A stretch of DNA of 58,736 bases from Jiangella aurantiaca (GTDB taxonomy: Bacteria > Actinomycetota > Actinomycetes > Jiangellales > Jiangellaceae). Where the stretch lies: the NCBI RefSeq assembly GCF_004349105.1, contig NZ_SMLB01000036.1, positions 1 through 58,736 on the forward strand, written 5' to 3'. A model generated the notes under the pieces. That model was given only the letters and a program-made list of their open reading frames with translations, was not told the DNA's origin and did not search any database. Below are positions 1-58,736 of the stretch, piece by piece. The translations under genes were made by a program, and so were the position numbers. The first letter of the stretch is position 1, and every line of letters starts with the position of its first letter.

Positions 1-2
1 GG

Positions 3-704
3 TCGGGGACGAACGATGGCGGCGCCGGCCTGCTCGCGGCGCTCGGCGCGGTGGCGAAGCCGGACGGCGCGCTGACCGGTGGGCCCGACGCCCTGGCCGG
101 ACTGACCGCGCTGGACCTCGCGCCGGCGAAGGCCCGGCTCACCGGCGTCGAGCTGGTCGCCGCGTCCGACGTCGACAACCCGCTGCTCGGGCTGCGCGGC
201 GCCACCAACGTGTTCGGGGCGCAGAAGGGCCTCGTCGACGACGGCGCCAAGCTCGCCGCCGACGCCGCGTTGACGACGTTCGCCGAGCTGGCCGACCGGC
301 GGGTCGCCGACCACCGGGGCGCGGGCGCGGCGGGCGGGCTCGGGTACGGGGTGCTGCTGCTCGGCGGAGTCCGCGAGCCCGGCTTCGACACCGTCGCGCA
401 CGCCGTCGGCCTGCCCGGCCTCGTCGCCGGCGTCGACCTCGTCATCACGGGGGAGGGGAAGCTCGACTGGCAGTCGATGAGCGGCAAGGTGGTGTCCGGG
501 CTGGCCGCGCTGGCCGGGCCGGCGCTGCGCCCGTGCATCGCGTTCGCCGGCGCGGTGCAGGTCGGCAACCGTGAGCTGCGCGCCAACGGCATCGAAGCCG
601 CGTATGCCATGGTCGACGTGGTCGGCACCGAGGAGTCGTTCGGCCGGCCGCGGGAGAGCCTGGCCGCGGTCGCCGAGCGGGTGGCCAAGACCTGGAGTCG
701 CTGA
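3..704 (+). CDS. Glycerate kinase, C-terminal part (5' end outside window)
   Basis: This is the C-terminal ~233 residues of a type II glycerate kinase (GckA/GlxK family), which phosphorylates D-glycerate with ATP in glyoxylate or serine degradation. The frame is open to the left edge, so the gene begins upstream. The GTG at 51 is internal, because the preceding codons already read the family's Gly-rich segment (TNDGGAGLLAALGA). Visible family signatures are VDNPLLG, GATNVFGAQKG, the Gly-rich GAGAAGGLGYG turn and ITGEGKLDWQS near the C-terminus. The next gene is an Fe-S carrier 85 bp downstream on the same strand. As I recall, this pairing is also seen in mycobacteria (Rv2205c/Rv2204c). Confidence 0.93.
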   Translation, partial: SGTNDGGAGLLAALGAVAKPDGALTGGPDALAGLTALDLAPAKARLTGVELVAASDVDNPLLGLRGATNVFGAQKGLVDDGAKLAADAALTTFAELADRRVADHRGAGAAGGLGYGVLLLGGVREPGFDTVAHAVGLPGLVAGVDLVITGEGKLDWQSMSGKVVSGLAALAGPALRPCIAFAGAVQVGNRELRANGIEAAYAMVDVVGTEESFGRPRESLAAVAERVAKTWSR

Positions 705-789
705 TACTGCTCTCCAGGTAAGGAATGTCCTTTCACTGAGACGCGTTGTAGCGTTGAGATGTAGTCCGACCTCGGAGCAGGAGAACGAG

Positions 790-1137
790 ATGACGGTTCA
801 GGAACAGGTCACCGACGGTGTCGTGCTGACGGAAGGCGCGGCATCCAAGGTCAAGGCGCTGCTCGATCAGGAGGGCCGCGACGACCTGGCTCTGCGCATC
901 GCCGTTCAGCCCGGCGGCTGCTCGGGGCTGCGCTACCAGCTGTTCTTCGACGAGCGGTCCCTCGACGGCGACGTCGTGAAGGACTTCGGCGGCGTCAATG
1001 TCGTCGTCGACCGCATGAGCGCTCCGTACCTCGGCGGCGCCACGATCGACTTCGTCGACAGCATCGAGAAGCAGGGCTTCACCATCGACAACCCCAACGC
1101 CAGCGGGTCCTGCGCCTGCGGCGACTCCTTCCACTGA
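790..1137 (+). CDS. erpA: A-type iron-sulfur cluster carrier (HesB/ErpA family)
   Basis: This 115-residue cytoplasmic protein belongs to the HesB/IscA/ErpA family, which passes Fe-S clusters to apoproteins. The three cluster-binding cysteines are present: C44 in GGCSGLRY, and C108 and C110 in the terminal SCACGDSFH. The ATG at 790 follows a GGAGCAGGAGAA ribosome site. An in-frame extension to 571 would run through the glycerate kinase gene and lacks family similarity, so it was discarded. The gene lies near the bcc-aa3 genes, whose Rieske subunit is a plausible client. The family is certain; the choice of ErpA over another A-type carrier follows actinobacterial naming. Confidence 0.93.
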   Translation: MTVQEQVTDGVVLTEGAASKVKALLDQEGRDDLALRIAVQPGGCSGLRYQLFFDERSLDGDVVKDFGGVNVVVDRMSAPYLGGATIDFVDSIEKQGFTIDNPNASGSCACGDSFH

Positions 1138-1258
1138 GCTCTCAGCGCTCCCGCGACGGGGTGCCGGCCCGACAGCCGGCACCCCGTCGGCGTTTCAGCG
1201 GCGGTCCCCGCGGTGGTCGGCCCACCCCCTCCACCGGGGTGGGCCGATACTGGCGGGC

Positions 1259-2356
1259 GTGGATGTCTCTATCGCGCGATGGCGAATGCGCAACCAACGT
1301 CTCACCGAGCCACCTGCCCGCACCGCGGCGGAGGTGATCGACACGCTCCTGGCCGTGCAGGCGGAGAACCCGGCCCAGTCCGCATGGGCGGTGGCCGCCC
1401 GGACCGCCGCACCGGACGGGAGCGATCTGGCCGCCCTGCTCGAGTCCGGCGAGGTCATCCGTACTCACGTCCTCCGTCCGACATGGCACTACGTCGCGCG
1501 CAACGACATCGACTGGCTGCTGGCGCTGACCGGGCCTCGCGTCGCCAAAGTCACCGCCACCCAGCTCCACGGTGATCTCGAGCTCACGGTTCCGGACCTG
1601 GACCGGCTCACCACGGCGCTGCTGGACACGCTCACGACGACGCCGGACCGTACCCGCGACGAGCTGGCCACCGCCGTACGTGACCGCGTGCCGGCGCTGG
1701 CCGAGCGCGTGACCGGCCGGCTGATGATGCTGGTCCTGGCGCACCTCGAGCTCGATCGCCTGGTCTGTAGTGGCCGATCGCGAGACGGGGACCACACGTA
1801 CGCGCTGTACCGAGACCGCGTCGGTTCACGTGAGGACCCGGCGGCGTTCGACCGGGACGAGGCGCTGGCCCGGCTCGCCCGGCGCTACTTCACCGGTCAT
1901 GGTCCGGCGACCGTCAAGGACCTGGCGTACTGGGCCACCCTCACGGTCACCGACGTCCGCCGCGGGCTGGCCGCGGTCGGCGACGAGCTGGAGTCCTTCG
2001 AGCACGACGGGCGCACGTTCTGGCACGCGCCGGGGGACGCACCCACCGGGCCGGGCCGGCCGGACGGTCATCTCCTGCAGCTGCTCGACGAGATCTACCG
2101 CGGCTACCAAGACTCACGCTGGGTCCTCGACGCCGAGGGAGCCGTCCCGCGTGCGCGGGAGGCGACGATCGGCATCGCGCTGGTGGACGGCCAGTTGGTG
2201 GCCGGGATGAAGCGCACCGTCACCCCGTCGTCGGTACGCTTCGACCTGACGCCGCACCGCCCGCTGTCGGCCGCGGAACGCCAGGCGCTGACCGACGCAG
2301 CCGCCCGGTACGGCGACTTCCTGGGGCGGCCGGCCGTGCTCACCGGTACGGGCTGA
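1259..2356 (+). CDS. Winged-helix DNA-binding protein, AlkZ-like (HTH_42)
   Basis: This 365-residue protein has the HTH_42 tandem winged-helix architecture. The family includes the AlkZ/YcaQ glycosylases that unhook DNA crosslinks and protect antibiotic producers. The N-terminus (RNQRLTEPP, then LLAVQAENPAQSAWA) matches the family start. The catalytic position that reads Q-x-Q in AlkZ and Q-x-D in YcaQ here reads Q-A-E (VQAEN), so glycosylase activity is uncertain. The family-typical THVLRPTWHYV follows. The start is a GTG; an in-frame ATG lies nine codons on. It is a stand-alone gene between the Fe-S carrier and convergent dinB, with no biosynthetic cluster visible nearby. Confidence 0.82.
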   Translation: MDVSIARWRMRNQRLTEPPARTAAEVIDTLLAVQAENPAQSAWAVAARTAAPDGSDLAALLESGEVIRTHVLRPTWHYVARNDIDWLLALTGPRVAKVTATQLHGDLELTVPDLDRLTTALLDTLTTTPDRTRDELATAVRDRVPALAERVTGRLMMLVLAHLELDRLVCSGRSRDGDHTYALYRDRVGSREDPAAFDRDEALARLARRYFTGHGPATVKDLAYWATLTVTDVRRGLAAVGDELESFEHDGRTFWHAPGDAPTGPGRPDGHLLQLLDEIYRGYQDSRWVLDAEGAVPRAREATIGIALVDGQLVAGMKRTVTPSSVRFDLTPHRPLSAAERQALTDAAARYGDFLGRPAVLTGTG

Positions 2357-2393
2357 GCGGCGGTTCCGGGGCGCCCGGAGGTGTGCGGGAGGC

Positions 2394-3470
2394 TCAGGGC
2401 GTGCCGCGGCGACCGTGGGTGCGCGGAGGGTCGTAGCCGCCTTCCGGCGGGATCATCTCGGCCCGCACGCCGAGCAGCCGGATCGGCCGGTCGTCGTCGA
2501 GACCGTGCAGGAGGTCGAGCGCGGTCTGGGCGATGACCGTCGGGTCGACGGTCGGATCCGGCAGTTTGCGGACCCGCGTGAACGTGAAGAACGGCGCGAA
2601 CCGCACCTTGAGGTGGACCCGGGCGCACGCCCGGCCCTCCCTGCCGATGTCTGCCACCACCTGATCGGCGAGGGTGCGCAGCGCGACCGCGACCTCCTCC
2701 GGCGTGGTGAGGTCGCGCTGGTAGGTCGTCTCCCGGCCATGAGCTCGGGCGATCCACGGGGTGTCGTCGACGATGGAGGCACTGACTCCACGGCCGAGCC
2801 GCCCGATGTACGGACCGGTCGTGGGCCCGAACTCCTCGACGAGCGGCTCGTCCGGCGTCTCGGCGAGTTCACGCACCGTGGTGATGCCGAGCGCTGCCAG
2901 CCGGGCTCCGATGCGGTTGCCGACGCCCCACAACGCCGTCGTCGGGCGGTCGCCCATGACGTCCATCCACGTGTGCCGGGTCAGTCGGAAGACGCCGCGT
3001 GGTTTGCCGAACGCGGTGGCGGTCTTGGCCCTGACCTTCGTGTCGCCGACGCCGATGGAGCAGTGCAGCCGGGTGGACTCGAGGACGGCGGCCTGCAGCG
3101 CCCGCGCGGTCGCCTCGGGGTCGTCGGTGTCGATGCCGACGAACGCCTCGTCCCAGCCCAGGACCTCGACCACCGCGCCGGGGAACGCCCGGAGCGTCTC
3201 CATCACCTGTGCGGATACGGCCTCGTAGTGCGGGAAGTCGACGGGCAGGAAGACGGCGTCCGGGCACCGTCGCGCGGCGGTCTTCAGCGGCATCCCGGAC
3301 CGGACCCCGAACTCCCGCGCCTCGTACGACGCCGTCGAGACCACGGCACGCTCGGCCGGGTCGCCGCGTCCGCCGACGATCACGGGCCGTCCCGCGAGCT
3401 CGGGACGGCGCAGGACCTCGACCGCCGCGAGGAACTGGTCCATGTCGACGTGCAGCACCCAGCCCGTCAT
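2394..3470 (-). CDS. dinB: DNA polymerase IV-type Y-family polymerase (DinB)
   Basis: This is a 358-residue Y-family translesion polymerase. The palm metal ligands are visible in LHVDMDQF at the N-terminus and in GWDEAFVGID, where the family usually has SxDEA. The thumb HhH region (TALWGVGNRIGARLAALGI) and the little-finger region (GRETTYQRDLTTPEE) follow. The start was set at the ATG at 3470, directly before TGWVLHVDMD; the open frame continues 27 codons upstream but without family-like sequence. The C-terminus ends in a Gly/Arg-rich tail and I see no QLxLF-like clamp-binding peptide. That resembles the DinB2-type paralogues of mycobacteria. It lies 37 bp downstream of the TusA-like gene on the same strand. 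Confidence 0.93.
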   Translation of the reverse strand: MTGWVLHVDMDQFLAAVEVLRRPELAGRPVIVGGRGDPAERAVVSTASYEAREFGVRSGMPLKTAARRCPDAVFLPVDFPHYEAVSAQVMETLRAFPGAVVEVLGWDEAFVGIDTDDPEATARALQAAVLESTRLHCSIGVGDTKVRAKTATAFGKPRGVFRLTRHTWMDVMGDRPTTALWGVGNRIGARLAALGITTVRELAETPDEPLVEEFGPTTGPYIGRLGRGVSASIVDDTPWIARAHGRETTYQRDLTTPEEVAVALRTLADQVVADIGREGRACARVHLKVRFAPFFTFTRVRKLPDPTVDPTVIAQTALDLLHGLDDDRPIRLLGVRAEMIPPEGGYDPPRTHGRRGTP

Positions 3471-3507
3471 GTGCCCATCATGGCGGGCCACACCCGGCTC
3501 GGGGTCG

Positions 3508-3744
3508 TCAGTGGCGGCGGCGGACGAGGTACGACGGCGCGCCTCCGACATCCTCGCCGGTGCCGGCGTACTCGTGGCCGCGCATGCGGCACCACGCCGG
3601 CACGTCCGACGCCGCCGCGGGGTCGTCGGCGAGCACCGTCACCACCTCGCCCACGGCGACGTCGCCGATGCGCCTGGCCAGCTCGATGATCGGCAGCGGG
3701 CAGCGCATCCCGCGGCAGTCGAGCACGAGTGCGGAGTCCGTCAC
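3508..3744 (-). CDS. TusA-family sulfur carrier
   Basis: This 78-residue protein carries the TusA signature: LDCRGMRCPLPIIELARRI holds the active cysteine (C15) in a CPxP motif, and the rest shows the small beta-alpha-beta core. TusA proteins accept persulfide sulfur from a cysteine desulfurase and pass it on, for example to tRNA thiolation or molybdenum cofactor synthesis. The GTG start at 3744 overlaps the stop of the desulfurase gene by 4 bp (GTGA), so the two are translationally coupled and almost certainly partners. The downstream acceptor cannot be identified from this window. Confidence 0.9.
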   Translation of the reverse strand: MTDSALVLDCRGMRCPLPIIELARRIGDVAVGEVVTVLADDPAAASDVPAWCRMRGHEYAGTGEDVGGAPSYLVRRRH

Positions 3745-4949
3745 AGCTCCTCCAGTCCGGCCCGCAGCCGGGTGACGACGTCGACCACCGCGGCGAGGAA
3801 GCGGTCGACGTCGGCGCGGGTGGCGTCGCGGGTCAGCGAGACCCGCACGTTGCCGTGCGTCAGCGCCCCCATCGCCGCGAGCACGTGGCTGGGCCGCAGC
3901 GTACTGGACGTGCAGGACGAGCCGCTGGAGATGGCGAACCCGGCCCGGTCCAACTCCGTCACCAGGGCCTCGCCGTCGAGGTAGAGGCACGAGAACGTCA
4001 CCAGGTGCGGCAGCCGCAGAGTCGGGTGACCGACGACGTCGACGTCGTCCAGCAGCTCGGGGACCCGGGCGCGGATGTGGTCGACCAGCTCGCGCTGCCG
4101 GGCGGCGACGGCGTCGGCCTCCTCCCAACGGGCCCGCAGCGCCGCCGCGGCCGCGAGCGCGCCGGGCACGTTCTCGAACCCCGGCACCCGGCCGCCGCCG
4201 CGCTCGTCGTCGGGCAGCGGGGAGCGCCAGCGCACGTCGCGGCGGATCGCCAGCACGCCCACGCCGGCCGGGCCGCCCCACTTGTGCGCGCTGGCCGTCA
4301 GCACCGACCAACCGGCCGGCAGCGGCACCCGTCCGGCCGCCTGAGCGGCGTCGACCAGCAGCGGGACGCCGCGCGCCGCGCAGTGCCCGGCCACCTCGTC
4401 GACCGGCTGGACGGTGCCCACCTCGTGGTTGGCTGCCTGCAGGCAGGCCAGCGCGGTGTCGTCGCCCACCGCGGCCGCGAACTCGGCCGCGTCGACCCTG
4501 CCGTCGCGGCCGACGCCCACCTCGGTCGTGGTGGTGCCCTCGTGCCTGGCCAGGTGGGCGGCGGACTGCAGCACGGCGGAGTGCTCGACGGCGGAGACGG
4601 CGACACTCCGTGGGCCGGCACCCTGACGCCGCCGGGCCGCGACCGTCCCCAGCATGCCCAGCTGGATCGCCTGCGTCCCGCTGGCCGTGAATGTCACCTC
4701 GTCCGGCCGCGCACCGACCACCGCGGCGACGATCTCGCGCGCGTTGTCGAGCAGCATCCGGGCCCGCCGCGCCGAGCCGTACAGGCGGGCCGGATCGGCC
4801 CAGCCCTCGTCCGCCGCGGCCAGCAGGACGTCGCGGGCGGCGGGGTGCAGAGGCTCGGTCGACGCCGCGTCGAAGTAGCCCGGTGGCGCGGCCCCGAGCG
4901 GGGGCGACACAGGTGCGTCCGACGGCGCCGACACGCCGCGCGTGCTCAT
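3741..4949 (-). CDS. Cysteine desulfurase (NifS/IscS-like, PLP-dependent)
   Basis: This 402-residue fold-type I PLP enzyme should take sulfur from L-cysteine to form an enzyme persulfide. The PLP lysine lies in SAHKWGGPAG (K223), the cofactor aspartate and glutamine in LLVDAAQAAG, the stacking histidine in AVEHSAV, and the catalytic cysteine in SSGSSCTSS (C346) on a short loop. A GGGAGGT ribosome site precedes the ATG. The N-terminal ~20 residues are Pro/Ala-rich and probably disordered. It heads a leftward group, desulfurase-TusA-dinB, and diverges from ctaC with about 130 bp between them. Coupling to TusA suggests a carrier-directed role rather than general Fe-S assembly, though this is inference. 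Confidence 0.93.
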   Translation of the reverse strand: MSTRGVSAPSDAPVSPPLGAAPPGYFDAASTEPLHPAARDVLLAAADEGWADPARLYGSARRARMLLDNAREIVAAVVGARPDEVTFTASGTQAIQLGMLGTVAARRRQGAGPRSVAVSAVEHSAVLQSAAHLARHEGTTTTEVGVGRDGRVDAAEFAAAVGDDTALACLQAANHEVGTVQPVDEVAGHCAARGVPLLVDAAQAAGRVPLPAGWSVLTASAHKWGGPAGVGVLAIRRDVRWRSPLPDDERGGGRVPGFENVPGALAAAAALRARWEEADAVAARQRELVDHIRARVPELLDDVDVVGHPTLRLPHLVTFSCLYLDGEALVTELDRAGFAISSGSSCTSSTLRPSHVLAAMGALTHGNVRVSLTRDATRADVDRFLAAVVDVVTRLRAGLEEL

Positions 4950-5080
4950 CGAGTACCTCCCGGAATGACGGCGAAGGGCAACCGCTAGGGTTGGGCGCGA
5001 CAGGAGAAGTTTGCTCTCGCCACGGTGCCGGTTGCCAATCCGCCCGGCCTGGCGAGCGGGTCGAAAGAGAAGGGCGCCTC

Positions 5081-5935
5081 GTGAGTCAGTCTGGCAGGGT
5101 CCGACCGGCGCGTCGCCGGGCCGCGACCGCCGCCGTTCTCCTCCTCGGCACGGTGCTCGTGCTGGGTGGTTGCTCGGCAGAGCAGCGCGACGAGTGGTCG
5201 CGCCTGGCGCTTCCCGAGCCGGCCACGGAGGAGACGCCGCTGATCGGCAACCTGTGGATCGGCGCCTGGATCGCCGCGTTCGCGGTCGGCGTGCTGGTGT
5301 GGGGCCTGATCATCTGGGCGGTCATCGCCTACCGCCGCCGTGGCGACGAGCTGCCGAAGCAGACGCGGTTCAACATCCCGATCGAGTTCCTGTACACGGT
5401 CGCGCCGCTGTTCGTGCTGGTCCCGCTCTTCTACTTCACGGCCGACCACCAGGAGCAGCTCACCGACACGTCGCAGGAGCCCGACCTCGTCGTCGGCGTC
5501 ATCGGCCAGCAGTGGTCGTGGACGTTCAACTACCTCGACGAGGAGGTCCACGAGATCGGCACCATCAACGACCGGCCGACGCTGTACCTGCCGGTCGGCC
5601 AGACCGTGCGCTTCGAGCTCGAGTCGCCCGACGTCATCCACTCGTTCTGGGTCCCGGCGTTCTACATGAAGATGGACGTCATCCCGGGCCACCCGAACTC
5701 CTTCCAGGTGACGCCCGACCGCGAGGGCAGCTACGCCGGCCGCTGTGCCGAGCTGTGCGGCGCCTACCACCAATCCATGCTGTTCAATGTCGAGGTCGTC
5801 TCCGAGCAGGAGTACCAGGACCACGTCGACGGCCTGCGCGAGGCCGGCCAGGAGGGCATCATCGAGCCGCCGATCCGGGGTGCCTACGACGACGAGGTGC
5901 TGAGCGAGGAGAACACGGGGGGTGACCACGAGTGA
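5081..5935 (+). CDS. ctaC: Cytochrome c oxidase subunit II
   Basis: This 284-residue subunit of the aa3 oxidase carries the dinuclear CuA centre that receives electrons from cytochrome cc. A lipoprotein signal ends in LVLGGC. Two membrane helices follow (about residues 60-85 and 100-120), then an external cupredoxin domain with [16 protein letters not shown] and the CuA loop [12 protein letters not shown]. The GTG at 5081 was chosen because AAAGAGAAGGG lies just upstream and the signal peptide starts there; the frame stays open for 130 codons upstream but runs through the desulfurase region. Its stop overlaps the ctaD start by 4 bp. Confidence 0.96.
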
Positions 5936-7653
5936 CGACGTATCTGGAGCGGACCGCCGCCGCCGGCGCCATCGTCCGGCCCAAGCGGAAGGGCAACGTG
6001 GTCGTCCGGTGGATCACGTCCACCGACCACAAGATCATCGGGTACATGTACCTGATCGCGTCGTTCGGGTTCTTCCTGTTCGGCGGCGTGCTGGCGCTGT
6101 TCATCCGGGCCGAGCTGTTCTCTCCCGGCCGCCAGGTGGTCAGCGACGAGATGTACAACCAGCTGTTCACCATGCACGGCACCATCATGCTGCTGCTGTT
6201 CGCGACGCCGCTGTTCATCGGCTTCGGCAACATCATCGTGCCGCTGCAGATCGGCGCGCCCGACGTCGCGTTCCCGCGGCTGAACATGTTCAGCTTCTAC
6301 CTGTTCGTGTTCGGCGGGCTGATCGTCTGCGCCGGCTTCATCACACCGGGCGGCGCGGCCGACTTCGGCTGGTTCGCCTACGCGCCGCTGCACAACACCG
6401 TCTACAGCCCGAACGTCGGTGGTGACCTCTGGGTCGCCGGCCTGGCGATGAGCGGTTTCGGCACCATCTTCGGCGCCGTCAACTTCATCACGACGACCGT
6501 GTGCATGCGGGCGCCCGGCATCACGATGTTTCGGATGCCGATCTTCACGTGGAACATCCTCATCACCAGCATCCTGGTGCTGATCGCGTTCCCGCTGCTG
6601 GCCGCCGCGCTGTTCGCGATGTTCGCCGACCGGAACCTCGGCAGCCACATCTACGACCCCACCGCTGGTGGCGCCGTCCTGTGGCAACACCTGTTCTGGT
6701 TCTTCGGCCATCCCGAGGTCTACATCATCGCGTTGCCGTTCTTCGGCATCATCACTGAAGTCATACCGGTGTTCAGCCGCAAACCGCTGTTCGGCTACAA
6801 GGGCCTGGTGTTCGCGACGCTGTCCATCGCGGGCCTGTCCGTCGCGGTGTGGGCGCACCACATGTTCGTCACCGGAGCCGTCAACCTGCCGTTCTTCGCG
6901 GCCATGACCATGCTCATCGCCATCCCGACGGGCCTGAAGTTCTTCGCCTGGATCGGCACCATGTGGCGCGGATCGATCACGTTCGAGACACCGATGCTGT
7001 TCGCCATCGGCTTCCTCGTGACGTTCCTGTTCGGCGGCCTGACCGGCATCATCCTGGCCTCGCCGCCGCTGGACTTCCACGTGTCCGACACCTACTTCGT
7101 GGTGGCGCACTTCCACTACGTCGTCTTCGGCACGGTCGTGTTCGCGATGTTCTCCGGGTTCTACTTCTGGTGGCCCAAGTTCACCGGCCGGATGCTCGAC
7201 GAACGCCTGGGGAAGGTGCACTTCTGGCTGCTGTTCATCGGCTTCCACGGCACCTTCATGGTCCAGCACTGGCTGGGCGTCGAGGGCTTCCCGCGTCGCT
7301 ACTCCGACTACGACGCCGCCGACGGGTTCACCTTCCTCAACCAGTTCTCGTCGGTGTTCGCCTTCGTGCTGGCCGCGTCGACGCTGCCGTTCCTGTGGAA
7401 CGTCTGGCAGAGCCGGCTGGCGCCCAAGGTCCAGGCCGACGACCCGTGGGGCTTCGGCAACTCGCTCGAGTGGGCCACGTCCTGCCCGCCGCCGCGGCAC
7501 AACTTCACGTCGCTGCCGCGGGTGCGCAGCGAGCGGCCCGCGTTCGATCTCAAGTACCCCGAGCTCGCGGGTATGACGGAGAAGAAACCGGCGCACGCCG
7601 GACCGCTCACTGAGATACTCGGCCCGCCGGACGTGCAGGAGGACAGCAAGTGA
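5932..7653 (+). CDS. ctaD: Cytochrome c oxidase subunit I
   Basis: This 573-residue, 12-helix catalytic subunit reduces O2 at the heme a3-CuB site and pumps protons. Visible ligands are the helix II histidine in FTMHGTIM, the CuB histidine and cross-linked tyrosine in [11 protein letters not shown], the two CuB histidines in WAHHMFVTG, and the heme a/a3 histidines in [11 protein letters not shown]. Length and motifs match actinobacterial CtaD. The GTG start overlaps ctaC (GTGA) and the stop overlaps ctaF, so the three genes form one translationally coupled operon. Confidence 0.97.
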
Positions 7654-8042
7654 AGATCGAAGGCATGATCTTCGCCATCGTGACGGTCTTCTTCGCGGTG
7701 GTCACCCCGGTGTACTGGTTCATGTCCGAGGACCCCACCGGCACGACGGCGCTGGTGCTGACGTTCGGCCTCGGCGCGATGGTGGCGTTCTACTTCCTGC
7801 TGCTGTCGCGGCGCATCGCCCCCCGTCCCGAGGACCGCGACGGCGAGGTCGAGGAGCTGGCCGGCGAGTACGGCTTCTACAGCCCGCACTCGTGGTGGCC
7901 GCTGGCCGCCGCCAGCGCGGTGGCGGTGGTCTTCATCGGGCTGGTGTTCGCCTGGTTCATCTTCATCATCGGCGCCGCGCTGGCCGCCATGGCCGCCGTC
8001 GGCTGGGTGTTCGAGTACTACCGGGGCGAGTACGCCCACTGA
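7650..8042 (+). CDS. ctaF: Cytochrome c oxidase subunit IV, actinobacterial type
   Basis: This 130-residue, four-helix membrane protein is the small actinobacterial subunit IV, a structural part of the aa3 oxidase. Hydrophobic stretches lie at about residues 3-25, 32-52, 85-105 and 105-122. The soluble loop contains the family-like [11 protein letters not shown], and the C-terminus ends [10 protein letters not shown]. The GTG start overlaps the ctaD stop by 4 bp. A strong intrinsic terminator begins 15 bp after its stop and closes the operon. Confidence 0.94.
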
Positions 8043-8057
8043 GGCCGGGTCTTTCAG

Positions 8058-8100
8058 GCGCCGTCCGCGGGTCATGTGCACCGCGGGCGGCGCTGTTTTT
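8058..8100 (+). terminator. Intrinsic terminator of ctaCDF
   Basis: A 13-bp stem (GCGCCGTCCGCGG at 8058-8070, CCGCGGGCGGCGC at 8081-8093, one G-U pair) encloses a 10-nt loop and is followed by TGTTTTT. This is the clearest Rho-independent terminator in the window. Confidence 0.9.
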
Positions 8101-8192
8101 CGTGGCCTCCGGTCGCGCCGATCAGGTTTCGCTGTGGCCGTGCCGGGTTACCTCTGATGGTGTAGGTTCTCGACATCCCCTCGGAGGAGGTC

Positions 8193-8405
8193 GTGATGAT
8201 GTTGACTCAACCTCTGACGGCGAAGATCCGCCGCGTGGACGACAACCTGCGCACGCTGGTGGAGCGGCGCGGCCACCTCGACGACCCGGCCGACGTCCTC
8301 CGGGCCACCGAGTCCATCGACCACTGGCTCGACGAACGCCTCGTCCTCATGAAGACCCGCGACGGCGAGTCGGAGCTCGCCACCACCGCCAACCGCCGCC
8401 GCTGA
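8193..8405 (+). CDS. Small hypothetical protein
   Basis: This 70-residue (or slightly shorter) charged, helical protein has no recognised domain, membrane segment or cysteine pair. GTG at 8193 and ATGs at 8196 and 8199 are all in frame. The GGAGGAGG at 8183-8190 is a very strong ribosome site that best fits 8196 or 8199. The sequence has Arg/Asp-rich helices (IRRVDDNLRTLVERRGHLDD, then SIDHWLDERLVLM), so it could be a small adaptor or regulator. It sits alone between the cta terminator and the convergent EamA gene. The ribosome site is the main evidence that it is real. Confidence 0.6.
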   Translation: MMMLTQPLTAKIRRVDDNLRTLVERRGHLDDPADVLRATESIDHWLDERLVLMKTRDGESELATTANRRR

Positions 8406-8489
8406 CCTCCGTCCCCTGTTGGCCGGGTCCGCCCCGCCGCCGGTCCCCGTTGCCCTTGGCCTCCTCGGCGGTGCCGGCCGGCCGCCGAG

Positions 8490-9482
8490 TCAGGGCTCCG
8501 CGACCGGCCGCGCGATGTCGTCACACGTGACATCCAGCGCCTCGCGCTGTTGAGCTCCGTCGCCCCTCACCCGTTCCGTCGCCGGGACCGTCGGTACCGC
8601 GGCCGGCCCGCGCTCCTTGTCCTTCGACGTGGCGAGAACCGAGCCGAGGAGGATGAGGCCGAACCCGATCCCGGTGAACACGGTGACCCGCTCGTCCAGC
8701 ACCGCCACGCCGAGCAGCAGCGCCACGGCCGGGTTCACGTACGTGATGACGGTGGCCCGGCTCGGCCCGACCTCCGCCACCAGCGCGAAGAACACCAGGA
8801 ACGCCGCCACCGTGCACACGACGCCGAGACCGGTCACGCTGAGCCAGACCTCACCCGACAGCGGCTCGCCCGGCCACTGCGTCAGTCCGACGGGCAGGTA
8901 CAGCACGGCCGACGCCGTCAGCGACGCTGCCATCACGCCGAGGCCAGGCAGGTGCGACAGCCAGCGCGCCAGGATGATCGGCCCGACGGCGTAGCAGACG
9001 GCCGTTCCCGCGACCGCGACGACCGGCGCCGGGCTGCTCGCCTCGACGTCGAAGCCGACCAGAGCGGCGACGCCGGCGAACCCGACCAGCAGCCCCACAA
9101 GCCGCCGTCCGCCCGGCCGCTCGGTGCCCATCACCCACACCAGCACGGCCCCGACCAGCGGCACGGCGGCGACGAGCAGACCGGTCAACGAGCTGGACAG
9201 CTCCTGCTCGGCGTACCCGAGCAGGTACCACGGGATGCAGACCTCGACGAGGGTGAAGGCCAGCAGCGGCCGCCAGTGGGGGAGCAGCGGGCGCAGGTAG
9301 CCGCGCCGAGCCGCCAGGGGCAGCAGCAGCGCCGCGCCGATGGCCGTCCGGGCCAGCACGATCGAGGCGGGCGACAGTTCCTCGACGGCGACCTTGATGA
9401 GCATGTAGGGGATGCCCCAGATGATCCCCAGCGCCACGAAGAGCATCCACCCTCGACGGGACACACCGGCCTCCTCGACCAT
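8490..9482 (-). CDS. EamA/DMT-family membrane transporter
   Basis: This protein of about 330 residues has ten predicted helices arranged as two EamA repeats, typical of drug/metabolite exporters in the DMT superfamily. The first repeat starts with LFVALGIIWGIPYMLIKVAV and the second with VAVAGTAVCYAVGPIILARW. The signature VNPAVALLLGVAVLDE lies in the second repeat. The hydrophilic C-terminus is about 40 residues long. The start was set at the ATG at 9482 rather than the longer frame to 9539, since the first helix follows shortly after. Substrate is unknown. Confidence 0.88.
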   Translation of the reverse strand: MVEEAGVSRRGWMLFVALGIIWGIPYMLIKVAVEELSPASIVLARTAIGAALLLPLAARRGYLRPLLPHWRPLLAFTLVEVCIPWYLLGYAEQELSSSLTGLLVAAVPLVGAVLVWVMGTERPGGRRLVGLLVGFAGVAALVGFDVEASSPAPVVAVAGTAVCYAVGPIILARWLSHLPGLGVMAASLTASAVLYLPVGLTQWPGEPLSGEVWLSVTGLGVVCTVAAFLVFFALVAEVGPSRATVITYVNPAVALLLGVAVLDERVTVFTGIGFGLILLGSVLATSKDKERGPAAVPTVPATERVRGDGAQQREALDVTCDDIARPVAEP

Positions 9483-9592
9483 CGGGCGCCCCACCGGACG
9501 CGTCGTCCACAGCGAAAACTGGCGGCGGCAGTCGTCCACATTTCGGCGATCGGCGGTTGAGCCGGACGGCCGCGCGGGGGAGTGTCGCCTCC

Positions 9593-10783
9593 ATGAAGAT
9601 ACGCGAACACCTCAACGGCACGGCGACGGCAGCCGACCCAGGCGATCTCCTGGCTGCGATACCGCACCTCATGGGCTTTCATCCCCAGTCCAGCGTCGTG
9701 GTCGTGCACGTCGACCTCGAGGAGCGGCGCACCGGCACGCTGCTGCGGCTCGATCTGCCCGCCGCCGACGACTACGAGAGCTACGCTGCGCAGCTCGCCA
9801 CGCGCATCGAGTACGGGCAACCCGACGGCGTCATCCTCGTCTGTTACGGGGACGACGGGGCGCCGCCGGGCGGAGGCGGACCGCCGCCGGGCGCTCTGGC
9901 GGCGGAACCGAGCCATCCGCCCGACGCTGTACCCGGCGGGCCACAGGCGGCCGGTACGGCCGCCACGCCCGGCGTGGCGCGGGGCGAGCTGCCGCATCAG
10001 GCGCTCATCGAGCTCGTCCTCGGCGAGCTGACCGACGGCCCGGTCGCGGTGCTGGGGACGGCGTACGTCGACGGCGGGCGGTGGTGGACATACGACTGCG
10101 ACCACCCGGGCTGCTGCCCTGCTGAGGGCGTGCCGCTCCCCGAACCCGGCCTAGGCGCCGCGGCCGACGTGGCGGCACGGGCGGCGTTGGCCGGTCGCCG
10201 GACGCTGTCGTCGCGGCGGGAGCTCGAGGACAGCCTGCGCGGTCCGTCCGGCGCGGACGAGAAGGCAATGGCCGGCGTCTTCGAACGGGTCGACCGCGAG
10301 CTGGCGGCCGAGGCGCTCACCGACGGCGTCGAGGTCCTGCGGGGCCGCACCCTGGCGCTCGCGCGGCTGTTGCTGGCCCGGTCCGCCGAGGGCCGGCTGG
10401 AGCTGTCCGACGACGACGTCGCGCGGCTGAGCCTCGGTGCGGCGGACCTGCTGGTGCGCGACCGTTTCATCGCGTTCGACGGCGCCGATCCGGCGGCCTG
10501 GCTGGGCCTGCTGACCGCGCTGGCCCGGCGCACGCCCGACGCCCGGGCGGCGGCCATCTGCAGTGTCGTGGCATGGGTCGCCTACCAGCAGGGCGACGGC
10601 GCTGTCGCGAACGTCGCGCTCGACCGCGTCCTGTCCATCGACCCCCGGCACACCATGGCCGTGCTGCTGCGCGACTGCCTCGACGGTCAGGTGAGCCCCG
10701 GGCACATCACCGCGCTGACCCGTGAGGCCGTCCGCGCCGCGGAGCGGGCACGGAAGGAGGTGAGCGCGGCTGGGGCCGCCTAG
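9593..10783 (+). CDS. DUF4192 domain protein
   Basis: This 396-residue protein matches the actinobacterial DUF4192 family: the opening LLAAIPHLMGFHPQSSVVVV is characteristic, and the closing ALDRVLSIDPRHTMAVLLRDCL is also typical. A Gly/Pro-rich low-complexity insert lies at about residues 85-130. The ATG at 9593 follows GCGGGGGAG. The function of the family is unknown to me. No signal peptide or membrane helix is evident. It is divergent from the EamA gene, with about 110 bp between them. Confidence 0.85.
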   Translation: MKIREHLNGTATAADPGDLLAAIPHLMGFHPQSSVVVVHVDLEERRTGTLLRLDLPAADDYESYAAQLATRIEYGQPDGVILVCYGDDGAPPGGGGPPPGALAAEPSHPPDAVPGGPQAAGTAATPGVARGELPHQALIELVLGELTDGPVAVLGTAYVDGGRWWTYDCDHPGCCPAEGVPLPEPGLGAAADVAARAALAGRRTLSSRRELEDSLRGPSGADEKAMAGVFERVDRELAAEALTDGVEVLRGRTLALARLLLARSAEGRLELSDDDVARLSLGAADLLVRDRFIAFDGADPAAWLGLLTALARRTPDARAAAICSVVAWVAYQQGDGAVANVALDRVLSIDPRHTMAVLLRDCLDGQVSPGHITALTREAVRAAERARKEVSAAGAA

Positions 10784-10846
10784 GTGTGTCGCCCAAGTCC
10801 GTGGACTACTGCGCGACGTCGCTGCGGCCGCCTGGCGATAGCCGAT

Positions 10847-10901
10847 GATCATGGAGAACCTCCCCTTCCGAGTGCTCCGAGAGGGGGATTTCTCCATGAT
10901 C
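10847..10901. repeat. Long symmetric hairpin between DUF4192 and SRPBCC genes
   Basis: Arms GATCATGGAGAA (10847-10858) and TTCTCCATGATC (10890-10901) are perfectly complementary. Pairing continues inward, imperfectly, through CCTCCCC against GAGGGGG. No T-run follows. The position after the DUF4192 stop suggests a Rho-assisted terminator or a dispersed hairpin; the element may also serve as an operator for the downstream gene. Confidence 0.7.
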
Positions 10902-10936
10902 GACACGGGCCGAGGTGCGCCGATAGGGTCGGGACC

Positions 10937-11479
10937 GTGGGACCACGGCGCTACGTGTTCGGCTCCAGGTGGCGGGTGGCCGCGCCGCTCGACGAGACGT
11001 GGACGTTCCTGACCTCGCCGGGGCAGCGCTGGGTGGACTGGTGGCCCAGTCTCGAGACCGCCGACGTCCGGCGGACGGCCGAACTCGTGGGGAGCGCGGC
11101 CCGGTGCACCTGGCGCAGCCCGGCCGGGTACCGCCTGACGTTCGGGCTCACCCTGACCGAGGTCGAGCCGAGCCGCCTGGTCGTCCTGGCCGCCGACGGC
11201 GACCTGACCGGCACCAGCACCGTGCTGTTCGCCGCCGAGCCTGAGGGGACCCGACTGGACATCGAGCTGCGGGTCACCACGACCCGGGCCTGGATGAACG
11301 CCGCCGGGCCGGTGCTCGGTCCGCTCTTCCGGTACGGCCACCGCGCCGTCATGCGCCACGGTGAACGAGGACTCCGGCGCGTCCTCGCCGGATCGGACGT
11401 GCGCGATCAACGCAGTGCGCCCGGGCCGTCCACGGTGGACGACCCGGGCGCGCCGGTGAAGCGGGAGAACTACTGCTGA
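10937..11479 (+). CDS. SRPBCC (START-like) family protein
   Basis: This 180-residue protein shows the polyketide cyclase/SRPBCC pattern: an N-terminal strand with FGSRWRVAAPLDETWTFL, WVDWWPSLETA, a beta-sheet core and a long C-terminal helix. The family forms a hydrophobic ligand cavity; the ligand here is unknown. The GTG at 10937 was chosen because the fold begins there; the frame is open further upstream through the hairpin region without support. The 3' end overlaps the convergent qcrB gene by 10 bp. Confidence 0.8.
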   Translation: MGPRRYVFGSRWRVAAPLDETWTFLTSPGQRWVDWWPSLETADVRRTAELVGSAARCTWRSPAGYRLTFGLTLTEVEPSRLVVLAADGDLTGTSTVLFAAEPEGTRLDIELRVTTTRAWMNAAGPVLGPLFRYGHRAVMRHGERGLRRVLAGSDVRDQRSAPGPSTVDDPGAPVKRENYC

Positions 11480-13113
11480 CCGCTGGTCAGCTCGTCGCGT
11501 TGAGCGGCCTCGGCGCCGTGGCCGTCGTGGTGGGCGGACTCGAGCTCCTCACGGGTCGGCTTCTGCACGACGTCGCCGAAGTAGAAGCGGGAGAGCCGCG
11601 CCTGCGCCCGCTTGCTGCGGTAGTTCGGGTTCGGGATGCCGTTGGCGTCCGTCGCCGGGCCGGGGTCGGAGGGCAGCTGCCGCTCGTGCCAGGTGAGCTC
11701 GTACGCCTGGGACCGGGTCAGCGGAGCGTGCAGCTCCGAGAACTCGCCGTCGGGGCTCACCATGACGATGCCGGTCTCGCGGCCGTGCATGACCTTGTCG
11801 CGGTCGCGGCGCTGCAGGCCCAGGCAGATCCGCTTCGTGACGAAGAACGCCAGCGGTGGCAACACGAAGATGCCGATGCGGATGAACCAGGTGATCCAGT
11901 TGACCGGGATCTCGAGGATCGTGGCGAAGAAGTCGTTACCACCGGCGATCCACAGCAGGACGTAGAACACGATGAACGCCACACCGATGCCGGTCCGCAC
12001 TGGCACGTTGCGCGGCCGGTCGAGCAGGTGGTGCTCCCGGGTGTCGCCGGTCGCCCTCTGCTCGATCCACGGGTACAGCGCCAGCGGCGTCAGGATGATG
12101 CCGGGCAGCAGGATCGCCGGGATCAGCACGCTCATCGTGATGGGGTGATCGAAGACGTAGAACTCCCACGCCGGCATCACGCGCAGAGCACCGTCGAGGA
12201 AGCCGACGTACCAGTCGGGCTGGGTACCGGCCGACACCACGGACGGGTCGTATGGTCCCCACAGCCAGACCGGGTTGATCTGGATAGTGGCGGCCAGCAG
12301 GACGATGACGCCCATGACGATGAACTGGAAGCCGCCGGCCTTGGCCACGTAGATCGGGAAGAACGGCGCGCCCGCGACGTTGGTGTTGGTCTTGCCCGGG
12401 CCGCCCCAGTGGGTGTGCTTCTGGTACCAGAGGATCATCAGGTGCGCGGCGACCAGCGCCAGGATGAGCCCCGGGATCAGCAGGATGTGCATGGGGTAGA
12501 GCCGGGCGATGATGTCGTCGCCGGGGTACTCGCCGCCGAACAGGAACGACGACAGGTAGGTGCCGACGATCGGGATGGCGAGCATGCCGCCCTCGATGAT
12601 CCGCAGGCCGGTGCCCGACAGCAGGTCGTCGGGCAGCGAATAGCCGGTGAAGCCGGCCGCCACGCCCAGGACCAGCAGGATGACGCCGATCAGCCAGTTG
12701 ATCTCGCGCGGCTTCCGGAACGCGCCGGTGAAGAAGATCCGCAGCATGTGCGCCGACATCGCGGCCAGGAAGATCAGGGCGCCCCAGTGGTGGACCTGGC
12801 GCATCAACAGGCCGCCGCGCACCTCGAAGGAGATCTCGAGCGTCGACGCGTACGCCTCGGACATGCCGACGTCGCGCATCGGGACGTAGGCGCCCTCGTA
12901 CATGATGTGTGCCATCGTCGGCTTGAACCAGAGCGTCAGGAACACGCCGGACAGCAGGATCATGATGAAGCTGAACAGCGCGATCTCCCCCAGCAGGAAC
13001 GACCAGTGGTCGGGGAAGACCTTGCGGATGTTGCGCTTCAGCCAGTTGGACGCGGTGATCCGCTGGTCGACGAAGTCGACGACCTTGCCTGCACCGTTGA
13101 CGATGGCGCTCAT
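11470..13113 (-). CDS. qcrB: Cytochrome bc1 complex, cytochrome b subunit
   Basis: This 547-residue membrane subunit oxidises menaquinol. The four heme ligands are intact: H108 and H122 in helix B (RQVHHWGAL...SAHML) and H209 and H224 in helix D, with the 15-residue D spacing of actinobacterial and b6f-type proteins. The quinol-site motif reads PDWY (299-302), the acidic form expected in Actinobacteria. A cytosolic C-terminal extension of about 120 residues follows the last helix, as in actinobacterial QcrB. The ATG start overlaps the qcrA stop by 4 bp (ATGA). It is the last gene of ctaE-qcrC-qcrA-qcrB. Confidence 0.97.
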   Translation of the reverse strand: MSAIVNGAGKVVDFVDQRITASNWLKRNIRKVFPDHWSFLLGEIALFSFIMILLSGVFLTLWFKPTMAHIMYEGAYVPMRDVGMSEAYASTLEISFEVRGGLLMRQVHHWGALIFLAAMSAHMLRIFFTGAFRKPREINWLIGVILLVLGVAAGFTGYSLPDDLLSGTGLRIIEGGMLAIPIVGTYLSSFLFGGEYPGDDIIARLYPMHILLIPGLILALVAAHLMILWYQKHTHWGGPGKTNTNVAGAPFFPIYVAKAGGFQFIVMGVIVLLAATIQINPVWLWGPYDPSVVSAGTQPDWYVGFLDGALRVMPAWEFYVFDHPITMSVLIPAILLPGIILTPLALYPWIEQRATGDTREHHLLDRPRNVPVRTGIGVAFIVFYVLLWIAGGNDFFATILEIPVNWITWFIRIGIFVLPPLAFFVTKRICLGLQRRDRDKVMHGRETGIVMVSPDGEFSELHAPLTRSQAYELTWHERQLPSDPGPATDANGIPNPNYRSKRAQARLSRFYFGDVVQKPTREELESAHHDGHGAEAAQRDELTSGQQ

Positions 13114-14195
13114 CGCGTGCGCTCCCAGTAGCTCGGCCCCACGGGCTCGGTGAAGTCGCTCTGCGCGATCAGGTAGCCCTCCGAGTCTACGGCGATCGGC
13201 AGCTGCGGGAGGCTCCGCGTCGCCGGGCCGAAGATCACCTTGCCGTTGTCCGAGAGGTCGAACGTGGACTGGTGGCACGGGCAGAGCATGTGGTGCGTGG
13301 TCTGCTCGTAGAGGCTGATCGGGCAGCCGACGTGCGTGCAGATCTTGGAGTACGCGAGGATGCCGTCGACGCCCCAGTTCTCGCGGCCCGGCGCGACGTG
13401 GACGTCCTCGGGCAGCATGCGCACCAGCATGACCGGCGACTTGGCCCGCTCGTTGATGCGCTCCGGCCCGTGTTCGGGCAGGTCCTCGAACGTCGCGGGC
13501 ATGGCGTTGACCAACTGGCCGATCTCGAGGTCGGCGGCCCTGATGGGCATGAACGTGACGTCGGTGAGGACGCGGACGCCCTCGGCCCAGATGGTGTGCT
13601 GCTTGCGTTCGCCGGGCGACTCGCCGGTGTTGGGGCCGAGGTCGCGCAGCAGGATCACCGCGGGCAGCGGCAGCAGCGCCAGCGCACCGAGCAGCGAGTT
13701 GCGGATCAGCTTGCGCCGGCCGAAGCCGGTCTCCTCGGTGCCCGTCTCGAAGTCGGCCAGTGCGGCGGCGCGGGTCTCGTCGTCGCTGCGCAGCGGGTGG
13801 CGCTCGTGCACGACCTCGGGGGAGGACATCAGCGACCGCGCCCACTGGACCGCGCCGGCGCCGACGAGGAACAGTGCCAGACCCAGCGTGAGGCCGAGCG
13901 TCAGGTTCGACACCTGCACGTCGCCGATGTTCACGCCGTCTTCGGGATCGTCCGGGTGGATGCCGACGATCACGTAGAAGACGATGAACGCGACGGTGAG
14001 CAGCGAGGCCAGCGCGAACATGCCGGCGACCTGCCGCTCGGCGCGCCGCTCGGCCTTCTTGTCGACGTCGGTGAGCCGTTCGTCGTAGTAATGCAGTCCG
14101 GGGTCGGCGATCGGGTCGGCCGGGACCACGGCGTGTTCGCCGTGGGGGACGACGGCGTGCTCGTCACCGTTGGGGTTCACGTTGTGGGTGCTCAT
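13110..14195 (-). CDS. qcrA: Cytochrome bc1 complex, Rieske iron-sulfur subunit
   Basis: This is a 361-residue actinobacterial Rieske protein. It has a charged N-terminus, three membrane helices (about residues 62-80, 100-120 and 170-190) and a C-terminal Rieske domain whose 2Fe-2S ligands lie in CTHVGCP and CPCHQS. It carries electrons from quinol at QcrB to the QcrC hemes. The ATG at 14195 overlaps the qcrC stop (ATGA). In-frame codons upstream lie inside qcrC and were excluded. Confidence 0.97.
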   Translation of the reverse strand: MSTHNVNPNGDEHAVVPHGEHAVVPADPIADPGLHYYDERLTDVDKKAERRAERQVAGMFALASLLTVAFIVFYVIVGIHPDDPEDGVNIGDVQVSNLTLGLTLGLALFLVGAGAVQWARSLMSSPEVVHERHPLRSDDETRAAALADFETGTEETGFGRRKLIRNSLLGALALLPLPAVILLRDLGPNTGESPGERKQHTIWAEGVRVLTDVTFMPIRAADLEIGQLVNAMPATFEDLPEHGPERINERAKSPVMLVRMLPEDVHVAPGRENWGVDGILAYSKICTHVGCPISLYEQTTHHMLCPCHQSTFDLSDNGKVIFGPATRSLPQLPIAVDSEGYLIAQSDFTEPVGPSYWERTR

Positions 14196-15082
14196 GCCTT
14201 CGACGACCTCGTCACGATCCAGGTGGCCATGCCGATCAGCAGGCCGATACCGACCAGCCACGCCCAGAGACCCTCGGCGACCGGGCCCGCGCGGCCGATG
14301 GCGAGGCCACCGGGGTCGGGCTCGTTCTGCACGCTCTCGAGGAACGCGATGATGTCGCGCTTGTCCTCAGGGGTGACGGTCTGGTCGCTGAACACCGGCA
14401 TCGCCTGCGGGCCGGTGATCATGGCCTCGTAGATGTGCCGCGGCTCGACGCCGGTGAGGTTCGGCGCGAACTGGCCCATCGTCAGCGCACCGCCCTGCCC
14501 GGTCGTGTTGTGGCACTGCGAGCAGTTGGTGCGGAACAGCTCGCCGCCGCGGGCGACGTTGCCCTCCGCGGTGTCGAGGTACTGCTCGTCAGGCACCTCG
14601 GGCCCGGGGGCCAGCGAGGCGACGAACGCCGCCATGGCGTCGATCTGCTCCTGGTTGTACGACACCGGCTTCCGCTCGGCCTGCGCCGACGGGGCGGCCA
14701 GGGGCATGCGGCCGGTGCCGACCTGGAAGTCGACCGCGGCGGCGCCGACGCCGATGAGCGACGGGCCGAGGACGTCGCCGTTGTCGTTGACCTGGCCCTC
14801 GCCGTTCAGCCCGTGGCAGGAGGAGCAGCCGATGGCGAACAGCTGCCGGCCCTCGTCGATCTGCGTGGAGGAGGCGGCCTGGACGTTCTGCGACGTCGAC
14901 GGCGCCAGCGCGGCGTACGCGCCGCCGGCGGTGAACAGGACGGCCACGAGCACGGCGATGGCCGCGAGCGGGTGTCGCCGCCGGGTCGAGAGCAAGCGCC
15001 CGATGGAGGCGCCGCCGTTGAGGCCCGAGAACAACTGTCCGATCCGCGAGCCGCGGGACCGGCCGGGCAACGATCTGGGCAC
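14192..15082 (-). CDS. qcrC: Cytochrome bc1 complex, diheme cytochrome c subunit
   Basis: This 296-residue cytochrome cc bridges the Rieske protein and the CuA centre of CtaC, replacing a soluble cytochrome c. It has an N-terminal helix after an Arg-rich start, two heme-binding motifs (CSSCH and CSQCH) and a C-terminal membrane helix near WAWLVGIGLLIGMATWI. The GTG at 15082 has GAGGAGAG upstream and lies 11 bp after the ctaE stop. The methionines in GRMPLA and AMPVF are the likely second axial ligands. Confidence 0.96.
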   Translation of the reverse strand: MPRSLPGRSRGSRIGQLFSGLNGGASIGRLLSTRRRHPLAAIAVLVAVLFTAGGAYAALAPSTSQNVQAASSTQIDEGRQLFAIGCSSCHGLNGEGQVNDNGDVLGPSLIGVGAAAVDFQVGTGRMPLAAPSAQAERKPVSYNQEQIDAMAAFVASLAPGPEVPDEQYLDTAEGNVARGGELFRTNCSQCHNTTGQGGALTMGQFAPNLTGVEPRHIYEAMITGPQAMPVFSDQTVTPEDKRDIIAFLESVQNEPDPGGLAIGRAGPVAEGLWAWLVGIGLLIGMATWIVTRSSKA

Positions 15083-15093
15083 GTCTCTCCTCG

Positions 15094-15741
15094 TCACTTG
15101 ACGACGTAGATGGTGAGGAACAGGGCGATCCAGACGACGTCGACGAAGTGCCAGTAGTAGGACACGACGATCGTGCTGGTGGCCTGCTCGTGGGTGAACC
15201 GGCGCGTCATGAAGGTGCGGCCCAGCAGGAACAGGAACGCGATGAGGCCGAGAGTGACGTGCAGGCCGTGGAATCCGGTGGCCAGGTAGAAGATCGAGCC
15301 GTACGGGTCGCTGGACAGTGTCAGGCCCTCGTGCGTCGCCAGCTCGGCGTACTCGAACACCTGGCCGCCGATGAAGAAGGCGCCCATGACGAACGTCAGC
15401 ACGAACCACTCGCGCATGCCCCACTTGCCGACCTGCAGCAGGCTGCCCAGGCGGCCCACCTGGCCGCGCTCGGCCCGCAGCACGCCCAGCTGGCAGGTGA
15501 CCGAAGACAGCACCAGAACGGTGGTGTTCAGCAGCGAGAAGGGAACGTTGAGCAGCTCGGACTGCTGTTCCCAGAGGGCGGGGGCGTTGGACCGGAGCGT
15601 GAAGTAGATCGCGAACAGCGCCGCGAAGAACATCAGCTCACTGGACAGCCACACGATCACCCCGACGGCGACGAGATTCGGTCGCTCGGGTTGCCGCGTG
15701 TGGGCAGCGTCGACGGCGGTTGCAGAAGCCACGCCCGTCAT
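15094..15741 (-). CDS. ctaE: Cytochrome c oxidase subunit III
   Basis: This 215-residue protein has five to seven membrane helices and typical subunit III motifs: [17 protein letters not shown], the [13 protein letters not shown] segment and the closing [20 protein letters not shown]. The ATG at 15741 was chosen; the frame runs 47 codons further upstream without membrane-like sequence. It is the first gene of the bcc operon, so oxidase subunit III is made with the bc1 subunits rather than with ctaCDF. A DtxR/IdeR-like box lies about 135-150 bp upstream. Confidence 0.95.
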
Positions 15742-15874
15742 TATGTCGGTCGCACTTCGCGAGCACGACAGGGCCCCGGGGTAGAGACGTCCCGGCGTGT
15801 CCTCATCGTTCCCGGCAGGGCCCCGCCGTGGGACCGCGCCGCCGTTCCAGCCAATACTGCGCGGCCGCTCAAAG

Positions 15875-15893
15875 TAAAGCAAGGCTTACCTCA
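15875..15893. promoter_or_regulatory. Possible DtxR/IdeR iron box upstream of ctaE-qcrCAB
   Basis: The 19-mer TAAAGCAAGGCTTACCTCA matches 13 of 19 positions of the classical iron box TTAGGTTAGGCTAACCTAA, with the central AGGCT and ACCT intact. It lies in the 255-bp divergent gap between ctaE and the receiver-like gene and is unusually AT-rich for this genome. The assignment is inference from similarity to the consensus. Confidence 0.4.
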
Positions 15894-15996
15894 GTAGTTG
15901 GGCGGCGAGACGGTCGTCGCCGGTCTCCGGGCGCGCACCGGTACCATCGTCTCGACCAGCCAGCCAGCCCGAGAGATCCCAGCGAGGACGCGCAGG

Positions 15997-16416
15997 ATGA
16001 GCAGCACCGAGCCGACCATGACGATCCTCGTCTACAGCGACGACCGCACCACGCGCGAGCAGGTGCGGCTGGCCGTCGGCCGGCGTCCCGCGGCGGACCT
16101 GCCGAAGGTGGAGTTCGTCGAGGTCGCCACGCACGCGGCCGTCATCCGCCGGCTCGACGCCGGTGGCATCGACGTCGCCGTGCTCGACGGCGAGGCGGTC
16201 CCGTCCGGCGGGATGGGCCTGGCCCGCACCATCAAGGAGGAGATCTACAACGCTCCGCCGGTGCTGGTGCTGATCGGCCGGCCGCAGGACGCCTGGCTGG
16301 CGACGTGGTCGCGCGCCGAGTCGGTCGTGTCGCACCCGCTCGACCCCATCGCCGTCGCGTCGGCCGTGGCCGACCTCATGCGGCGCCGGTCCGCCGGCGT
16401 CGCCGCCACGTCATGA
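15997..16416 (+). CDS. Degenerate response-regulator receiver domain protein
   Basis: This 139-residue single-domain protein has a receiver-like fold. The acidic pair lies in [10 protein letters not shown], the candidate phosphoacceptor aspartate in [11 protein letters not shown], and the fifth strand in [10 protein letters not shown]. The conserved Lys-Pro after that strand is replaced by Ser-His-Pro (VSHPLDP), so normal phosphorylation signalling is doubtful. The ATG at 15997 has GCGAGGAC upstream; an ATG at 16018 is also possible. Its stop overlaps the trpD start (ATGA), implying coupled translation. No output domain is present. Confidence 0.78.
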
Positions 16417-17450
16417 GCGAGACGCAGCAGACCTGGCCCCCCGTCCTGACGGCACTCGTCAACGGCGAGGACCTCACCACCGAGGCGGCCGCCTGGGCGA
16501 TGGGCGAGATCATGCGCGGCGAGGCGACGCCGGTGCAGATCGCCGGCTTCGCGGTCGCGCTGCGTGCCAAGGGTGAGACGGTCACCGAGCTCGAGGGCCT
16601 GGTCCAGGCCATGTACGACGTCGCCACGCCGTTCCCCGACCCCGGCCCCGCGCTTGACATCGTCGGCACCGGCGGCGACCGCGCGCACACCGTCAACATC
16701 TCCACCATGGCGGCCATCGCCGCGGCAGGGGCGGGCGCCCGGGTCGTCAAGCACGGCAACCGCGCGGCGTCGTCGCTGTGCGGGTCGGCCGACCTGCTCG
16801 AAGGGCTCGGCATCCGCCTGGACCTCCCGGCCGCGCGGGTGGCCGAGATCGCCGTCGAGGCCGGCATCACGTTCTGCTTCGCCCCGGCGTTCCACCCGTC
16901 GTTGCGGCACGCGTCGACGGCGCGCAGCGAGCTGGGCATCCAGACGACGTTCAACATGCTCGGCCCGATGGCCAACCCGGCCCGGCCCAGCGCCCAGGCC
17001 GTCGGCGTCGCCGACGCGCGGGTGGCGGCGCTGATCGCCGGCGTGCTGGCCGGACGCGGCACGTCCGCCCTGGTCTTCCGCGGCGACGACGGCCTCGACG
17101 AGCTCACCACCACGACGACGTCGCGGGTCTGGGTCGTGCGCGACGGCGAGGTGAGGGAGGAGCGGTTCGACCCCGCGTCGCTCGGCATCGCGCCGGTGCC
17201 GGCCGAGGCGCTGCGTGGCGGCGACGTCGCGTACAACGTCGGAGTGGCCCGGCGGTTCGTCGGCGGCGAGAAGGGCCCGGTGCGCGACGCGGTGCTGCTC
17301 AACGCCGCGGCAGGCCTGGCCGCGTACGACGCCCTCGAGGCGCCGCTGGCCGACCGGCTGGCCGCCGGCCTGGAGAAGGCGACCGCCGCCGTTGACTCCG
17401 GCGCGGCCGAGCAGGTGCTGGAGCGCTGGGTGGCGGCCGTCTCCGCCTGA
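16413..17450 (+). CDS. trpD: Anthranilate phosphoribosyltransferase
   Basis: This 345-residue enzyme joins anthranilate to PRPP in tryptophan synthesis. The Gly-rich PRPP loop [32 protein letters not shown] and [15 protein letters not shown] are all family signatures, and the length is normal. The ATG overlaps the upstream receiver-like gene by 4 bp; longer in-frame starts fall inside that gene. No other trp gene is in the window. As I recall, trpD next to ctaE is also the mycobacterial arrangement. Confidence 0.96.
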
Positions 17451-17472
17451 CGGCCCCTGCCGCCTGGGCGGC

Positions 17473-17754
17473 TCAGTCCTCGGCGCCGAGGGCGAACGCG
17501 GCCTCGAGGTCGTGTTTGGAGTACGCACGGAACGCGATGTGCGTCTCGGTGTTGAGCACGCCGTCGACCTTGTTGAGGCGGTCGGCGACGACCTCGGCGA
17601 TCGCGTCGTGCGTCCGGACCCGGACCATCGCGACGAGGTCGATGTCGCCGGTGACCGAGTAGACCTCGCTCACGCCGTCGAGGGCGGCGATCTCCGTCGC
17701 GACCTCCGGAATGCGAGCGACGTCGGCCTGGATGAACACGATCGCAGTGATCAC
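17473..17754 (-). CDS. Lrp/AsnC-type ligand-binding (RAM) domain protein
   Basis: This 93-residue protein consists only of the Lrp/AsnC effector (RAM) domain, with no DNA-binding helix-turn-helix. Typical features are AIVFIQADVARIPEVATEIAAL, GVSEVYSVTGDIDLVAMVRV and NKVDGVLNTETHIAF. Such stand-alone domains bind amino acids and oligomerise, perhaps modulating a full-length Lrp protein. The GTG at 17754 has GAGGAGA upstream; the open frame further upstream overlaps the nuclease gene and was rejected. Confidence 0.9.
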   Translation of the reverse strand: MITAIVFIQADVARIPEVATEIAALDGVSEVYSVTGDIDLVAMVRVRTHDAIAEVVADRLNKVDGVLNTETHIAFRAYSKHDLEAAFALGAED

Positions 17755-17860
17755 GTGATGTCTCCTCGGGGTGTACCGGTTCGGCGCCGACATTACCCGG
17801 CTGAGCCGGGGCCGACCGCGAGGTCCCATACGGCGGTGAGTCCCAGAAGGTAAAAGGGGA

Positions 17861-19603
17861 CTAGTGCAGCGGCCGCAGGGGACGGCGGTCGGCGAACGGG
17901 CGGGCCGCACGCTGGTCGTCGTCGCGGGCGTCGGCGACGGCGGTGTAGCCGGCCGCGCTGGGCCACGGGAGCGTCCAGACGCCGTCGACGCGGACCAGCC
18001 GGGTGCCGGGGGTCTCGAGCCAGCGCAGCACGCACTCGGTCTCTTCGGCGGTGGCGGCCGGCAGCGGCTCCGGCGCCGGGCGCACGGTCTCGGCCGTCGC
18101 GACGAGAGCCTCGACGGCCGGGCGTGGGTCGACGCCGGGCGGGGTGACCTCGGCGCCGGCCAGCCGGCCGTGCCGGATGACGTGCAGCTCCCACCCGCCC
18201 ACCTCACGGCGCCGCGCCGCCACCAGCTGCGGCACCGACGCCAGCGACGCCAGGCGCTGCGACCGGATCAGCGACCGGACGAGCGTGGCCAGCCGGTCGC
18301 GCCGGACGGCCGCCTCCTCGTAACGCTCCTGGCCGGCCAGCGCCGTGATGCGCTCCAGCAGCCGGTGCACCAGCGGGCCGGGGTCGCTCGTGAACGCCCG
18401 CCGCACCTGGTCGACGTGGACCGCGTACTCCGTGGCTGACTCCGCGCCGGTGCAGGGCGCGCCGCAGCGGCCCATGTCGGCCAGGATGCACGCCGACGCC
18501 GACGGCGACGCGGACAGCCGCTGCGTGCACTGACGGATCGGGACCGCCTCGTGGATGGCCGTCATGGCCGCATCGGCGATGCGCCGCGACCCGAACGGCC
18601 CGAGGTAGGCCGAGCCGTCGTCGCGGACCTGCCGGACGAGCGACAGCCGCGGGAACGCCTCGACGGTGAGCTTGAGCCAGCTGCCGCGCTCGGGGAACCG
18701 CGAGCGCCGGTTGTACCGGGGCTTGCGCTCGGCGATCAATCGCAGCTCGCGGACCTCGGCCTCCAGCGGCGTGGCGCACTGGATGCCGGTGACGCCGGTG
18801 GCGATGGAGACCATCTCGGTCATCCGCGGCCGGGTCTCGGACGCGGTGAAATATGTGCGCACCCGGGTGCGCATGTCCTTGCTCTTGCCGACGTAGAGCG
18901 TCTCGCCGTCGGGCGCGGTGAACATGTACACGCCAGGGGCGTGTGGCAGCTGCTCGGACAGATGCCGCTTCTGCCGCTGTGCCGCGGTGACCTTGCTCTG
19001 CCAGAGCGCGAGTTCCTCGACGGTGTGCACGCCGACGTTGCCCAGCCGCTCGAACAGCCCGTGCAGTACGTCGACCGTGGCCCGGGCGTCGGCGAGCGCC
19101 CGGTGGTTGGGCGTGGTGGAGGCGCGGAACAGCCGGGCCAGCGTGGACAGCTTGCAGTCGCGGGCCTCGTCGCGCGAGAGCACGCGGCGGGCCAGCCGGG
19201 CGGTGTCGAGCACCTGGAACGTCGGCCAGCGGGCGCCGGTGACCTCGCATGCGGCCTTCAGGAACCCGACGTCGAACGGCGCGTTGTGGGCGACGATGAC
19301 GCTGCCGCGGGCGAACTCGAGGAACGCCGGCAGCACCGACTGGATGCGCGGCGCGCTGGCCACCATGAGGTCGGTGATGCCTGTCAGCACCGCGATGAAC
19401 GGCGGGATGGCCGACGCCGGGCGGACCAGTGTGTCGAACTCGCCGACGACCTCGCCGCCGCGGACCTTCACCGCGCCGATCTCGGTGATCTCGTTGCCGT
19501 CGGGTGCCCCGCCGGTGGTCTCGAGGTCGACGACGACGAACGTGGTGGAGACCAGCGGCATGCCGATCTCGTCGAGCGTGCCCTGGATGGCCACGGCCGT
19601 CAT
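17861..19603 (-). CDS. DEDDh 3'-5' exonuclease fused to UvrC/Cho-like GIY-YIG nuclease
   Basis: This is a 580-residue two-nuclease fusion. Residues ~15-185 form a DnaQ-like exonuclease: VVVDLETTGG (DxE), IVAHNAPFDVGFL and HRALADARATVDVL complete DEDDh. Residues ~210-300 form a GIY-YIG domain (PGVYMFTAPDGETLYVGKSKDMRTRV), followed by a UvrC-like region that ends in an ACILADMGRCGAPC cysteine segment and a UVR-like helix. I know similar fusions from mycobacteria (Rv2191), where a repair role is presumed. The ATG at 19603 has GAGGGGTGGG upstream. It diverges from the zinc-ribbon gene. Confidence 0.92.
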   Translation of the reverse strand: MTAVAIQGTLDEIGMPLVSTTFVVVDLETTGGAPDGNEITEIGAVKVRGGEVVGEFDTLVRPASAIPPFIAVLTGITDLMVASAPRIQSVLPAFLEFARGSVIVAHNAPFDVGFLKAACEVTGARWPTFQVLDTARLARRVLSRDEARDCKLSTLARLFRASTTPNHRALADARATVDVLHGLFERLGNVGVHTVEELALWQSKVTAAQRQKRHLSEQLPHAPGVYMFTAPDGETLYVGKSKDMRTRVRTYFTASETRPRMTEMVSIATGVTGIQCATPLEAEVRELRLIAERKPRYNRRSRFPERGSWLKLTVEAFPRLSLVRQVRDDGSAYLGPFGSRRIADAAMTAIHEAVPIRQCTQRLSASPSASACILADMGRCGAPCTGAESATEYAVHVDQVRRAFTSDPGPLVHRLLERITALAGQERYEEAAVRRDRLATLVRSLIRSQRLASLASVPQLVAARRREVGGWELHVIRHGRLAGAEVTPPGVDPRPAVEALVATAETVRPAPEPLPAATAEETECVLRWLETPGTRLVRVDGVWTLPWPSAAGYTAVADARDDDQRAARPFADRRPLRPLH

Positions 19604-19798
19604 GTCCCACCCCTCTCGGTCACTCGGCCACCTGATCGCACAGTAGGGACCGCCACTGACAATCTCCGGCCACGACCCGCCGTCCCTCTTCCCTTGTGGG
19701 ACTCCTGGCCGCGCTGGACATCGCGGTCGGCGTCCACGCCGTCCACGGCCTACGCTGGGCGGGAACACGTCCCACGCACCGACGCCGAGGAGGAGCCC

Positions 19799-20035
19799 AT
19801 GCCCGTTCCCCAGCCGTCCGAGACCACTCGGTGGCGCTGCGCGCAGTGCGGCAACCTCACCCGGTTCGACGTCGTGCGGTCCAGCCGCGTGCGCGAGTTC
19901 GTCCACGTCGACCTCGCGGGCGAGCCGAAGGTCGAGGAGACGGACGTCCTGGCGGAGTCCGTCGAGCGGGTGGTCTGCCGCTGGTGCGGTGGTGAGGGAA
20001 CGGTGGAGCTCGTCGCCCGGCCAGACTCCGCGTGA
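19799..20035 (+). CDS. Small zinc-ribbon protein
   Basis: This 78-residue protein has two CxxC knuckles, CAQCGN near the N-terminus and CRWCGGEG near the C-terminus, joined by a strand-rich linker. That is the pattern of a single zinc ribbon. The ATG at 19799 follows GAGGAGGAGCCC. The stop overlaps the GTG of the NYN-domain gene by 4 bp, so both products are made together. The function is unknown; nucleic-acid binding beside an RNase-like protein is plausible. Confidence 0.85.
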   Translation: MPVPQPSETTRWRCAQCGNLTRFDVVRSSRVREFVHVDLAGEPKVEETDVLAESVERVVCRWCGGEGTVELVARPDSA

Positions 20036-21324
20036 GCACGCTGCCCGAGGCGGTGCGGGCGCGGCTGGTCGCCCTGGGCTCGGACGTGCTCGGCGCGCTG
20101 CCCGCGGACGACGTCCCGGGCGTCCTGCGGCCGATCGCGAAGTTCGCGGCCGCCAAACGTGCCCGCCTCGGCGCCAGTGCCATCGCGTCGGCGCTCGACA
20201 CCGAGCCGGGGTTCCGGCGCCGCGTCCTCGACGCCGCGTCCGCCGCCGATCCCGCGCTCGCGAAGGCGCTCGAGTCGGGGACGGCGCCGCCCGCCGCCGA
20301 CCCCGTCGACGTCGCCGTCGTCGCCTACCTCCTGCGTCCGGACGGGTGGGAGACCATGGTCGAGACCGCGGCCGCCTCCGTCCGCCGCGGCGACGACGCG
20401 GCCCGGCTCACCCGCGAAGCGGCCGCCGCCGAGCGGCTGCGCGAGCAGCTCGAGGCCGCCCGTGCCTCCACGCGGGAGATGCGCACGACGATGCGCGCGG
20501 AGATCGACCGCCTCAAGGCCGAGAACACGATGCTGCGGCGGCGGGTCCAGGAAACGCGGGAGAGGCTGAGCGAGGCGCGGCAGCAGGAGGAGGACGAGCA
20601 GGAGCAGGCCGGCCGCGAACTCGCCGATGCCCGCGCCGCCCTGCGCGCCGCCGAGACCGAGGCCCGCCGTCTCCGGGCGCGGCTGGCGGACGCGGAGGCC
20701 GCGTTGGAGGCGGCCCGCCGCAGCGGCCGGGCCGAACGCGGCCTCGGCACGGCGCGGCTGGCGCTGCTGCTCGACACCCTCGGCGACGCCGCCGCCGGGC
20801 TCCGTCGCGAACTGGCCCTACCCGCCTCGACCCTCTCTCCGGCCGACACCGTCGAGGCGGCCGTCCCGGGCGGCCCCCTGGACGGCGGCGCGGTCGGCCG
20901 CGCCCGCGCCGCCGACGAGCCCGGGTATCTGGACGAGCTCCTGTCACTGCCCCGGGTCCATCTGATCGTCGACGGCTACAACGTCACCAAGACCGCCTGG
21001 CCGACCATGCCGCTGGACGCCCAGCGGTCGCGGCTCGCGCAGGGGCTGGCGGCCGTGTCGGCCCGGACAGGTGCCGAGGTCACGCTGGTCTTCGACGGCG
21101 CCGACGTGACGGTGCCGCCGCCGGTCCCGGGGTCGGGCATCCGGGTCCGGTTCAGCCCGACGGGGCAGACGGCGGACGAGCTCATCCGGCGCATGGTGCG
21201 GGCCGAGCCCCAGGGTCGTCCGGTGGTCGTGGTGTCCTCGGACCGCGAGGTCGCCGAAGGCGTTCGTCGCCCAGGAGTGCGCAGCGTGGAGTCGGTCGCG
21301 TTGATCGGATTGGTCGGTCGGTAA
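20032..21324 (+). CDS. NYN (YacP-like) domain protein with long coiled coil
   Basis: This 430-residue protein has three parts. Residues 1-135 form an Ala-rich helical domain. Residues ~135-245 are a heptad-like coiled coil rich in Glu, Arg and Ala. The C-terminal ~115 residues are a NYN/PIN-type nuclease domain with acidic residues in LIVDGYNVTK, LVFDGADV, TADELI and VVSSDREVAEG. NYN domains cut structured RNA in known cases. The GTG overlaps the zinc-ribbon stop, suggesting the pair works together, perhaps with the ribbon as an RNA-recognition partner (inference). Confidence 0.85.
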   Translation: MSTLPEAVRARLVALGSDVLGALPADDVPGVLRPIAKFAAAKRARLGASAIASALDTEPGFRRRVLDAASAADPALAKALESGTAPPAADPVDVAVVAYLLRPDGWETMVETAAASVRRGDDAARLTREAAAAERLREQLEAARASTREMRTTMRAEIDRLKAENTMLRRRVQETRERLSEARQQEEDEQEQAGRELADARAALRAAETEARRLRARLADAEAALEAARRSGRAERGLGTARLALLLDTLGDAAAGLRRELALPASTLSPADTVEAAVPGGPLDGGAVGRARAADEPGYLDELLSLPRVHLIVDGYNVTKTAWPTMPLDAQRSRLAQGLAAVSARTGAEVTLVFDGADVTVPPPVPGSGIRVRFSPTGQTADELIRRMVRAEPQGRPVVVVSSDREVAEGVRRPGVRSVESVALIGLVGR

Positions 21325-21325
21325 G

Positions 21326-21416
21326 CGTCCACGGCCAGTCTGGGGAGTCCCACGAGGATCTCTGGAGCGTCGACACGATTACAGGCGTAGTGCGACACGA
21401 ATTCTCGTGGTGGACG
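21326..21416. repeat. Multi-stem hairpin element after the NYN gene
   Basis: An outer stem CGTCCAC/GTGGACG (21326-21332, 21410-21416), a second stem CCACGAG/CTCGTGG (21350-21356, 21404-21410) and an inner hairpin at 21369-21396 are nested; the two outer stems share one base, so pairing at the join is alternative. The loop core ACGATTACAGGCGT (21375-21388) matches 12 of 14 bases of a core in the 39203-39294 hairpin. It starts 2 bp after the stop codon, so a Rho-assisted terminator role is likely. No T-run is present. Confidence 0.6.
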
Positions 21417-21472
21417 TGATCATGCCGGTCCGGCGGTGGCCGTCGGGCTAGGTGTTCGTCACACCAATCACT

Positions 21473-21489
21473 CTGTTACCAGCGGTGAC
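21473..21489. promoter_or_regulatory. Possible MtrA-type site upstream of NlpC/P60 genes
   Basis: On the minus strand this reads GTCACC GCT GGTAACAG, two direct half-sites of the GTCAC/GTAAC type described for the actinobacterial cell-wall regulator MtrA. It lies about 100 bp before the small gene that precedes the NlpC/P60 hydrolase, a gene class often under MtrA. A further GGTGTTCGTCACACC imperfect palindrome lies at 21451-21465. The assignment is inference. Confidence 0.35.
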
Positions 21490-21586
21490 TCCTGTCTCGT
21501 GGAGACCTTGTCGGACCCTGCCCTTAACGTCGTTGATCAGCGGGGAGGAGAGCTCGTCGCGGAAGGCGTGAGAGGGAGGGATGGTC

Positions 21587-21829
21587 ATGCACATCGACTG
21601 CGATCGCTGCGAGATGCGCGGCCTGGCGTGTTCTGACTGCGTGGTCTCGGTGCTCCTGGGGCCCATCGACAGCGAGTTGGGTGGTGAGGAGCGGCAGGCG
21701 CTCGGTGTGCTCGCCGAGGCGGGCCTGGTGCCGCCGCTGCGTCTGGTCGTCACAGACGGTGACGCCGTGGCGAGAAAATCGGCCGAAACTCGCGCGGGGG
21801 ATTTGCGGGAGGCACGTGAGGCTGGCTAG
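21587..21829 (+). CDS. Small cysteine-containing protein preceding NlpC/P60
   Basis: This is an 80-residue protein with an N-terminal HIDCDRCEMRGLACSDCVVSVLLG segment, four cysteines that could bind a metal. The rest resembles short proteins that I recall near NlpC/P60 genes in Actinobacteria. The ATG at 21587 gives a normal 6-nt gap from the ribosome site GGGAGGG; the ATG at 21581 would touch it. No signal peptide is seen. The function is unknown. The next gene starts 46 bp downstream on the same strand. Confidence 0.72.
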   Translation: MHIDCDRCEMRGLACSDCVVSVLLGPIDSELGGEERQALGVLAEAGLVPPLRLVVTDGDAVARKSAETRAGDLREAREAG

Positions 21830-21875
21830 GCTCCCCGCCCAGGTGCCTGTATCCCGCCCCGAAGGAAGGACCAGA

Positions 21876-22940
21876 GTGCCTGAGCCAGGTGGTCACCCCC
21901 GCCGTCCGCGCCGCGCGCTTGTCGCGTTGTGCACTGCCGCAGTCAGCGTCACCGGGGGAATGACCCTCATCACCCAGAGCAGCGCAGACCCACAGCCGAC
22001 CATTTCCGAGGTCAGGGAGCAGGTCGATTCCCTGTACCACCAGGCAGAGCAGGCGACGGAGCGGTACAACGCCGCAACCGACGAGCTCGCCGAGGTGAAG
22101 CGCCGCATCGAGCGGGCGCAGGCGTCGGTGGAGCGGCAACAGGATGCGGTCGACGCCGTCAGGGCGCAGATCGGCGCCTTCGCCGCGGCCAGCTACCGGT
22201 CCGGCGGCACAGTCGACCCGACGCTGCAGACGCTGCTGGCCGAGAGCCCCGAGGACTTCCTCGCGCAGTCGTCGGTCATGAACGCGTTCGCGGGGCAGCA
22301 GGCCGAGAGCCTGGCCAGTGCCGCCGAGATCAGCCGCAGCTACGAACAGGCGCGCCTGATGGCCGACGAGGAGCTGACCCGCCAGCAGGCCATCGAGGCC
22401 ACGCTCGAGACGGAGAAGGCGACGGTCGAGCAGCTGCTCGCCGACGCGCAGGAGATCCTCGACCAGCTGGAGGCCGAAGAGCTGGAGCAGCTCGAGGAAG
22501 ACCGCGAGGAGAACGCCGAGACCCCCGACCGCGGCGAGGACGACGAGGCCGAAGAGGACGAGGAGACCCCGGTCGACCCGCCGCCGGTGTCCGGACGGGC
22601 GGGCGTCGCCGTGGAATTCGCGTTGGCGCAGGTCGGCGAACCCTACGCCTGGGGCGGCAACGGGCCCGGCAGCTGGGACTGCTCGGGTCTCACGTCCGCC
22701 GCCTGGGCCGAGGCCGGGGTGAGCCTGCCGCGCTCGTCCGGCTCGCAGATCGGCGTCGGCACCCGCGTCTCGAAGAGCCAACTCGAGCCAGGTGACCTGG
22801 TGTTCTACTACAGCCCCATCAGCCACGTCGGCATCTACATCGGCGACGGCAAGATCGTGCACGCCACCCACCCGGGTGACGTCGTGAGCGTCGACGACGT
22901 CGACCTCATGCCGTTCTCGGGCGCCACGCGGCCGGGCTGA
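21876..22940 (+). CDS. Secreted NlpC/P60 peptidoglycan endopeptidase with coiled coil
   Basis: This 354-residue exported hydrolase should cut peptide stems in peptidoglycan. A signal segment (about residues 11-37) leads into a long coiled coil (about 40-215), an acidic Glu/Asp linker (205-235) and a C-terminal NlpC/P60 domain. The catalytic cysteine is C269 in WDCSGL, the histidine H317 in ISHVGIYIG, and the third polar residue is probably H329 (VHATHPG). The architecture matches RipA/Rv2190-like proteins. The GTG at 21876 follows GAAGGAAGGA; a longer frame would overlap the small cysteine protein. Confidence 0.93.
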   Translation: MPEPGGHPRRPRRALVALCTAAVSVTGGMTLITQSSADPQPTISEVREQVDSLYHQAEQATERYNAATDELAEVKRRIERAQASVERQQDAVDAVRAQIGAFAAASYRSGGTVDPTLQTLLAESPEDFLAQSSVMNAFAGQQAESLASAAEISRSYEQARLMADEELTRQQAIEATLETEKATVEQLLADAQEILDQLEAEELEQLEEDREENAETPDRGEDDEAEEDEETPVDPPPVSGRAGVAVEFALAQVGEPYAWGGNGPGSWDCSGLTSAAWAEAGVSLPRSSGSQIGVGTRVSKSQLEPGDLVFYYSPISHVGIYIGDGKIVHATHPGDVVSVDDVDLMPFSGATRPG

Positions 22941-22958
22941 CCCACCCAGACAGCACGA

Positions 22959-22990
22959 GAGCCGGGCGCCCACGGGCGTCCGGCTCCTTC
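22959..22990 (+). terminator. Terminator after the NlpC/P60 gene
   Basis: A 13-bp near-perfect stem (GAGCCGGGCGCCC at 22959-22971 and GGGCGTCCGGCTC at 22974-22986, one G-U pair) with a tight loop is followed by CTTCTATTC. It lies 18 bp after the stop codon. Confidence 0.75.
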
Positions 22991-23094
22991 TATTCCTCCG
23001 GTGACAAGTACCGGACGAGCCACCCGTGACACCGTTGTCACGGGCGCTCGCTCCACCGGTTGCTCTCGCGGTGCAACCGCTGATCGGTGCGACG

Positions 23095-23229
23095 TCAGCC
23101 GACGCTGATGGCGTGTGCCAACTGCCAGCTGATGAACCACGTGCCGGCCAGGATCACTGCGAACACGGCCAGCCGCATCAGAGCGCTCTCGATGCGCAGA
23201 GAACTTCGTTGCCGTAGTACGTCACGCAT
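23095..23229 (-). CDS. 44-residue single-pass membrane peptide
   Basis: A short gene encodes MRDVLRQRSSLRIES followed by a hydrophobic segment (residues ~19-40, RLAVFAVILAGTWFISWQLA) and ends AISVG. The basic N-terminus and single helix predict a peptide with its N-terminus inside. GGGGGTGAT lies 5-7 nt before the ATG, a good ribosome site. Reading leftward, the upstream gene is the response regulator, with a structured leader and a GTCAC array between the two genes. The function is unknown; such peptides often regulate membrane enzymes or sensors, which would suit its place beside a histidine kinase pair. Confidence 0.65.
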   Translation of the reverse strand: MRDVLRQRSSLRIESALMRLAVFAVILAGTWFISWQLAHAISVG

Positions 23230-23253
23230 GGTCGATCACCCCCGGACTTCTCA

Positions 23254-23299
23254 ACCTCATACCGGCAGGTCAAATGCCGGCCTACACCAAGGATGAGGT
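23254..23299 (-). promoter_or_regulatory. Nested hairpin in the leader of the 44-residue peptide gene
   Basis: An outer helix ACCTCAT/ATGAGGT (23254-23260, 23293-23299) encloses an inner perfect hairpin CCGGCA/TGCCGG (23262-23267, 23275-23280). The structure ends 25 nt before the start codon and lies just upstream of its ribosome site, so it could be a translational control element or thermosensor-like leader. No known riboswitch consensus was recognised. Confidence 0.5.
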
Positions 23300-23362
23300 C
23301 AGATGAGTTCGGGGTCGATGGAGCGAGCGTCTACTTACGTATCGACCGAACGGAGGACGTCC

Positions 23363-23438
23363 GTCACATTCGGTGACGGCGCGTCACGCAGTGTCACAGG
23401 AACTGCCTCGATGTCACGGAAGCACGTCCTGGTGTCAC
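23363..23438. promoter_or_regulatory. Phased array of GTCAC half-sites
   Basis: GTCAC occurs at 23363, 23383, 23393, 23413 and 23434, with GTGAC in the same register at 23373. Spacing is 10 or 20 bp except for the last step of 21, so the sites face one side of the helix. GTCACGCAGTGTCACA at 23383 resembles the direct-repeat MtrA motif. The array lies just past the response regulator stop and 134-209 bp upstream of the 44-residue peptide gene, so it probably belongs to that promoter. Confidence 0.55.
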
Positions 23439-23439
23439 A

Positions 23440-24087
23440 TTACCCCGGTTGCGCCTCTTCACCATGGCTCAACAGCCCGGCTCGTACCGCGGCCATGATC
23501 GCCTGGGCCCGGTTGGAGGCGTTCAGCTTGTCGTAGAGCTTCGAGACGTGCGTCTTCGTGGTCGACTCGCTGATGTACAGCTTGCGGGCGATGCTCGACA
23601 CGCCGAGGCCGTCGGCGAGCAGGTCGAGCACCTCGCGCTCGCGCCGCGTGAGCTGCGGCCCGGTGGGGTGCAGGCGCCGCTGCATGGCCTCGGCCAGGCC
23701 GTCGGCGACGAACGCGGACGGGGTGGCGGCGGCGTGGCGGGCGGCGGCGACGACGTCGTCGCTGGGGGAGCTCTTCGGCACGAACGCCGACGCGCCGGCG
23801 TCCAGCGCGCCGAACAGGTGGTCGTCGCCGGCGTACATGGTGAGGATGACCAGGCCGATGTCGCCGCGGTTCTGCCGGAGTCTTTGCGCCAGCTCCAGGC
23901 CGCTGCCGTCGGGAAGCCGGATGTCGATGACCGCCACCGTGGGCTGGGTCGCCTCGGCGAGCTTGTGCGCCTCGGCGACGGTGGCGGCCTCGCCGACCAC
24001 GGTGAATCCCGCGTCTCGCTCGAAGGCGCGGCGCAGGCCTTGGCGGATGAGCTCGTGGTCGTCCACGAGCATGACCGACATGGGCAC
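23440..24087 (-). CDS. NarL/LuxR-family response regulator
   Basis: This 215-residue two-domain regulator has a receiver with acidic VDD at residues 8-10, phosphoacceptor D55 in AVIDIRLPDGSG and lysine K105 in FVPKSSPSD. The C-terminal LuxR helix-turn-helix (about 148-205) includes LTRREREVLDLLADG and KTHVSKLYDKL. The GTG at 24087 is supported by GGGAGAGGGG; an ATG two codons on is possible. It starts 5 bp after the kinase stop, so the two form one transcript and a cognate pair. Confidence 0.94.
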   Translation of the reverse strand: MPMSVMLVDDHELIRQGLRRAFERDAGFTVVGEAATVAEAHKLAEATQPTVAVIDIRLPDGSGLELAQRLRQNRGDIGLVILTMYAGDDHLFGALDAGASAFVPKSSPSDDVVAAARHAAATPSAFVADGLAEAMQRRLHPTGPQLTRREREVLDLLADGLGVSSIARKLYISESTTKTHVSKLYDKLNASNRAQAIMAAVRAGLLSHGEEAQPG

Positions 24088-24092
24088 GGTTG

Positions 24093-25715
24093 TTACCCCT
24101 CTCCCTGAACGTTGCCGAGGGATACGTCGACGACCGTACCGCTCTCGGCCCTGTCTTTGATGACGAGTGTGGCGCCCACTCGCCGGGCACGCTCGGCCAT
24201 GATCTCCAGACCGTAGCGGCCCCGTGGCTGCTCCCGCATGCCCATGCCGTCATCCACCACGCGAATCTGCGCATTGGGCGGGCTGACGGCGACGGTGACC
24301 CACAGGTTCTTCGCCTTCGCGTGCTTGCGCACGTTGGTGATGGCCTCCTGGCCGATGCGCAGCAGCTCCGCCTCGACCTCCGGGCGCAGGCGGTCGTGCT
24401 CCTCCTGGTGCACGAGATGCACCTTGAGGCCGGCCTGCGCGCCCACCTGGCGGGCGTAGGCCGACAGCGACGTGCCGAGGCCGCCGTCGTGGTCGAGGTC
24501 GCTGCGCAGGTCGAAGATGGAGTGCCGCAGGTTCGACAGGATGCGGGTCAGTTCCTGCCGGAGTGTGGTCGACAGCGACTTGGCGTCGGCGTCGGTGGTG
24601 CGGGCGATGAGGTCGTCGACGAGGTAGCCCAGCGAGGTCAGCTCCTGGGCGATGCCGTCGTGGATCTCGCGGGCCAGCCGGCGCCGCTCCTCGCGGGTGG
24701 CCAGTTCGCGGACCTCGTCGAAGAGCAGTGCGGTCTCCAGCCGCAGCGCGCCCTCGTCGGTGGAGCCGACGAGCAGTTGCAGCTCCTCGGACGACACCTG
24801 GTCGGGCACGTCGGCGACGATGACGCCCATGGTGCGCGACCCGACCCGCAACGGCAGCACGACGCGGTAGCCGCGCCGCCCGTTCGGGGTCCAGGCGGGT
24901 GTCTCGCTGCTCCACGCCTCGAGGACGACGGGGTCGCGCTCGGCGCCGAGCAGCCAGCCGTCGTCCTCGCCGCGGTGGGCCAGCGGGAACAGGTTGCCGC
25001 CTTCGCGCCGCACCAGCAGTGCGGCCCGGCGGACGGCGAGCGGCCCGGCGACGTTGTCGAGCAGGCCCTCCGCGAGCGTGCCGGGGTCGAGGCCGACGGA
25101 GAGCCGGCGCGACACCACCCGCAGCTCCGACAGCAGCCGGTACGCGGCGGCGTAGCGTCCGCCGTCTGCGATCTGGATGCTGTCGAGGCGCAGCACCCAC
25201 GCCCCGATGGCGCCGGTGGCGAAGATGATGACGACCCAGACCGAGACGCTGCCGAAGGTGGGCAGCTCGATCAGGTTGCCACCGGCGAGGATGTTGCCGA
25301 TGACCAGGCCGACCGCGCCGGTGAGCGTGGTGACGGCCGTGCCCATGATGCTGCCGGCGAGGCCTGCGGCGAACGCCGGCACCAGCAGGTACGGGAGTGC
25401 GAGGTAGGCCTCGGGCAGTCCGAGCCCGACGATGATCGACGCGAGCGCCATCTCCGCGGCCACCCGGACGCGGGTGCGCGGGAGGATCCGCTCCGAGATG
25501 GCGGCCGCCAGCGCGACGAGGGCCAGCGCCCCGAGCCACCACCAGTCGGTGACGACGCTGCGGGCCGACCCGGTCAGGGCGATGACGAGTGCGAGCATGC
25601 CGGGCCGCGCAACGGCCACGCCATGCCAATGACGCTGGACGGAATCGGGTGCCCACACACTCACAGGCGGCAGTTTGCCGTAAAACATCGATCCGCGAGT
25701 TCCGAATCGCGGCAT
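24093..25715 (-). CDS. Membrane sensor histidine kinase (HisKA_3 type)
   Basis: This protein of about 540 residues has five to six membrane helices at about residues 38-178, a GAF-like sensor region (about 200-330), a dimerisation/phosphotransfer helix with H352 in REIHDGIAQELTSLGYL, and an HATPase domain with the N-box in EAITNVRKHAKAKN and DDGMGM. This is the NarX/DesK-like class that pairs with NarL-type regulators. The start is uncertain: ATGs at 25715 and 25688 both lack a strong ribosome site. Serpin 1 lies 200 bp upstream in the same direction, with operator-like repeats between. The input signal is unknown; envelope proteolysis is a guess from context. Confidence 0.92.
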   Translation of the reverse strand: MPRFGTRGSMFYGKLPPVSVWAPDSVQRHWHGVAVARPGMLALVIALTGSARSVVTDWWWLGALALVALAAAISERILPRTRVRVAAEMALASIIVGLGLPEAYLALPYLLVPAFAAGLAGSIMGTAVTTLTGAVGLVIGNILAGGNLIELPTFGSVSVWVVIIFATGAIGAWVLRLDSIQIADGGRYAAAYRLLSELRVVSRRLSVGLDPGTLAEGLLDNVAGPLAVRRAALLVRREGGNLFPLAHRGEDDGWLLGAERDPVVLEAWSSETPAWTPNGRRGYRVVLPLRVGSRTMGVIVADVPDQVSSEELQLLVGSTDEGALRLETALLFDEVRELATREERRRLAREIHDGIAQELTSLGYLVDDLIARTTDADAKSLSTTLRQELTRILSNLRHSIFDLRSDLDHDGGLGTSLSAYARQVGAQAGLKVHLVHQEEHDRLRPEVEAELLRIGQEAITNVRKHAKAKNLWVTVAVSPPNAQIRVVDDGMGMREQPRGRYGLEIMAERARRVGATLVIKDRAESGTVVDVSLGNVQGEG

Positions 25716-25741
25716 GTGCCCGTACTTCGAGACACCAATTG

Positions 25742-25823
25742 GATCATGGAAACATGATCTGGGCCACAGAATCGGCCGTTACTCGCAGTAACGGCTCGGA
25801 AACTGACTGTGACGCTGTGACAC
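25742..25823. promoter_or_regulatory. Candidate operators in front of the histidine kinase gene
   Basis: Three symmetric signals lie within 82 bp. GATCATG-GAAA-CATGATC (25742-25759) is a perfect inverted repeat 27 bp from the start codon. GCCGTTACT and AGTAACGGC (25775-25795) form perfect 9-bp arms around CGC. TGTGACGC TGTGACAC (25808-25823) is an 8-bp tandem repeat. The region is less GC-rich than its surroundings. This suggests a regulated internal promoter, so the kinase pair need not depend on serpin read-through. Confidence 0.5.
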
Positions 25824-25914
25824 CGTCTCCGCTTCGAGTCGCGCGATGGCCGGAAGTACGTTATAGGCCCGATTCGGGCGGTGCCATTCCGCCGCCGAAA
25901 CGGACATCGCGGGA

Positions 25915-27159
25915 TCAGCCGCGAGGATCGGCGACGGTGCCGAGGAAGAGGATCGTCCCGGTCTCGCTGTCGGAGATCGTGAACGCGAACGGCCGATCCA
26001 CCCGGAACGGCCAGCCCGCCGAGACGTCCATCATCCCGCCGGTGACGGCGGCGGCCTCGGTGCCGGCCTCGTCGACACGGATGTAGGTCTTCTGCGCGAC
26101 GACGCTGAGAGACGGGTTCACCGGTGACATCGGGGTGAAGTCGCCGCCGCCGAACGCCCTGTCCATGCCGAGGGCGATGAGCGCGTCGTTGAGCTCCGCC
26201 TCCCACTCCAGCTCGAACCGCGGCAGCGCCAACTCGTCGATCTTCGTGGGCTCGAGCGCGGCGACGGCGGCGGCCCATTCCGTCGCGTCGAGCGACGCGA
26301 GCAGCTGCGGCAACCCGAAGCCGTCGTCGGGTAGCAGGATCTCCATGGCGTACCGCTCGTCCTCGCCGTAGGGGAGCCGCAGCATCTGGTAGCCGTCGCG
26401 CTGGGCGAGCGGCAGGTAGGTCGTGGGGAGATGCATGATCGGCACCGTCGACGTGGTGCCGTCGGTCAGCCGGAAGCCGCCGTCGCGGGTGTCGCCCGGG
26501 TCGAACGGGGTGGTCCATGCGCCGAGGAAGTAGACGGCGTTCGCCAGCACCAGCACGGCCCTCGGATCCGGGAGCCGGAGTTCCTCGGCGATGCCGTCGA
26601 TGCGGTCATCGGTCTGGTCCCGCACCCAGGCGTCGATCTCGTCGGCCGTCTCCTGCGCGCCGAGGTCGGCCTCGGCGACGGTGGCGCCGAAGGAGTCGCG
26701 CGTGAACGCGAGATAGTCGTCCTCGAACGGCACGCCCGGCTGGGCCCACAGCGCGTTGGCGGTGGAGAGGGTGACGTCGTCGGTGTCGGCCAGTTCGCGT
26801 AACAGGGCGCCGACGCGGACGTCGCGGGAGTCCTCGAGATGCAGCACGGCGGCCATCTCGTCGGCCGTCTGCCCGCCGGCTCCGGCCAGCACCATCGCCA
26901 GCAGCGCCGCCGCCGACACCGGCGACGTGACGGTGTTCTCCGTCCCGTCGGTCAGCTGACCGAGCAGCTCGAAGCCGAACTCGTTGACCGACGTCCCGAC
27001 GGCGTCTGCGTCGCCTGGCGCGACGTCGGTCACCAGCTCCATCCTGGCCGCGGCCGCTGCGCCGTCACCCGACGGGTTCTCGGGCGACGCGTTCGTTCCA
27101 CAGGCCGCGACCAGCAGCCCGCCGGCCAGGATGCCGGCGATCAGGCGGGTGTAGGACAT
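25915..27159 (-). CDS. Serpin lipoprotein 1
   Basis: This 414-residue serine protease inhibitor is predicted to be anchored outside the membrane by a lipobox (GGLLVAAC). A short Ser/Gly/Ala linker leads into a full-length serpin fold, with NTVTSPVSAAALLAMVLAGAGG, NALWAQ, NAVYFLGAWTTPF and RPFAFTISDS. The reactive-loop hinge DEAGTEAAAVTG (from residue 363) has the small residues needed for loop insertion, so inhibition is likely. Counting P17 from the hinge Glu places P1 at Ser within GGMMDVSAGWP. It is the last of three tandem paralogues, 24 bp after serpin 2. The target protease is unknown. Confidence 0.93.
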   Translation of the reverse strand: MSYTRLIAGILAGGLLVAACGTNASPENPSGDGAAAAARMELVTDVAPGDADAVGTSVNEFGFELLGQLTDGTENTVTSPVSAAALLAMVLAGAGGQTADEMAAVLHLEDSRDVRVGALLRELADTDDVTLSTANALWAQPGVPFEDDYLAFTRDSFGATVAEADLGAQETADEIDAWVRDQTDDRIDGIAEELRLPDPRAVLVLANAVYFLGAWTTPFDPGDTRDGGFRLTDGTTSTVPIMHLPTTYLPLAQRDGYQMLRLPYGEDERYAMEILLPDDGFGLPQLLASLDATEWAAAVAALEPTKIDELALPRFELEWEAELNDALIALGMDRAFGGGDFTPMSPVNPSLSVVAQKTYIRVDEAGTEAAAVTGGMMDVSAGWPFRVDRPFAFTISDSETGTILFLGTVADPRG

Positions 27160-27183
27160 GTCGGCCCCCTCGACGACAGTGGG

Positions 27184-28422
27184 TCAGCCGCGCGGATCGG
27201 TCACGGTGCCGAGGAACAGGATCGTGCCGGTCTGGCTGTCGGAGATGGTGAACGCGAACGGCCGATCCACCCGGAAGCTGTTGCCGCCGGCCGACTCCGC
27301 CATGACCCCGCCGGTGACGGCGGCCGCCTCGGTGCCGGCCTCGTCGACCCGGATGTAGGTCTTCTGCACGACGGTTGCCAGGAACGGGTTCTCCGGCGAC
27401 ATCGGCGTGAAGTCGCCGCCGCCGAACGCGCTGTCCATGCCGAGGCTGCGGAGCGGCTTGGTGAGCTCCGCCTTCCACTCCAGCTCGAATCGTGGCAGCG
27501 CCAGCTCCCTCAGGTGTTGCTCCTGCAGCTCGCCGACGGCGGCCGCCCACTCGGCGGCGTCGAGCGATGCGAGCAGCTGCGGCACTCCGGAGCCGTCGTC
27601 CGGGAGCAGGATCTCCATGGCGTACCGCTCGTCCTCACCGTACGGGAGCCGCAGCATGCGGTAGCCGTCGCGCTGGGCGACCGGGAGGTCGACCTCGGTG
27701 CGGTGCATGAGCGGGACGTCGGCCGTGCTGTCGTCGGCCAGCCGGAACGGCTCGTCCCTGGTCTCGTTGGGGTCGAACTGGGTGGTCCACGTGCCGAGGA
27801 AGTAGACCGCGTTCAGCAGCACCAGGACGGCGTCGCCGCTGGGCAGCCCAAGGTCCGCTGCGATGCCGTCGATGCGGTCCTCCGTCTGGTCCCGGACCCA
27901 GGCGTCGATCTCGTCGGCCGTCTCCTGCGACCCGAGATCGGCATTGTCGATCGTGGCGCCGAAGGAGTCGCGGGCGAAGGCCAGGTAGTTCTCCTCGAAC
28001 GGGTAGCCCTGCTGGGCCCACAGCGCGTTGGCGACGGACAGCGTGACGTCGTCGGTGTCGGCAAGCTCGCGCAGCAGCGCCCCGACCCGGACATCCCGCG
28101 AGTCGTCGAGGTGCAGGACGGTGGCCATCTCGTCCGCCGTCTGGCCGCCGGCCCCGGCGAGCACCATGGCCAGCAGCGCGGCCGCGGAGACCGGCGACGT
28201 GACGGTGTTCTGCGTCCCGTCGGTCAACTGGCCGAGCAGATCGAAGCCGAACTCGTTCACCGACGAGCCGACAGCGCCGGCGTCGGCCGGATCGAGGTCG
28301 GCGACCAGCTGCAAGGGCGCGGCGCTGCCAGCGGACCCCGAGCCGGGCGACTCGGCCGTTCCGCAGGCCGTGGCGATCAGCCCGCCGGCGACGATGCCGG
28401 CGATCAAGCGGGTGTACGACAT
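27184..28422 (-). CDS. Serpin lipoprotein 2
   Basis: This 412-residue paralogue of serpin 1 shares the same signal (MSYTRLIAGIVAGG, lipobox IATAC) and the same inhibitory hinge (DEAGTEAAAVTG, from about residue 360). The loop then diverges to GGVMAESAGGNS, with P1 again near Ser, before the shared FRVDRPFAFTISDS. The ATG at 28422 has TTGGGGGCAG upstream; a GTG four codons earlier is less likely. Signal peptide and body are closest to serpin 1, so these two come from the more recent duplication. It is 21 bp from serpin 3, so the three are co-transcribed. Confidence 0.93.
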   Translation of the reverse strand: MSYTRLIAGIVAGGLIATACGTAESPGSGSAGSAAPLQLVADLDPADAGAVGSSVNEFGFDLLGQLTDGTQNTVTSPVSAAALLAMVLAGAGGQTADEMATVLHLDDSRDVRVGALLRELADTDDVTLSVANALWAQQGYPFEENYLAFARDSFGATIDNADLGSQETADEIDAWVRDQTEDRIDGIAADLGLPSGDAVLVLLNAVYFLGTWTTQFDPNETRDEPFRLADDSTADVPLMHRTEVDLPVAQRDGYRMLRLPYGEDERYAMEILLPDDGSGVPQLLASLDAAEWAAAVGELQEQHLRELALPRFELEWKAELTKPLRSLGMDSAFGGGDFTPMSPENPFLATVVQKTYIRVDEAGTEAAAVTGGVMAESAGGNSFRVDRPFAFTISDSQTGTILFLGTVTDPRG

Positions 28423-28443
28423 GTCTGCCCCCAAGGGTGTGCC

Positions 28444-29739
28444 TCAGCCGCGCGGGTCGGTCACCGCCCCGAGGAAGACGATGGTGCCCGTCTGGCTGTC
28501 GGAGATGGTGAACGCGAACGGCCGGTCGACGCGGAAGCTCTCGCCGGTCACCGCCGTCGACCGCATGGCACCGCCGGTGACCGCCGCGGCCTCGGTGCCG
28601 GCCTCGTCGACGCGGATGTAGGTCTTCTGCACGACGCTGTCGAGCACCGGGTTCGACGGCGACATCGGCCGGAAGTCGCCGCCCGCGAACGCCGTGCCCA
28701 TGCCGAGCGCCGTCAGGGCGTCGGTCAGCTCGCCCTTCCACTCCAGTTCGAACTTCGGGACGGCGACGGTGCTCTGCTCGGTGGGGGTGAGGGCGGCGAC
28801 CGCGGCAGCCCACTCGGTCGCGTCGAGCGTCGACAGCAGGTGCGGCAGGCTCGAGTCGGTGTCGGGAAGCATGATCTCCATGCCGTACCGGCCGTCGTCG
28901 CCGTAGGGGAGCCGCAGCATCCGGTATCCGTCGCGCTGCGTCACCGGGAACGTCTGGTCGCGCAGGTGCATGAGTGGCACGTCGGCGGTGCCGCCGTCGG
29001 CCAAGGTGAACGGCTCGTCGCGGGTGTCGGCGGGGTCGAACTGGGTGGTCCAGGTACCGAGGAAGTAGACGGCGTTGAGCAGGACCAGGCCGGCTTCGGG
29101 GTCGGGCAGGCCGAGGTCGGTGGCGATGCCGTCGATGCGGTCCTCGGTGTGCTCGCGGACCCACGCGTCGATCGCGTCGGCGGACTCGGGCGACCCGAGA
29201 TCGGCCTTCTCGGCGGTCGCCCCGAAGGTGTCGCGCACGAAGGTGAGGTAGTCGCCCTCGATCTCGAAGCCCTCGTCCGCCCACAGCGCGTTGGCCGGCG
29301 CGAGCGTGACGTCGTCGGTGTCGGCGAGCTGTCGCAGCAATGCCCCGACCCGCACGTCGCGGGCGTCCTCCAGGTGCAGGGTTCCGGCCATCGCCGCGGC
29401 GGTGTCTCCGCCGGCGCCGGCCAGCACCATGGCCAGCAGGGCCGCGGCCGAGACCGGCGAGGTCACGGTGTTCTCGTCGCCGGCGGCGAGCCGGCCGAGC
29501 AGGTCGAAGCCGAACTGGTTGACGGATGCGCCAACGGTGCCGGCGTCGGCCGGCGCGAGGTCGGCGACGACGTCGATGCGCGGCGCCGGCCCCGGTTCGG
29601 CGGTCGGCGACGTGGCGGCCTCGCCCGCGCCCGAGCCCGGCGCGCCGCTGCCGTCGTCCTCACCGGCCGGGCCGGAGCCGCAGCCGGCGACCAGTAATGC
29701 ACCGGCGAGCACCGCCGTGAGCACGCGGGGCAGGGACAT
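28444..29739 (-). CDS. Serpin lipoprotein 3
   Basis: This 431-residue protein is the first transcribed and most divergent of the three serpins. It has lipobox LLVAGC, a longer Gly/Ser/Pro/Glu linker (about residues 20-58) and the serpin core. The hinge is identical (DEAGTEAAAVTG), but the reactive loop reads GGAMRSTAVTGES, placing a basic residue at P3 and Thr near P1. GGAGGTG precedes the ATG at 29739. Upstream lies the 105-bp repeat element and then the second cytochrome b gene, so a promoter within 29740-29786 or the repeat itself may drive the serpin group. Confidence 0.93.
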   Translation of the reverse strand: MSLPRVLTAVLAGALLVAGCGSGPAGEDDGSGAPGSGAGEAATSPTAEPGPAPRIDVVADLAPADAGTVGASVNQFGFDLLGRLAAGDENTVTSPVSAAALLAMVLAGAGGDTAAAMAGTLHLEDARDVRVGALLRQLADTDDVTLAPANALWADEGFEIEGDYLTFVRDTFGATAEKADLGSPESADAIDAWVREHTEDRIDGIATDLGLPDPEAGLVLLNAVYFLGTWTTQFDPADTRDEPFTLADGGTADVPLMHLRDQTFPVTQRDGYRMLRLPYGDDGRYGMEIMLPDTDSSLPHLLSTLDATEWAAAVAALTPTEQSTVAVPKFELEWKGELTDALTALGMGTAFAGGDFRPMSPSNPVLDSVVQKTYIRVDEAGTEAAAVTGGAMRSTAVTGESFRVDRPFAFTISDSQTGTIVFLGAVTDPRG

Positions 29740-29786
29740 GGACGCACCTCCGGGACGACAGTCCAGCTCAGCCTTCTTGAGAACTC

Positions 29787-29891
29787 GGGGTCATGCAACG
29801 ACCTCTCACGCTCTCCAGCCGACTTACGCACTGGACCGAGGACTCAGGGGGACCTTCGGGCCCCCATCACCCGTCGGTGTTGCAGAACCCC
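29787..29891. repeat. Copy A of a ~104-bp element with inverted-repeat ends
   Basis: Ends GGGGTCATGCAAC and GTTGCAGAACCCC are inverted repeats. The interior shares CTGGACCGAGGACTC, GGGGGACCTTCGG and CCCGTCGGT with copy B at 32028-32130, in the same orientation. The core GGGGGACCTTCGGGCCCCC is itself an imperfect palindrome reminiscent of dormancy-regulator (DosR-like) sites. The element abuts the stop codon of the cytochrome b paralogue and lies 48 bp upstream of serpin 3. Confidence 0.85.
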
Positions 29892-31448
29892 TCATTGCTC
29901 CTTTACTTGGACGCCGCCGGAGACGGGTCGGTTGCCGGGGAGATCGGCGAAGTAGAAATGAGACGCCAGAGCGCGCCGCCGGTCGGCGCGGTAGTGCGGG
30001 TTCGGGATGCCCTGCGCGTCGGCCGGTGCGCCGGCCCCGGCGGGCACCAGCGCCGCGCGCGGCGCCCGCCGCTCCGCCTCCTGTGGAGTGAGCGGCCGGT
30101 GCAGCTCGCTGAACCCGCCCTCGGGACTGACGACGACGATCCCGGTCGCGTGCCCGTGGCGCAGCTCCTCCAGGTCGCGCATCCGCAGGCCCAGGCAGAT
30201 CCGCTTCGTCGCCCAGAACACCAGCGGCGGTGCGACGACGACGGCGGCCTGCAGGAACCGGACCAGCGGCTCGAGCGGGACGTGCAGCAGCGTGGCGACG
30301 ACGTCGGTGGCGCCGGCGATCCACAGCACCAGGTAGAACGCGACGAACGCGGCCACCAGGGCGGTGCGGACCGGCATGTCCCGGGGCCGGTCGAGGACGT
30401 CAGGGTCGCGGCGGTCGCCAGTGGCCCACTGCTCGAACCACGGGTACAGCGCGAGTGACGCCAGGAGCACGCCGGGCAGCACCATGACAGGGACGACGAC
30501 GCTCAGCGTCAGCGTGTAGCCGAACACGTCGAGCTCCCACGGTGGCATCAACCGCACGGCGCCGTCGAGGAACCCGAGGTACCACGGCGGCCGGCTGCCG
30601 GCCGGCGCCTGCGCTGCGTCGAACGGCCCCCACAGCCAGACCGGGTTGACCTGGACGGCCGCCGCCATCGCGACGATAGCGCCCGAGATCAGCAGCGCCA
30701 GTCCGCCCATCCGCGCGGCGTACCGCGGGAGCGGATCGCCGGCCGGCTCCTCCTCCGCCTGCCACCGCCGGTAGGCGAGCACCAGCCAGACGGCGGCCAG
30801 GCCGATGATCAGCGCCGGCAGTATCCACACGTGCAACGTGGTCAGCCGGCCGATGATCTGGTCGCCCGGGAACTCGTCGCCGAACACCAGCCACGACAGC
30901 CAGGTCCCGATCACCGGCGTGGCCAGCAGGTAGCCCTCGGTGACCCGCAGCCCGGTCCCGGACTGCATGTCGTCGGGCAGCGAGTGGCCGAGGTACGCCT
31001 CGGCGATGCCCAGCACCAGCAGCGCCAGCAGGATCAGCCAGCCGATCCGCCGGTACCCGCGGAACGCGCCGGCGAGGAACACCCGCAGCAGGTGCGCCGA
31101 CAGCGCGGCGATGAACACCAGCGACGCCCAGTGGTGGACCTGGCGGACGAGCAGCCCGCCCGGCACCTCCAGCGAGATGCGCACCGTCGACGCGTAGGCC
31201 TCGGACATCGTCACGCCGCGCAGGGGGCCGTAGTCGCCGGCGTACACGACTTGCCGCATGGACGGCTCGAACCAGAACGCCAGCAGTACGCCGGACACCA
31301 GCACCAGCAGGAAGCTGATGATCGCCAGCGGGGCGAACAGGTCGGTCCACCGCTGCGGCACCGGCAGCCGGCGCCGGGTCATCGGGCCGTGCCGGTCGGC
31401 CAGGCCGACCACCGCGGTGACCATCGGGTGTTTCGTCGGGTCGGGCAT
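29892..31448 (-). CDS. Second, degenerate cytochrome b (QcrB paralogue)
   Basis: This 518-residue paralogue of qcrB is alignable over its full length, including the C-terminal extension (GIPNPHYRADRRRALASHFYF). Heme ligands H105 and H119 in helix B and H206 in helix D are kept, but the fourth ligand is Trp (W221, in GLAAVWLVLAY). The quinol-site motif reads PPWY (287-290) instead of PDWY. Loss of a heme bH ligand and of the motif acid argues against normal quinol oxidation. No Rieske or cytochrome c gene accompanies it. The ATG at 31448 has GAGGAG upstream. Its role may be an alternative redox or assembly function; unknown. Confidence 0.9.
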   Translation of the reverse strand: MPDPTKHPMVTAVVGLADRHGPMTRRRLPVPQRWTDLFAPLAIISFLLVLVSGVLLAFWFEPSMRQVVYAGDYGPLRGVTMSEAYASTVRISLEVPGGLLVRQVHHWASLVFIAALSAHLLRVFLAGAFRGYRRIGWLILLALLVLGIAEAYLGHSLPDDMQSGTGLRVTEGYLLATPVIGTWLSWLVFGDEFPGDQIIGRLTTLHVWILPALIIGLAAVWLVLAYRRWQAEEEPAGDPLPRYAARMGGLALLISGAIVAMAAAVQVNPVWLWGPFDAAQAPAGSRPPWYLGFLDGAVRLMPPWELDVFGYTLTLSVVVPVMVLPGVLLASLALYPWFEQWATGDRRDPDVLDRPRDMPVRTALVAAFVAFYLVLWIAGATDVVATLLHVPLEPLVRFLQAAVVVAPPLVFWATKRICLGLRMRDLEELRHGHATGIVVVSPEGGFSELHRPLTPQEAERRAPRAALVPAGAGAPADAQGIPNPHYRADRRRALASHFYFADLPGNRPVSGGVQVKEQ

Positions 31449-31597
31449 GCCGCACTCCTCGCGATTCGCTCCTACCACTAGGACTTGTGCGGGGCCGGGA
31501 TTGTGACATGACGTCGATCACGTCCGTAGTCTGCGGTGATGCCGCCGACCGCGAGGTTCCAGGATGCGGCGAGCCCCTCGACGGAATGGGAGACCGC

Positions 31598-31981
31598 ATG
31601 GCGTCGGCGATCGATCTCATGGACGACACGTTCGTGGTGGCTGATCGGGCCGAGCTGGCGGCGTACGTCCGCGACCCGGCGGTCTGGCGGGAGTGGTGGC
31701 CGCAACTGACCCTCGCCGTCCGCCAGGACCGCGGCCTGGAGGGCATGCGCTGGACCGTCACCGGTGAGCTGACCGGCAGCACGGAGCTGTGGCTGGAGCG
31801 GTGGGGCGACGGCGTCCTCGTCCACTGGTTCCTGCGCGCCGACCCGGCGTCGCCACGGGCCCGGCCGGACCGGCTGGCCCGCCGGTACACCGTCGCGTTC
31901 AAGGCGCGCATCCAGGAGCTGAAGGACCGCCTAGAGCAGGGACGACCGGCCGGCGTGCCGCGCCTGCCGCCGGCTCGATAG
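31598..31981 (+). CDS. SRPBCC family protein beside the cytochrome b paralogue
   Basis: This 127-residue protein has a polyketide cyclase-like fold: SAIDLMDDTFVVADRAEL, DPAVWREWWPQLTL, GSTELWLERWGDGVLVHWFLR and a closing helix. It belongs to a family often seen in Actinobacteria, with no known ligand. GGGAG precedes the ATG at 31598; upstream in-frame starts lack support. It is divergent from the cytochrome b paralogue (about 150 bp gap containing GACGT-CGATC-ACGTC). Both genes together are bracketed by the two ~104-bp repeats. Confidence 0.8.
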   Translation: MASAIDLMDDTFVVADRAELAAYVRDPAVWREWWPQLTLAVRQDRGLEGMRWTVTGELTGSTELWLERWGDGVLVHWFLRADPASPRARPDRLARRYTVAFKARIQELKDRLEQGRPAGVPRLPPAR

Positions 31982-32027
31982 TCTGCGATCTCCGCCGGTG
32001 CGGAGGGCCGCAAGCCACTACAGAAGT

Positions 32028-32130
32028 CGGGTTATGCAATGATCACGAACTCTCTCCTGCCACTTTCCGGCCTGGACCGAGGACTCTGGGGGACCTTCGG
32101 CCCCCCGTCGCCCGTCGGTATTGCATAACC
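32028..32130. repeat. Copy B of the ~104-bp element
   Basis: The ends GGGTTATGCAAT and ATTGCATAACCC are perfect 12-bp inverted repeats. Relative to copy A (29787-29891), paired changes occur at the ends (GCAAT/ATTGC here, GCAAC/GTTGC there), which keeps complementarity. The core GGGGGACCTTCGG followed by CCCCCC is shared. It lies 28 bp before the next SRPBCC gene and 46 bp after the previous one. Confidence 0.85.
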
Positions 32131-32158
32131 CTCCAAGGGCAGATGGGACACTTCACAC

Positions 32159-32608
32159 ATGGCTGCGCAGACCACGTCGAGCATCGTCGTCGCGGCGACG
32201 CCTGACCGCATCATGGCCGTCATCGCCGACCTCGAGGCGTACCCGGAGTGGACCGCCTCGGTCCGCGAGGTCGAGGTGCTGACGGTCTACGAGGACAGCG
32301 GGCGGCCGGGCGAGGCGAAGTTCGTCCTCGACGCCGGGCCGATCAAGGACCGCTACACGCTCTCCTACGAGTGGGACGGCGACGACGAGGTCCGGTGGAG
32401 CCTGGTCGAGGGCGGGCTGATCAAGGAGCTCGACGGCTCCTACGCGCTGGCTGCGGTCGACGACTCGAGCACCGAGGTGACGTACCAGCTGACGGTCGAC
32501 GTCGCGATCCCGATGCTCGGGCTGATGAAACGCAAGGCGGAGAAGGTCATCATCGACACGGCTCTGAAAGAGCTGAAGAAGCGCGTCGAGGACGGAGTGG
32601 ACGAGTGA
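32159..32608 (+). CDS. SRPBCC family protein (CoxG/TB16.3-like)
   Basis: This 149-residue START-like protein has the N-terminal SSIVVAATPDRIMAVIADLEAYPEWTASV motif, a curved sheet and a long C-terminal amphipathic helix (RKAEKVIIDTALKELKKRV). The order SRPBCC then PlsC recalls the mycobacterial TB16.3 locus. The ligand is unknown. Its stop overlaps the glucokinase GTG by 4 bp (GTGA), so translation is coupled. Copy B of the repeat lies directly upstream and may hold its promoter. Confidence 0.88.
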   Translation: MAAQTTSSIVVAATPDRIMAVIADLEAYPEWTASVREVEVLTVYEDSGRPGEAKFVLDAGPIKDRYTLSYEWDGDDEVRWSLVEGGLIKELDGSYALAAVDDSSTEVTYQLTVDVAIPMLGLMKRKAEKVIIDTALKELKKRVEDGVDE

Positions 32609-33540
32609 GCCTCACCATCGGGGTCGACGTCGGCGGCACCAAGATCGCGGCCGGCGTCGTGGACGAGAAGGGCGTTATCGGGGCGCGGGCGCGGCGCGAG
32701 ACGCCGTCGCACGATCCCGCGGCGATCGTCGAGACGATCATCGAGGTCACCAAGGAGCTGGCCGACCGGCACGACGTCGAGGCCGTGGGCGTCGGCTCGG
32801 CCGGCTTCATCGACTCCGCCCGCTCGCGGGTGCTGTTCGCGCCGAACCTCGCCTGGCGCGACGTCCCGGTCCGCGACCAGGTCGCCGAGGCCACCGGCCT
32901 GCCCACCGTCGTCGAGAACGACGCCAACGCCGCCGCCTGGGGCGAGTTCCGGTTCGGCGCCGCCGAGGACGTCGACGACATGATCCTGCTGACCATCGGC
33001 ACCGGCGTCGGCGGCGGCGTGGTGCTCGACGGCCAGATCTACCGGGGCGCGCACGGCGTGGCGGCCGAGCTCGGCCACATGCGGGTGGTGCCGGACGGGC
33101 ACCTGTGCGGCTGCGGGCTGCGCGGCTGCCTCGAGGCCTACGCCAGCGGCACCGCCCTCGTGCGTGAGGCGCGCGAGGCGGCCAGCCTGCCGTCGGCCGA
33201 GCGGCTGCTCGAGCTGGCCGGCGGCGACGCGCAGCGCATCACCGGCCCCATGGTCACCGAACTCGCCAACGCCGGCGACGAGCTGGCCATCGTGCTCATC
33301 GCGGAGGTCGGGCGCTGGCTCGGCGAGGCGATGGGCTCGTTCACGGCGGTGTTCGACCCGGCGGCGTTCGTCATCGGCGGTGGCGTCTCCGCGGCCGGCG
33401 ACCTGCTGCTGCGTCCCGCCGAGGAGGCGCTGCGCAAGCACACCACCGGCGCCGGCCACCGGCCGGAGCCGGAGGTGCGGGTGGCGACGCTCGGCAACGA
33501 CGCCGGCGTCATCGGCGCGGCCGACCTCGCCCGGGTGTGA
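32605..33540 (+). CDS. glcK: ROK-family glucokinase
   Basis: This 311-residue sugar kinase has the ATP-binding start TIGVDVGGTKIAAGVV, the substrate aspartate in VENDANAAAWGE, LLTIGTGVGGGVV, and the ROK zinc motif (GHMRVVPDGHLCGCGLRGCLEAY). The family phosphorylates glucose, and in Actinobacteria it often feeds catabolite control. The GTG at 32605 overlaps the SRPBCC stop; a longer frame falls inside that gene. The EEP hydrolase start overlaps its own stop, completing a three-gene overlapping group. Confidence 0.93.
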   Translation: MSLTIGVDVGGTKIAAGVVDEKGVIGARARRETPSHDPAAIVETIIEVTKELADRHDVEAVGVGSAGFIDSARSRVLFAPNLAWRDVPVRDQVAEATGLPTVVENDANAAAWGEFRFGAAEDVDDMILLTIGTGVGGGVVLDGQIYRGAHGVAAELGHMRVVPDGHLCGCGLRGCLEAYASGTALVREAREAASLPSAERLLELAGGDAQRITGPMVTELANAGDELAIVLIAEVGRWLGEAMGSFTAVFDPAAFVIGGGVSAAGDLLLRPAEEALRKHTTGAGHRPEPEVRVATLGNDAGVIGAADLARV

Positions 33541-34229
33541 CGGCCTCGGAACCGGCCGGCACGCTCCGGGTCGTCAGCTACAACGTCCACGGGCTGCGCG
33601 ACGATGGCGCCGCCGTCGCCCGGGTGCTGCGCGAGCTCGACCCGGACGTCGTGTTCGTCCAAGAGCTGCCCAAGGTCCTGCTGTGGCGCGGCCGGGCGGC
33701 GTCGTTCGCCCGGCGCGCCGACCTGCTGTACGCGGCCGGCGGCGGCACGACCGGCGGGACGGCGCTGTTCATGGCGGTCCGGGTCGACCTGCGCGAGGCG
33801 CAGGAGCATCGGCTGCGGCGCACGCCCGGGCTGACCCGGCGCGGCCTGGTACTGGCCCGGCTGGAGAAGGACGGCGTCGCGTTCGCGGCCGGCTCGCTGC
33901 ACCTGGGCCTGGACGCCGGCGAGCGGGCCCGGCACCTGACAGACCTCACCGGCCTGGTGAACCGGCTCGGCGTGGCGACGACGGTGCTCGGCGGCGACCT
34001 CAACGAGCCGCCGACGGCGCCGACGTGGACCCGGCTGGCCTCGCAGTACGCCGACGCCGGCGCCGCCGACCCCACGCCGACGTACTCGGTGGCCCACCCG
34101 CGGCAGCGCGTCGACGGCGTCTTCGTCCGGGGCGCCGAGGTCACGTCCTACCGCGTCGTCGACACCCCGGACGTCCGAGCGGCCAGCGACCACTTCCCGG
34201 TCGTGGCGGAGCTGACGCTCCCGCGCTAG
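33537..34229 (+). CDS. Endonuclease/exonuclease/phosphatase (EEP) family hydrolase
   Basis: This 230-residue Mg-dependent phosphodiesterase-fold enzyme shows the EEP motifs in order: VVSYNVHGL, VFVQELPK, GSLHLGL, GGDLNEPPT and ASDHFPVVAEL. These carry the metal-binding Asn, Glu, Asp, Asn, Asp and His. The substrate (DNA, phospholipid or other phosphoester) cannot be told. It has no signal peptide, so it is cytoplasmic. The GTG start overlaps the glucokinase stop by 4 bp. Confidence 0.88.
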   Translation: MTASEPAGTLRVVSYNVHGLRDDGAAVARVLRELDPDVVFVQELPKVLLWRGRAASFARRADLLYAAGGGTTGGTALFMAVRVDLREAQEHRLRRTPGLTRRGLVLARLEKDGVAFAAGSLHLGLDAGERARHLTDLTGLVNRLGVATTVLGGDLNEPPTAPTWTRLASQYADAGAADPTPTYSVAHPRQRVDGVFVRGAEVTSYRVVDTPDVRAASDHFPVVAELTLPR

Positions 34230-34240
34230 GGTCGCTGGCG

Positions 34241-34738
34241 CTAGATGACCGCGCCGTCGTCGGGGTCGTTGGGGTGGTGGCCACGCATGCGGGCGACCAG
34301 TGTCACGAAGCCGGCCACGAAGGCGACCACGGCGAACAAGACGATCTCGTCGGACGGCCGCCACGACATGATCGCGACGATGATCAGCGCGATCGGCGGA
34401 GCGATGACGGCGGCCCAGGCCAGCCGCTGGATGCGGTCGCCGCGGGGGATGGGGGCCGGGACCGGCGGGACGAAGTGGTTGGCGGCCTCCTCGGCGGCGG
34501 CGTCGTCGATGCCGCCGGAGGCGGGGGCCTCTACAGGCGGGTCGGGGGCGGCGCCGCGCTCCGTCAGCGACCCCAGCGTCACCGAGGCGTCGCGGAAGTC
34601 GTCGGGACGGACGCCCTCCTCGAGGCCGTCGTCCGGCCCGAGCTCCTCGGCCGCGGGCCAGGGCTGGTCGCCGTCGGAGGGGGCGGCGTGGAACGAGTCG
34701 ATCAGCTCGGCCCAGGTCTGGTCGTCGTCTCGGCTCAT
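34241..34738 (-). CDS. Hypothetical membrane protein with acidic N-terminal domain
   Basis: This 165-residue protein has an acidic, probably disordered N-terminal half (about residues 1-100) followed by two hydrophobic helices (about 106-124 and 130-149) and a short tail ending HPNDPDDGAVI. The opening MSRDDDQTWAELIDSFHA is typical of small actinobacterial proteins of unknown function. Its ATG overlaps the stop of the hydrolase gene (ATGA), so it is translated with the esterase-like enzyme. Confidence 0.82.
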   Translation of the reverse strand: MSRDDDQTWAELIDSFHAAPSDGDQPWPAAEELGPDDGLEEGVRPDDFRDASVTLGSLTERGAAPDPPVEAPASGGIDDAAAEEAANHFVPPVPAPIPRGDRIQRLAWAAVIAPPIALIIVAIMSWRPSDEIVLFAVVAFVAGFVTLVARMRGHHPNDPDDGAVI

Positions 34739-35517
34739 CGCGGCAGGCCTCGGTTCCTCTTCGTGGTGACTCGTTCGACGAACGCCGTGGAGCCCGAGAA
34801 GATTTCCGGGGCGTCGTAGTCGAGGGTGGCGACGTGGTAGCTGCGCCGCAGAACGACCTCAGCGGCGTCAGGGGAGGAGACGCCGGAGAGGATGACCGGT
34901 GCGCTGGTCGCGTCGACGACGTGGTCGCTCGCGCTGCGATAGAGCAGCAGCGGCTGAGTGATCATGGCGAGGTCGCGGCGGACCAGCTGCCACAACTTGG
35001 TCTGCGACCACAGCGCCCGCAGCGGGGTGCGGTCGTAGGCGCGCTCGTCCTGGCCGGGCAGCGCGATGTCGCCGGACAGCCCGGCCGCCGACGGGCGCAG
35101 CAGCCGCAGCACCGGAAGCGCCAGCAGCCGCTTGTCGGCGCTGGTGACGACCGGGTTGACGAGCACCAGGCCCTGTACGAGCGGGCCGTGCTCCTGGGCC
35201 AGCCGCAGCGCCAGGCAGCCGCCCATCGAGAGGCCGGCGACGACCACCTGCTGGCACCGCTCGGCGAGGTCGAGCAGCGACCGCTCGACCCGGCGGTACC
35301 AGTCGGGCCAGCCGGTGACGTTGAGGTCCTGCCAGGTGGTGCCGTGCCCGGGCAGTCGCGGCAGCTCGACGCTGTACCCGCGGCCGGCCAGGTGCTCGGC
35401 CCAGGGACGCAAGGAGGCCGGCGAGCCGGTGAAGCCGTGGCAGAGCAGCACCCCGACGGGGCCGCCGTCGTACCGGTACGGTTCGATCGAGTCGACCGCC
35501 TCGCCCTCTGAGAGCAT
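34735..35517 (-). CDS. Alpha/beta hydrolase (carboxylesterase-like)
   Basis: This 260-residue alpha/beta hydrolase has the oxyanion motif HGFTGSP, the nucleophile elbow GLSMGG and the late residues SASDHVVD and RRSYHVATLDYD that supply Asp and His. It resembles the Est30/Est-type carboxylesterases and monoacylglycerol lipases. A GGGAGGGG ribosome site precedes the ATG. It is divergent from plsC (124 bp), so both acyl-chain enzymes may share a control region. The natural ester is unknown. Confidence 0.9.
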   Translation of the reverse strand: MLSEGEAVDSIEPYRYDGGPVGVLLCHGFTGSPASLRPWAEHLAGRGYSVELPRLPGHGTTWQDLNVTGWPDWYRRVERSLLDLAERCQQVVVAGLSMGGCLALRLAQEHGPLVQGLVLVNPVVTSADKRLLALPVLRLLRPSAAGLSGDIALPGQDERAYDRTPLRALWSQTKLWQLVRRDLAMITQPLLLYRSASDHVVDATSAPVILSGVSSPDAAEVVLRRSYHVATLDYDAPEIFSGSTAFVERVTTKRNRGLPR

Positions 35518-35641
35518 CGCGTCCCCTCCCGTTCCCGCGCCGGCACTCGCACCAGCATGGTCGCATGCGCCCGATCCGTCCGCGCGGGCGAGGCCCGTCG
35601 TCCGCTGCGTCGGCGGCGCTCATTGGCGGTAGTGTTCCGAC

Positions 35642-36334
35642 GTGTTCTATTGGCTGATGAAGAGCGTCTTCCTCGGGCCGATCCTGCGGTTGATCTATCG
35701 GCCCTGGGCCGAGGGTGTGGAGCACGTCCCCGCCAAGGGCGGCGCGATCCTCGCGGGCAACCACCTCACCGTCGTCGACTCCTTCTTCATGCCGCTCGTT
35801 CTCGACCGTAAGGTCAGTTTCCTCGCCAAGAGCGACTATTTCACCCAGCGTGGTGTCAAAGGTTGGTTGAAGCGCGTCTTCTTCGGCGGGACGGGCAATG
35901 TGCCGGTCGACCGCTCCGGCGGCCGGGCCAGCGAGGCGGCGCTGCGTACGGCCGTGCAGATCCTCGAGACCGGCGATCTGCTCGGCATCTACCCCGAGGG
36001 CACGCGCTCGCCGGACGGCCGGCTCTACCGCGGCAAGACCGGCGTCGCCCGCATGGCGCTGGAGGCCCGCGTCCCTGTCGTCCCGGTAGCGATGATCGGC
36101 ACGGCGGAGATGCAGCCGGCCGGGCGGATCATCCCGAAGCTGATGCGGCCCGGCATCCGGTTCGGCGCTCCGCTCGACTTCAGCCGCTACTACGGCATGG
36201 AGACCGACCGCCACGTGCTGCGGTCGGTCACCGACGAGATCATGTACGCGCTCATGGAGCTGTCCGGCCAGGAGTACGTCGACGTCTACGCGGCGTCGGT
36301 GAAGGCGAAGGCCGCCGAGCCCAAGGACGGCTGA
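35642..36334 (+). CDS. plsC: 1-acyl-sn-glycerol-3-phosphate acyltransferase
   Basis: This 230-residue PlsC-family enzyme acylates lysophosphatidic acid in phospholipid synthesis. The acyltransferase motifs are NHLTVVD (NHx4D), the glycerol-phosphate segment GNVPVDRSGG, and YPEGTRSPDG, followed by VPVVPVAMIGT. A weakly hydrophobic N-terminus suggests peripheral membrane attachment. The start is the GTG at 35642. It ends 6 bp from the convergent M42 peptidase gene. Confidence 0.92.
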   Translation: MFYWLMKSVFLGPILRLIYRPWAEGVEHVPAKGGAILAGNHLTVVDSFFMPLVLDRKVSFLAKSDYFTQRGVKGWLKRVFFGGTGNVPVDRSGGRASEAALRTAVQILETGDLLGIYPEGTRSPDGRLYRGKTGVARMALEARVPVVPVAMIGTAEMQPAGRIIPKLMRPGIRFGAPLDFSRYYGMETDRHVLRSVTDEIMYALMELSGQEYVDVYAASVKAKAAEPKDG

Positions 36335-36340
36335 CGGCCG

Positions 36341-37507
36341 TCAGTGCCGGCCCGGGTAGCGGTCGGGCTCCGGCTCGGCCGGCTGCACGCTGTGGCTGGG
36401 GAAGTCCTCGAGCGAGCCGGTCGGGCGGTCGTCCCACTCGCTGAACGTCAGCGGGCTGGAGAGGTACGCGGTCAGCAGTTCGGCCGTGCGCCGGATGCCG
36501 TCGAGGTGGGTCCGCTCGTGCCCATGGCTGGAGTCGACGCCGAAGCCGATGAGCGCCGTCCGGCACTCCAGCCCGGACTCCACGGCGGGCGCGGCGTCGG
36601 ACCGGTAAAAGCGGTACACGTCGCGGCGGAACGGCAGTTCGTTGCTCTCGCACAGGCCGATGAGCCGCCGGGTCAGGTGGTAGTCGAACGGGCCGGTGGA
36701 GTCGAGCATGCCGATGTTGACGGTGTCCTCCCGCGACTCCTGCCCCTCGCTGACGACGGCGTTGTCGACAGCGACCAGCTCGGCCACGTACTCGTCCAGC
36801 CCGTGGGTGGCGCCGACGCCGACCTCCTCGCCGATGGTCACCAGCAGGTGCGTCGTGACCGGGCGGCTGCGGCCGTCGTCGACCAGGGCCTTGACGGCGG
36901 CCAGGCAGGCCGCGACGCCGGCCTTGTCGTCCAGGTGCCGCGACTTCACGTAGCCGTTCGGGGTGATCTGCGGCGCGGCGTCGAGCGCCACGAAGTCGCC
37001 GATCGAGATACCGAGGTCGAGGAGGTCCTGCCGGCTCTCGACCGGCTCGTCCAGCCGCACCTCGACCTGGTGCCAGCCGACGCCCTGGGTGTCGACGGCG
37101 TCGCCGAAGTTGTGCCCGCTGGACATCAGCGGCAGCACGGTGCCGGTGTGCAGCCGGCTGAGGTCGTCGGTGAAGACGGTGACGTGCGCGCCCTCGGCGA
37201 ACCGGGCGCTGTGCGTGCCGACCGGGACGACCTCGAGCCGGCCGTTCTCCTTGAGCCTTTTCACCATGCAGCCGATGGTGTCGGCGTGCACGACGATCGC
37301 CCGGCTCGCCCCGCCGGGCGCCCCCTCGCCGGGGAGCGTGGCCCGCAGAACGCCGCGCCGGGTCAGCCGGATCCGTACGCCCAGCTCGGTCAGGCGGTCG
37401 CCGACGATCTGCATGACGGCGTCGGTGCGGCCGGACGGACTCGGCGTGCGCAGCAGCTCGAGCAGGACGTCACGCAGGTACTCCTCGTCGATCGGCACGC
37501 TCTTCAT
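36341..37507 (-). CDS. M42-family peptidase of the NAGGN osmolyte system
   Basis: This 388-residue dinuclear-metal aminopeptidase-fold protein has metal and catalytic residues in VVHADTIG, SRHLDDKAGVAA, TIGEEVGVG, VDNAVVSEG and SSHGHERTH. It matches the peptidase that accompanies N-acetylglutaminylglutamine amide genes, and the biosynthetic genes ngg and asnO lie 1.8 kb away. In those clusters it is thought to act on the dipeptide or a precursor, though its reaction is not established. A DUF885 gene on the other strand separates it from ngg, so it must use its own promoter. Confidence 0.88.
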   Translation of the reverse strand: MKSVPIDEEYLRDVLLELLRTPSPSGRTDAVMQIVGDRLTELGVRIRLTRRGVLRATLPGEGAPGGASRAIVVHADTIGCMVKRLKENGRLEVVPVGTHSARFAEGAHVTVFTDDLSRLHTGTVLPLMSSGHNFGDAVDTQGVGWHQVEVRLDEPVESRQDLLDLGISIGDFVALDAAPQITPNGYVKSRHLDDKAGVAACLAAVKALVDDGRSRPVTTHLLVTIGEEVGVGATHGLDEYVAELVAVDNAVVSEGQESREDTVNIGMLDSTGPFDYHLTRRLIGLCESNELPFRRDVYRFYRSDAAPAVESGLECRTALIGFGVDSSHGHERTHLDGIRRTAELLTAYLSSPLTFSEWDDRPTGSLEDFPSHSVQPAEPEPDRYPGRH

Positions 37508-37545
37508 GCCTCTACCCTGACATGCCGCGCCGGTAGCCTGCCGGA

Positions 37546-39192
37546 GTGCCCGCGAACGACGTGACCCAGGTGGCCGACGACTACCTCCGCGACCTCGCGG
37601 ACCTCGATCCGGACGCCGCGCAGGCCCTGGGCCGGACGCCGTCGGCGCTGATCCAAGACCTGTCGCCGGACGCGTTCGCGCGGCGGCACGCGGTGACGGC
37701 GCGGGCGGCGGCGCGACTGGCCGCGGTCGGACCGGAGCCGGCCGGGTTCCGCGCCCGGGTGCTGTACGTCGCGCTGTCCGAGCGGCTGGCCAGCGACGTC
37801 GCGCTGTACGAGGCCGGCTTCACGACGGCGTTGCTGGCACCGCTGGCCACACCGGTGCATTGGGTCCGGCGCACGTTCGACGACCTGCCGGCGGCGACGG
37901 CGGATGATTGGGCGGTCATCGGCCGGGAACTGGCGCGGGTGCCGGCGGCGCTGCGGGAGTACGCGGCGACGCTGACGGCGTCGGCGGATCGCGGGCAGGT
38001 GGTCGCCCGGCGGCAGGTGCTCGCCGTCGCCGCCCAGTGCGACGGCTGGGTGGCGGACCGGTTCTACCCGGCGCTGGTCGAGCCGGCCGGGTCGCCGTCG
38101 CTGGCCGGTCTAGCCGGAGCGGCGGCAGAGGCGACCGCGGCGTTCGCGACCTTCCTGCGCGAGGAGTTGCTGCCGCGCGCGGGCGAGCGGGACGGCGTCG
38201 GCCGCGAGGTGTACGAGGTGACGTCGGCGGCGTTCCTGGGCGCGCCCATCGACGTCGAGGAGACCTACGCCTGGGGCTGGGACGAGCTGGCCGCGCTGAT
38301 GGCGCGGGCGCGGGCGGTCGCGGCGGAGATCGTCCCGTCCGGCGGCGTCGACGACGCGGTGCGGGCGCTGGACGCCGACGCGGCCGGCGCGATCGACGGC
38401 GTCCCGGCACTGGAGGCGTGGCTGCAGCGGCGGGTCGACGAAACCGTGGAGGCCGTCGCCGGCACCCACTTCGACGTCCCCGACCGCACCCGCCGCGTGG
38501 AGTGCCGCGTGACGCCATCCGCGTCTGGCGTCATGTACTACGTGCCGGCCGATCCCGGGCTGACCCGGCCGGGACGGGTCTGGTGGACACTGCCCGACGG
38601 CGTCACGCGCGCGCACGTCTGGCGGGAGGTGTCGACTCTGCACCACGAGGGCGCGCCCGGTCACCACCTGCAGCACGCCGTGACGCTGGGGCTGACGGGG
38701 CTGCACCCGTGGCAGCGCTCGCTGTGCCACGTCCACGGGTACGCCGAGGGCTGGGCGCACTACGCCGAGGAGCTGGCCGACGAGCTGGGGCTGGTCCGGA
38801 CGCCGGGGGAGCGGCTCGGGATGATCTTCGCGCAGCTCTGGCGCGCCGTGCGCGTCGTCGTCGACCTCGGGCTGCACCTGGACCTGCCGATCCCGCACGG
38901 GCATGGGTTGGTCGACGCCGACCGGTGGACGCCGGCGCTGGGCGCCCGGATGCTGGCCGACGTCGCGCGCGTGGACCCGCAGACGGCCGCGTTCGAGGTC
39001 GATCGCTATCTCGGCTGGCCCGGTCAGGCGCTGGCGTTCCGGGTGGGCGCACGGCTGTGGCGCGAGGCCCGTTCGGCGGCGTCGGCGCGGGCGGGCGCGG
39101 CGTTCGACCTGCGCCGGTTCCACGCCGACGCGCTGCGGGGAAGTGCGGGCACAGCCCGCCGGGTGCACCGTTCGCTGGTGTCCACCTGGTGA
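37546..39192 (+). CDS. DUF885 metallopeptidase-like protein
   Basis: This 548-residue DUF885 protein contains the zinc-binding signature HHEGAPGHHLQHAV and the downstream YAEGWAHYAEELADELG, which supplies further ligands. Proteins of this family are predicted zinc peptidases. The start is the GTG at 37546, 38 bp from the divergent M42 gene. No signal peptide is visible, so it is likely cytoplasmic. Being placed inside the osmolyte locus, it could process the dipeptide or peptides made under salt stress, but this is inference. Confidence 0.9.
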   Translation: MPANDVTQVADDYLRDLADLDPDAAQALGRTPSALIQDLSPDAFARRHAVTARAAARLAAVGPEPAGFRARVLYVALSERLASDVALYEAGFTTALLAPLATPVHWVRRTFDDLPAATADDWAVIGRELARVPAALREYAATLTASADRGQVVARRQVLAVAAQCDGWVADRFYPALVEPAGSPSLAGLAGAAAEATAAFATFLREELLPRAGERDGVGREVYEVTSAAFLGAPIDVEETYAWGWDELAALMARARAVAAEIVPSGGVDDAVRALDADAAGAIDGVPALEAWLQRRVDETVEAVAGTHFDVPDRTRRVECRVTPSASGVMYYVPADPGLTRPGRVWWTLPDGVTRAHVWREVSTLHHEGAPGHHLQHAVTLGLTGLHPWQRSLCHVHGYAEGWAHYAEELADELGLVRTPGERLGMIFAQLWRAVRVVVDLGLHLDLPIPHGHGLVDADRWTPALGARMLADVARVDPQTAAFEVDRYLGWPGQALAFRVGARLWREARSAASARAGAAFDLRRFHADALRGSAGTARRVHRSLVSTW

Positions 39193-39202
39193 AATTTGGC
39201 GG

Positions 39203-39294
39203 CGTTTCGGGGGCCATCATGAGGTTTTCTGGTGCACCAACACGATCGCAGGCGTGTTGAGGCTCGGGTAATCCTGGTGATGGCCTCCGAAACG
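39203..39294. repeat. Long hairpin between convergent DUF885 and ngg genes
   Basis: Arms of 22 nt (39203-39224, starting CGTTTCGGGGGCC, and 39273-39294, ending GGCCTCCGAAACG) pair with a few mismatches. An inner hairpin CAACACG/CGTGTTG (39238-39244, 39253-39259) has loop ATCGCAGG, and a TGGTGCACCA palindrome precedes it. The inner core resembles the element at 21375-21388. The convergent position suggests a bidirectional terminator. Confidence 0.65.
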
Positions 39295-39320
39295 GGTCGA
39301 CCAGCCTGACCCATTTGGGG

Positions 39321-41087
39321 TCACTGCGGCGCGGACGGCGGCTGCCAGGCCTGCGGCGTGGTGCGGGTCGCGGGGAACAACAGATCGACGAACCTCGCGG
39401 CGGTGGGCTGCGGCTCGTGGTTGGCCAGCCCGGGGCGCTCGTTCGCCTCGATCAGCACGTACTGCTCCTCCGCCGGACTCGGGACGATCAGATCCAACCC
39501 GGTCACCGGGATGTCGATCGCCTCGCTGGCCGTCACCGCGGCCGCCGCGAGCGCCGGGTGCAGCGACGCCGTCACGTCGTGGATCGTCCCGCCGGTGTGC
39601 AGGTTGGCGGTGCGCCGGACCCGCAGCGCGTCGCCGTCGGGCAGCACGTCGTCCATCTCCCACCCGGCGGCCCGGACGGTCTCGACCGTGGTGTCGTCCA
39701 TCGGCACCCGGGACTCGCCCCCGGTCGCGGCGGCGCGGCGGCGGCTGTGCGCGTCGATCAGCTCGGCGACGGTTTGCCGGCCGTTGCCGTACACCGTGGC
39801 CGGGCGGCGGACGGCAGCGGCGACGACCTCGTGGCCGATGACGACGATGCGCAGGTCCTCGCCCTCGACGCACTCCTCGATGAGGACGTCGGGGCAGAAC
39901 GTGCGGGCCAGCGTCACCGCCGCCTCCAACGCCTCCGGCGACGACACCCCGACGGTGATGCCGCGCCCCTGCTCGCCGCGGACCGGCTTGACGACCACCT
40001 CGCCGACCTCGCCCAGGAACGCCGCGTCGGCCTCCGGCGTCGAAGCCGCCACGCCGCGCGGCACCGACAGCCCGGCCCGCTGGAAGATCCGCCGGGTGTG
40101 CTGCTTGTCGTCGCAGCGGCTCAGCGCGACCGCCGTCGTCAGCTCGGACAGCGACTCGCGGGTGACGATGCGCCGCCCGCCGTGCGACAGGCGCAGCTCG
40201 CCGCTCTCGGCGTCGGTGATCTCGACCAGGATGCCGCGCCGCCGCGCCTCGTCGGCGATGATCTTCGCGTACGGGTTCAGTTCGGTGGACTCCGCCGGGC
40301 CGGCGACGTAAAGCGGCTCGTTGATCGGGTTCTTCCGCTTCACCGCGAACACCGGCACCCGCTGGAACCCGAGCTTGGTGTACAGCCGGATCGCCGGGTC
40401 GTTGTCGTGCAGGACGGACAGGTCGAGGTGGTCGCGGCCGCGGCCGATGTACCGCTCGGCCAGCATCCGGACCAGCGCCTCGCCGACGCCGGGGATGGTG
40501 CACTGCGGGTCGACGGCGAGGCTCCACAGGCTGGCGCCGTTGTCGGGGTCATCGAACGCGCGGACGTGGTCGACGCCCGTGACGGTGCCGACGATCGCGC
40601 CGGAGCGCTCGTCCTGCGCGACCAGGTAGGTGAACGTCGGCGTGCGCTGGTTGGCCCACATCAGCTCGGTGTCGCCGGTGACCATGCCGCGCGCCGCGTA
40701 CAGCCGGTTGATCTCCTCGGCGTCGGCCAGCTCGCTCACCTTGCGGACGAACACGCCGGCGACCGGGTTGCGTCGCGGCCGGTAGCGGTGCAGCTCCAGC
40801 CGGTAGGTCAGCGACGGGTCGATGAACAGCTCGCCGGGCGCGTGCGACACCAGCACGTGCGGGTCGGCGACGTACATGGCGATGTCGCGGCGGCCCTCCT
40901 CCTCGGCCCGTAGCAGGTCGATGACGTGCCGCGGCTCGTCGAAGGTCTGCGCGAACACCAGCCGGCCCCAGGCGAGGTCGACGACGACGTCGCGCTTCAT
41001 GTCCCGGACGAGGTGCTCCGGAGCCTCCTTCCACGGCCGGCTCCACAGCGACTGGCCGCCACCCCTGCCGCGGCGGGCGTCGCTCAC
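39321..41087 (-). CDS. ngg: N-acetylglutaminylglutamine synthetase (GNAT + ATP-grasp)
   Basis: This 588-residue fusion makes the acetylated glutamine dipeptide of the NAGGN osmolyte. An N-terminal leader region (~1-110) is followed by a GNAT acetyltransferase (WSLAVDPQCTIPGVGEALVRM...DPAIRLYTKLGF) and an ATP-grasp ligase (VVVKPVRGEQGRGITVGV, VLIEECVEGEDLRIVVIG, GLDLIVP...YVLIEANERPGL). The GTG at 41087 overlaps the asnO stop by 4 bp (GTGA); codons further upstream lie within asnO. The gene order asnO-ngg matches the pathway known from Sinorhizobium and Pseudomonas. Confidence 0.92.
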   Translation of the reverse strand: MSDARRGRGGGQSLWSRPWKEAPEHLVRDMKRDVVVDLAWGRLVFAQTFDEPRHVIDLLRAEEEGRRDIAMYVADPHVLVSHAPGELFIDPSLTYRLELHRYRPRRNPVAGVFVRKVSELADAEEINRLYAARGMVTGDTELMWANQRTPTFTYLVAQDERSGAIVGTVTGVDHVRAFDDPDNGASLWSLAVDPQCTIPGVGEALVRMLAERYIGRGRDHLDLSVLHDNDPAIRLYTKLGFQRVPVFAVKRKNPINEPLYVAGPAESTELNPYAKIIADEARRRGILVEITDAESGELRLSHGGRRIVTRESLSELTTAVALSRCDDKQHTRRIFQRAGLSVPRGVAASTPEADAAFLGEVGEVVVKPVRGEQGRGITVGVSSPEALEAAVTLARTFCPDVLIEECVEGEDLRIVVIGHEVVAAAVRRPATVYGNGRQTVAELIDAHSRRRAAATGGESRVPMDDTTVETVRAAGWEMDDVLPDGDALRVRRTANLHTGGTIHDVTASLHPALAAAAVTASEAIDIPVTGLDLIVPSPAEEQYVLIEANERPGLANHEPQPTAARFVDLLFPATRTTPQAWQPPSAPQ

Positions 41088-42880
41088 CGTACCGTGCCCT
41101 CTCCGGGCAGCTGCGTCTGCAGCCACAGCTCCAGCAGACCGAGCTGCCAGAGCCGGTTCCCGCGCAGGGGAGTGAGGTCGGCGTTGGGATCCGAGCGCAG
41201 CCGGTCGACGTACTCGGGCCGGAACAGTCCGCGGTCCCGCGCGGCGGCGGAGTGCAGCGCGTCCTCGACCAGCTCGAGGTACGGGCCCTGCAGGTACTTC
41301 AGCGCCGGCACCGGGAAATAGCCCTTCGGCCGGTCGATCACCTCGTGCGGGATGACCCGGCGGGCGGCCTCCTTGAGCACGCCCTTGCCCTCCTGGGCCA
41401 GCTTCAGCTCCGGCGGGCACTGGGCGGCCAGCTCGACCAGCTTGTGGTCGAGGAACGGCACGCGCGCTTCCAGTCCCCACGCCATCGTCATGTTGTCGAC
41501 CCGCTTGACCGGGTCGTCGGTCAGCATGATCTGGGTGTCCAGCCGCAGCGCCGCGTCGACCGCCGTCTCGGCGCCGTCCTTGGTGAAGTGGTCGCGGACG
41601 AAGTCGAGGCTGACGGCGCCGTCGGTCAGGTGGGCAGGCGCGACGACCTCGGCCATCGCGGCGTGGTCGCGGTCGAAGAACGCCTTCGCGTAGGTGGCGA
41701 CGGCGTCGGCGCGGCCGACGCCGGCCAGCGGCGGGTACCAGTGGTAGCCGGCGAACACCTCGTCGGCGCCCTGCCCGGACTGCACGACCTTGACGTGCCG
41801 GCTGACCTCCTTACTGAGGAGGTAGAAGCCGACGGCGTCGTGACTGACCATCGGCTCGCTCATCGCGGCGACGGCGTCGCGCAGCGACGGCAGCAGGTCG
41901 GCGCCGACCCGGATGCGGTGGTGGTCGGTGCCGAACTCGCGGGCGATGACGTCGGAGTACTTGAACTCGTCGCCCTCCTCGCCGCCGACCGCGTCGAATC
42001 CGATGCTGAACGTGTTGAGGCCGGTCTGACCCTCCTGGGCGAGCAGCCCGACGACCAGGCTGGAGTCGAGGCCGCCGGAGAGCAGCACGCCCACCGGGAC
42101 GTCGGCGACCAGCCGCCGGCGCACGGCCACCCGCAGCGACTCGAGGATCGCCTCCTCCCAGTCGGTGGCCGACCAGCCGGCCTTCGCCGGGTCGCGGGTG
42201 AACGACGGGTCCCAGTAGACGCGCTCGCGGCTGGTGCCGTCGGGCTCGACGACCCGGACGGTGGCCGGCGGCAGCTTGCGCACGCCGGCGAGGATCGTGT
42301 GCGGTGCAGGGACGACGGCGTGCCAGGTCAGGTAGTGGTGCAGCGCGACCGGGTCGATGGAGGTGTCGACGCCGCCGCCCCGGACCAGCGCCGGCAGCGT
42401 GCTGGCGAACCGCAGCCGGTCCGGCGTCTCGGCGAGGTACAGCGGCTTGATGCCGAGGCGGTCGCGGGCCAGCACCAGCCGGCCGGTGTCGCGCTCGTGG
42501 ATCGCCAGCGCGAACATGCCGACGAGGTGGTCGACGAAGTCCTCGCCCCAGCGGTGGTACCCCTTGGCGATGACCTCGGTGTCGGACGTGGAGAAGAACC
42601 GGTAGCCGTACCCGCTGAGCTCGTCGCGCAGCTCGCGGTAGTTGTAGATGCAGCCGTTGAAGACGACGGCCAGGCCCAGCTCGGCGTCGACCATCGGCTG
42701 GTGGCCGTGTGGTGAGAGGTCGATGATGGACAGCCGGCGGTGGCCCAGCGCCAGCGACCCGTGCGCGTAGGCACCGGAGTCGTCAGGCCCCCGAGCCACC
42801 ATCGCGTCGCACATGAGGCCGACCGAGGAGAGGTCGGCGGGGCGGTTGTCGAACCTGAATTCTCCGGTGAGACCGCACAT
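41084..42880 (-). CDS. asnO: Asparagine synthetase-like NAGGN amidotransferase
   Basis: This 598-residue class II glutamine amidotransferase should amidate the dipeptide to N-acetylglutaminylglutamine amide. The nucleophile is Cys2 (MCGLTGEFRF), with glutaminase-domain features RRLSIIDLSPHGHQPM and VFNGCIYNYRELR. The synthetase domain has the PP-loop LLSGGLDSSLVVG and SGQGADEVFAGYHWYPP. It belongs with ngg rather than with general asparagine synthesis because the two genes overlap and an M42 partner is nearby. It is preceded by a perfect hairpin that ends the protease gene, so its promoter lies within about 100 bp upstream. Confidence 0.93.
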   Translation of the reverse strand: MCGLTGEFRFDNRPADLSSVGLMCDAMVARGPDDSGAYAHGSLALGHRRLSIIDLSPHGHQPMVDAELGLAVVFNGCIYNYRELRDELSGYGYRFFSTSDTEVIAKGYHRWGEDFVDHLVGMFALAIHERDTGRLVLARDRLGIKPLYLAETPDRLRFASTLPALVRGGGVDTSIDPVALHHYLTWHAVVPAPHTILAGVRKLPPATVRVVEPDGTSRERVYWDPSFTRDPAKAGWSATDWEEAILESLRVAVRRRLVADVPVGVLLSGGLDSSLVVGLLAQEGQTGLNTFSIGFDAVGGEEGDEFKYSDVIAREFGTDHHRIRVGADLLPSLRDAVAAMSEPMVSHDAVGFYLLSKEVSRHVKVVQSGQGADEVFAGYHWYPPLAGVGRADAVATYAKAFFDRDHAAMAEVVAPAHLTDGAVSLDFVRDHFTKDGAETAVDAALRLDTQIMLTDDPVKRVDNMTMAWGLEARVPFLDHKLVELAAQCPPELKLAQEGKGVLKEAARRVIPHEVIDRPKGYFPVPALKYLQGPYLELVEDALHSAAARDRGLFRPEYVDRLRSDPNADLTPLRGNRLWQLGLLELWLQTQLPGEGTVR

Positions 42881-42980
42881 GTGTTTCGAGCCTACCCACC
42901 CTTTGGCTGCCGGTCGCGGCGAACCGGTACCGCCGGCGCGCCTTCTGCGGACCTCTACCCGCAGCTGACGACCCGAAACA

Positions 42981-43023
42981 CGTTCGGCGGTGGCGCATCC
43001 GTGAGATGCGCCACCGCCGAACG
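42981..43023 (-). terminator. Perfect 19-bp hairpin between protease and asnO genes
   Basis: Arms CGTTCGGCGGTGGCGCATC (42981-42999) and its exact complement (43005-43023) enclose a 5-nt loop. It follows the protease gene by 32 bp in its reading direction, with GTGTTTCG just after. It is probably the protease terminator and insulates asnO. Confidence 0.8.
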
Positions 43024-43055
43024 GTGGAACGTGTGCTACTTACTCAGATATCGGC

Positions 43056-44408
43056 TCAGAGGTTCGAGCCGGTCACCCGGCGGCGCGCCGCGAAGGCCGC
43101 ACCGGCGCCACCGGCGGCCAGCAGCAGGGCCAGGCCGATCATGGTGGTGGTGTTCGAACCGGTGTCGGGCAGCTCCTCGCCGTCGCCGTCGTCGTCGCCC
43201 GGGTCCTCGGTGGGCGTCGGGGTCGGCTCCGAGGTGGGCTCCTCGGTCGGCGTCGGGGTCGGGGTCGGCTCCTCGGCCTCGTTGACCGTGATGGTCACGG
43301 TGGCCGGGATGCCGTCGGTGCTGCCGTCGTTGGCGAGGTACAGGAAGGTGTCCTCACCGGTGAAGCCCTCGGCCGGGGTGTAGACCAGCGTGGTGAGGGT
43401 CTCGTCGTCGGTGGTCAGCGTGCCGACCTCGGGCTGGCTCACCTTGAACGACACCTCGTCGCCCTCGGCGTCGTCGGCCGTCAGCGTGATCTCGACCGGC
43501 TCGCCGGCGGTGGTCTCGATCTGGACGTCGGCGACCTCGGCCGGCGTGTTCTCACCGGAGGCGACCGCCGCGATGCTGTCGCTGACGGCGCTCAGCTGGG
43601 TGTAGACACCCGGGATGCCCGGACGGGCGCAGCCCTCGCCCCAGCTCACGACGCCGACCTGGAGGTACTCGCCGTTCTCCTCGACGAGCAGCGGGCCGCC
43701 GGAGTCGCCCTGGCAGGAGTCGACGCCACCCTGCTCGAGGTCGCCGGCGCACAGCTCGACGTCGGGGCTGGTCTGGATATCGATGGCCTCGTAGGCGGCG
43801 ACGCAGTCCTCGTCGCTGACGCCCGGCACGTCCACCTCGAGCAGGACGTCGCTCGCCTCGCCGCCCTCGGCGGTGGCGCCCCAGCCGATGACCCGGAAGG
43901 TCTCCGACGCGTCGAACGAGTCGTCGGTAACGACGTCGACCGGGGTCGCGACCTCGGCCGGAACCGGCTCGCTCAGCTTGACCAGCGCCCAGTCGTTCGG
44001 GATGCCGGAGATGTTGCCCGAGTACACGTACTCGGAGGTGAAGGTCTGAAGGTCGGGGCTGTTCAGGTCGACGGACCCGAAGTGCGCCACGATGCCGTCC
44101 GTCGGGCCGGTGCCGTTGACGCAGTGGGCTGCGGTGAGGATCAGGTCGGGCGCGTACAGCGAGCCGCCACAGGCGAACTTCTCGTCGATGACGAGGTAGG
44201 TGACGAACGGGTACTCGCCCTCGGGGGCCGGCGCACCGCCGACGATCTTGGTTTCGAAGTCGGCCGGAGAGCTCTGGATGATGAGGGACTCCTGCGGAAT
44301 CTCCTCGGCCGCGGCTGCGGTGCCGGCGGCGCTGATGAGCGTGGCACCCGTTACCAGGGCCACGGCCAGCGCGCCCGCAGCGCGGACGCGCGCGCGGAAG
44401 GTAGTCAC
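43056..44408 (-). CDS. Secreted, sortase-anchored trypsin-like serine protease
   Basis: This 450-residue exported protein has a signal peptide (to about A34) and a short propeptide ending at IVGG (activation site near residue 55). The S1 domain has H95 (LTAAHC), D139 (NDWALV) and S236 (GDSGGP). D230, six residues before the serine, predicts cleavage after Arg or Lys. A beta-sandwich domain (about 290-375), a Thr/Pro/Glu-rich wall-spanning stretch, LPDTG (from 413), a membrane helix and RRR complete a cell-wall anchor. The start is a GTG. It could be a target or partner of the serpins encoded 14 kb away, which is speculative. Confidence 0.94.
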
Positions 44409-44699
44409 ACTGTCTCCAATTCACATGAATGTCAGTTCAGCATCGAGCCCCCCGCTACCACGCGTGCCCGTGGACGCAGGAGGGCCCGAAATGCTGGGAA
44501 TGCTACACGAGGCGCGGACCTGCGGGAACCAACAGGGTATGAATCGCGTCTAACGCGTTCTCGACCCCCGGAGGCCCCTGCCGATCAGTGCCACGCAGGG
44601 CCGGATCACGCACCATCGCCGCTCTGTTCGGGCAGGTCAGCGGCGTGGTTTGGGCCGGACGGGTCGGTATGCCGACTCGACCGGCAGGAGAAGGATGTC
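44409..44699. promoter_or_regulatory. Gap between the anchored protease and valS
   Basis: The ~290 bp hold the protease promoter (minus strand) and the valS region promoter. I looked for a tRNA gene, a T-box specifier/antiterminator and long hairpins and saw none that I can support. Confidence 0.4.
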
Positions 44700-44792
44700 A
44701 TGAATTGCCGCCATGCCGGGCGTGTCGCGCCGAACCCCTGCGGAGAATCCACGGATGGCGCCCGGGTGTCGAAGCTAGGCTCGGCGAGGTGA
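44700..44792 (+). CDS. Possible 30-residue leader peptide coupled to valS
   Basis: A short frame begins ATG at 44700, five nucleotides after CAGGAGAAGG. It encodes 30 residues (MNCRHAGRVAPNP... ending SKLGSAR), and its TGA overlaps the valS GTG (GTGA at 44789-44792). The ribosome site and exact overlap support real translation. Only two valines are present and they are not adjacent, so classical valine attenuation is not evident. It may serve to load ribosomes onto valS, which lacks its own strong ribosome site. Confidence 0.4.
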   Translation: MNCRHAGRVAPNPCGESTDGARVSKLGSAR

Positions 44793-47347
44793 CCGACACC
44801 TCCCGCACCCATCCCGCGATCCCGGCCCGGCCCACCGTCGACGGGCTGGACGAGGTATGGGTGACGCGCTGGGAGCGCGACGGTGTCTACCGGTTCGACC
44901 GCTCCCGCCCGCGCGCAGAGGTGTACTCCATCGACACCCCGCCGCCGACGGTGAGCGGCTCGCTGCACGTCGGGCACGTCTTCTCCTACACGCACACCGA
45001 CGTCGTCGCGCGGTACCAGCGCATGCGCGGCAAGGCCGTCTTCTACCCGATGGGCTGGGACGACAACGGCCTGCCCACCGAGCGGCGGGTGCAGAACCAC
45101 TTCGGCGTGCGCTGCGACCCGTCACTGCCGTACGACTCGAGCTTCGAGCCGCCGGCCGGCGGCCGCTCCGCCAAGGACCAGCTGCCGGTGTCGCGGCGCA
45201 ACTTCATCGAGCTGTGCGAGCGGCTGACGGCCGAGGACGAGCGCGCGTTCGAGGAGCTGTGGCGCCGGCTCGGCCTGTCGGTCGACTGGTCGCACGGCTA
45301 CCAGACCATCGACACGACGGCCCGGCGGGTGTCGCAGCGGGCGTTCCTGCGCAACCTCGCCCGCGGTGAGGCGTATCTGGCCGAGGCGCCCACGCTGTGG
45401 GACGTCACGTTCCGGACGGCGGTCGCCCAGGCGGAGCTGGAGGACCGCGAGCGGCCGGGTGCCTACCACGACCTGGTGTTCTCGCGGGTCGACGGCGGCG
45501 AACCGCTGCTCATCTCGACCACCCGGCCGGAGCTGCTGCCGGCCTGCGTCGCCGTCGTCGTGCACCCCGACGACCCGCGGTACGCCGCACTCGTCGGGTC
45601 GAGCGTCCGCACGCCGCTGTTCGGCGTGGACGTCCCGGTGGTCGCGCACTGCCTCGCCGACCCCGAGAAGGGCACCGGCGCGGCGATGATCTGCACGTTC
45701 GGCGATACCACAGACGTCACCTGGTGGCGCGAGCTGACGCTGCCCACCCGCCCGGTGGTCGGCCGCGACGGCCGGCTGCTGCGCGACGTGCCGCCGTGGC
45801 TGGACGACCCCGCGGGCCGGGCGGCGTACGGGCAGCTGGCCGGCGCGACGGTGCACACCGCCCGGCAGCGGGTGACCGAGCTGCTGCGCGAGTCCGGCGA
45901 CCTGGCCGGCGAGCCGCGGCCCATCACCCACCCGGTGAAGTTCTACGAGAAGGGCGACCGCCCGCTCGAGATCGTCACCACGCGGCAGTGGTACGTCCGC
46001 AACGGCGGGCGCGACGAGGAGCTGCGGGCGGCGCTGCTCGAGCGCGGCCGCGAGCTCCAGTGGCATCCGGAGCACATGCGGGTCCGGTACGAGAACTGGG
46101 TCGGCGGGCTCAACGGCGACTGGCTGATCAGCCGCCAGCGGTTCTTCGGCGTGCCGATCCCGCTCTGGTATCCGCTGGACGAGGCCGGGGCGCCGGTGTA
46201 CGACACGCCGATCGTCCCGGACGAGGCCGCGCTGCCGGTGGACCCGTCGTCCGAGGCCCCGCCTGGATACAACGAGGCGCAGCGCGGCGCGCCCGGCGGC
46301 TTCGCCGGCGACCCCGACGTCATGGACACCTGGGCGACGTCGTCGCTCACGCCGCAGATCGCCGGCGGCTGGGGGAGCGACGACGACCTGTTCGCGCGGG
46401 TGTTCCCGATGGACCTGCGGCCGCAGGCGCACGAGATCATCCGCACCTGGCTGTTCGCCAGCGTCGTCCGCGCGCACTTGGAGCACGGCGTGCTGCCGTG
46501 GCGGCACGCGGCCATCTCCGGCTGGATCCTCGACCCCGACCGCAAGAAGATGTCCAAGTCGGCCGGCAACGTCGTCACGCCGCTGGACCTGCTCGAGCAG
46601 TACGGGTCCGACGGCGTCCGCTACTGGGCCGCGAGCGGGCGGCCCGGCGCCGACACCGCGTTCGACCCCGGCCAGATGAAGATCGGCCGCCGGCTGGCGA
46701 TGAAGATCCTCAACGTCAGCCGGTTCGTCCTGGGTTCGGGGCCGGTGGCCGACGACGCCGAGGTCACCGCGCCGCTCGACCGCGCCGTCCTGGCGGCGCT
46801 CGACCAGACCGTCGCCGCCGCGACCCGCGCGCTGGACGACTACGACCACACCCGCGCGCTCGAGGTCGCCGAGCGGTTCTTCTGGGACTTCTGCGACGAC
46901 TATGTCGAACTGGTGAAGGCCCGCGCCTACGGCGACGCCGGCGACGACGCGGGCGCGGCGTCGGCCCGGGCGGCGCTGAGGCGGGCGCTGTCGGTGCAGC
47001 TGCGGCTGTTCGCGCCGTTCCTGCCGTTCGTCACCGAGGAGGTCTGGTCCTGGTGGCGCGACGGGTCCGTGCACCTGGCGCCGTGGCCGGGGGCGGAGGG
47101 CGTGGCCGCGGCCGAGGCGGAGCTGTTCGCGACGGCGTCGGCGCTGATCGGGGCGGTGCGCAAGGCCAAGACGGAGGCGCAGCTGTCGCTGCGGACCGAC
47201 GTGGCGCGGGCGGTCGCGCGGGTTCGCCCGGACGCCGCCGCGGCGGCCGGAGTGCTGTTGGACGACGTGCGGGCGGCCGGCCGGGTCGCCGTTCTGGACG
47301 TCGAGCCGGACGACGCCGCCGACGGGGTCACCGTCACCCTGGGCTGA
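44789..47347 (+). CDS. valS: Valine--tRNA ligase
   Basis: This 852-residue class I aminoacyl-tRNA synthetase has the HIGH-type motif HVGH (60-63), an editing (CP1) domain with STTRPELLPACVAVVVHP and GTGAAMICTFGD, the catalytic GDWLISRQRFFGVPIP and KMSKS (587-591). The anticodon-binding helical domain follows. The C-terminal coiled arm is short, as in archaeal-type ValS proteins. The GTG at 44789 starts VTDTSRTHPA and overlaps the possible leader ORF. It ends 5 bp from the convergent histidine kinase gene. Confidence 0.95.
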   Translation: MTDTSRTHPAIPARPTVDGLDEVWVTRWERDGVYRFDRSRPRAEVYSIDTPPPTVSGSLHVGHVFSYTHTDVVARYQRMRGKAVFYPMGWDDNGLPTERRVQNHFGVRCDPSLPYDSSFEPPAGGRSAKDQLPVSRRNFIELCERLTAEDERAFEELWRRLGLSVDWSHGYQTIDTTARRVSQRAFLRNLARGEAYLAEAPTLWDVTFRTAVAQAELEDRERPGAYHDLVFSRVDGGEPLLISTTRPELLPACVAVVVHPDDPRYAALVGSSVRTPLFGVDVPVVAHCLADPEKGTGAAMICTFGDTTDVTWWRELTLPTRPVVGRDGRLLRDVPPWLDDPAGRAAYGQLAGATVHTARQRVTELLRESGDLAGEPRPITHPVKFYEKGDRPLEIVTTRQWYVRNGGRDEELRAALLERGRELQWHPEHMRVRYENWVGGLNGDWLISRQRFFGVPIPLWYPLDEAGAPVYDTPIVPDEAALPVDPSSEAPPGYNEAQRGAPGGFAGDPDVMDTWATSSLTPQIAGGWGSDDDLFARVFPMDLRPQAHEIIRTWLFASVVRAHLEHGVLPWRHAAISGWILDPDRKKMSKSAGNVVTPLDLLEQYGSDGVRYWAASGRPGADTAFDPGQMKIGRRLAMKILNVSRFVLGSGPVADDAEVTAPLDRAVLAALDQTVAAATRALDDYDHTRALEVAERFFWDFCDDYVELVKARAYGDAGDDAGAASARAALRRALSVQLRLFAPFLPFVTEEVWSWWRDGSVHLAPWPGAEGVAAAEAELFATASALIGAVRKAKTEAQLSLRTDVARAVARVRPDAAAAAGVLLDDVRAAGRVAVLDVEPDDAADGVTVTLG

Positions 47348-47351
47348 GCGG

Positions 47352-48512
47352 CTACGGACGCGGCAGCCGCACGGTGAGGTCCAGGCCGCCCTCCACGCGC
47401 GCCACCGTGGTGAGCTCGCCGCCGTGTGCCTCGACCACGGCCGCGGCGATGGACAGCCCCAGGCCGAGGCCGTCGTCGGCACCGCGGTCGCCGCCGAGCC
47501 GCTGGAACGGTTCGTAGAGCGCCGGCACCGCGTCGGCCCGGACGACCGGACCGCTGTTGACCACCCGCAGCGTCGCGCCGTCCGCGGAGGCCGCCGTCGA
47601 CGCCCGGACCCAGCCGCCGGGCACGTTGTGCCGCACGGCGTTGTCCAGGAGGTTGCGGACCAGGCGTTCGGCCAGTTCGGCGTCGCCCGAGGCCGGCGCC
47701 GGGTCGAGCGCGGCGTCGATCTCCACCCCGCGGGCCGCCGCCTCCGCCGTCAGCTCGCGAACGACCGCGCGGACCGGCACCGCGAGGTCGAGCGGCTGCT
47801 GGTCGAGCAGCCCCGGCTGGCTGCGGGCGAGGGTCAGCAGCGCGTCGATGATGCGCTCCTGCCGCTGCCCGGCGGCCCGCACCCGGTCCAGTGCGGCCCG
47901 CAGCGTCGTGGCGGACGCATCCGGGTCGGCCAGGGTGACGTCCACGACGGCGCGCTGAAGCGTGAGCGGAGTGCGCAGCTCGTGTGAGGCGTGCGCGACG
48001 AACCGGCGCTGGGCGGCGAACGCCGACTCCAGCCGGGCGAGCAGGTCGTCGAACGTGCCGGCCAGCTCGGTGAGCTCGTCGTCCGGCCCCGTGGCGGCCA
48101 GCCGCTGGTCGAGCGCGTCGGCGGAGATGCGGCGCACCTTCGCGGTCATGGCACCCAGCGGACGCAGCACCCGGCCGGCGACGACCCAGCCGAGCAGCAG
48201 CGAGCCGCCGGTCAGCGCCGTCAGGGCGATCGATGACGCCGTGAGCAACCGGCGCAGGTCCGCGGCGCGCTGCCGCTCCGCCTGCTCGCGCAGCTCGCCG
48301 GCGAGTTCCGGCGGTGGGACGGCCCCGCCCGTGAGCCCATCGGCCGCCGGTGGGTCGGGCTCCGGTGGCGAGCCGAGCAGCGGACCTTGCGCGACCAGCA
48401 CGTACACGAGCCCGATCAGCGCCGCCCCAGTCGCCAGGAACAGTCCGGCGTAGAGCAGTGTCAGCCGCAGCCGGACGGTCGGCCGCCGCCAGGCCGGTCG
48501 CCGCCCGGTCAC
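47352..48512 (-). CDS. Sensor histidine kinase (EnvZ/PhoR type)
   Basis: This 386-residue kinase has two membrane helices (about residues 15-38 and 88-110) flanking a short ~45-residue external Pro/Glu-rich sensor, a HAMP linker (RVLRPLGAMTAKVRRIS), a HisKA helix with FVAHASHELRTPL and an HATPase domain (VRNLLDNAVRHN, DGLGLGLSIAAAVVEAHGG). The usual DxGxG box reads NSGPVV, a variant I associate with actinobacterial kinases. The GTG at 48512 overlaps the regulator stop. The small external domain suggests sensing within or near the membrane. Confidence 0.92.
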   Translation of the reverse strand: MTGRRPAWRRPTVRLRLTLLYAGLFLATGAALIGLVYVLVAQGPLLGSPPEPDPPAADGLTGGAVPPPELAGELREQAERQRAADLRRLLTASSIALTALTGGSLLLGWVVAGRVLRPLGAMTAKVRRISADALDQRLAATGPDDELTELAGTFDDLLARLESAFAAQRRFVAHASHELRTPLTLQRAVVDVTLADPDASATTLRAALDRVRAAGQRQERIIDALLTLARSQPGLLDQQPLDLAVPVRAVVRELTAEAAARGVEIDAALDPAPASGDAELAERLVRNLLDNAVRHNVPGGWVRASTAASADGATLRVVNSGPVVRADAVPALYEPFQRLGGDRGADDGLGLGLSIAAAVVEAHGGELTTVARVEGGLDLTVRLPRP

Positions 48513-49174
48513 GACGGCGCCGCGATCCGGTAGCCGGCCTGCGGCACGGTCTCGATCAGCGGCGGGTCGCCCAGCTTCCGCCGCAGCCGGCTGATGGTCA
48601 CCTTCACCGTCTGAGTGAACGGGTCGGCCGCCTCGTCCCAGGCGCGCTCCAGCAGCTGTTCGGCCGAGACGACGGTGCCGCCGGCGGCGAGCAGGATCTC
48701 CAGGACGGCCAGCTCCTTGGGTGTGAGATCGAGCCGGCGCCCGTCCCGCGACGCGGTGCGCCGGGCCGGGTCCAGTCGCAGCCCGCCGTGCACCAAGGCC
48801 GGTGGGATCGCCGTCGCCGGCCGCCGGGCCAGCGCCCGGATCCGCATCACCAGCTCGTCGAACGCGAACGGCTTGGGCAGGTAGTCGTCGGCGCCGTGCT
48901 CGAACCCGGCGACCCGGTCGGCCACTGAGCCGGCCGCCGTCAACATCAGGACCCGGCCGGGGTAGCCGCGCCCGGCCAGCGACCGGCACACCTCGTCGCC
49001 GCGAACGCCGGGCAGATCGCGGTCGAGCACCACGACGTCGTACCCGTGGACGGACGTGCGGTACAGCGCCTCGTCGCCGTCCAGGGCGAGGTCGACGGCC
49101 ATGCCCTCCCGCCGCAGTCCCGTGGCGACGGTCTCGGCGAGATCTCGGTGGTCTTCGACGATCAGTACACGCAT
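48509..49174 (-). CDS. OmpR/PhoB-family response regulator
   Basis: This 221-residue regulator has a receiver domain (MRVLIVEDHRDL, phosphoacceptor in VVVLDRDLPG, lysine in YLPKPFAF) and a winged-helix output domain (LTPKELAVLEILL...TVKVTISRLRRKLG, GYRIA). The ATG at 49174 has GGAGCTG upstream; the longer frame has no receiver-like sequence. An 11-bp-spaced direct repeat 36-54 bp upstream is a good candidate for its own operator. It is coupled to the kinase and divergent from the small exported protein gene. Confidence 0.95.
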   Translation of the reverse strand: MRVLIVEDHRDLAETVATGLRREGMAVDLALDGDEALYRTSVHGYDVVVLDRDLPGVRGDEVCRSLAGRGYPGRVLMLTAAGSVADRVAGFEHGADDYLPKPFAFDELVMRIRALARRPATAIPPALVHGGLRLDPARRTASRDGRRLDLTPKELAVLEILLAAGGTVVSAEQLLERAWDEAADPFTQTVKVTISRLRRKLGDPPLIETVPQAGYRIAAPS

Positions 49175-49209
49175 CGGCAGCTCCGGCGTCCAGGGTGCCC
49201 GGAACGGGG

Positions 49210-49228
49210 TTACAGCGAGGTGACAGCG
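49210..49228. promoter_or_regulatory. PhoB-type direct-repeat operator
   Basis: TTACAGCG (49210-49217) and TGACAGCG (49221-49228) repeat with exactly 11 bp between starts, the geometry bound by tandem OmpR/PhoB dimers. It lies in the divergent gap between the regulator gene and the small exported protein gene, so it could control both. Confidence 0.6.
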
Positions 49229-49303
49229 GCTGTTCCGCTCCCGCAACCGTCCGCTCGCGAGGCTGGTGTCGTCAGTGCACACCACGATCGTCTGGAGGAC
49301 GAC

Positions 49304-49702
49304 ATGAAACGAACATCGATCATCGCAGCCGCCGCTGTGGCTGCGATCCTACCGACCGGACCGGCCGCGGCGACGGCGTTCGGCTCGGCCGACGAGTCGG
49401 CGACGGAGTTCAGCCAGTGCATGCGCGAGCGTGGGCTGGAGGACTTCCCCGACGCGTACCTGTCCGAGGATGGGACGGTGCGGCTCGACGGCACCGGCTG
49501 GGTGGATCCGTTCTCGGCCGAGTACCTGGCCGCCCTCGATGCGTGCGAAGCGCTGCTGCCGGCGGGCACCGCGCTGCCCGGCGCCGTCGAGCCGCCCGCG
49601 CCGCAGGCGCCGCCGTCGCCGGCGGACCTGGAGACGCCGGCGCCGCCCGAAGCACCGCCGACGCCGTCGGGTCCGGAAGTCCCGGAGATCCCGACGACTT
49701 GA
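49304..49702 (+). CDS. Small exported Pro-rich protein
   Basis: This 132-residue protein has a signal peptide (MKRTSIIAAAAVAAILPTGPAAA), then FSQCMRERGLEDFPDAYLSEDG, a motif I associate with secreted proteins near actinobacterial efflux and two-component genes. It has a second cysteine (LDACEALLP) that could form a disulfide with the first, and a Pro/Ala/Glu-rich tail. TGGAGGAC precedes the ATG. It is divergent from the PhoB-type regulator with a candidate operator between, so it is a likely target gene. The function is unknown. Confidence 0.82.
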   Translation: MKRTSIIAAAAVAAILPTGPAAATAFGSADESATEFSQCMRERGLEDFPDAYLSEDGTVRLDGTGWVDPFSAEYLAALDACEALLPAGTALPGAVEPPAPQAPPSPADLETPAPPEAPPTPSGPEVPEIPTT

Positions 49703-49726
49703 CGGAATACCCCCAGGGGGTATCGT
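49699..49726 (+). promoter_or_regulatory. Promoter with CsoR-like operator for the copper ATPase
   Basis: A -35 TTGACG (49699-49704) and -10 TATCGT (49721-49726) are separated by 16 bp. The palindrome ATACCCCCAGGGGGTAT (49707-49723) fills the spacer and touches the -10. This G-tract palindrome is typical of CsoR-family copper repressors, so the promoter should be derepressed by copper. Confidence 0.7.
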
Positions 49727-49762
49727 GTTGGCATGGTCTGACCCGACGAGAGGTGAGTGACC

Positions 49763-51871
49763 ATGGACCAGCACGATCACGCCGTCGCGACGGAGCATCA
49801 GCACGCGGCGGCTGACCACGCCGCGCACGGCGTGGCGCACGGACCGGGACATGCTGCCGGACACGAGGTGGCCCATGCCGGGCACGACAAGCACGCCGGG
49901 CACGGCGACGGCAGCATGTTCCGGGACAAGTTCTGGGTGAGCCTGGTCCTGGCAATCCCGGTGGTCGGGTTCAGCACGATGTTCGCCGACCTGATCGGCT
50001 ACGAGGTGCCGGACTGGGGGACGTGGATCCCGCCGGTCGTCGGCACGTTCCTGTTCTTCTACGGCGGCTGGCCGTTCCTCGCCGGCGCGAAGGCGGAGCT
50101 GGCCGACCGGCTGCCCGGCATGATGACGCTGATCTCGCTGGCCATCACCGTGGCGTTCGTCGCGAGCGGGCTGACCTCGCTCGAGATCGGCGGCCTGGAC
50201 CTGGACTTCTGGTGGGAGCTGGCGCTCCTGATCGTCGTCATGCTGCTCGGCCACTGGCTGGAGATGCGGGCGCTCGGGCAGGCGTCGGGCGCCCTGCAGG
50301 CGCTGGCCGAGCTGCTGCCGGACACCGCCGAACGGGTCGGCCCGGACGGGTCGGTCACCGAGGTGCCGCTGGCCGAGCTGGCGGTCGGCGATGTCGTCTT
50401 GGTGCGCTCCGGCGGGCGGGTCCCGGCCGACGGCGTCGTCGCCGAGGGCACCGCGGAGGTCGACGAGTCCACCGTCACCGGTGAGTCGAAGACCGTCAGC
50501 CGCGGGCCGGGCGACCGCGTGGTCGCCGGCACCGTCGCCACCGACACCGCGATCCGGATCGAGGTCACGGCCGTCGGCGAGGACACCGCGCTGGCCGGCA
50601 TCCAGCGGCTGGTGGCCGACGCACAGGCGTCCAGCTCACGGGCGCAGGCGCTGGCCGACCGCGCCGCCGCGTGGCTGTTCTGGTTCGCGCTCGGCGTCGG
50701 CGCGCTGACGTTCGTGGTCTGGGTGCTGCTCGGCGAGGCCTCGGCGGCGGTCGAACGGACCGTGACGGTGCTGGTCATCGCCTGCCCCCACGCCCTCGGG
50801 CTGGCCATCCCGCTGGTGATCGCGATCTCGACGGCGATGTCGGCGCGGGCCGGCATCCTGGTCAAGGACCGGCTGGCGCTGGAGCGCATGCGGCAGGTCG
50901 ACGCCGTCCTGTTCGACAAGACCGGCACGCTGACCGTGGGCCGGCCCGCGGTGGCGGGCGTCGCCCCGGCCGGGTCGCTCACCGAGGACGAGCTGGTGGC
51001 GCTGGCCGCGGCGGCCGAGCGCGACTCCGAGCACCCGCTGGCCACGGCCGTCGTCGCTGCGGCGTCGTCGCGCGGGCCGGTCCCGGCGGCGACGGAGTTC
51101 CGCTCGCTCACCGGCAAGGGCGTGCGCGCGGTCGTCGACGGCGCCCAGGTCGCGGTCGGCGGGCCCGGCCTGCTGCGCGACCTCGGCGTGGAGGCGCCGG
51201 CGGAGATCGCGTCGGCGGTCGGCGAGTGGGCCGGCGCCGGCTCGACCGTCCTCTACGTCGTCCGCGACGGCGCCGTGCTGGGCGCGCTCTCGCTGGCCGA
51301 CGAGATCCGGCCGGAGTCGCGCGAGGCGGTCGGGCTGCTGCGGGCCCAGAACGTGCACACGGTGATGATCACCGGCGACGCCCGCAACGTCGCCGAGTCG
51401 GTGGCAGCGAAGGTCGGCATCGACGAGGTCTTCGCCGAGGTGCTGCCGGAGGACAAGGACGCCGCGGTCACGTCGCTGCAGGAGCGCGGTCTGTCGGTCG
51501 CGATGGTCGGCGACGGCGTCAACGACGCGCCCGCGCTGGCCCGCGCCGACGTCGGCGTCGCGATCGGCGCCGGCACCGACGTCGCGGTCGAGTCCGCCGG
51601 CGTCGTGCTGGCCTCCGACGACCCGCGCGGCGTGGTCTCGGCCCGGCGGCTGTCCTCGGCCAGCTACCGGAAGATGGTGCAGAACCTGGTGTGGGCGACG
51701 GGGTACAACCTGCTGTCCGTGCCGCTCGCGGCCGGCGTGCTCGCGCCGATCGGGTTCGTCCTCCCGCCGGCGGCCGCGGCGGTCGCGATGACAGCGTCGA
51801 CGATCATCGTCGCGGCCAACGCCCAGCTGCTGCGCCGGCTGAACCTGCGCCCGGACCGCCTGTCCCGCTGA
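49763..51871 (+). CDS. copB: Copper-translocating P-type ATPase (CopB-like, P1B)
   Basis: This 702-residue heavy-metal exporter has a His-rich N-terminus (about 15 His in the first 50 residues) in place of a CxxC metal domain. It has eight predicted helices, the TGES actuator motif, CPH in the sixth helix (C341-H343), the phosphorylated D385 in DKTGT, the nucleotide-domain HP motif in SEHPLA, and GDGVNDAPAL. The CPH motif and His-rich start indicate the CopB subclass for copper or silver. The ATG at 49763 suits the AGAGG ribosome site better than the GTG at 49757. A CsoR-like operator lies directly upstream. Confidence 0.94.
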   Translation: MDQHDHAVATEHQHAAADHAAHGVAHGPGHAAGHEVAHAGHDKHAGHGDGSMFRDKFWVSLVLAIPVVGFSTMFADLIGYEVPDWGTWIPPVVGTFLFFYGGWPFLAGAKAELADRLPGMMTLISLAITVAFVASGLTSLEIGGLDLDFWWELALLIVVMLLGHWLEMRALGQASGALQALAELLPDTAERVGPDGSVTEVPLAELAVGDVVLVRSGGRVPADGVVAEGTAEVDESTVTGESKTVSRGPGDRVVAGTVATDTAIRIEVTAVGEDTALAGIQRLVADAQASSSRAQALADRAAAWLFWFALGVGALTFVVWVLLGEASAAVERTVTVLVIACPHALGLAIPLVIAISTAMSARAGILVKDRLALERMRQVDAVLFDKTGTLTVGRPAVAGVAPAGSLTEDELVALAAAAERDSEHPLATAVVAAASSRGPVPAATEFRSLTGKGVRAVVDGAQVAVGGPGLLRDLGVEAPAEIASAVGEWAGAGSTVLYVVRDGAVLGALSLADEIRPESREAVGLLRAQNVHTVMITGDARNVAESVAAKVGIDEVFAEVLPEDKDAAVTSLQERGLSVAMVGDGVNDAPALARADVGVAIGAGTDVAVESAGVVLASDDPRGVVSARRLSSASYRKMVQNLVWATGYNLLSVPLAAGVLAPIGFVLPPAAAAVAMTASTIIVAANAQLLRRLNLRPDRLSR

Positions 51872-51898
51872 CCGTGGTCGCGGCGCGCTTGTCGCTCC

Positions 51899-52480
51899 TC
51901 ACTCGCCAGCGGTGCCGGATGCCGCCGGTGCCGGGCGGAGGTGCGGTCCTCCGGCGGGTGAGGTGCTTCCCGGGCGGGCGCGGTGGCGGCGGACGGCCTG
52001 GCGGTTGGCGCACCGGGTCGAGCAGTAGCGCTGCCGCCCGTTGCGGGTGACGTCGGCGAAGGCGATCGTGCAGTCGTCGGCGGCGCAGCGGGCCAGCCGG
52101 TGCAGCCCGCGCTGGGTGAGGAACCACGCCAGCCCGAACGCCGTGATCGCCGCGAACTGCCGCTCCGGTGGGACGTCGTCGGGGCGGAAGTGCACGTGCG
52201 GCGGGCCGTTGTGCAGGCTGATCCGCGGGTGCGACGTGCCGCGGGCGAGCAGCCGGTTCAGCGCCTCGATCCGCTCGCCGACGGTCGGCGCGTCGACCAC
52301 GCCGGCCAGCGCGGTCCGCCAGCGCCGCAGCCCGGCCGCGTCCTCCGCGGTCGGTGGCCGCTCCAGCAGCACGTCGTGCTCGGCGGCCAGCCGGGCGACG
52401 TCGGCGGGGGAGTCGATGCGGGCGTTCACCACCGCCGCGGCCAGTAGCGCGCCCTCGTCGCTGTAATGGTTGAAATGCAC
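51899..52480 (-). CDS. CGNR zinc-finger (ABATE domain) regulator
   Basis: This 193-residue protein has an N-terminal ABATE stress-sensing domain (NHYSDEGALLAAAVVNARIDSP...) and a C-terminal CGNR-type zinc finger: CAADDC...RQRYCSTRCANRQAVRRHRAR. In this family the finger binds DNA or RNA. The start is probably the GTG at 52480, which begins VHFNHYSDEG as homologues do; an in-frame start at 52507 is possible. A 10-bp inverted repeat surrounds this start, so the gene is likely autoregulated. It is convergent with the ATPase gene. Confidence 0.85.
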   Translation of the reverse strand: MHFNHYSDEGALLAAAVVNARIDSPADVARLAAEHDVLLERPPTAEDAAGLRRWRTALAGVVDAPTVGERIEALNRLLARGTSHPRISLHNGPPHVHFRPDDVPPERQFAAITAFGLAWFLTQRGLHRLARCAADDCTIAFADVTRNGRQRYCSTRCANRQAVRRHRARPGSTSPAGGPHLRPAPAASGTAGE

Positions 52481-52494
52481 AATGCCATTACAGC
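52460..52494. promoter_or_regulatory. Inverted repeat over the CGNR gene start
   Basis: GCTGTAATGG (52460-52469) and CCATTACAGC (52485-52494) are perfect 10-bp arms with a 15-bp spacer. The GTG of the CGNR gene lies inside, and the mini zinc protein gene starts 12 bp to the right. This suits an operator controlling both divergent genes. An alternative is a hairpin in the mRNA. Confidence 0.55.
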
Positions 52495-52505
52495 ACGGTG
52501 GAGTC

Positions 52506-52661
52506 ATGAGCGAGCGACTCCTCGAAGTGGTCCGGGCCTGCGGCCGGTGCGGTGCCGCCGTGCGGCCGGACCACGTGACGTCATGGCACCGCACCGGTGA
52601 CGGCTTCGTCGGCTACGCGAGGTGCTCCTGCGGCGGCCTCGTCGTCGTCCGCCCGGGCTAG
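52506..52661 (+). CDS. Mini zinc-binding protein, 51 residues
   Basis: This short protein has CGRCG near the N-terminus and CSCGG near the C-terminus with TSWHRTGDGFVGY between, a compact zinc-ribbon pattern. GGTGGAG lies 2-3 nt before the ATG. It is divergent from the CGNR regulator across a shared inverted repeat and its stop overlaps the convergent hydrolase stop by 4 bp. The function is unknown. Confidence 0.7.
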   Translation: MSERLLEVVRACGRCGAAVRPDHVTSWHRTGDGFVGYARCSCGGLVVVRPG

Positions 52662-53581
52662 AGCCGCAGCACGTCGACGGCGGCGCGGGCGGCCCGGCCG
52701 ATCGCGCGGTCGGCCTCCGGCTGCGACCGGGCGGCGACGGTCGACGCGGTGAGTGCCGCGACGGCGATGCGGTCGCCCGTCGACGTCGTCACCATGCCGG
52801 CCTCGTGGCGCAGATTGAGGAACGTGCCGGTCTTGGTGCTGACGGCGACGGAGTCGGCGGCCAGCTCCGACGTCATCCGGTTGCGGTTGACCTGGTAGCC
52901 CAGCAGCTCGCGTAGCCGTGCCGTCGCGGCCGGCACGCTGACGTCGTCGGTCCAGATCCGTTCGACCAGTGACACCAGGCCGGCGGCGGTGCCACTGGTG
53001 GCCGCCGCGACGTCCAGCGTCGGCAGCACGTGCCCGCCGCCGTCGGTGGTGGCGCGCACGGCCAGTTCCAGCGCCAGCACCGGGTCGTCCGGCGCGACCG
53101 CCGCCGCGGCCTCGTAGAGCAGGCGCATCGGGTGCCGCACGACGATCCCCTCACACCCCCAGCCCTGCAGGGTGGCCGTCACCCGCTCCGGCGGGACCAG
53201 CGCGAAGACGGCGTCCGCGGCGGCGTTGTCGCTGACGGACAGCATGAGCAGCAGCAGGTCCTCCAGCGCGATGCGGCTCGGGTGCCGGAACAGCGCGGCG
53301 CCGGTCGGCCCTGGCGTGGTCGTCCCGGGGACGAGGGCGACCGGCTGTGCCGGGTCCAGCTCACCGGCGGCGATGAGGTCGAGCACGACGAGCGCGAGTG
53401 GCAGCTTGCTCACCGACGCCAGCGCGTACGGGACGTGCACGTCGAAGCCGAGGTCCTCGCCGGTGTCGACATTGCGGGCGTACAGCCCGCCCCGCAACCC
53501 GGTGCGGGCCCAGTCGGAGCGGATGTCGTGCGCCGTGCGCACCGCCTCGCCGGAGAAGCCGAACGCGTCGGACGTGGTCAT
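52658..53581 (-). CDS. Class A beta-lactamase-fold serine hydrolase, no signal peptide
   Basis: This 307-residue protein has the serine hydrolase triad of class A enzymes: S56-V-S-K59, S117-D-N119 and K250-T-G. The omega-loop Glu/Asn pair (ExELN) used for deacylation is not recognisable, and no export signal is present. It may therefore be a cytoplasmic esterase, amidase or penicillin binder rather than a resistance enzyme. Its ATG overlaps the LysR stop (ATGA), so regulator and hydrolase are coupled. Confidence 0.85.
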   Translation of the reverse strand: MTTSDAFGFSGEAVRTAHDIRSDWARTGLRGGLYARNVDTGEDLGFDVHVPYALASVSKLPLALVVLDLIAAGELDPAQPVALVPGTTTPGPTGAALFRHPSRIALEDLLLLMLSVSDNAAADAVFALVPPERVTATLQGWGCEGIVVRHPMRLLYEAAAAVAPDDPVLALELAVRATTDGGGHVLPTLDVAAATSGTAAGLVSLVERIWTDDVSVPAATARLRELLGYQVNRNRMTSELAADSVAVSTKTGTFLNLRHEAGMVTTSTGDRIAVAALTASTVAARSQPEADRAIGRAARAAVDVLRL

Positions 53582-54468
53582 CGCGGCTCCTCCGGGTCGG
53601 TGACCAGCCCGGCCGCCCGGGCCAGCGCCGGCAGCACAGCGTCGACCAGCTCGCGCGCGACCCGCGGCCGGCCGGCGACGGCGTACGTGCGGCGCAGCGC
53701 GACGTCGCCGAACGGTCGCCAGCGCAGCCGGTGCGCCGCCGCCCACGCGGGCGTGCACAGGATCGCGTCGCCGTATTCGAGGGCGCAGGTCAGCGCCTCG
53801 GTGTCGGACGTGCCGACGCGCAGCTGGCCGTCCAGCAGGCCGGCCAGCCGGGCCGCGCGGCGGACCGGGTCGCGGACCCAGGGCACGTCGTCCTCGGCGG
53901 CGAGGTGCAGTGCCCGCGGCCGGCCGTCGTCGCCGCCGGAGCGGCGCAACTGGTCCAGGTGCAACCGGCGGCCGCGCAGGTCGTCGGTGGTGGTGGCCGC
54001 GCCGAGCTCCGCGCCGGCCTCCTCCTCGTCCGGTGGACAGGGCAGCAGCGCGACGTCGAGCCGGCCGCGGCGGACGAGGGCGGCCCGCTCGGCGGCCGGG
54101 TGCTCGGCGAAGGTCAGCGTGATGCCGGCCGCGGCGGCCGCGCGGCGGGCCGCGACCAACGCGCGCGGGTCCGGGCCGGCCGGGATGCCGGCACTGAGGC
54201 CCGCGGCGCGCGCGGCGGCGGCCAGCTCGCGGAAGTGCCCGGCCCGGGCGACGAGGTCGGCGGCGTGGGGGAGCAGCGTGCGGCCGGCGTCGGTGAGCTC
54301 GACCTGCCGGGACGTGCGGCGCAGCAGCGTGGTGCCGAGGTCGCGCTCCAGCGCCGCGACGCGCCGGCTGACCACCGGCTGCGGCGTGCCGCAGAGGTCG
54401 GCGCCGCGGGTGAAGCTGCGCGCCTCGGCCACCGCGACGAACGCCTCGAGGTGCCGCAGCAGGTCCAC
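53578..54468 (-). CDS. LysR-family transcriptional regulator
   Basis: This 296-residue LysR protein has an N-terminal helix-turn-helix (LRHLEAFVAVAEARSFTRGADLC, PQPVVSRRVAALERDLG, LLRRTSRQVELTDAG) and a substrate-binding-like domain. The GTG at 54468 was chosen because family members start at this point; the longer frame to 54522 would run through a LysR-like box (ATCCAT and ATGGGTAT, 54479-54497). It is divergent from the exported beta-lactamase gene and coupled to the second hydrolase, the geometry of ampR-ampC. The inducer is unknown. Confidence 0.92.
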   Translation of the reverse strand: MDLLRHLEAFVAVAEARSFTRGADLCGTPQPVVSRRVAALERDLGTTLLRRTSRQVELTDAGRTLLPHAADLVARAGHFRELAAAARAAGLSAGIPAGPDPRALVAARRAAAAAGITLTFAEHPAAERAALVRRGRLDVALLPCPPDEEEAGAELGAATTTDDLRGRRLHLDQLRRSGGDDGRPRALHLAAEDDVPWVRDPVRRAARLAGLLDGQLRVGTSDTEALTCALEYGDAILCTPAWAAAHRLRWRPFGDVALRRTYAVAGRPRVARELVDAVLPALARAAGLVTDPEEPR

Positions 54469-54581
54469 GGGCAGTAACGATACCCATTCGGCATGGATCG
54501 GTGGCGGTTGCGTCTTGGACATCGGCGCGGCCGCCTTGCGACGGTGAGCGGGCTCGTCCGTGCGACCCGAGGAGGAACCCG

Positions 54582-55472
54582 ATGGACCGTCCGCAGCCCA
54601 GCCGCCGCACCCTGCTACGCCTCGGCCTGGCCGTCCCGCTGGCCGCGTCGGCCGGCGTGCTCGGCAGCGGCGCCGCAGGCGCCACGAGCCGGGCCCTGGA
54701 TCCGGCGGTCCGCGAGCTGGAGCGCGCCCACGACGTCACGCTCGGCGTCAGCGCGCGCAACCTCGCGACCGGGGCGTGGCTCGCGCACCGGGCCGGCGGC
54801 CGGTTCCCGATCCTGTCGGTGTTCAAGTCCATCGCGGCGGCCGCCGTGCTGCGCGACCTCGACGAGACGCGCCTGGACCACCGGGTCTGGTACCCTCCGG
54901 CCGACATCCTGCTGAACTCGGCGGTGACGGCCGAGCACCTCGACACCGGCATGACCGTCGCCGAACTGTGCGACGCCGCGATCCGGTACAGCGACAACGC
55001 CGCCGGGAACCTGCTCCTGCGCGAGATCGGCGGGCCGCGCGGGCTGACCGCGTTCGCCCGCTCCATCGGCGACGGCGCCACCCGGCTGGACCGCTGGGAG
55101 ATCGAGCTGAACTCCGCCGAGCCGGGCGACGAGCGCGACACGTCGACGCCCGCGGCGCTGGCCCGGACATTCGCCGGACTGCTCACCGGCGACCTGCTGC
55201 GACCGGCGGACCGGCGCCGGCTGCTGAACTGGATGTTGGCCAACACGACGTCCGGGACGCGGTTCCGGGCCGGGCTGCCGGACGGCTGGCGGCTGGCCGA
55301 CAAGACCGGCGCCGGCGACTACGGCACCAACAACGACGCCGGCGTCGCATGGAACCCGGCCGGCGAGCCGATCGTCATCGTTGCCATGAGCCGCCGTGCG
55401 GAACGGGACGCCGAACGCGTCGACGCCGCGCTGGCCGACGTGGCGCGGCTGGTGGCGCGGCGACTCGGCTGA
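54582..55472 (+). CDS. Exported class A beta-lactamase
   Basis: This 296-residue enzyme has a twin-arginine signal (SRRTLLRLGLAV), S79-V-F-K82, S137-D-N139, the omega loop E173-I-E-L-N177 and K241-T-G. All catalytic residues for beta-lactam hydrolysis are present. GAGGAGGAACCC precedes the ATG at 54582. The gene is divergent from the LysR regulator across about 110 bp and is followed 59 bp later by a penicillin-binding protein, so induction by cell-wall stress is plausible. Confidence 0.94.
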   Translation: MDRPQPSRRTLLRLGLAVPLAASAGVLGSGAAGATSRALDPAVRELERAHDVTLGVSARNLATGAWLAHRAGGRFPILSVFKSIAAAAVLRDLDETRLDHRVWYPPADILLNSAVTAEHLDTGMTVAELCDAAIRYSDNAAGNLLLREIGGPRGLTAFARSIGDGATRLDRWEIELNSAEPGDERDTSTPAALARTFAGLLTGDLLRPADRRRLLNWMLANTTSGTRFRAGLPDGWRLADKTGAGDYGTNNDAGVAWNPAGEPIVIVAMSRRAERDAERVDAALADVARLVARRLG

Positions 55473-55531
55473 CGGCGCGGTACTGCATTGGCGCTAGGGT
55501 GTGCGGGAACGACGCGCAGGAACGGGGAGCG

Positions 55532-57571
55532 ATGATCAGGAAGAACGCGCCGCGGCGGACCCTCGCGGCGGTGGCCGCGGGCTTACTGATGGCGACGGCG
55601 GCGGGCTGCAGCAACGACCCGCCCGACGCGGCGCCCGTCGCCGAGCAGTTGGCTCAGGCGGTGGCCTCCGGCGACTTAGCCGGCGTCCCGCTCGGCGGCA
55701 CCAGCGCCGAGGACGCCACGGCCGCCGTCGAGGCGATGGTCGAGGGCATGGGCGCGGCCACCCGCACGGTCACCGTCGCCGACATCGAGCAGACCGATGA
55801 CGAGGACACCCGGGAGGTCACCCTCGACGTCGGCTGGGATCTCGACGGCTCCGGCGCGGCGGCCGCGCCCGGCACGGAGACCGCCACCGGCACAGCCACG
55901 CCCACGGCGTCGGCCACCTCGGCCGCGAGCGGCACGCCCGACACGCCGGACTGGACCTACCAGACCACCGCGACCATGCGAGTCGCCGAGGACACCGAGG
56001 CCGGCTGGACCGTCGACTGGTCGCCGTCGCTCCTGCACCCGCAGCTCACCGACGGCGCCGCCCTGCGGCTGTCGCGGACACAGGCGCAGCGGGCGGACAT
56101 CCTGGGCGCCGGCGGCGAGGTCATCGTCACCGAGCGGCCGGTCTACCGGGTCGGCATCGACAAGACCCGCGTCGACGCCGCGCTCGCGCCGGAGTCCGCC
56201 ACCGCGCTGGCCGAGGTGGTCGGCGTCGACGCCGCCGGGCTGGCCGAGCGGGTCCAGAACGCGGGGGAGCGGGCGTTCGTCGAGGCCATCACGCTGCGCG
56301 AGGCCGACGCCGCGCCGCTGCTGGACCAGATCGCGGCGATCGAGGGCGCTGTCGCCATCGACGACACGCTGGCGCTGGCGCCGACCCGCGAGTTCGCCCG
56401 GCCGCTCCTCGGCACCGTCGGCGAGGCCACGGCCGAACTGGTCGAGGAGTCCGGCGGGCGCATCGTCGCCGGCGACGTCGTCGGGCTGTCCGGGCTGCAG
56501 GCGCAGTACGACACGCTGCTCGGCGGCACGCCCGGGCTCGCCGTCGAGCTGGTGCCGCCGGAGCCGTCGGCCGACGCCACGGCCGACCCCAGCGCCTCGC
56601 CGGCCGCGGAGGAGCCCGCTCCCGCCGAGCCGGAGGTGCTGTTCGAGCGCGAGCCGGTCGCCGGCACCCCGCTGACCACGACGCTGGACATCGACCTGCA
56701 GACCCGGGCCGAGAGCATCCTCGCCGACGTCGGGCCGGCCAGCGCGATCGTCGCGGTCCAGCCGTCCACCGGCGCGGTCCTGGCCGCCGCCAGCGGGCCG
56801 GGCGGCGAGGGCTACTCGACCGCGACGCTGGGCCAGTACGCGCCCGGCTCGACGTTCAAGGTGGTGACGTCGCTGGCGCTGCTGCGCGCCGGGCTGACTT
56901 CCGACTCCGTCGTCGAGTGCACCCCCGCGGCCTCCGTCGACGGCCGCGCGTTCGAGAACTACAGCGACTACCCGTCCGGCGCGATCGGCGACATCACGCT
57001 GCGCGAAGCGGTGGCGAACTCCTGCAACACCGCCTTCATCAACCAGAACGAGGTCGCCGACCAGGCGTCGCTGGCGCAGGCGGCGGCCTCGCTCGGGCTC
57101 GGTGCCGAGAACGTGAGCGGCGCACCGGCCTTCCTCGGCGAGGTCCCGGCCGAGGCCGATGGCACCGCGCACGCCGCGTCGATGATCGGGCAGGGCGAGG
57201 TGCTGGCGTCGCCGCTGGCCATGGCGACGGTGGCCGCGTCGGTCGCCGCCGGGCACACCGTCGCGCCGACGATGGTGGAGCCGGCGGCCGCCGCACCGGA
57301 GAGCACGCTGACCGCCGACGAGGCCGCGGTGCTGCAGGACCTCATGCGCGCGGTCGTCGAGGAGGGGAGCGGCGAGTTCCTCGGCGACGTCCCCGGCGAT
57401 CCGGTCGGCGCCAAGACCGGCACCGCCGAGTACGGCACCGAGACGCCGCCGCGCACGCACGCCTGGATGATCGCCACGCAGGGCGACCTCGCCGTCGCGG
57501 TGTTCGTCGAGGACGGCGAGTCCGGCTCGCGCACCGCCGGGCCGCTGCTGGAGGAGTTCCTAGGCGGCTGA
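55532..57571 (+). CDS. Lipoprotein penicillin-binding protein (MecA-like transpeptidase)
   Basis: This is a 679-residue class B PBP. A lipobox (ATAAGC) is followed by an NTF2-like MecA N-terminal domain with a Thr/Ala/Pro insert (about residues 108-135), a dimerisation domain, a Pro/Ala/Glu linker (about 345-375) and the transpeptidase. Active motifs are S440-T-F-K443, S497-C-N499 and K628-T-G-T. GGGGAGC precedes the ATG at 55532. MecA-type PBPs tend to have low beta-lactam affinity; with the adjacent beta-lactamase this suggests a resistance or wall-repair module. Confidence 0.93.
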   Translation: MIRKNAPRRTLAAVAAGLLMATAAGCSNDPPDAAPVAEQLAQAVASGDLAGVPLGGTSAEDATAAVEAMVEGMGAATRTVTVADIEQTDDEDTREVTLDVGWDLDGSGAAAAPGTETATGTATPTASATSAASGTPDTPDWTYQTTATMRVAEDTEAGWTVDWSPSLLHPQLTDGAALRLSRTQAQRADILGAGGEVIVTERPVYRVGIDKTRVDAALAPESATALAEVVGVDAAGLAERVQNAGERAFVEAITLREADAAPLLDQIAAIEGAVAIDDTLALAPTREFARPLLGTVGEATAELVEESGGRIVAGDVVGLSGLQAQYDTLLGGTPGLAVELVPPEPSADATADPSASPAAEEPAPAEPEVLFEREPVAGTPLTTTLDIDLQTRAESILADVGPASAIVAVQPSTGAVLAAASGPGGEGYSTATLGQYAPGSTFKVVTSLALLRAGLTSDSVVECTPAASVDGRAFENYSDYPSGAIGDITLREAVANSCNTAFINQNEVADQASLAQAAASLGLGAENVSGAPAFLGEVPAEADGTAHAASMIGQGEVLASPLAMATVAASVAAGHTVAPTMVEPAAAAPESTLTADEAAVLQDLMRAVVEEGSGEFLGDVPGDPVGAKTGTAEYGTETPPRTHAWMIATQGDLAVAVFVEDGESGSRTAGPLLEEFLGG

Positions 57572-58736
57572 GCGCCGGGCGGCGAGGTACGGCCGCAGCT
57601 GGGCGTCCAGGTGTGAGGCGAGGCTGCGGGCGTAGGTCGCGGTGAGGTGGTGGTCGTCGCGCCAGACCACTACGTTGCCGATGACCGCCGGGCACTCGTC
57701 GGTCGGGCAGATCGCCCGGGTGAGGTCGACGAGGTCGACGCCGCCCAGCTCGCGCGCGGCGACCTGCTGCTCGTCGCCGGCCTTCTCGACGGCGTCGGCG
57801 CGTGGCTGGGCGCACTCGGTCAAGCGGTCCGGGTGCGCGCTGACGCACTCGGCCGGGTCCTGGCCGAGCCACGGCGTGTTCTCCAGTACGACCAGCTCGA
57901 CGCCGGCTGCCCGCACCGCCTCCCAGCTCTCCCGCAGCCCGTCGGCCAGCAGGTCGGCGCTGGCGTCGTCGCCCAGCTCGCGGCCGTCCTCCCACACGCG
58001 GTACGAGTTGCTGCCCGAGGTCACCACCAGGTCCGGCTTGTCCGGCCCGGTCAGGCGGTCCAGCAGCGCGTCGTTCCACTCGCGGCACGACGTGTACGGC
58101 ACGCCGGCCGCGGTGGTGATCTCGGCGGAGAAGAACCCGCAGGACGACTTCGTGTAGGTCTCGATCCGCCAGCCGTACCGCTCGCCCAGTACGTCCAGCG
58201 CCGGCTGCCACTGCGCGGCGTGGGAGTCGCCGGCCAGCGCGATGACGCGGTCGGCGTCGAGGTCGCCGTACGCACAGCTGGCGAGGTCGGCGTCCTCGGC
58301 GTTCTGCTGGCAGCCGTCCGGGTAGATGTCCGGGTTGTCCTCGGGGACGTCGATCGGGTCCGGGGTCATCGCCGGCACCTGGTCGACGGGCTCGCCGTCG
58401 GGATCGCCGGTCGGGTCCGGTGCGAGGACGGCGGCACCTGGCGCGGCGTCGGCGGTCGCGTACTCGGGCACCGCCTTGACGGTGACCAGCGCGGCCAGCA
58501 GTGCCGTCGCGGTCGCCGCCACCCCGACGGCGACCGCCCGGCCGGGCCGGACGGCGAGCACGCGAGCATGGTGGATGGGCGCCTCGACCAGCCGGTGGGT
58601 GAGCCAGGCCGGGACGAACGCCGCCGCGACCACCAGCGTGCCCTGCGCCGGCGACAGCGTGCCCCACACCGCGCTGGCCGCCATCAGCAACGGCCAGTGC
58701 CACAGGTACAGCGAGTACGACAGCCCACCCACCCAC
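57560..58736 (-). CDS. OafA-type acyltransferase with SGNH domain (N-terminus outside window)
   Basis: This is the C-terminal part of a membrane acyltransferase that adds acyl groups to cell-surface glycans. The acyltransferase-3 end is visible (LSYSLYLWHWPLL, further helices, THRLVEAPIHH), then a linker and an external SGNH domain with the nucleophile in ALAGDSHAAQW and the Asp/His pair in WRDDHHLT. The GTG at 58732 is internal to the family sequence, so the true start lies beyond the window. Its last 12 bp overlap the convergent PBP gene. Confidence 0.9.
   Translation of the reverse strand, partial: WVGGLSYSLYLWHWPLLMAASAVWGTLSPAQGTLVVAAAFVPAWLTHRLVEAPIHHARVLAVRPGRAVAVGVAATATALLAALVTVKAVPEYATADAAPGAAVLAPDPTGDPDGEPVDQVPAMTPDPIDVPEDNPDIYPDGCQQNAEDADLASCAYGDLDADRVIALAGDSHAAQWQPALDVLGERYGWRIETYTKSSCGFFSAEITTAAGVPYTSCREWNDALLDRLTGPDKPDLVVTSGSNSYRVWEDGRELGDDASADLLADGLRESWEAVRAAGVELVVLENTPWLGQDPAECVSAHPDRLTECAQPRADAVEKAGDEQQVAARELGGVDLVDLTRAICPTDECPAVIGNVVVWRDDHHLTATYARSLASHLDAQLRPYLAARRSAA

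Follow-up and report, generated by a model that had tools for sequence, protein, structure and literature searches.

The window analysed here, a stretch of 58,736 nucleotides from Jiangella aurantiaca (contig NZ_SMLB01000036.1), carries on its minus strand a serpin gene (28444-29739; Pfam Serpin, E = 2.2e-87) and a cytochrome b family gene (29892-31448), the latter delimited by its Pfam match, its open reading frame (ORF) and an alignment of the junction at its end. On the plus strand are a small called ORF (31586-31981), for which a Pfam search returned nothing at E ≤ 0.001, and a Polyketide_cyc/SRPBCC gene (32159-32608; Pfam Polyketide_cyc, E = 7.9e-14). Three tandem serpin genes occupy positions 25915-29739 of the minus strand, with stretches that are 80-86% identical between copies.

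Two direct copies of a 103 bp sequence, here called W1 (29788-29890) and W2 (32029-32131), reside among these genes and align without gaps at 81% identity, as expected from the preliminary description of two repeats in the same orientation. The compensating change reported for their inverted ends is also present, with GCAAC facing GTTGC in W1 and GCAAT facing ATTGC in W2, and both copies contain the core GGGGGACCTTCGG. A repeat of about 104 bp had been proposed, which fits the shared sequence but falls short of the inserted units; these extend from about 29764 to 29895 and from about 31998 to 32137, with edges that were judged by eye against empty orthologous sites and that may be off by a few bases. 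Likewise, the cytochrome b gene does lie between the copies, but the SRPBCC gene that was thought to accompany it is outside W2, and the second enclosed gene is the small ORF lacking a Pfam match.

Both insertions are on the minus strand and belong to subfamily A, which is the least specialised type of the element family described below. W1 comprises a short 5′ lead, a 104-nt structured core (29787-29891) formed by the end helix P1, P2 (with a tandem-GA internal loop and an apical hairpin), P3 and P4, and a 3′ tail of about 24 nt. Its RNA strand runs toward the serpin gene, in sense and about 43 nt upstream of the called serpin start, and its first bases supply the TGA stop codon of the cytochrome b gene at the insertion junction. 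W2 consists of a structured core (32028-32130) and a tail of about 31 nt. It is located just upstream of the SRPBCC gene, to which it is antisense and from which its RNA strand diverges, being directed toward the small gene's 3′ end; W2 is the leader of no gene, and is probably a passenger.

Orthologous loci from six named Jiangella (L009-L014) reveal the history of the two copies. None of the six gives a hit to the covariance model. The W2 site is empty in all of them, with other extra sequence nearby in L013, and the W1 site is empty in the five aligned loci L009-L012 and L014; at the W1 site of L013 the flanks match and enclose about 165 bases that hold no element. Because all six carry the intervening genes with neither element, W1 and W2 must be separate insertions. 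Judged against the empty sites, the inserted unit is about 135-140 bp for W1 and W2; elements of the family measure about 120-140 bp.

A search of the organism's own genome with the W1 sequence identified 15 places at E ≤ 0.004, W1 and W2 included, far more than chance would give, and a covariance model built from those 15 copies identified 55 at E ≤ 0.1 among 150 scored candidates. This model matches W1 at 29783-29895 (minus strand, 105.5 bits) and W2 at 32025-32135 (minus strand, 116.1 bits). For later analyses 52 of the 55 were used, three of the four weakest being left out. When 12 Jiangella genomes (G000-G011) were searched, the copy numbers were 51, 20, 46, 9, 0, 6, 10, 1, at least 61, 0, 1 and 30, in which the value of 61 is a lower bound because the best 63 candidates were scored per genome. 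Copies are present in 13 of the 60 genomes searched, own genome included; outside the genus they occur in 3 of 48 other genomes, all from the same family. A wider search gave matches in 13 of 393 genomes of the class (again including the own genome), all within the same family, although it considered the best nine candidates per genome under strict filters, such that weak or diverged copies elsewhere could escape it. The search for further copies that had been suggested at the outset therefore yielded about 55 places in the genome and others across Jiangella, and these many copies, together with the empty orthologous sites, support the proposal of a non-autonomous mobile element.

Directly downstream of a D copy in L105, at about 1700-1760, the sequence GTGTGGAGGG..CCGTGCATAC follows a TAGCGT box; it is probably a shortened C copy missed by the covariance model, and the copy number may be an underestimate for this reason. 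Elements also occur as head-to-tail tandem pairs with a period of about 124 bp (L165 and L171, G008; L186, G003; L087, G000). Such tandem junctions suggest the exact unit, which for B would be CCCAGGGAGG ... GATGTC. In three genomes (L047, L048 and L058, from G006, G003 and G011, respectively) the palindrome ATTGGCTGRRGCCAATCC is found just upstream of an A-type copy that they share.

The element begins with GGAGG and the first strand of P1 (10-12 bp), continues with P2, P3 and P4, and closes with the second strand of P1, CGAC and a tail of 10-30 nt. Within P2, a stem leads through a tandem G-A internal loop to an apical hairpin, CC-GRA-GG, which contains a G-U pair. This structure was tested on a sequence-only MAFFT alignment of the 15 copies, in which 89.8% of cells are paired and 13 of 37 pairs exhibit two-sided changes. 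The covariation score is 0.217, compared with 0.117 ± 0.011 for shuffled alignments (0 of 500 reach it) and at most 0.069 with slid partners, a comparison that favours the proposed structure over its slid versions since that alignment is also the source of the structure. Most of the covariation resides in P1, where 9 of 12 pairs show two-sided changes. P2 pairs well but varies less, and support for P3 and P4 (80% and 73% of cells paired, respectively) is weak. A covariance model was built, as had been recommended, and the covariation in the alignment, beyond that of shuffles, supports the suggestion that the repeat encodes a structured RNA.

Pairing in P1 also exceeds that of shuffled partners within each subfamily, with z values of 12.1 for A, 6.1 for B, 9.6 for C, 4.5 for D and 4.2 for E. 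Among the non-Watson-Crick cells of P1 there are 61 G-U, 11 A-C and 49 otherwise mismatched combinations, counted at 10-12 in-register positions, depending on the subfamily, that were trimmed after the register had been inspected. The excess of G-U over A-C indicates that the folded strand is the minus strand of the window. Copies common to two species at one gene provide 18 pairs, not mutually independent, whose differing cells comprise 11 two-sided compensating changes, 11 one-sided changes that keep pairing, 21 in which pairing is lost in one partner and 2 unpaired in both. Two pairs that fall out of register in the fixed mapping (L173/L098 and L182/L102) contribute 13 of the 21 losses, and without them the counts are 10 two-sided, 10 one-sided and 8 lost.

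We analysed 139 distinct copies from the own and related genomes (143 hits less four duplicates) and divided them into subfamilies A (45 copies), C (39), B (22), D (15), E (8) and others (10), using a cut-off of 0.28 that was picked after viewing the sequences, since 0.36 and 0.30 lumped subfamilies. Gene positions were called with a simple home-made codon-usage script trained on ten ORFs of the window. Subfamily A precedes a gene in sense at variable distance in 32 of 45 copies and faces a gene on the opposite strand in the other 13. A leader-peptide ORF in the A core, with its ATG in P1, was considered and rejected, as this ATG (examined by eye) is lost when P1 changes.

Members of subfamily C all have their next called gene in sense (39 of 39 copies), 8-26 nt away in 26 cases, and they lie between a -10-like box and the start codon. 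The box, TANNNT, occurs 3-12 nt before the element in 28 of 39 C copies, compared with 1 of 45 A copies, none of the 22 B or 15 D copies and 3 of 887 control windows, which were taken 60-560 nt upstream in the same loci rather than at gene starts, a weak point of the statistic. In loci from low-copy genomes, some of them chosen as C orthologues, TANNNT is present 5-8 nt upstream of 25 of 110 called gene starts. The native genes at the empty C sites L091, L092, L097 and L103 have this box 6-7 nt before the start codon, and therefore all four look leaderless. The tail of the C element, inspected by eye, is purine-rich and resembles a Shine-Dalgarno sequence. One C copy (L076, G000:C30:40851-40961) is found within the called frame of a solute-binding protein, near its 5′ end.

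Subfamily B is located at operon junctions, with 20 of 22 copies following a gene on the same strand. The upstream frame continues into the element in 11 of 14 copies checked, and ends at the TGA within GCATGAGCC or ACTGATG. The element then presents a Shine-Dalgarno-like stretch and, in the 3′ strand of P1, a start codon in 21 of 22 copies (ATG in 18, GTG in 3; the remaining copy has ACG), mostly followed by codons for S-R-P-T-D-V or a close variant, contributing about seven codons in the reading frame of the gene that follows. In 21 of 22 copies this frame stays open into that gene, the exception being the first copy of a tandem pair, and 20 of 22 have both the P1 start codon and the open frame. 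A further in-frame start codon is available at codon 7 to 9 in 17 of 22, and with this later start at hand there would be no need to keep the frame if the upstream start were not used. L166 and L176 offer no in-frame start besides the codon of the element over 26 codons, and the following in-frame starts of L088 fall inside the nucleotide-binding motif. When the leaders of 21 of the 22 copies were folded, the predicted mean pairing probability of the start codon was 0.97. Speaking against use of this codon, the public predicted protein (P0001) for the one B gene that was looked up, at L084, starts at the native ATG and not at that of the element.

Subfamily D faces a gene on the opposite strand in 9 of 15 copies, and the stop codon of that gene is 9-13 nt away in 5 of the 15. 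Three D copies of G000 (L118, L117 and L116) are bordered by CTAG at either junction, a possible sign that CTAG at stop codons serves as a target.

Empty sites are not confined to W1 and W2. BLAST coordinates from four low-copy genomes indicate that the B sites L084 and L090 and the C sites L091, L092, L097 and L103 are empty in all four, and that the B site L096 is empty in three and contains other DNA in the fourth. The D site L114 is empty in the single genome used for comparison, and six A sites (L055, L065, L073, L077, L078 and L080) and three D sites (L105, L106 and L109) are empty in the one or two genomes against which each was compared. At L077 and L091 the insertion is clean, with no duplication. 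Elsewhere the flanks overlap by 1-2 bases (L080), 4 bases (L073) or 6 bases (L065, possibly the GGAGGG of the element itself), and at L105 7 bp appear to be duplicated. Across the sites examined the overlaps (0, 1-2, 4, 6 and 7 bases) reveal no constant length of target-site duplication, and part of them may be sequence of the element.

Several candidate means of mobilisation were evaluated and rejected. RAYT/REPIN mobilisation is contradicted by the result that the Y1 transposase (PF01797) was found in none of the 12 Jiangella genomes, in a search that was positive in 5 of 14 controls. Copying by a group II intron or other reverse transcriptase was discarded, as RVT_1 (PF00078) is present among the 12 in G006 only. 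IS110 elements with bridge RNA were set aside: Transposase_20 is found in 9 of the 12 and is absent from G002 with its 46 copies. None of the three families (Y1, RVT_1 and IS110) tracks copy number. A PADLOC search for defence systems gave no match in eight neighbouring proteins, and no plasmid or phage carrier matched W2.

We consider it probable, from comparative sequence evidence, that W1 and W2 are independent insertions of a mobile structured RNA of Jiangella, parts of which have become 5′ leaders or modules for starting translation. For the family as a whole, the comparisons establish mobility, the fold, its strand, the niche at gene boundaries and the in-frame start codon, and they suggest that the RNA of the element acts in cis on translation. 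The elements would move as DNA or single-stranded DNA by means of some enzyme, and use of the transcribed element as a 5′ leader may be why many were retained. A C element would constitute the whole 5′ leader and bring a ribosome-binding site, converting a leaderless gene into a leadered one. In subfamily B, the end helix would hide the start codon, which, lying inside P1, should be closed until a ribosome arrives from upstream; ribosomes finishing the upstream gene would then open the helix, and the two genes would be coupled. Exact placement at start codons could arise because the mobilising step is drawn there, or because only insertions that kept or improved expression survived. We lean towards selection with retained function, since the conservation of both the frame and the start codon appears to need it.

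A stronger form of this reading is possible, and we advance it tentatively: the family may represent a new kind of mobile element, in which a structured RNA module is placed at translation starts and brings its own ribosome-binding site. In leaderless genes its site would be the interval from the -10 box to the start codon, in operons it would be an overlapping stop/start junction, and one subfamily would also bring its own start codon. Transposition would then rewire initiation or coupling without breaking the gene.

The most serious alternative, which we judge unlikely, is a selfish hairpin element of the MITE or REPIN kind, whose fold is the single-stranded-DNA signal for an enzyme and whose positions are what remains after harmful insertions have been purged. 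The empty sites and the variation from 0 to at least 61 copies within one genus are what such an element would produce, the G-U strand preference also fits single-stranded DNA, both window copies resemble passengers, and no function is common to the neighbouring genes that were examined. However, if purifying selection were the whole cause, many B and C copies should still be found in ordinary spacers. The arrangement of C (next gene in sense in 39 of 39, -10-like box in 28 of 39) and the open frame of B (21 of 22) argue against it, as does the lack of a Y1 transposase in 12 of 12 Jiangella genomes.

A class of ligand-sensing riboswitch, through which one regulator controls many genes, would account for the conserved multi-helix fold and for the 5′ leader position of B and C, yet we regard it as highly improbable. 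Copies of the element (W1, W2 and 18 loci of several subfamilies) have no Rfam match above the gathering score, copy number ranges from 0 to at least 61 among genomes of a single genus, and D copies reside near the 3′ ends of genes. Furthermore, no common function or regulon is visible among the downstream genes examined. The genes next to elements encode serpin, DUF3027, histidine kinase, FtsX, solute-binding protein, FAD oxidoreductase, HupE, HxlR, tRNA-editing, LigD polymerase, lysine-decarboxylase-like, beta-lactamase fold, diacylglycerol kinase, NIF3, GFO/IDH and ADH proteins, as well as ABC-2 membrane, dTDP-sugar epimerase, IucA/IucC, M20 peptidase, Pyr_redox, again FtsX, ornithine monooxygenase, HAD hydrolase, RecQ-like helicase and RibD_C proteins. 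Genes so unrelated make a metabolite riboswitch regulon unlikely.

The core GGGGGACCTTCGG with its C-run does look like a DosR/DevR hypoxia box, as had been remarked, but the idea that such boxes lie within duplicated promoters has very little probability left: the core forms the 5′ arm of a hairpin, which in other subfamilies differs together with its partner and stays paired, and no hypoxia gene set or other shared function is apparent among the neighbours examined. A DosR-type regulatory box is not supported, since the core behaves as a hairpin arm and the gene content does not fit. Finally, it is scarcely credible that two direct copies 2.2 kb apart bound an excisable two-gene cassette, as the intervening genes are present, without either repeat, in six named relatives, and a genome with a single copy and without the genes was not seen among the relatives compared.

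The mobile structured RNA of Jiangella can be compared with several known systems; among the matches listed, no description of the family was found in the open literature. Its members work in part like MITEs and REPINs. REPINs and REPs with RAYT are likewise described as short, palindromic, dispersed repeats that form hairpins, are non-autonomous and are mostly intergenic (PMC3116915, PMC2817692, PMC3733652). Those accounts give them a conserved terminal tetranucleotide; Jiangella elements have GGAG at one end and CGAC at the other, the latter reading GTCG on the opposite strand, or CGTC on the opposite strand in D. CGTC repeats are reported to have stems of 8-9 bp, to occur in five phyla, Actinobacteria not among them, and to have no dedicated transposase (PMC3733652). 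REPINs and REPs, as portrayed there, have RAYT, whereas a Y1/RAYT gene is present in 0 of the 12 Jiangella genomes. The branched four-helix fold also differs from the one or two simple hairpins depicted for REPINs and REPs, and, unlike those repeats as the same accounts present them, the Jiangella subfamilies are niche-specific and carry a start codon and a Shine-Dalgarno-like stretch.

Examples of MITEs include the RUP, BOX, Correia and QMITE elements. According to a review, MITEs are similarly about 100-150 bp long, with inverted ends, many copies, structured transcripts and polymorphism of presence and absence (PMC10969869). Measured against that description, Jiangella elements have no target-site duplication of fixed length, are GC-rich, and have ends that vary in sequence yet stay paired. 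The nearest case of small repeats in frame is that of the Rickettsia palindromic elements, which the same review describes as small mobile palindromes that enter coding frames in frame and add a peptide (PMC10969869). As characterised there, they reside inside genes, whereas Jiangella B elements lie between genes and apparently supply a start codon and the first residues.

Small mobile repeats of bacteria are usually viewed as intergenic passengers. Here, one family in one genus has subfamilies tied to leaderless starts, to operon junctions and, less clearly, to 3′ ends, and two of these (B and C) carry apparent translation signals. If this interpretation is true, transposition would turn leaderless genes into leadered ones and install start codons, and would offer a route by which translational control could spread through a genome. 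The range from 0 to at least 61 copies across one genus makes the idea directly testable.
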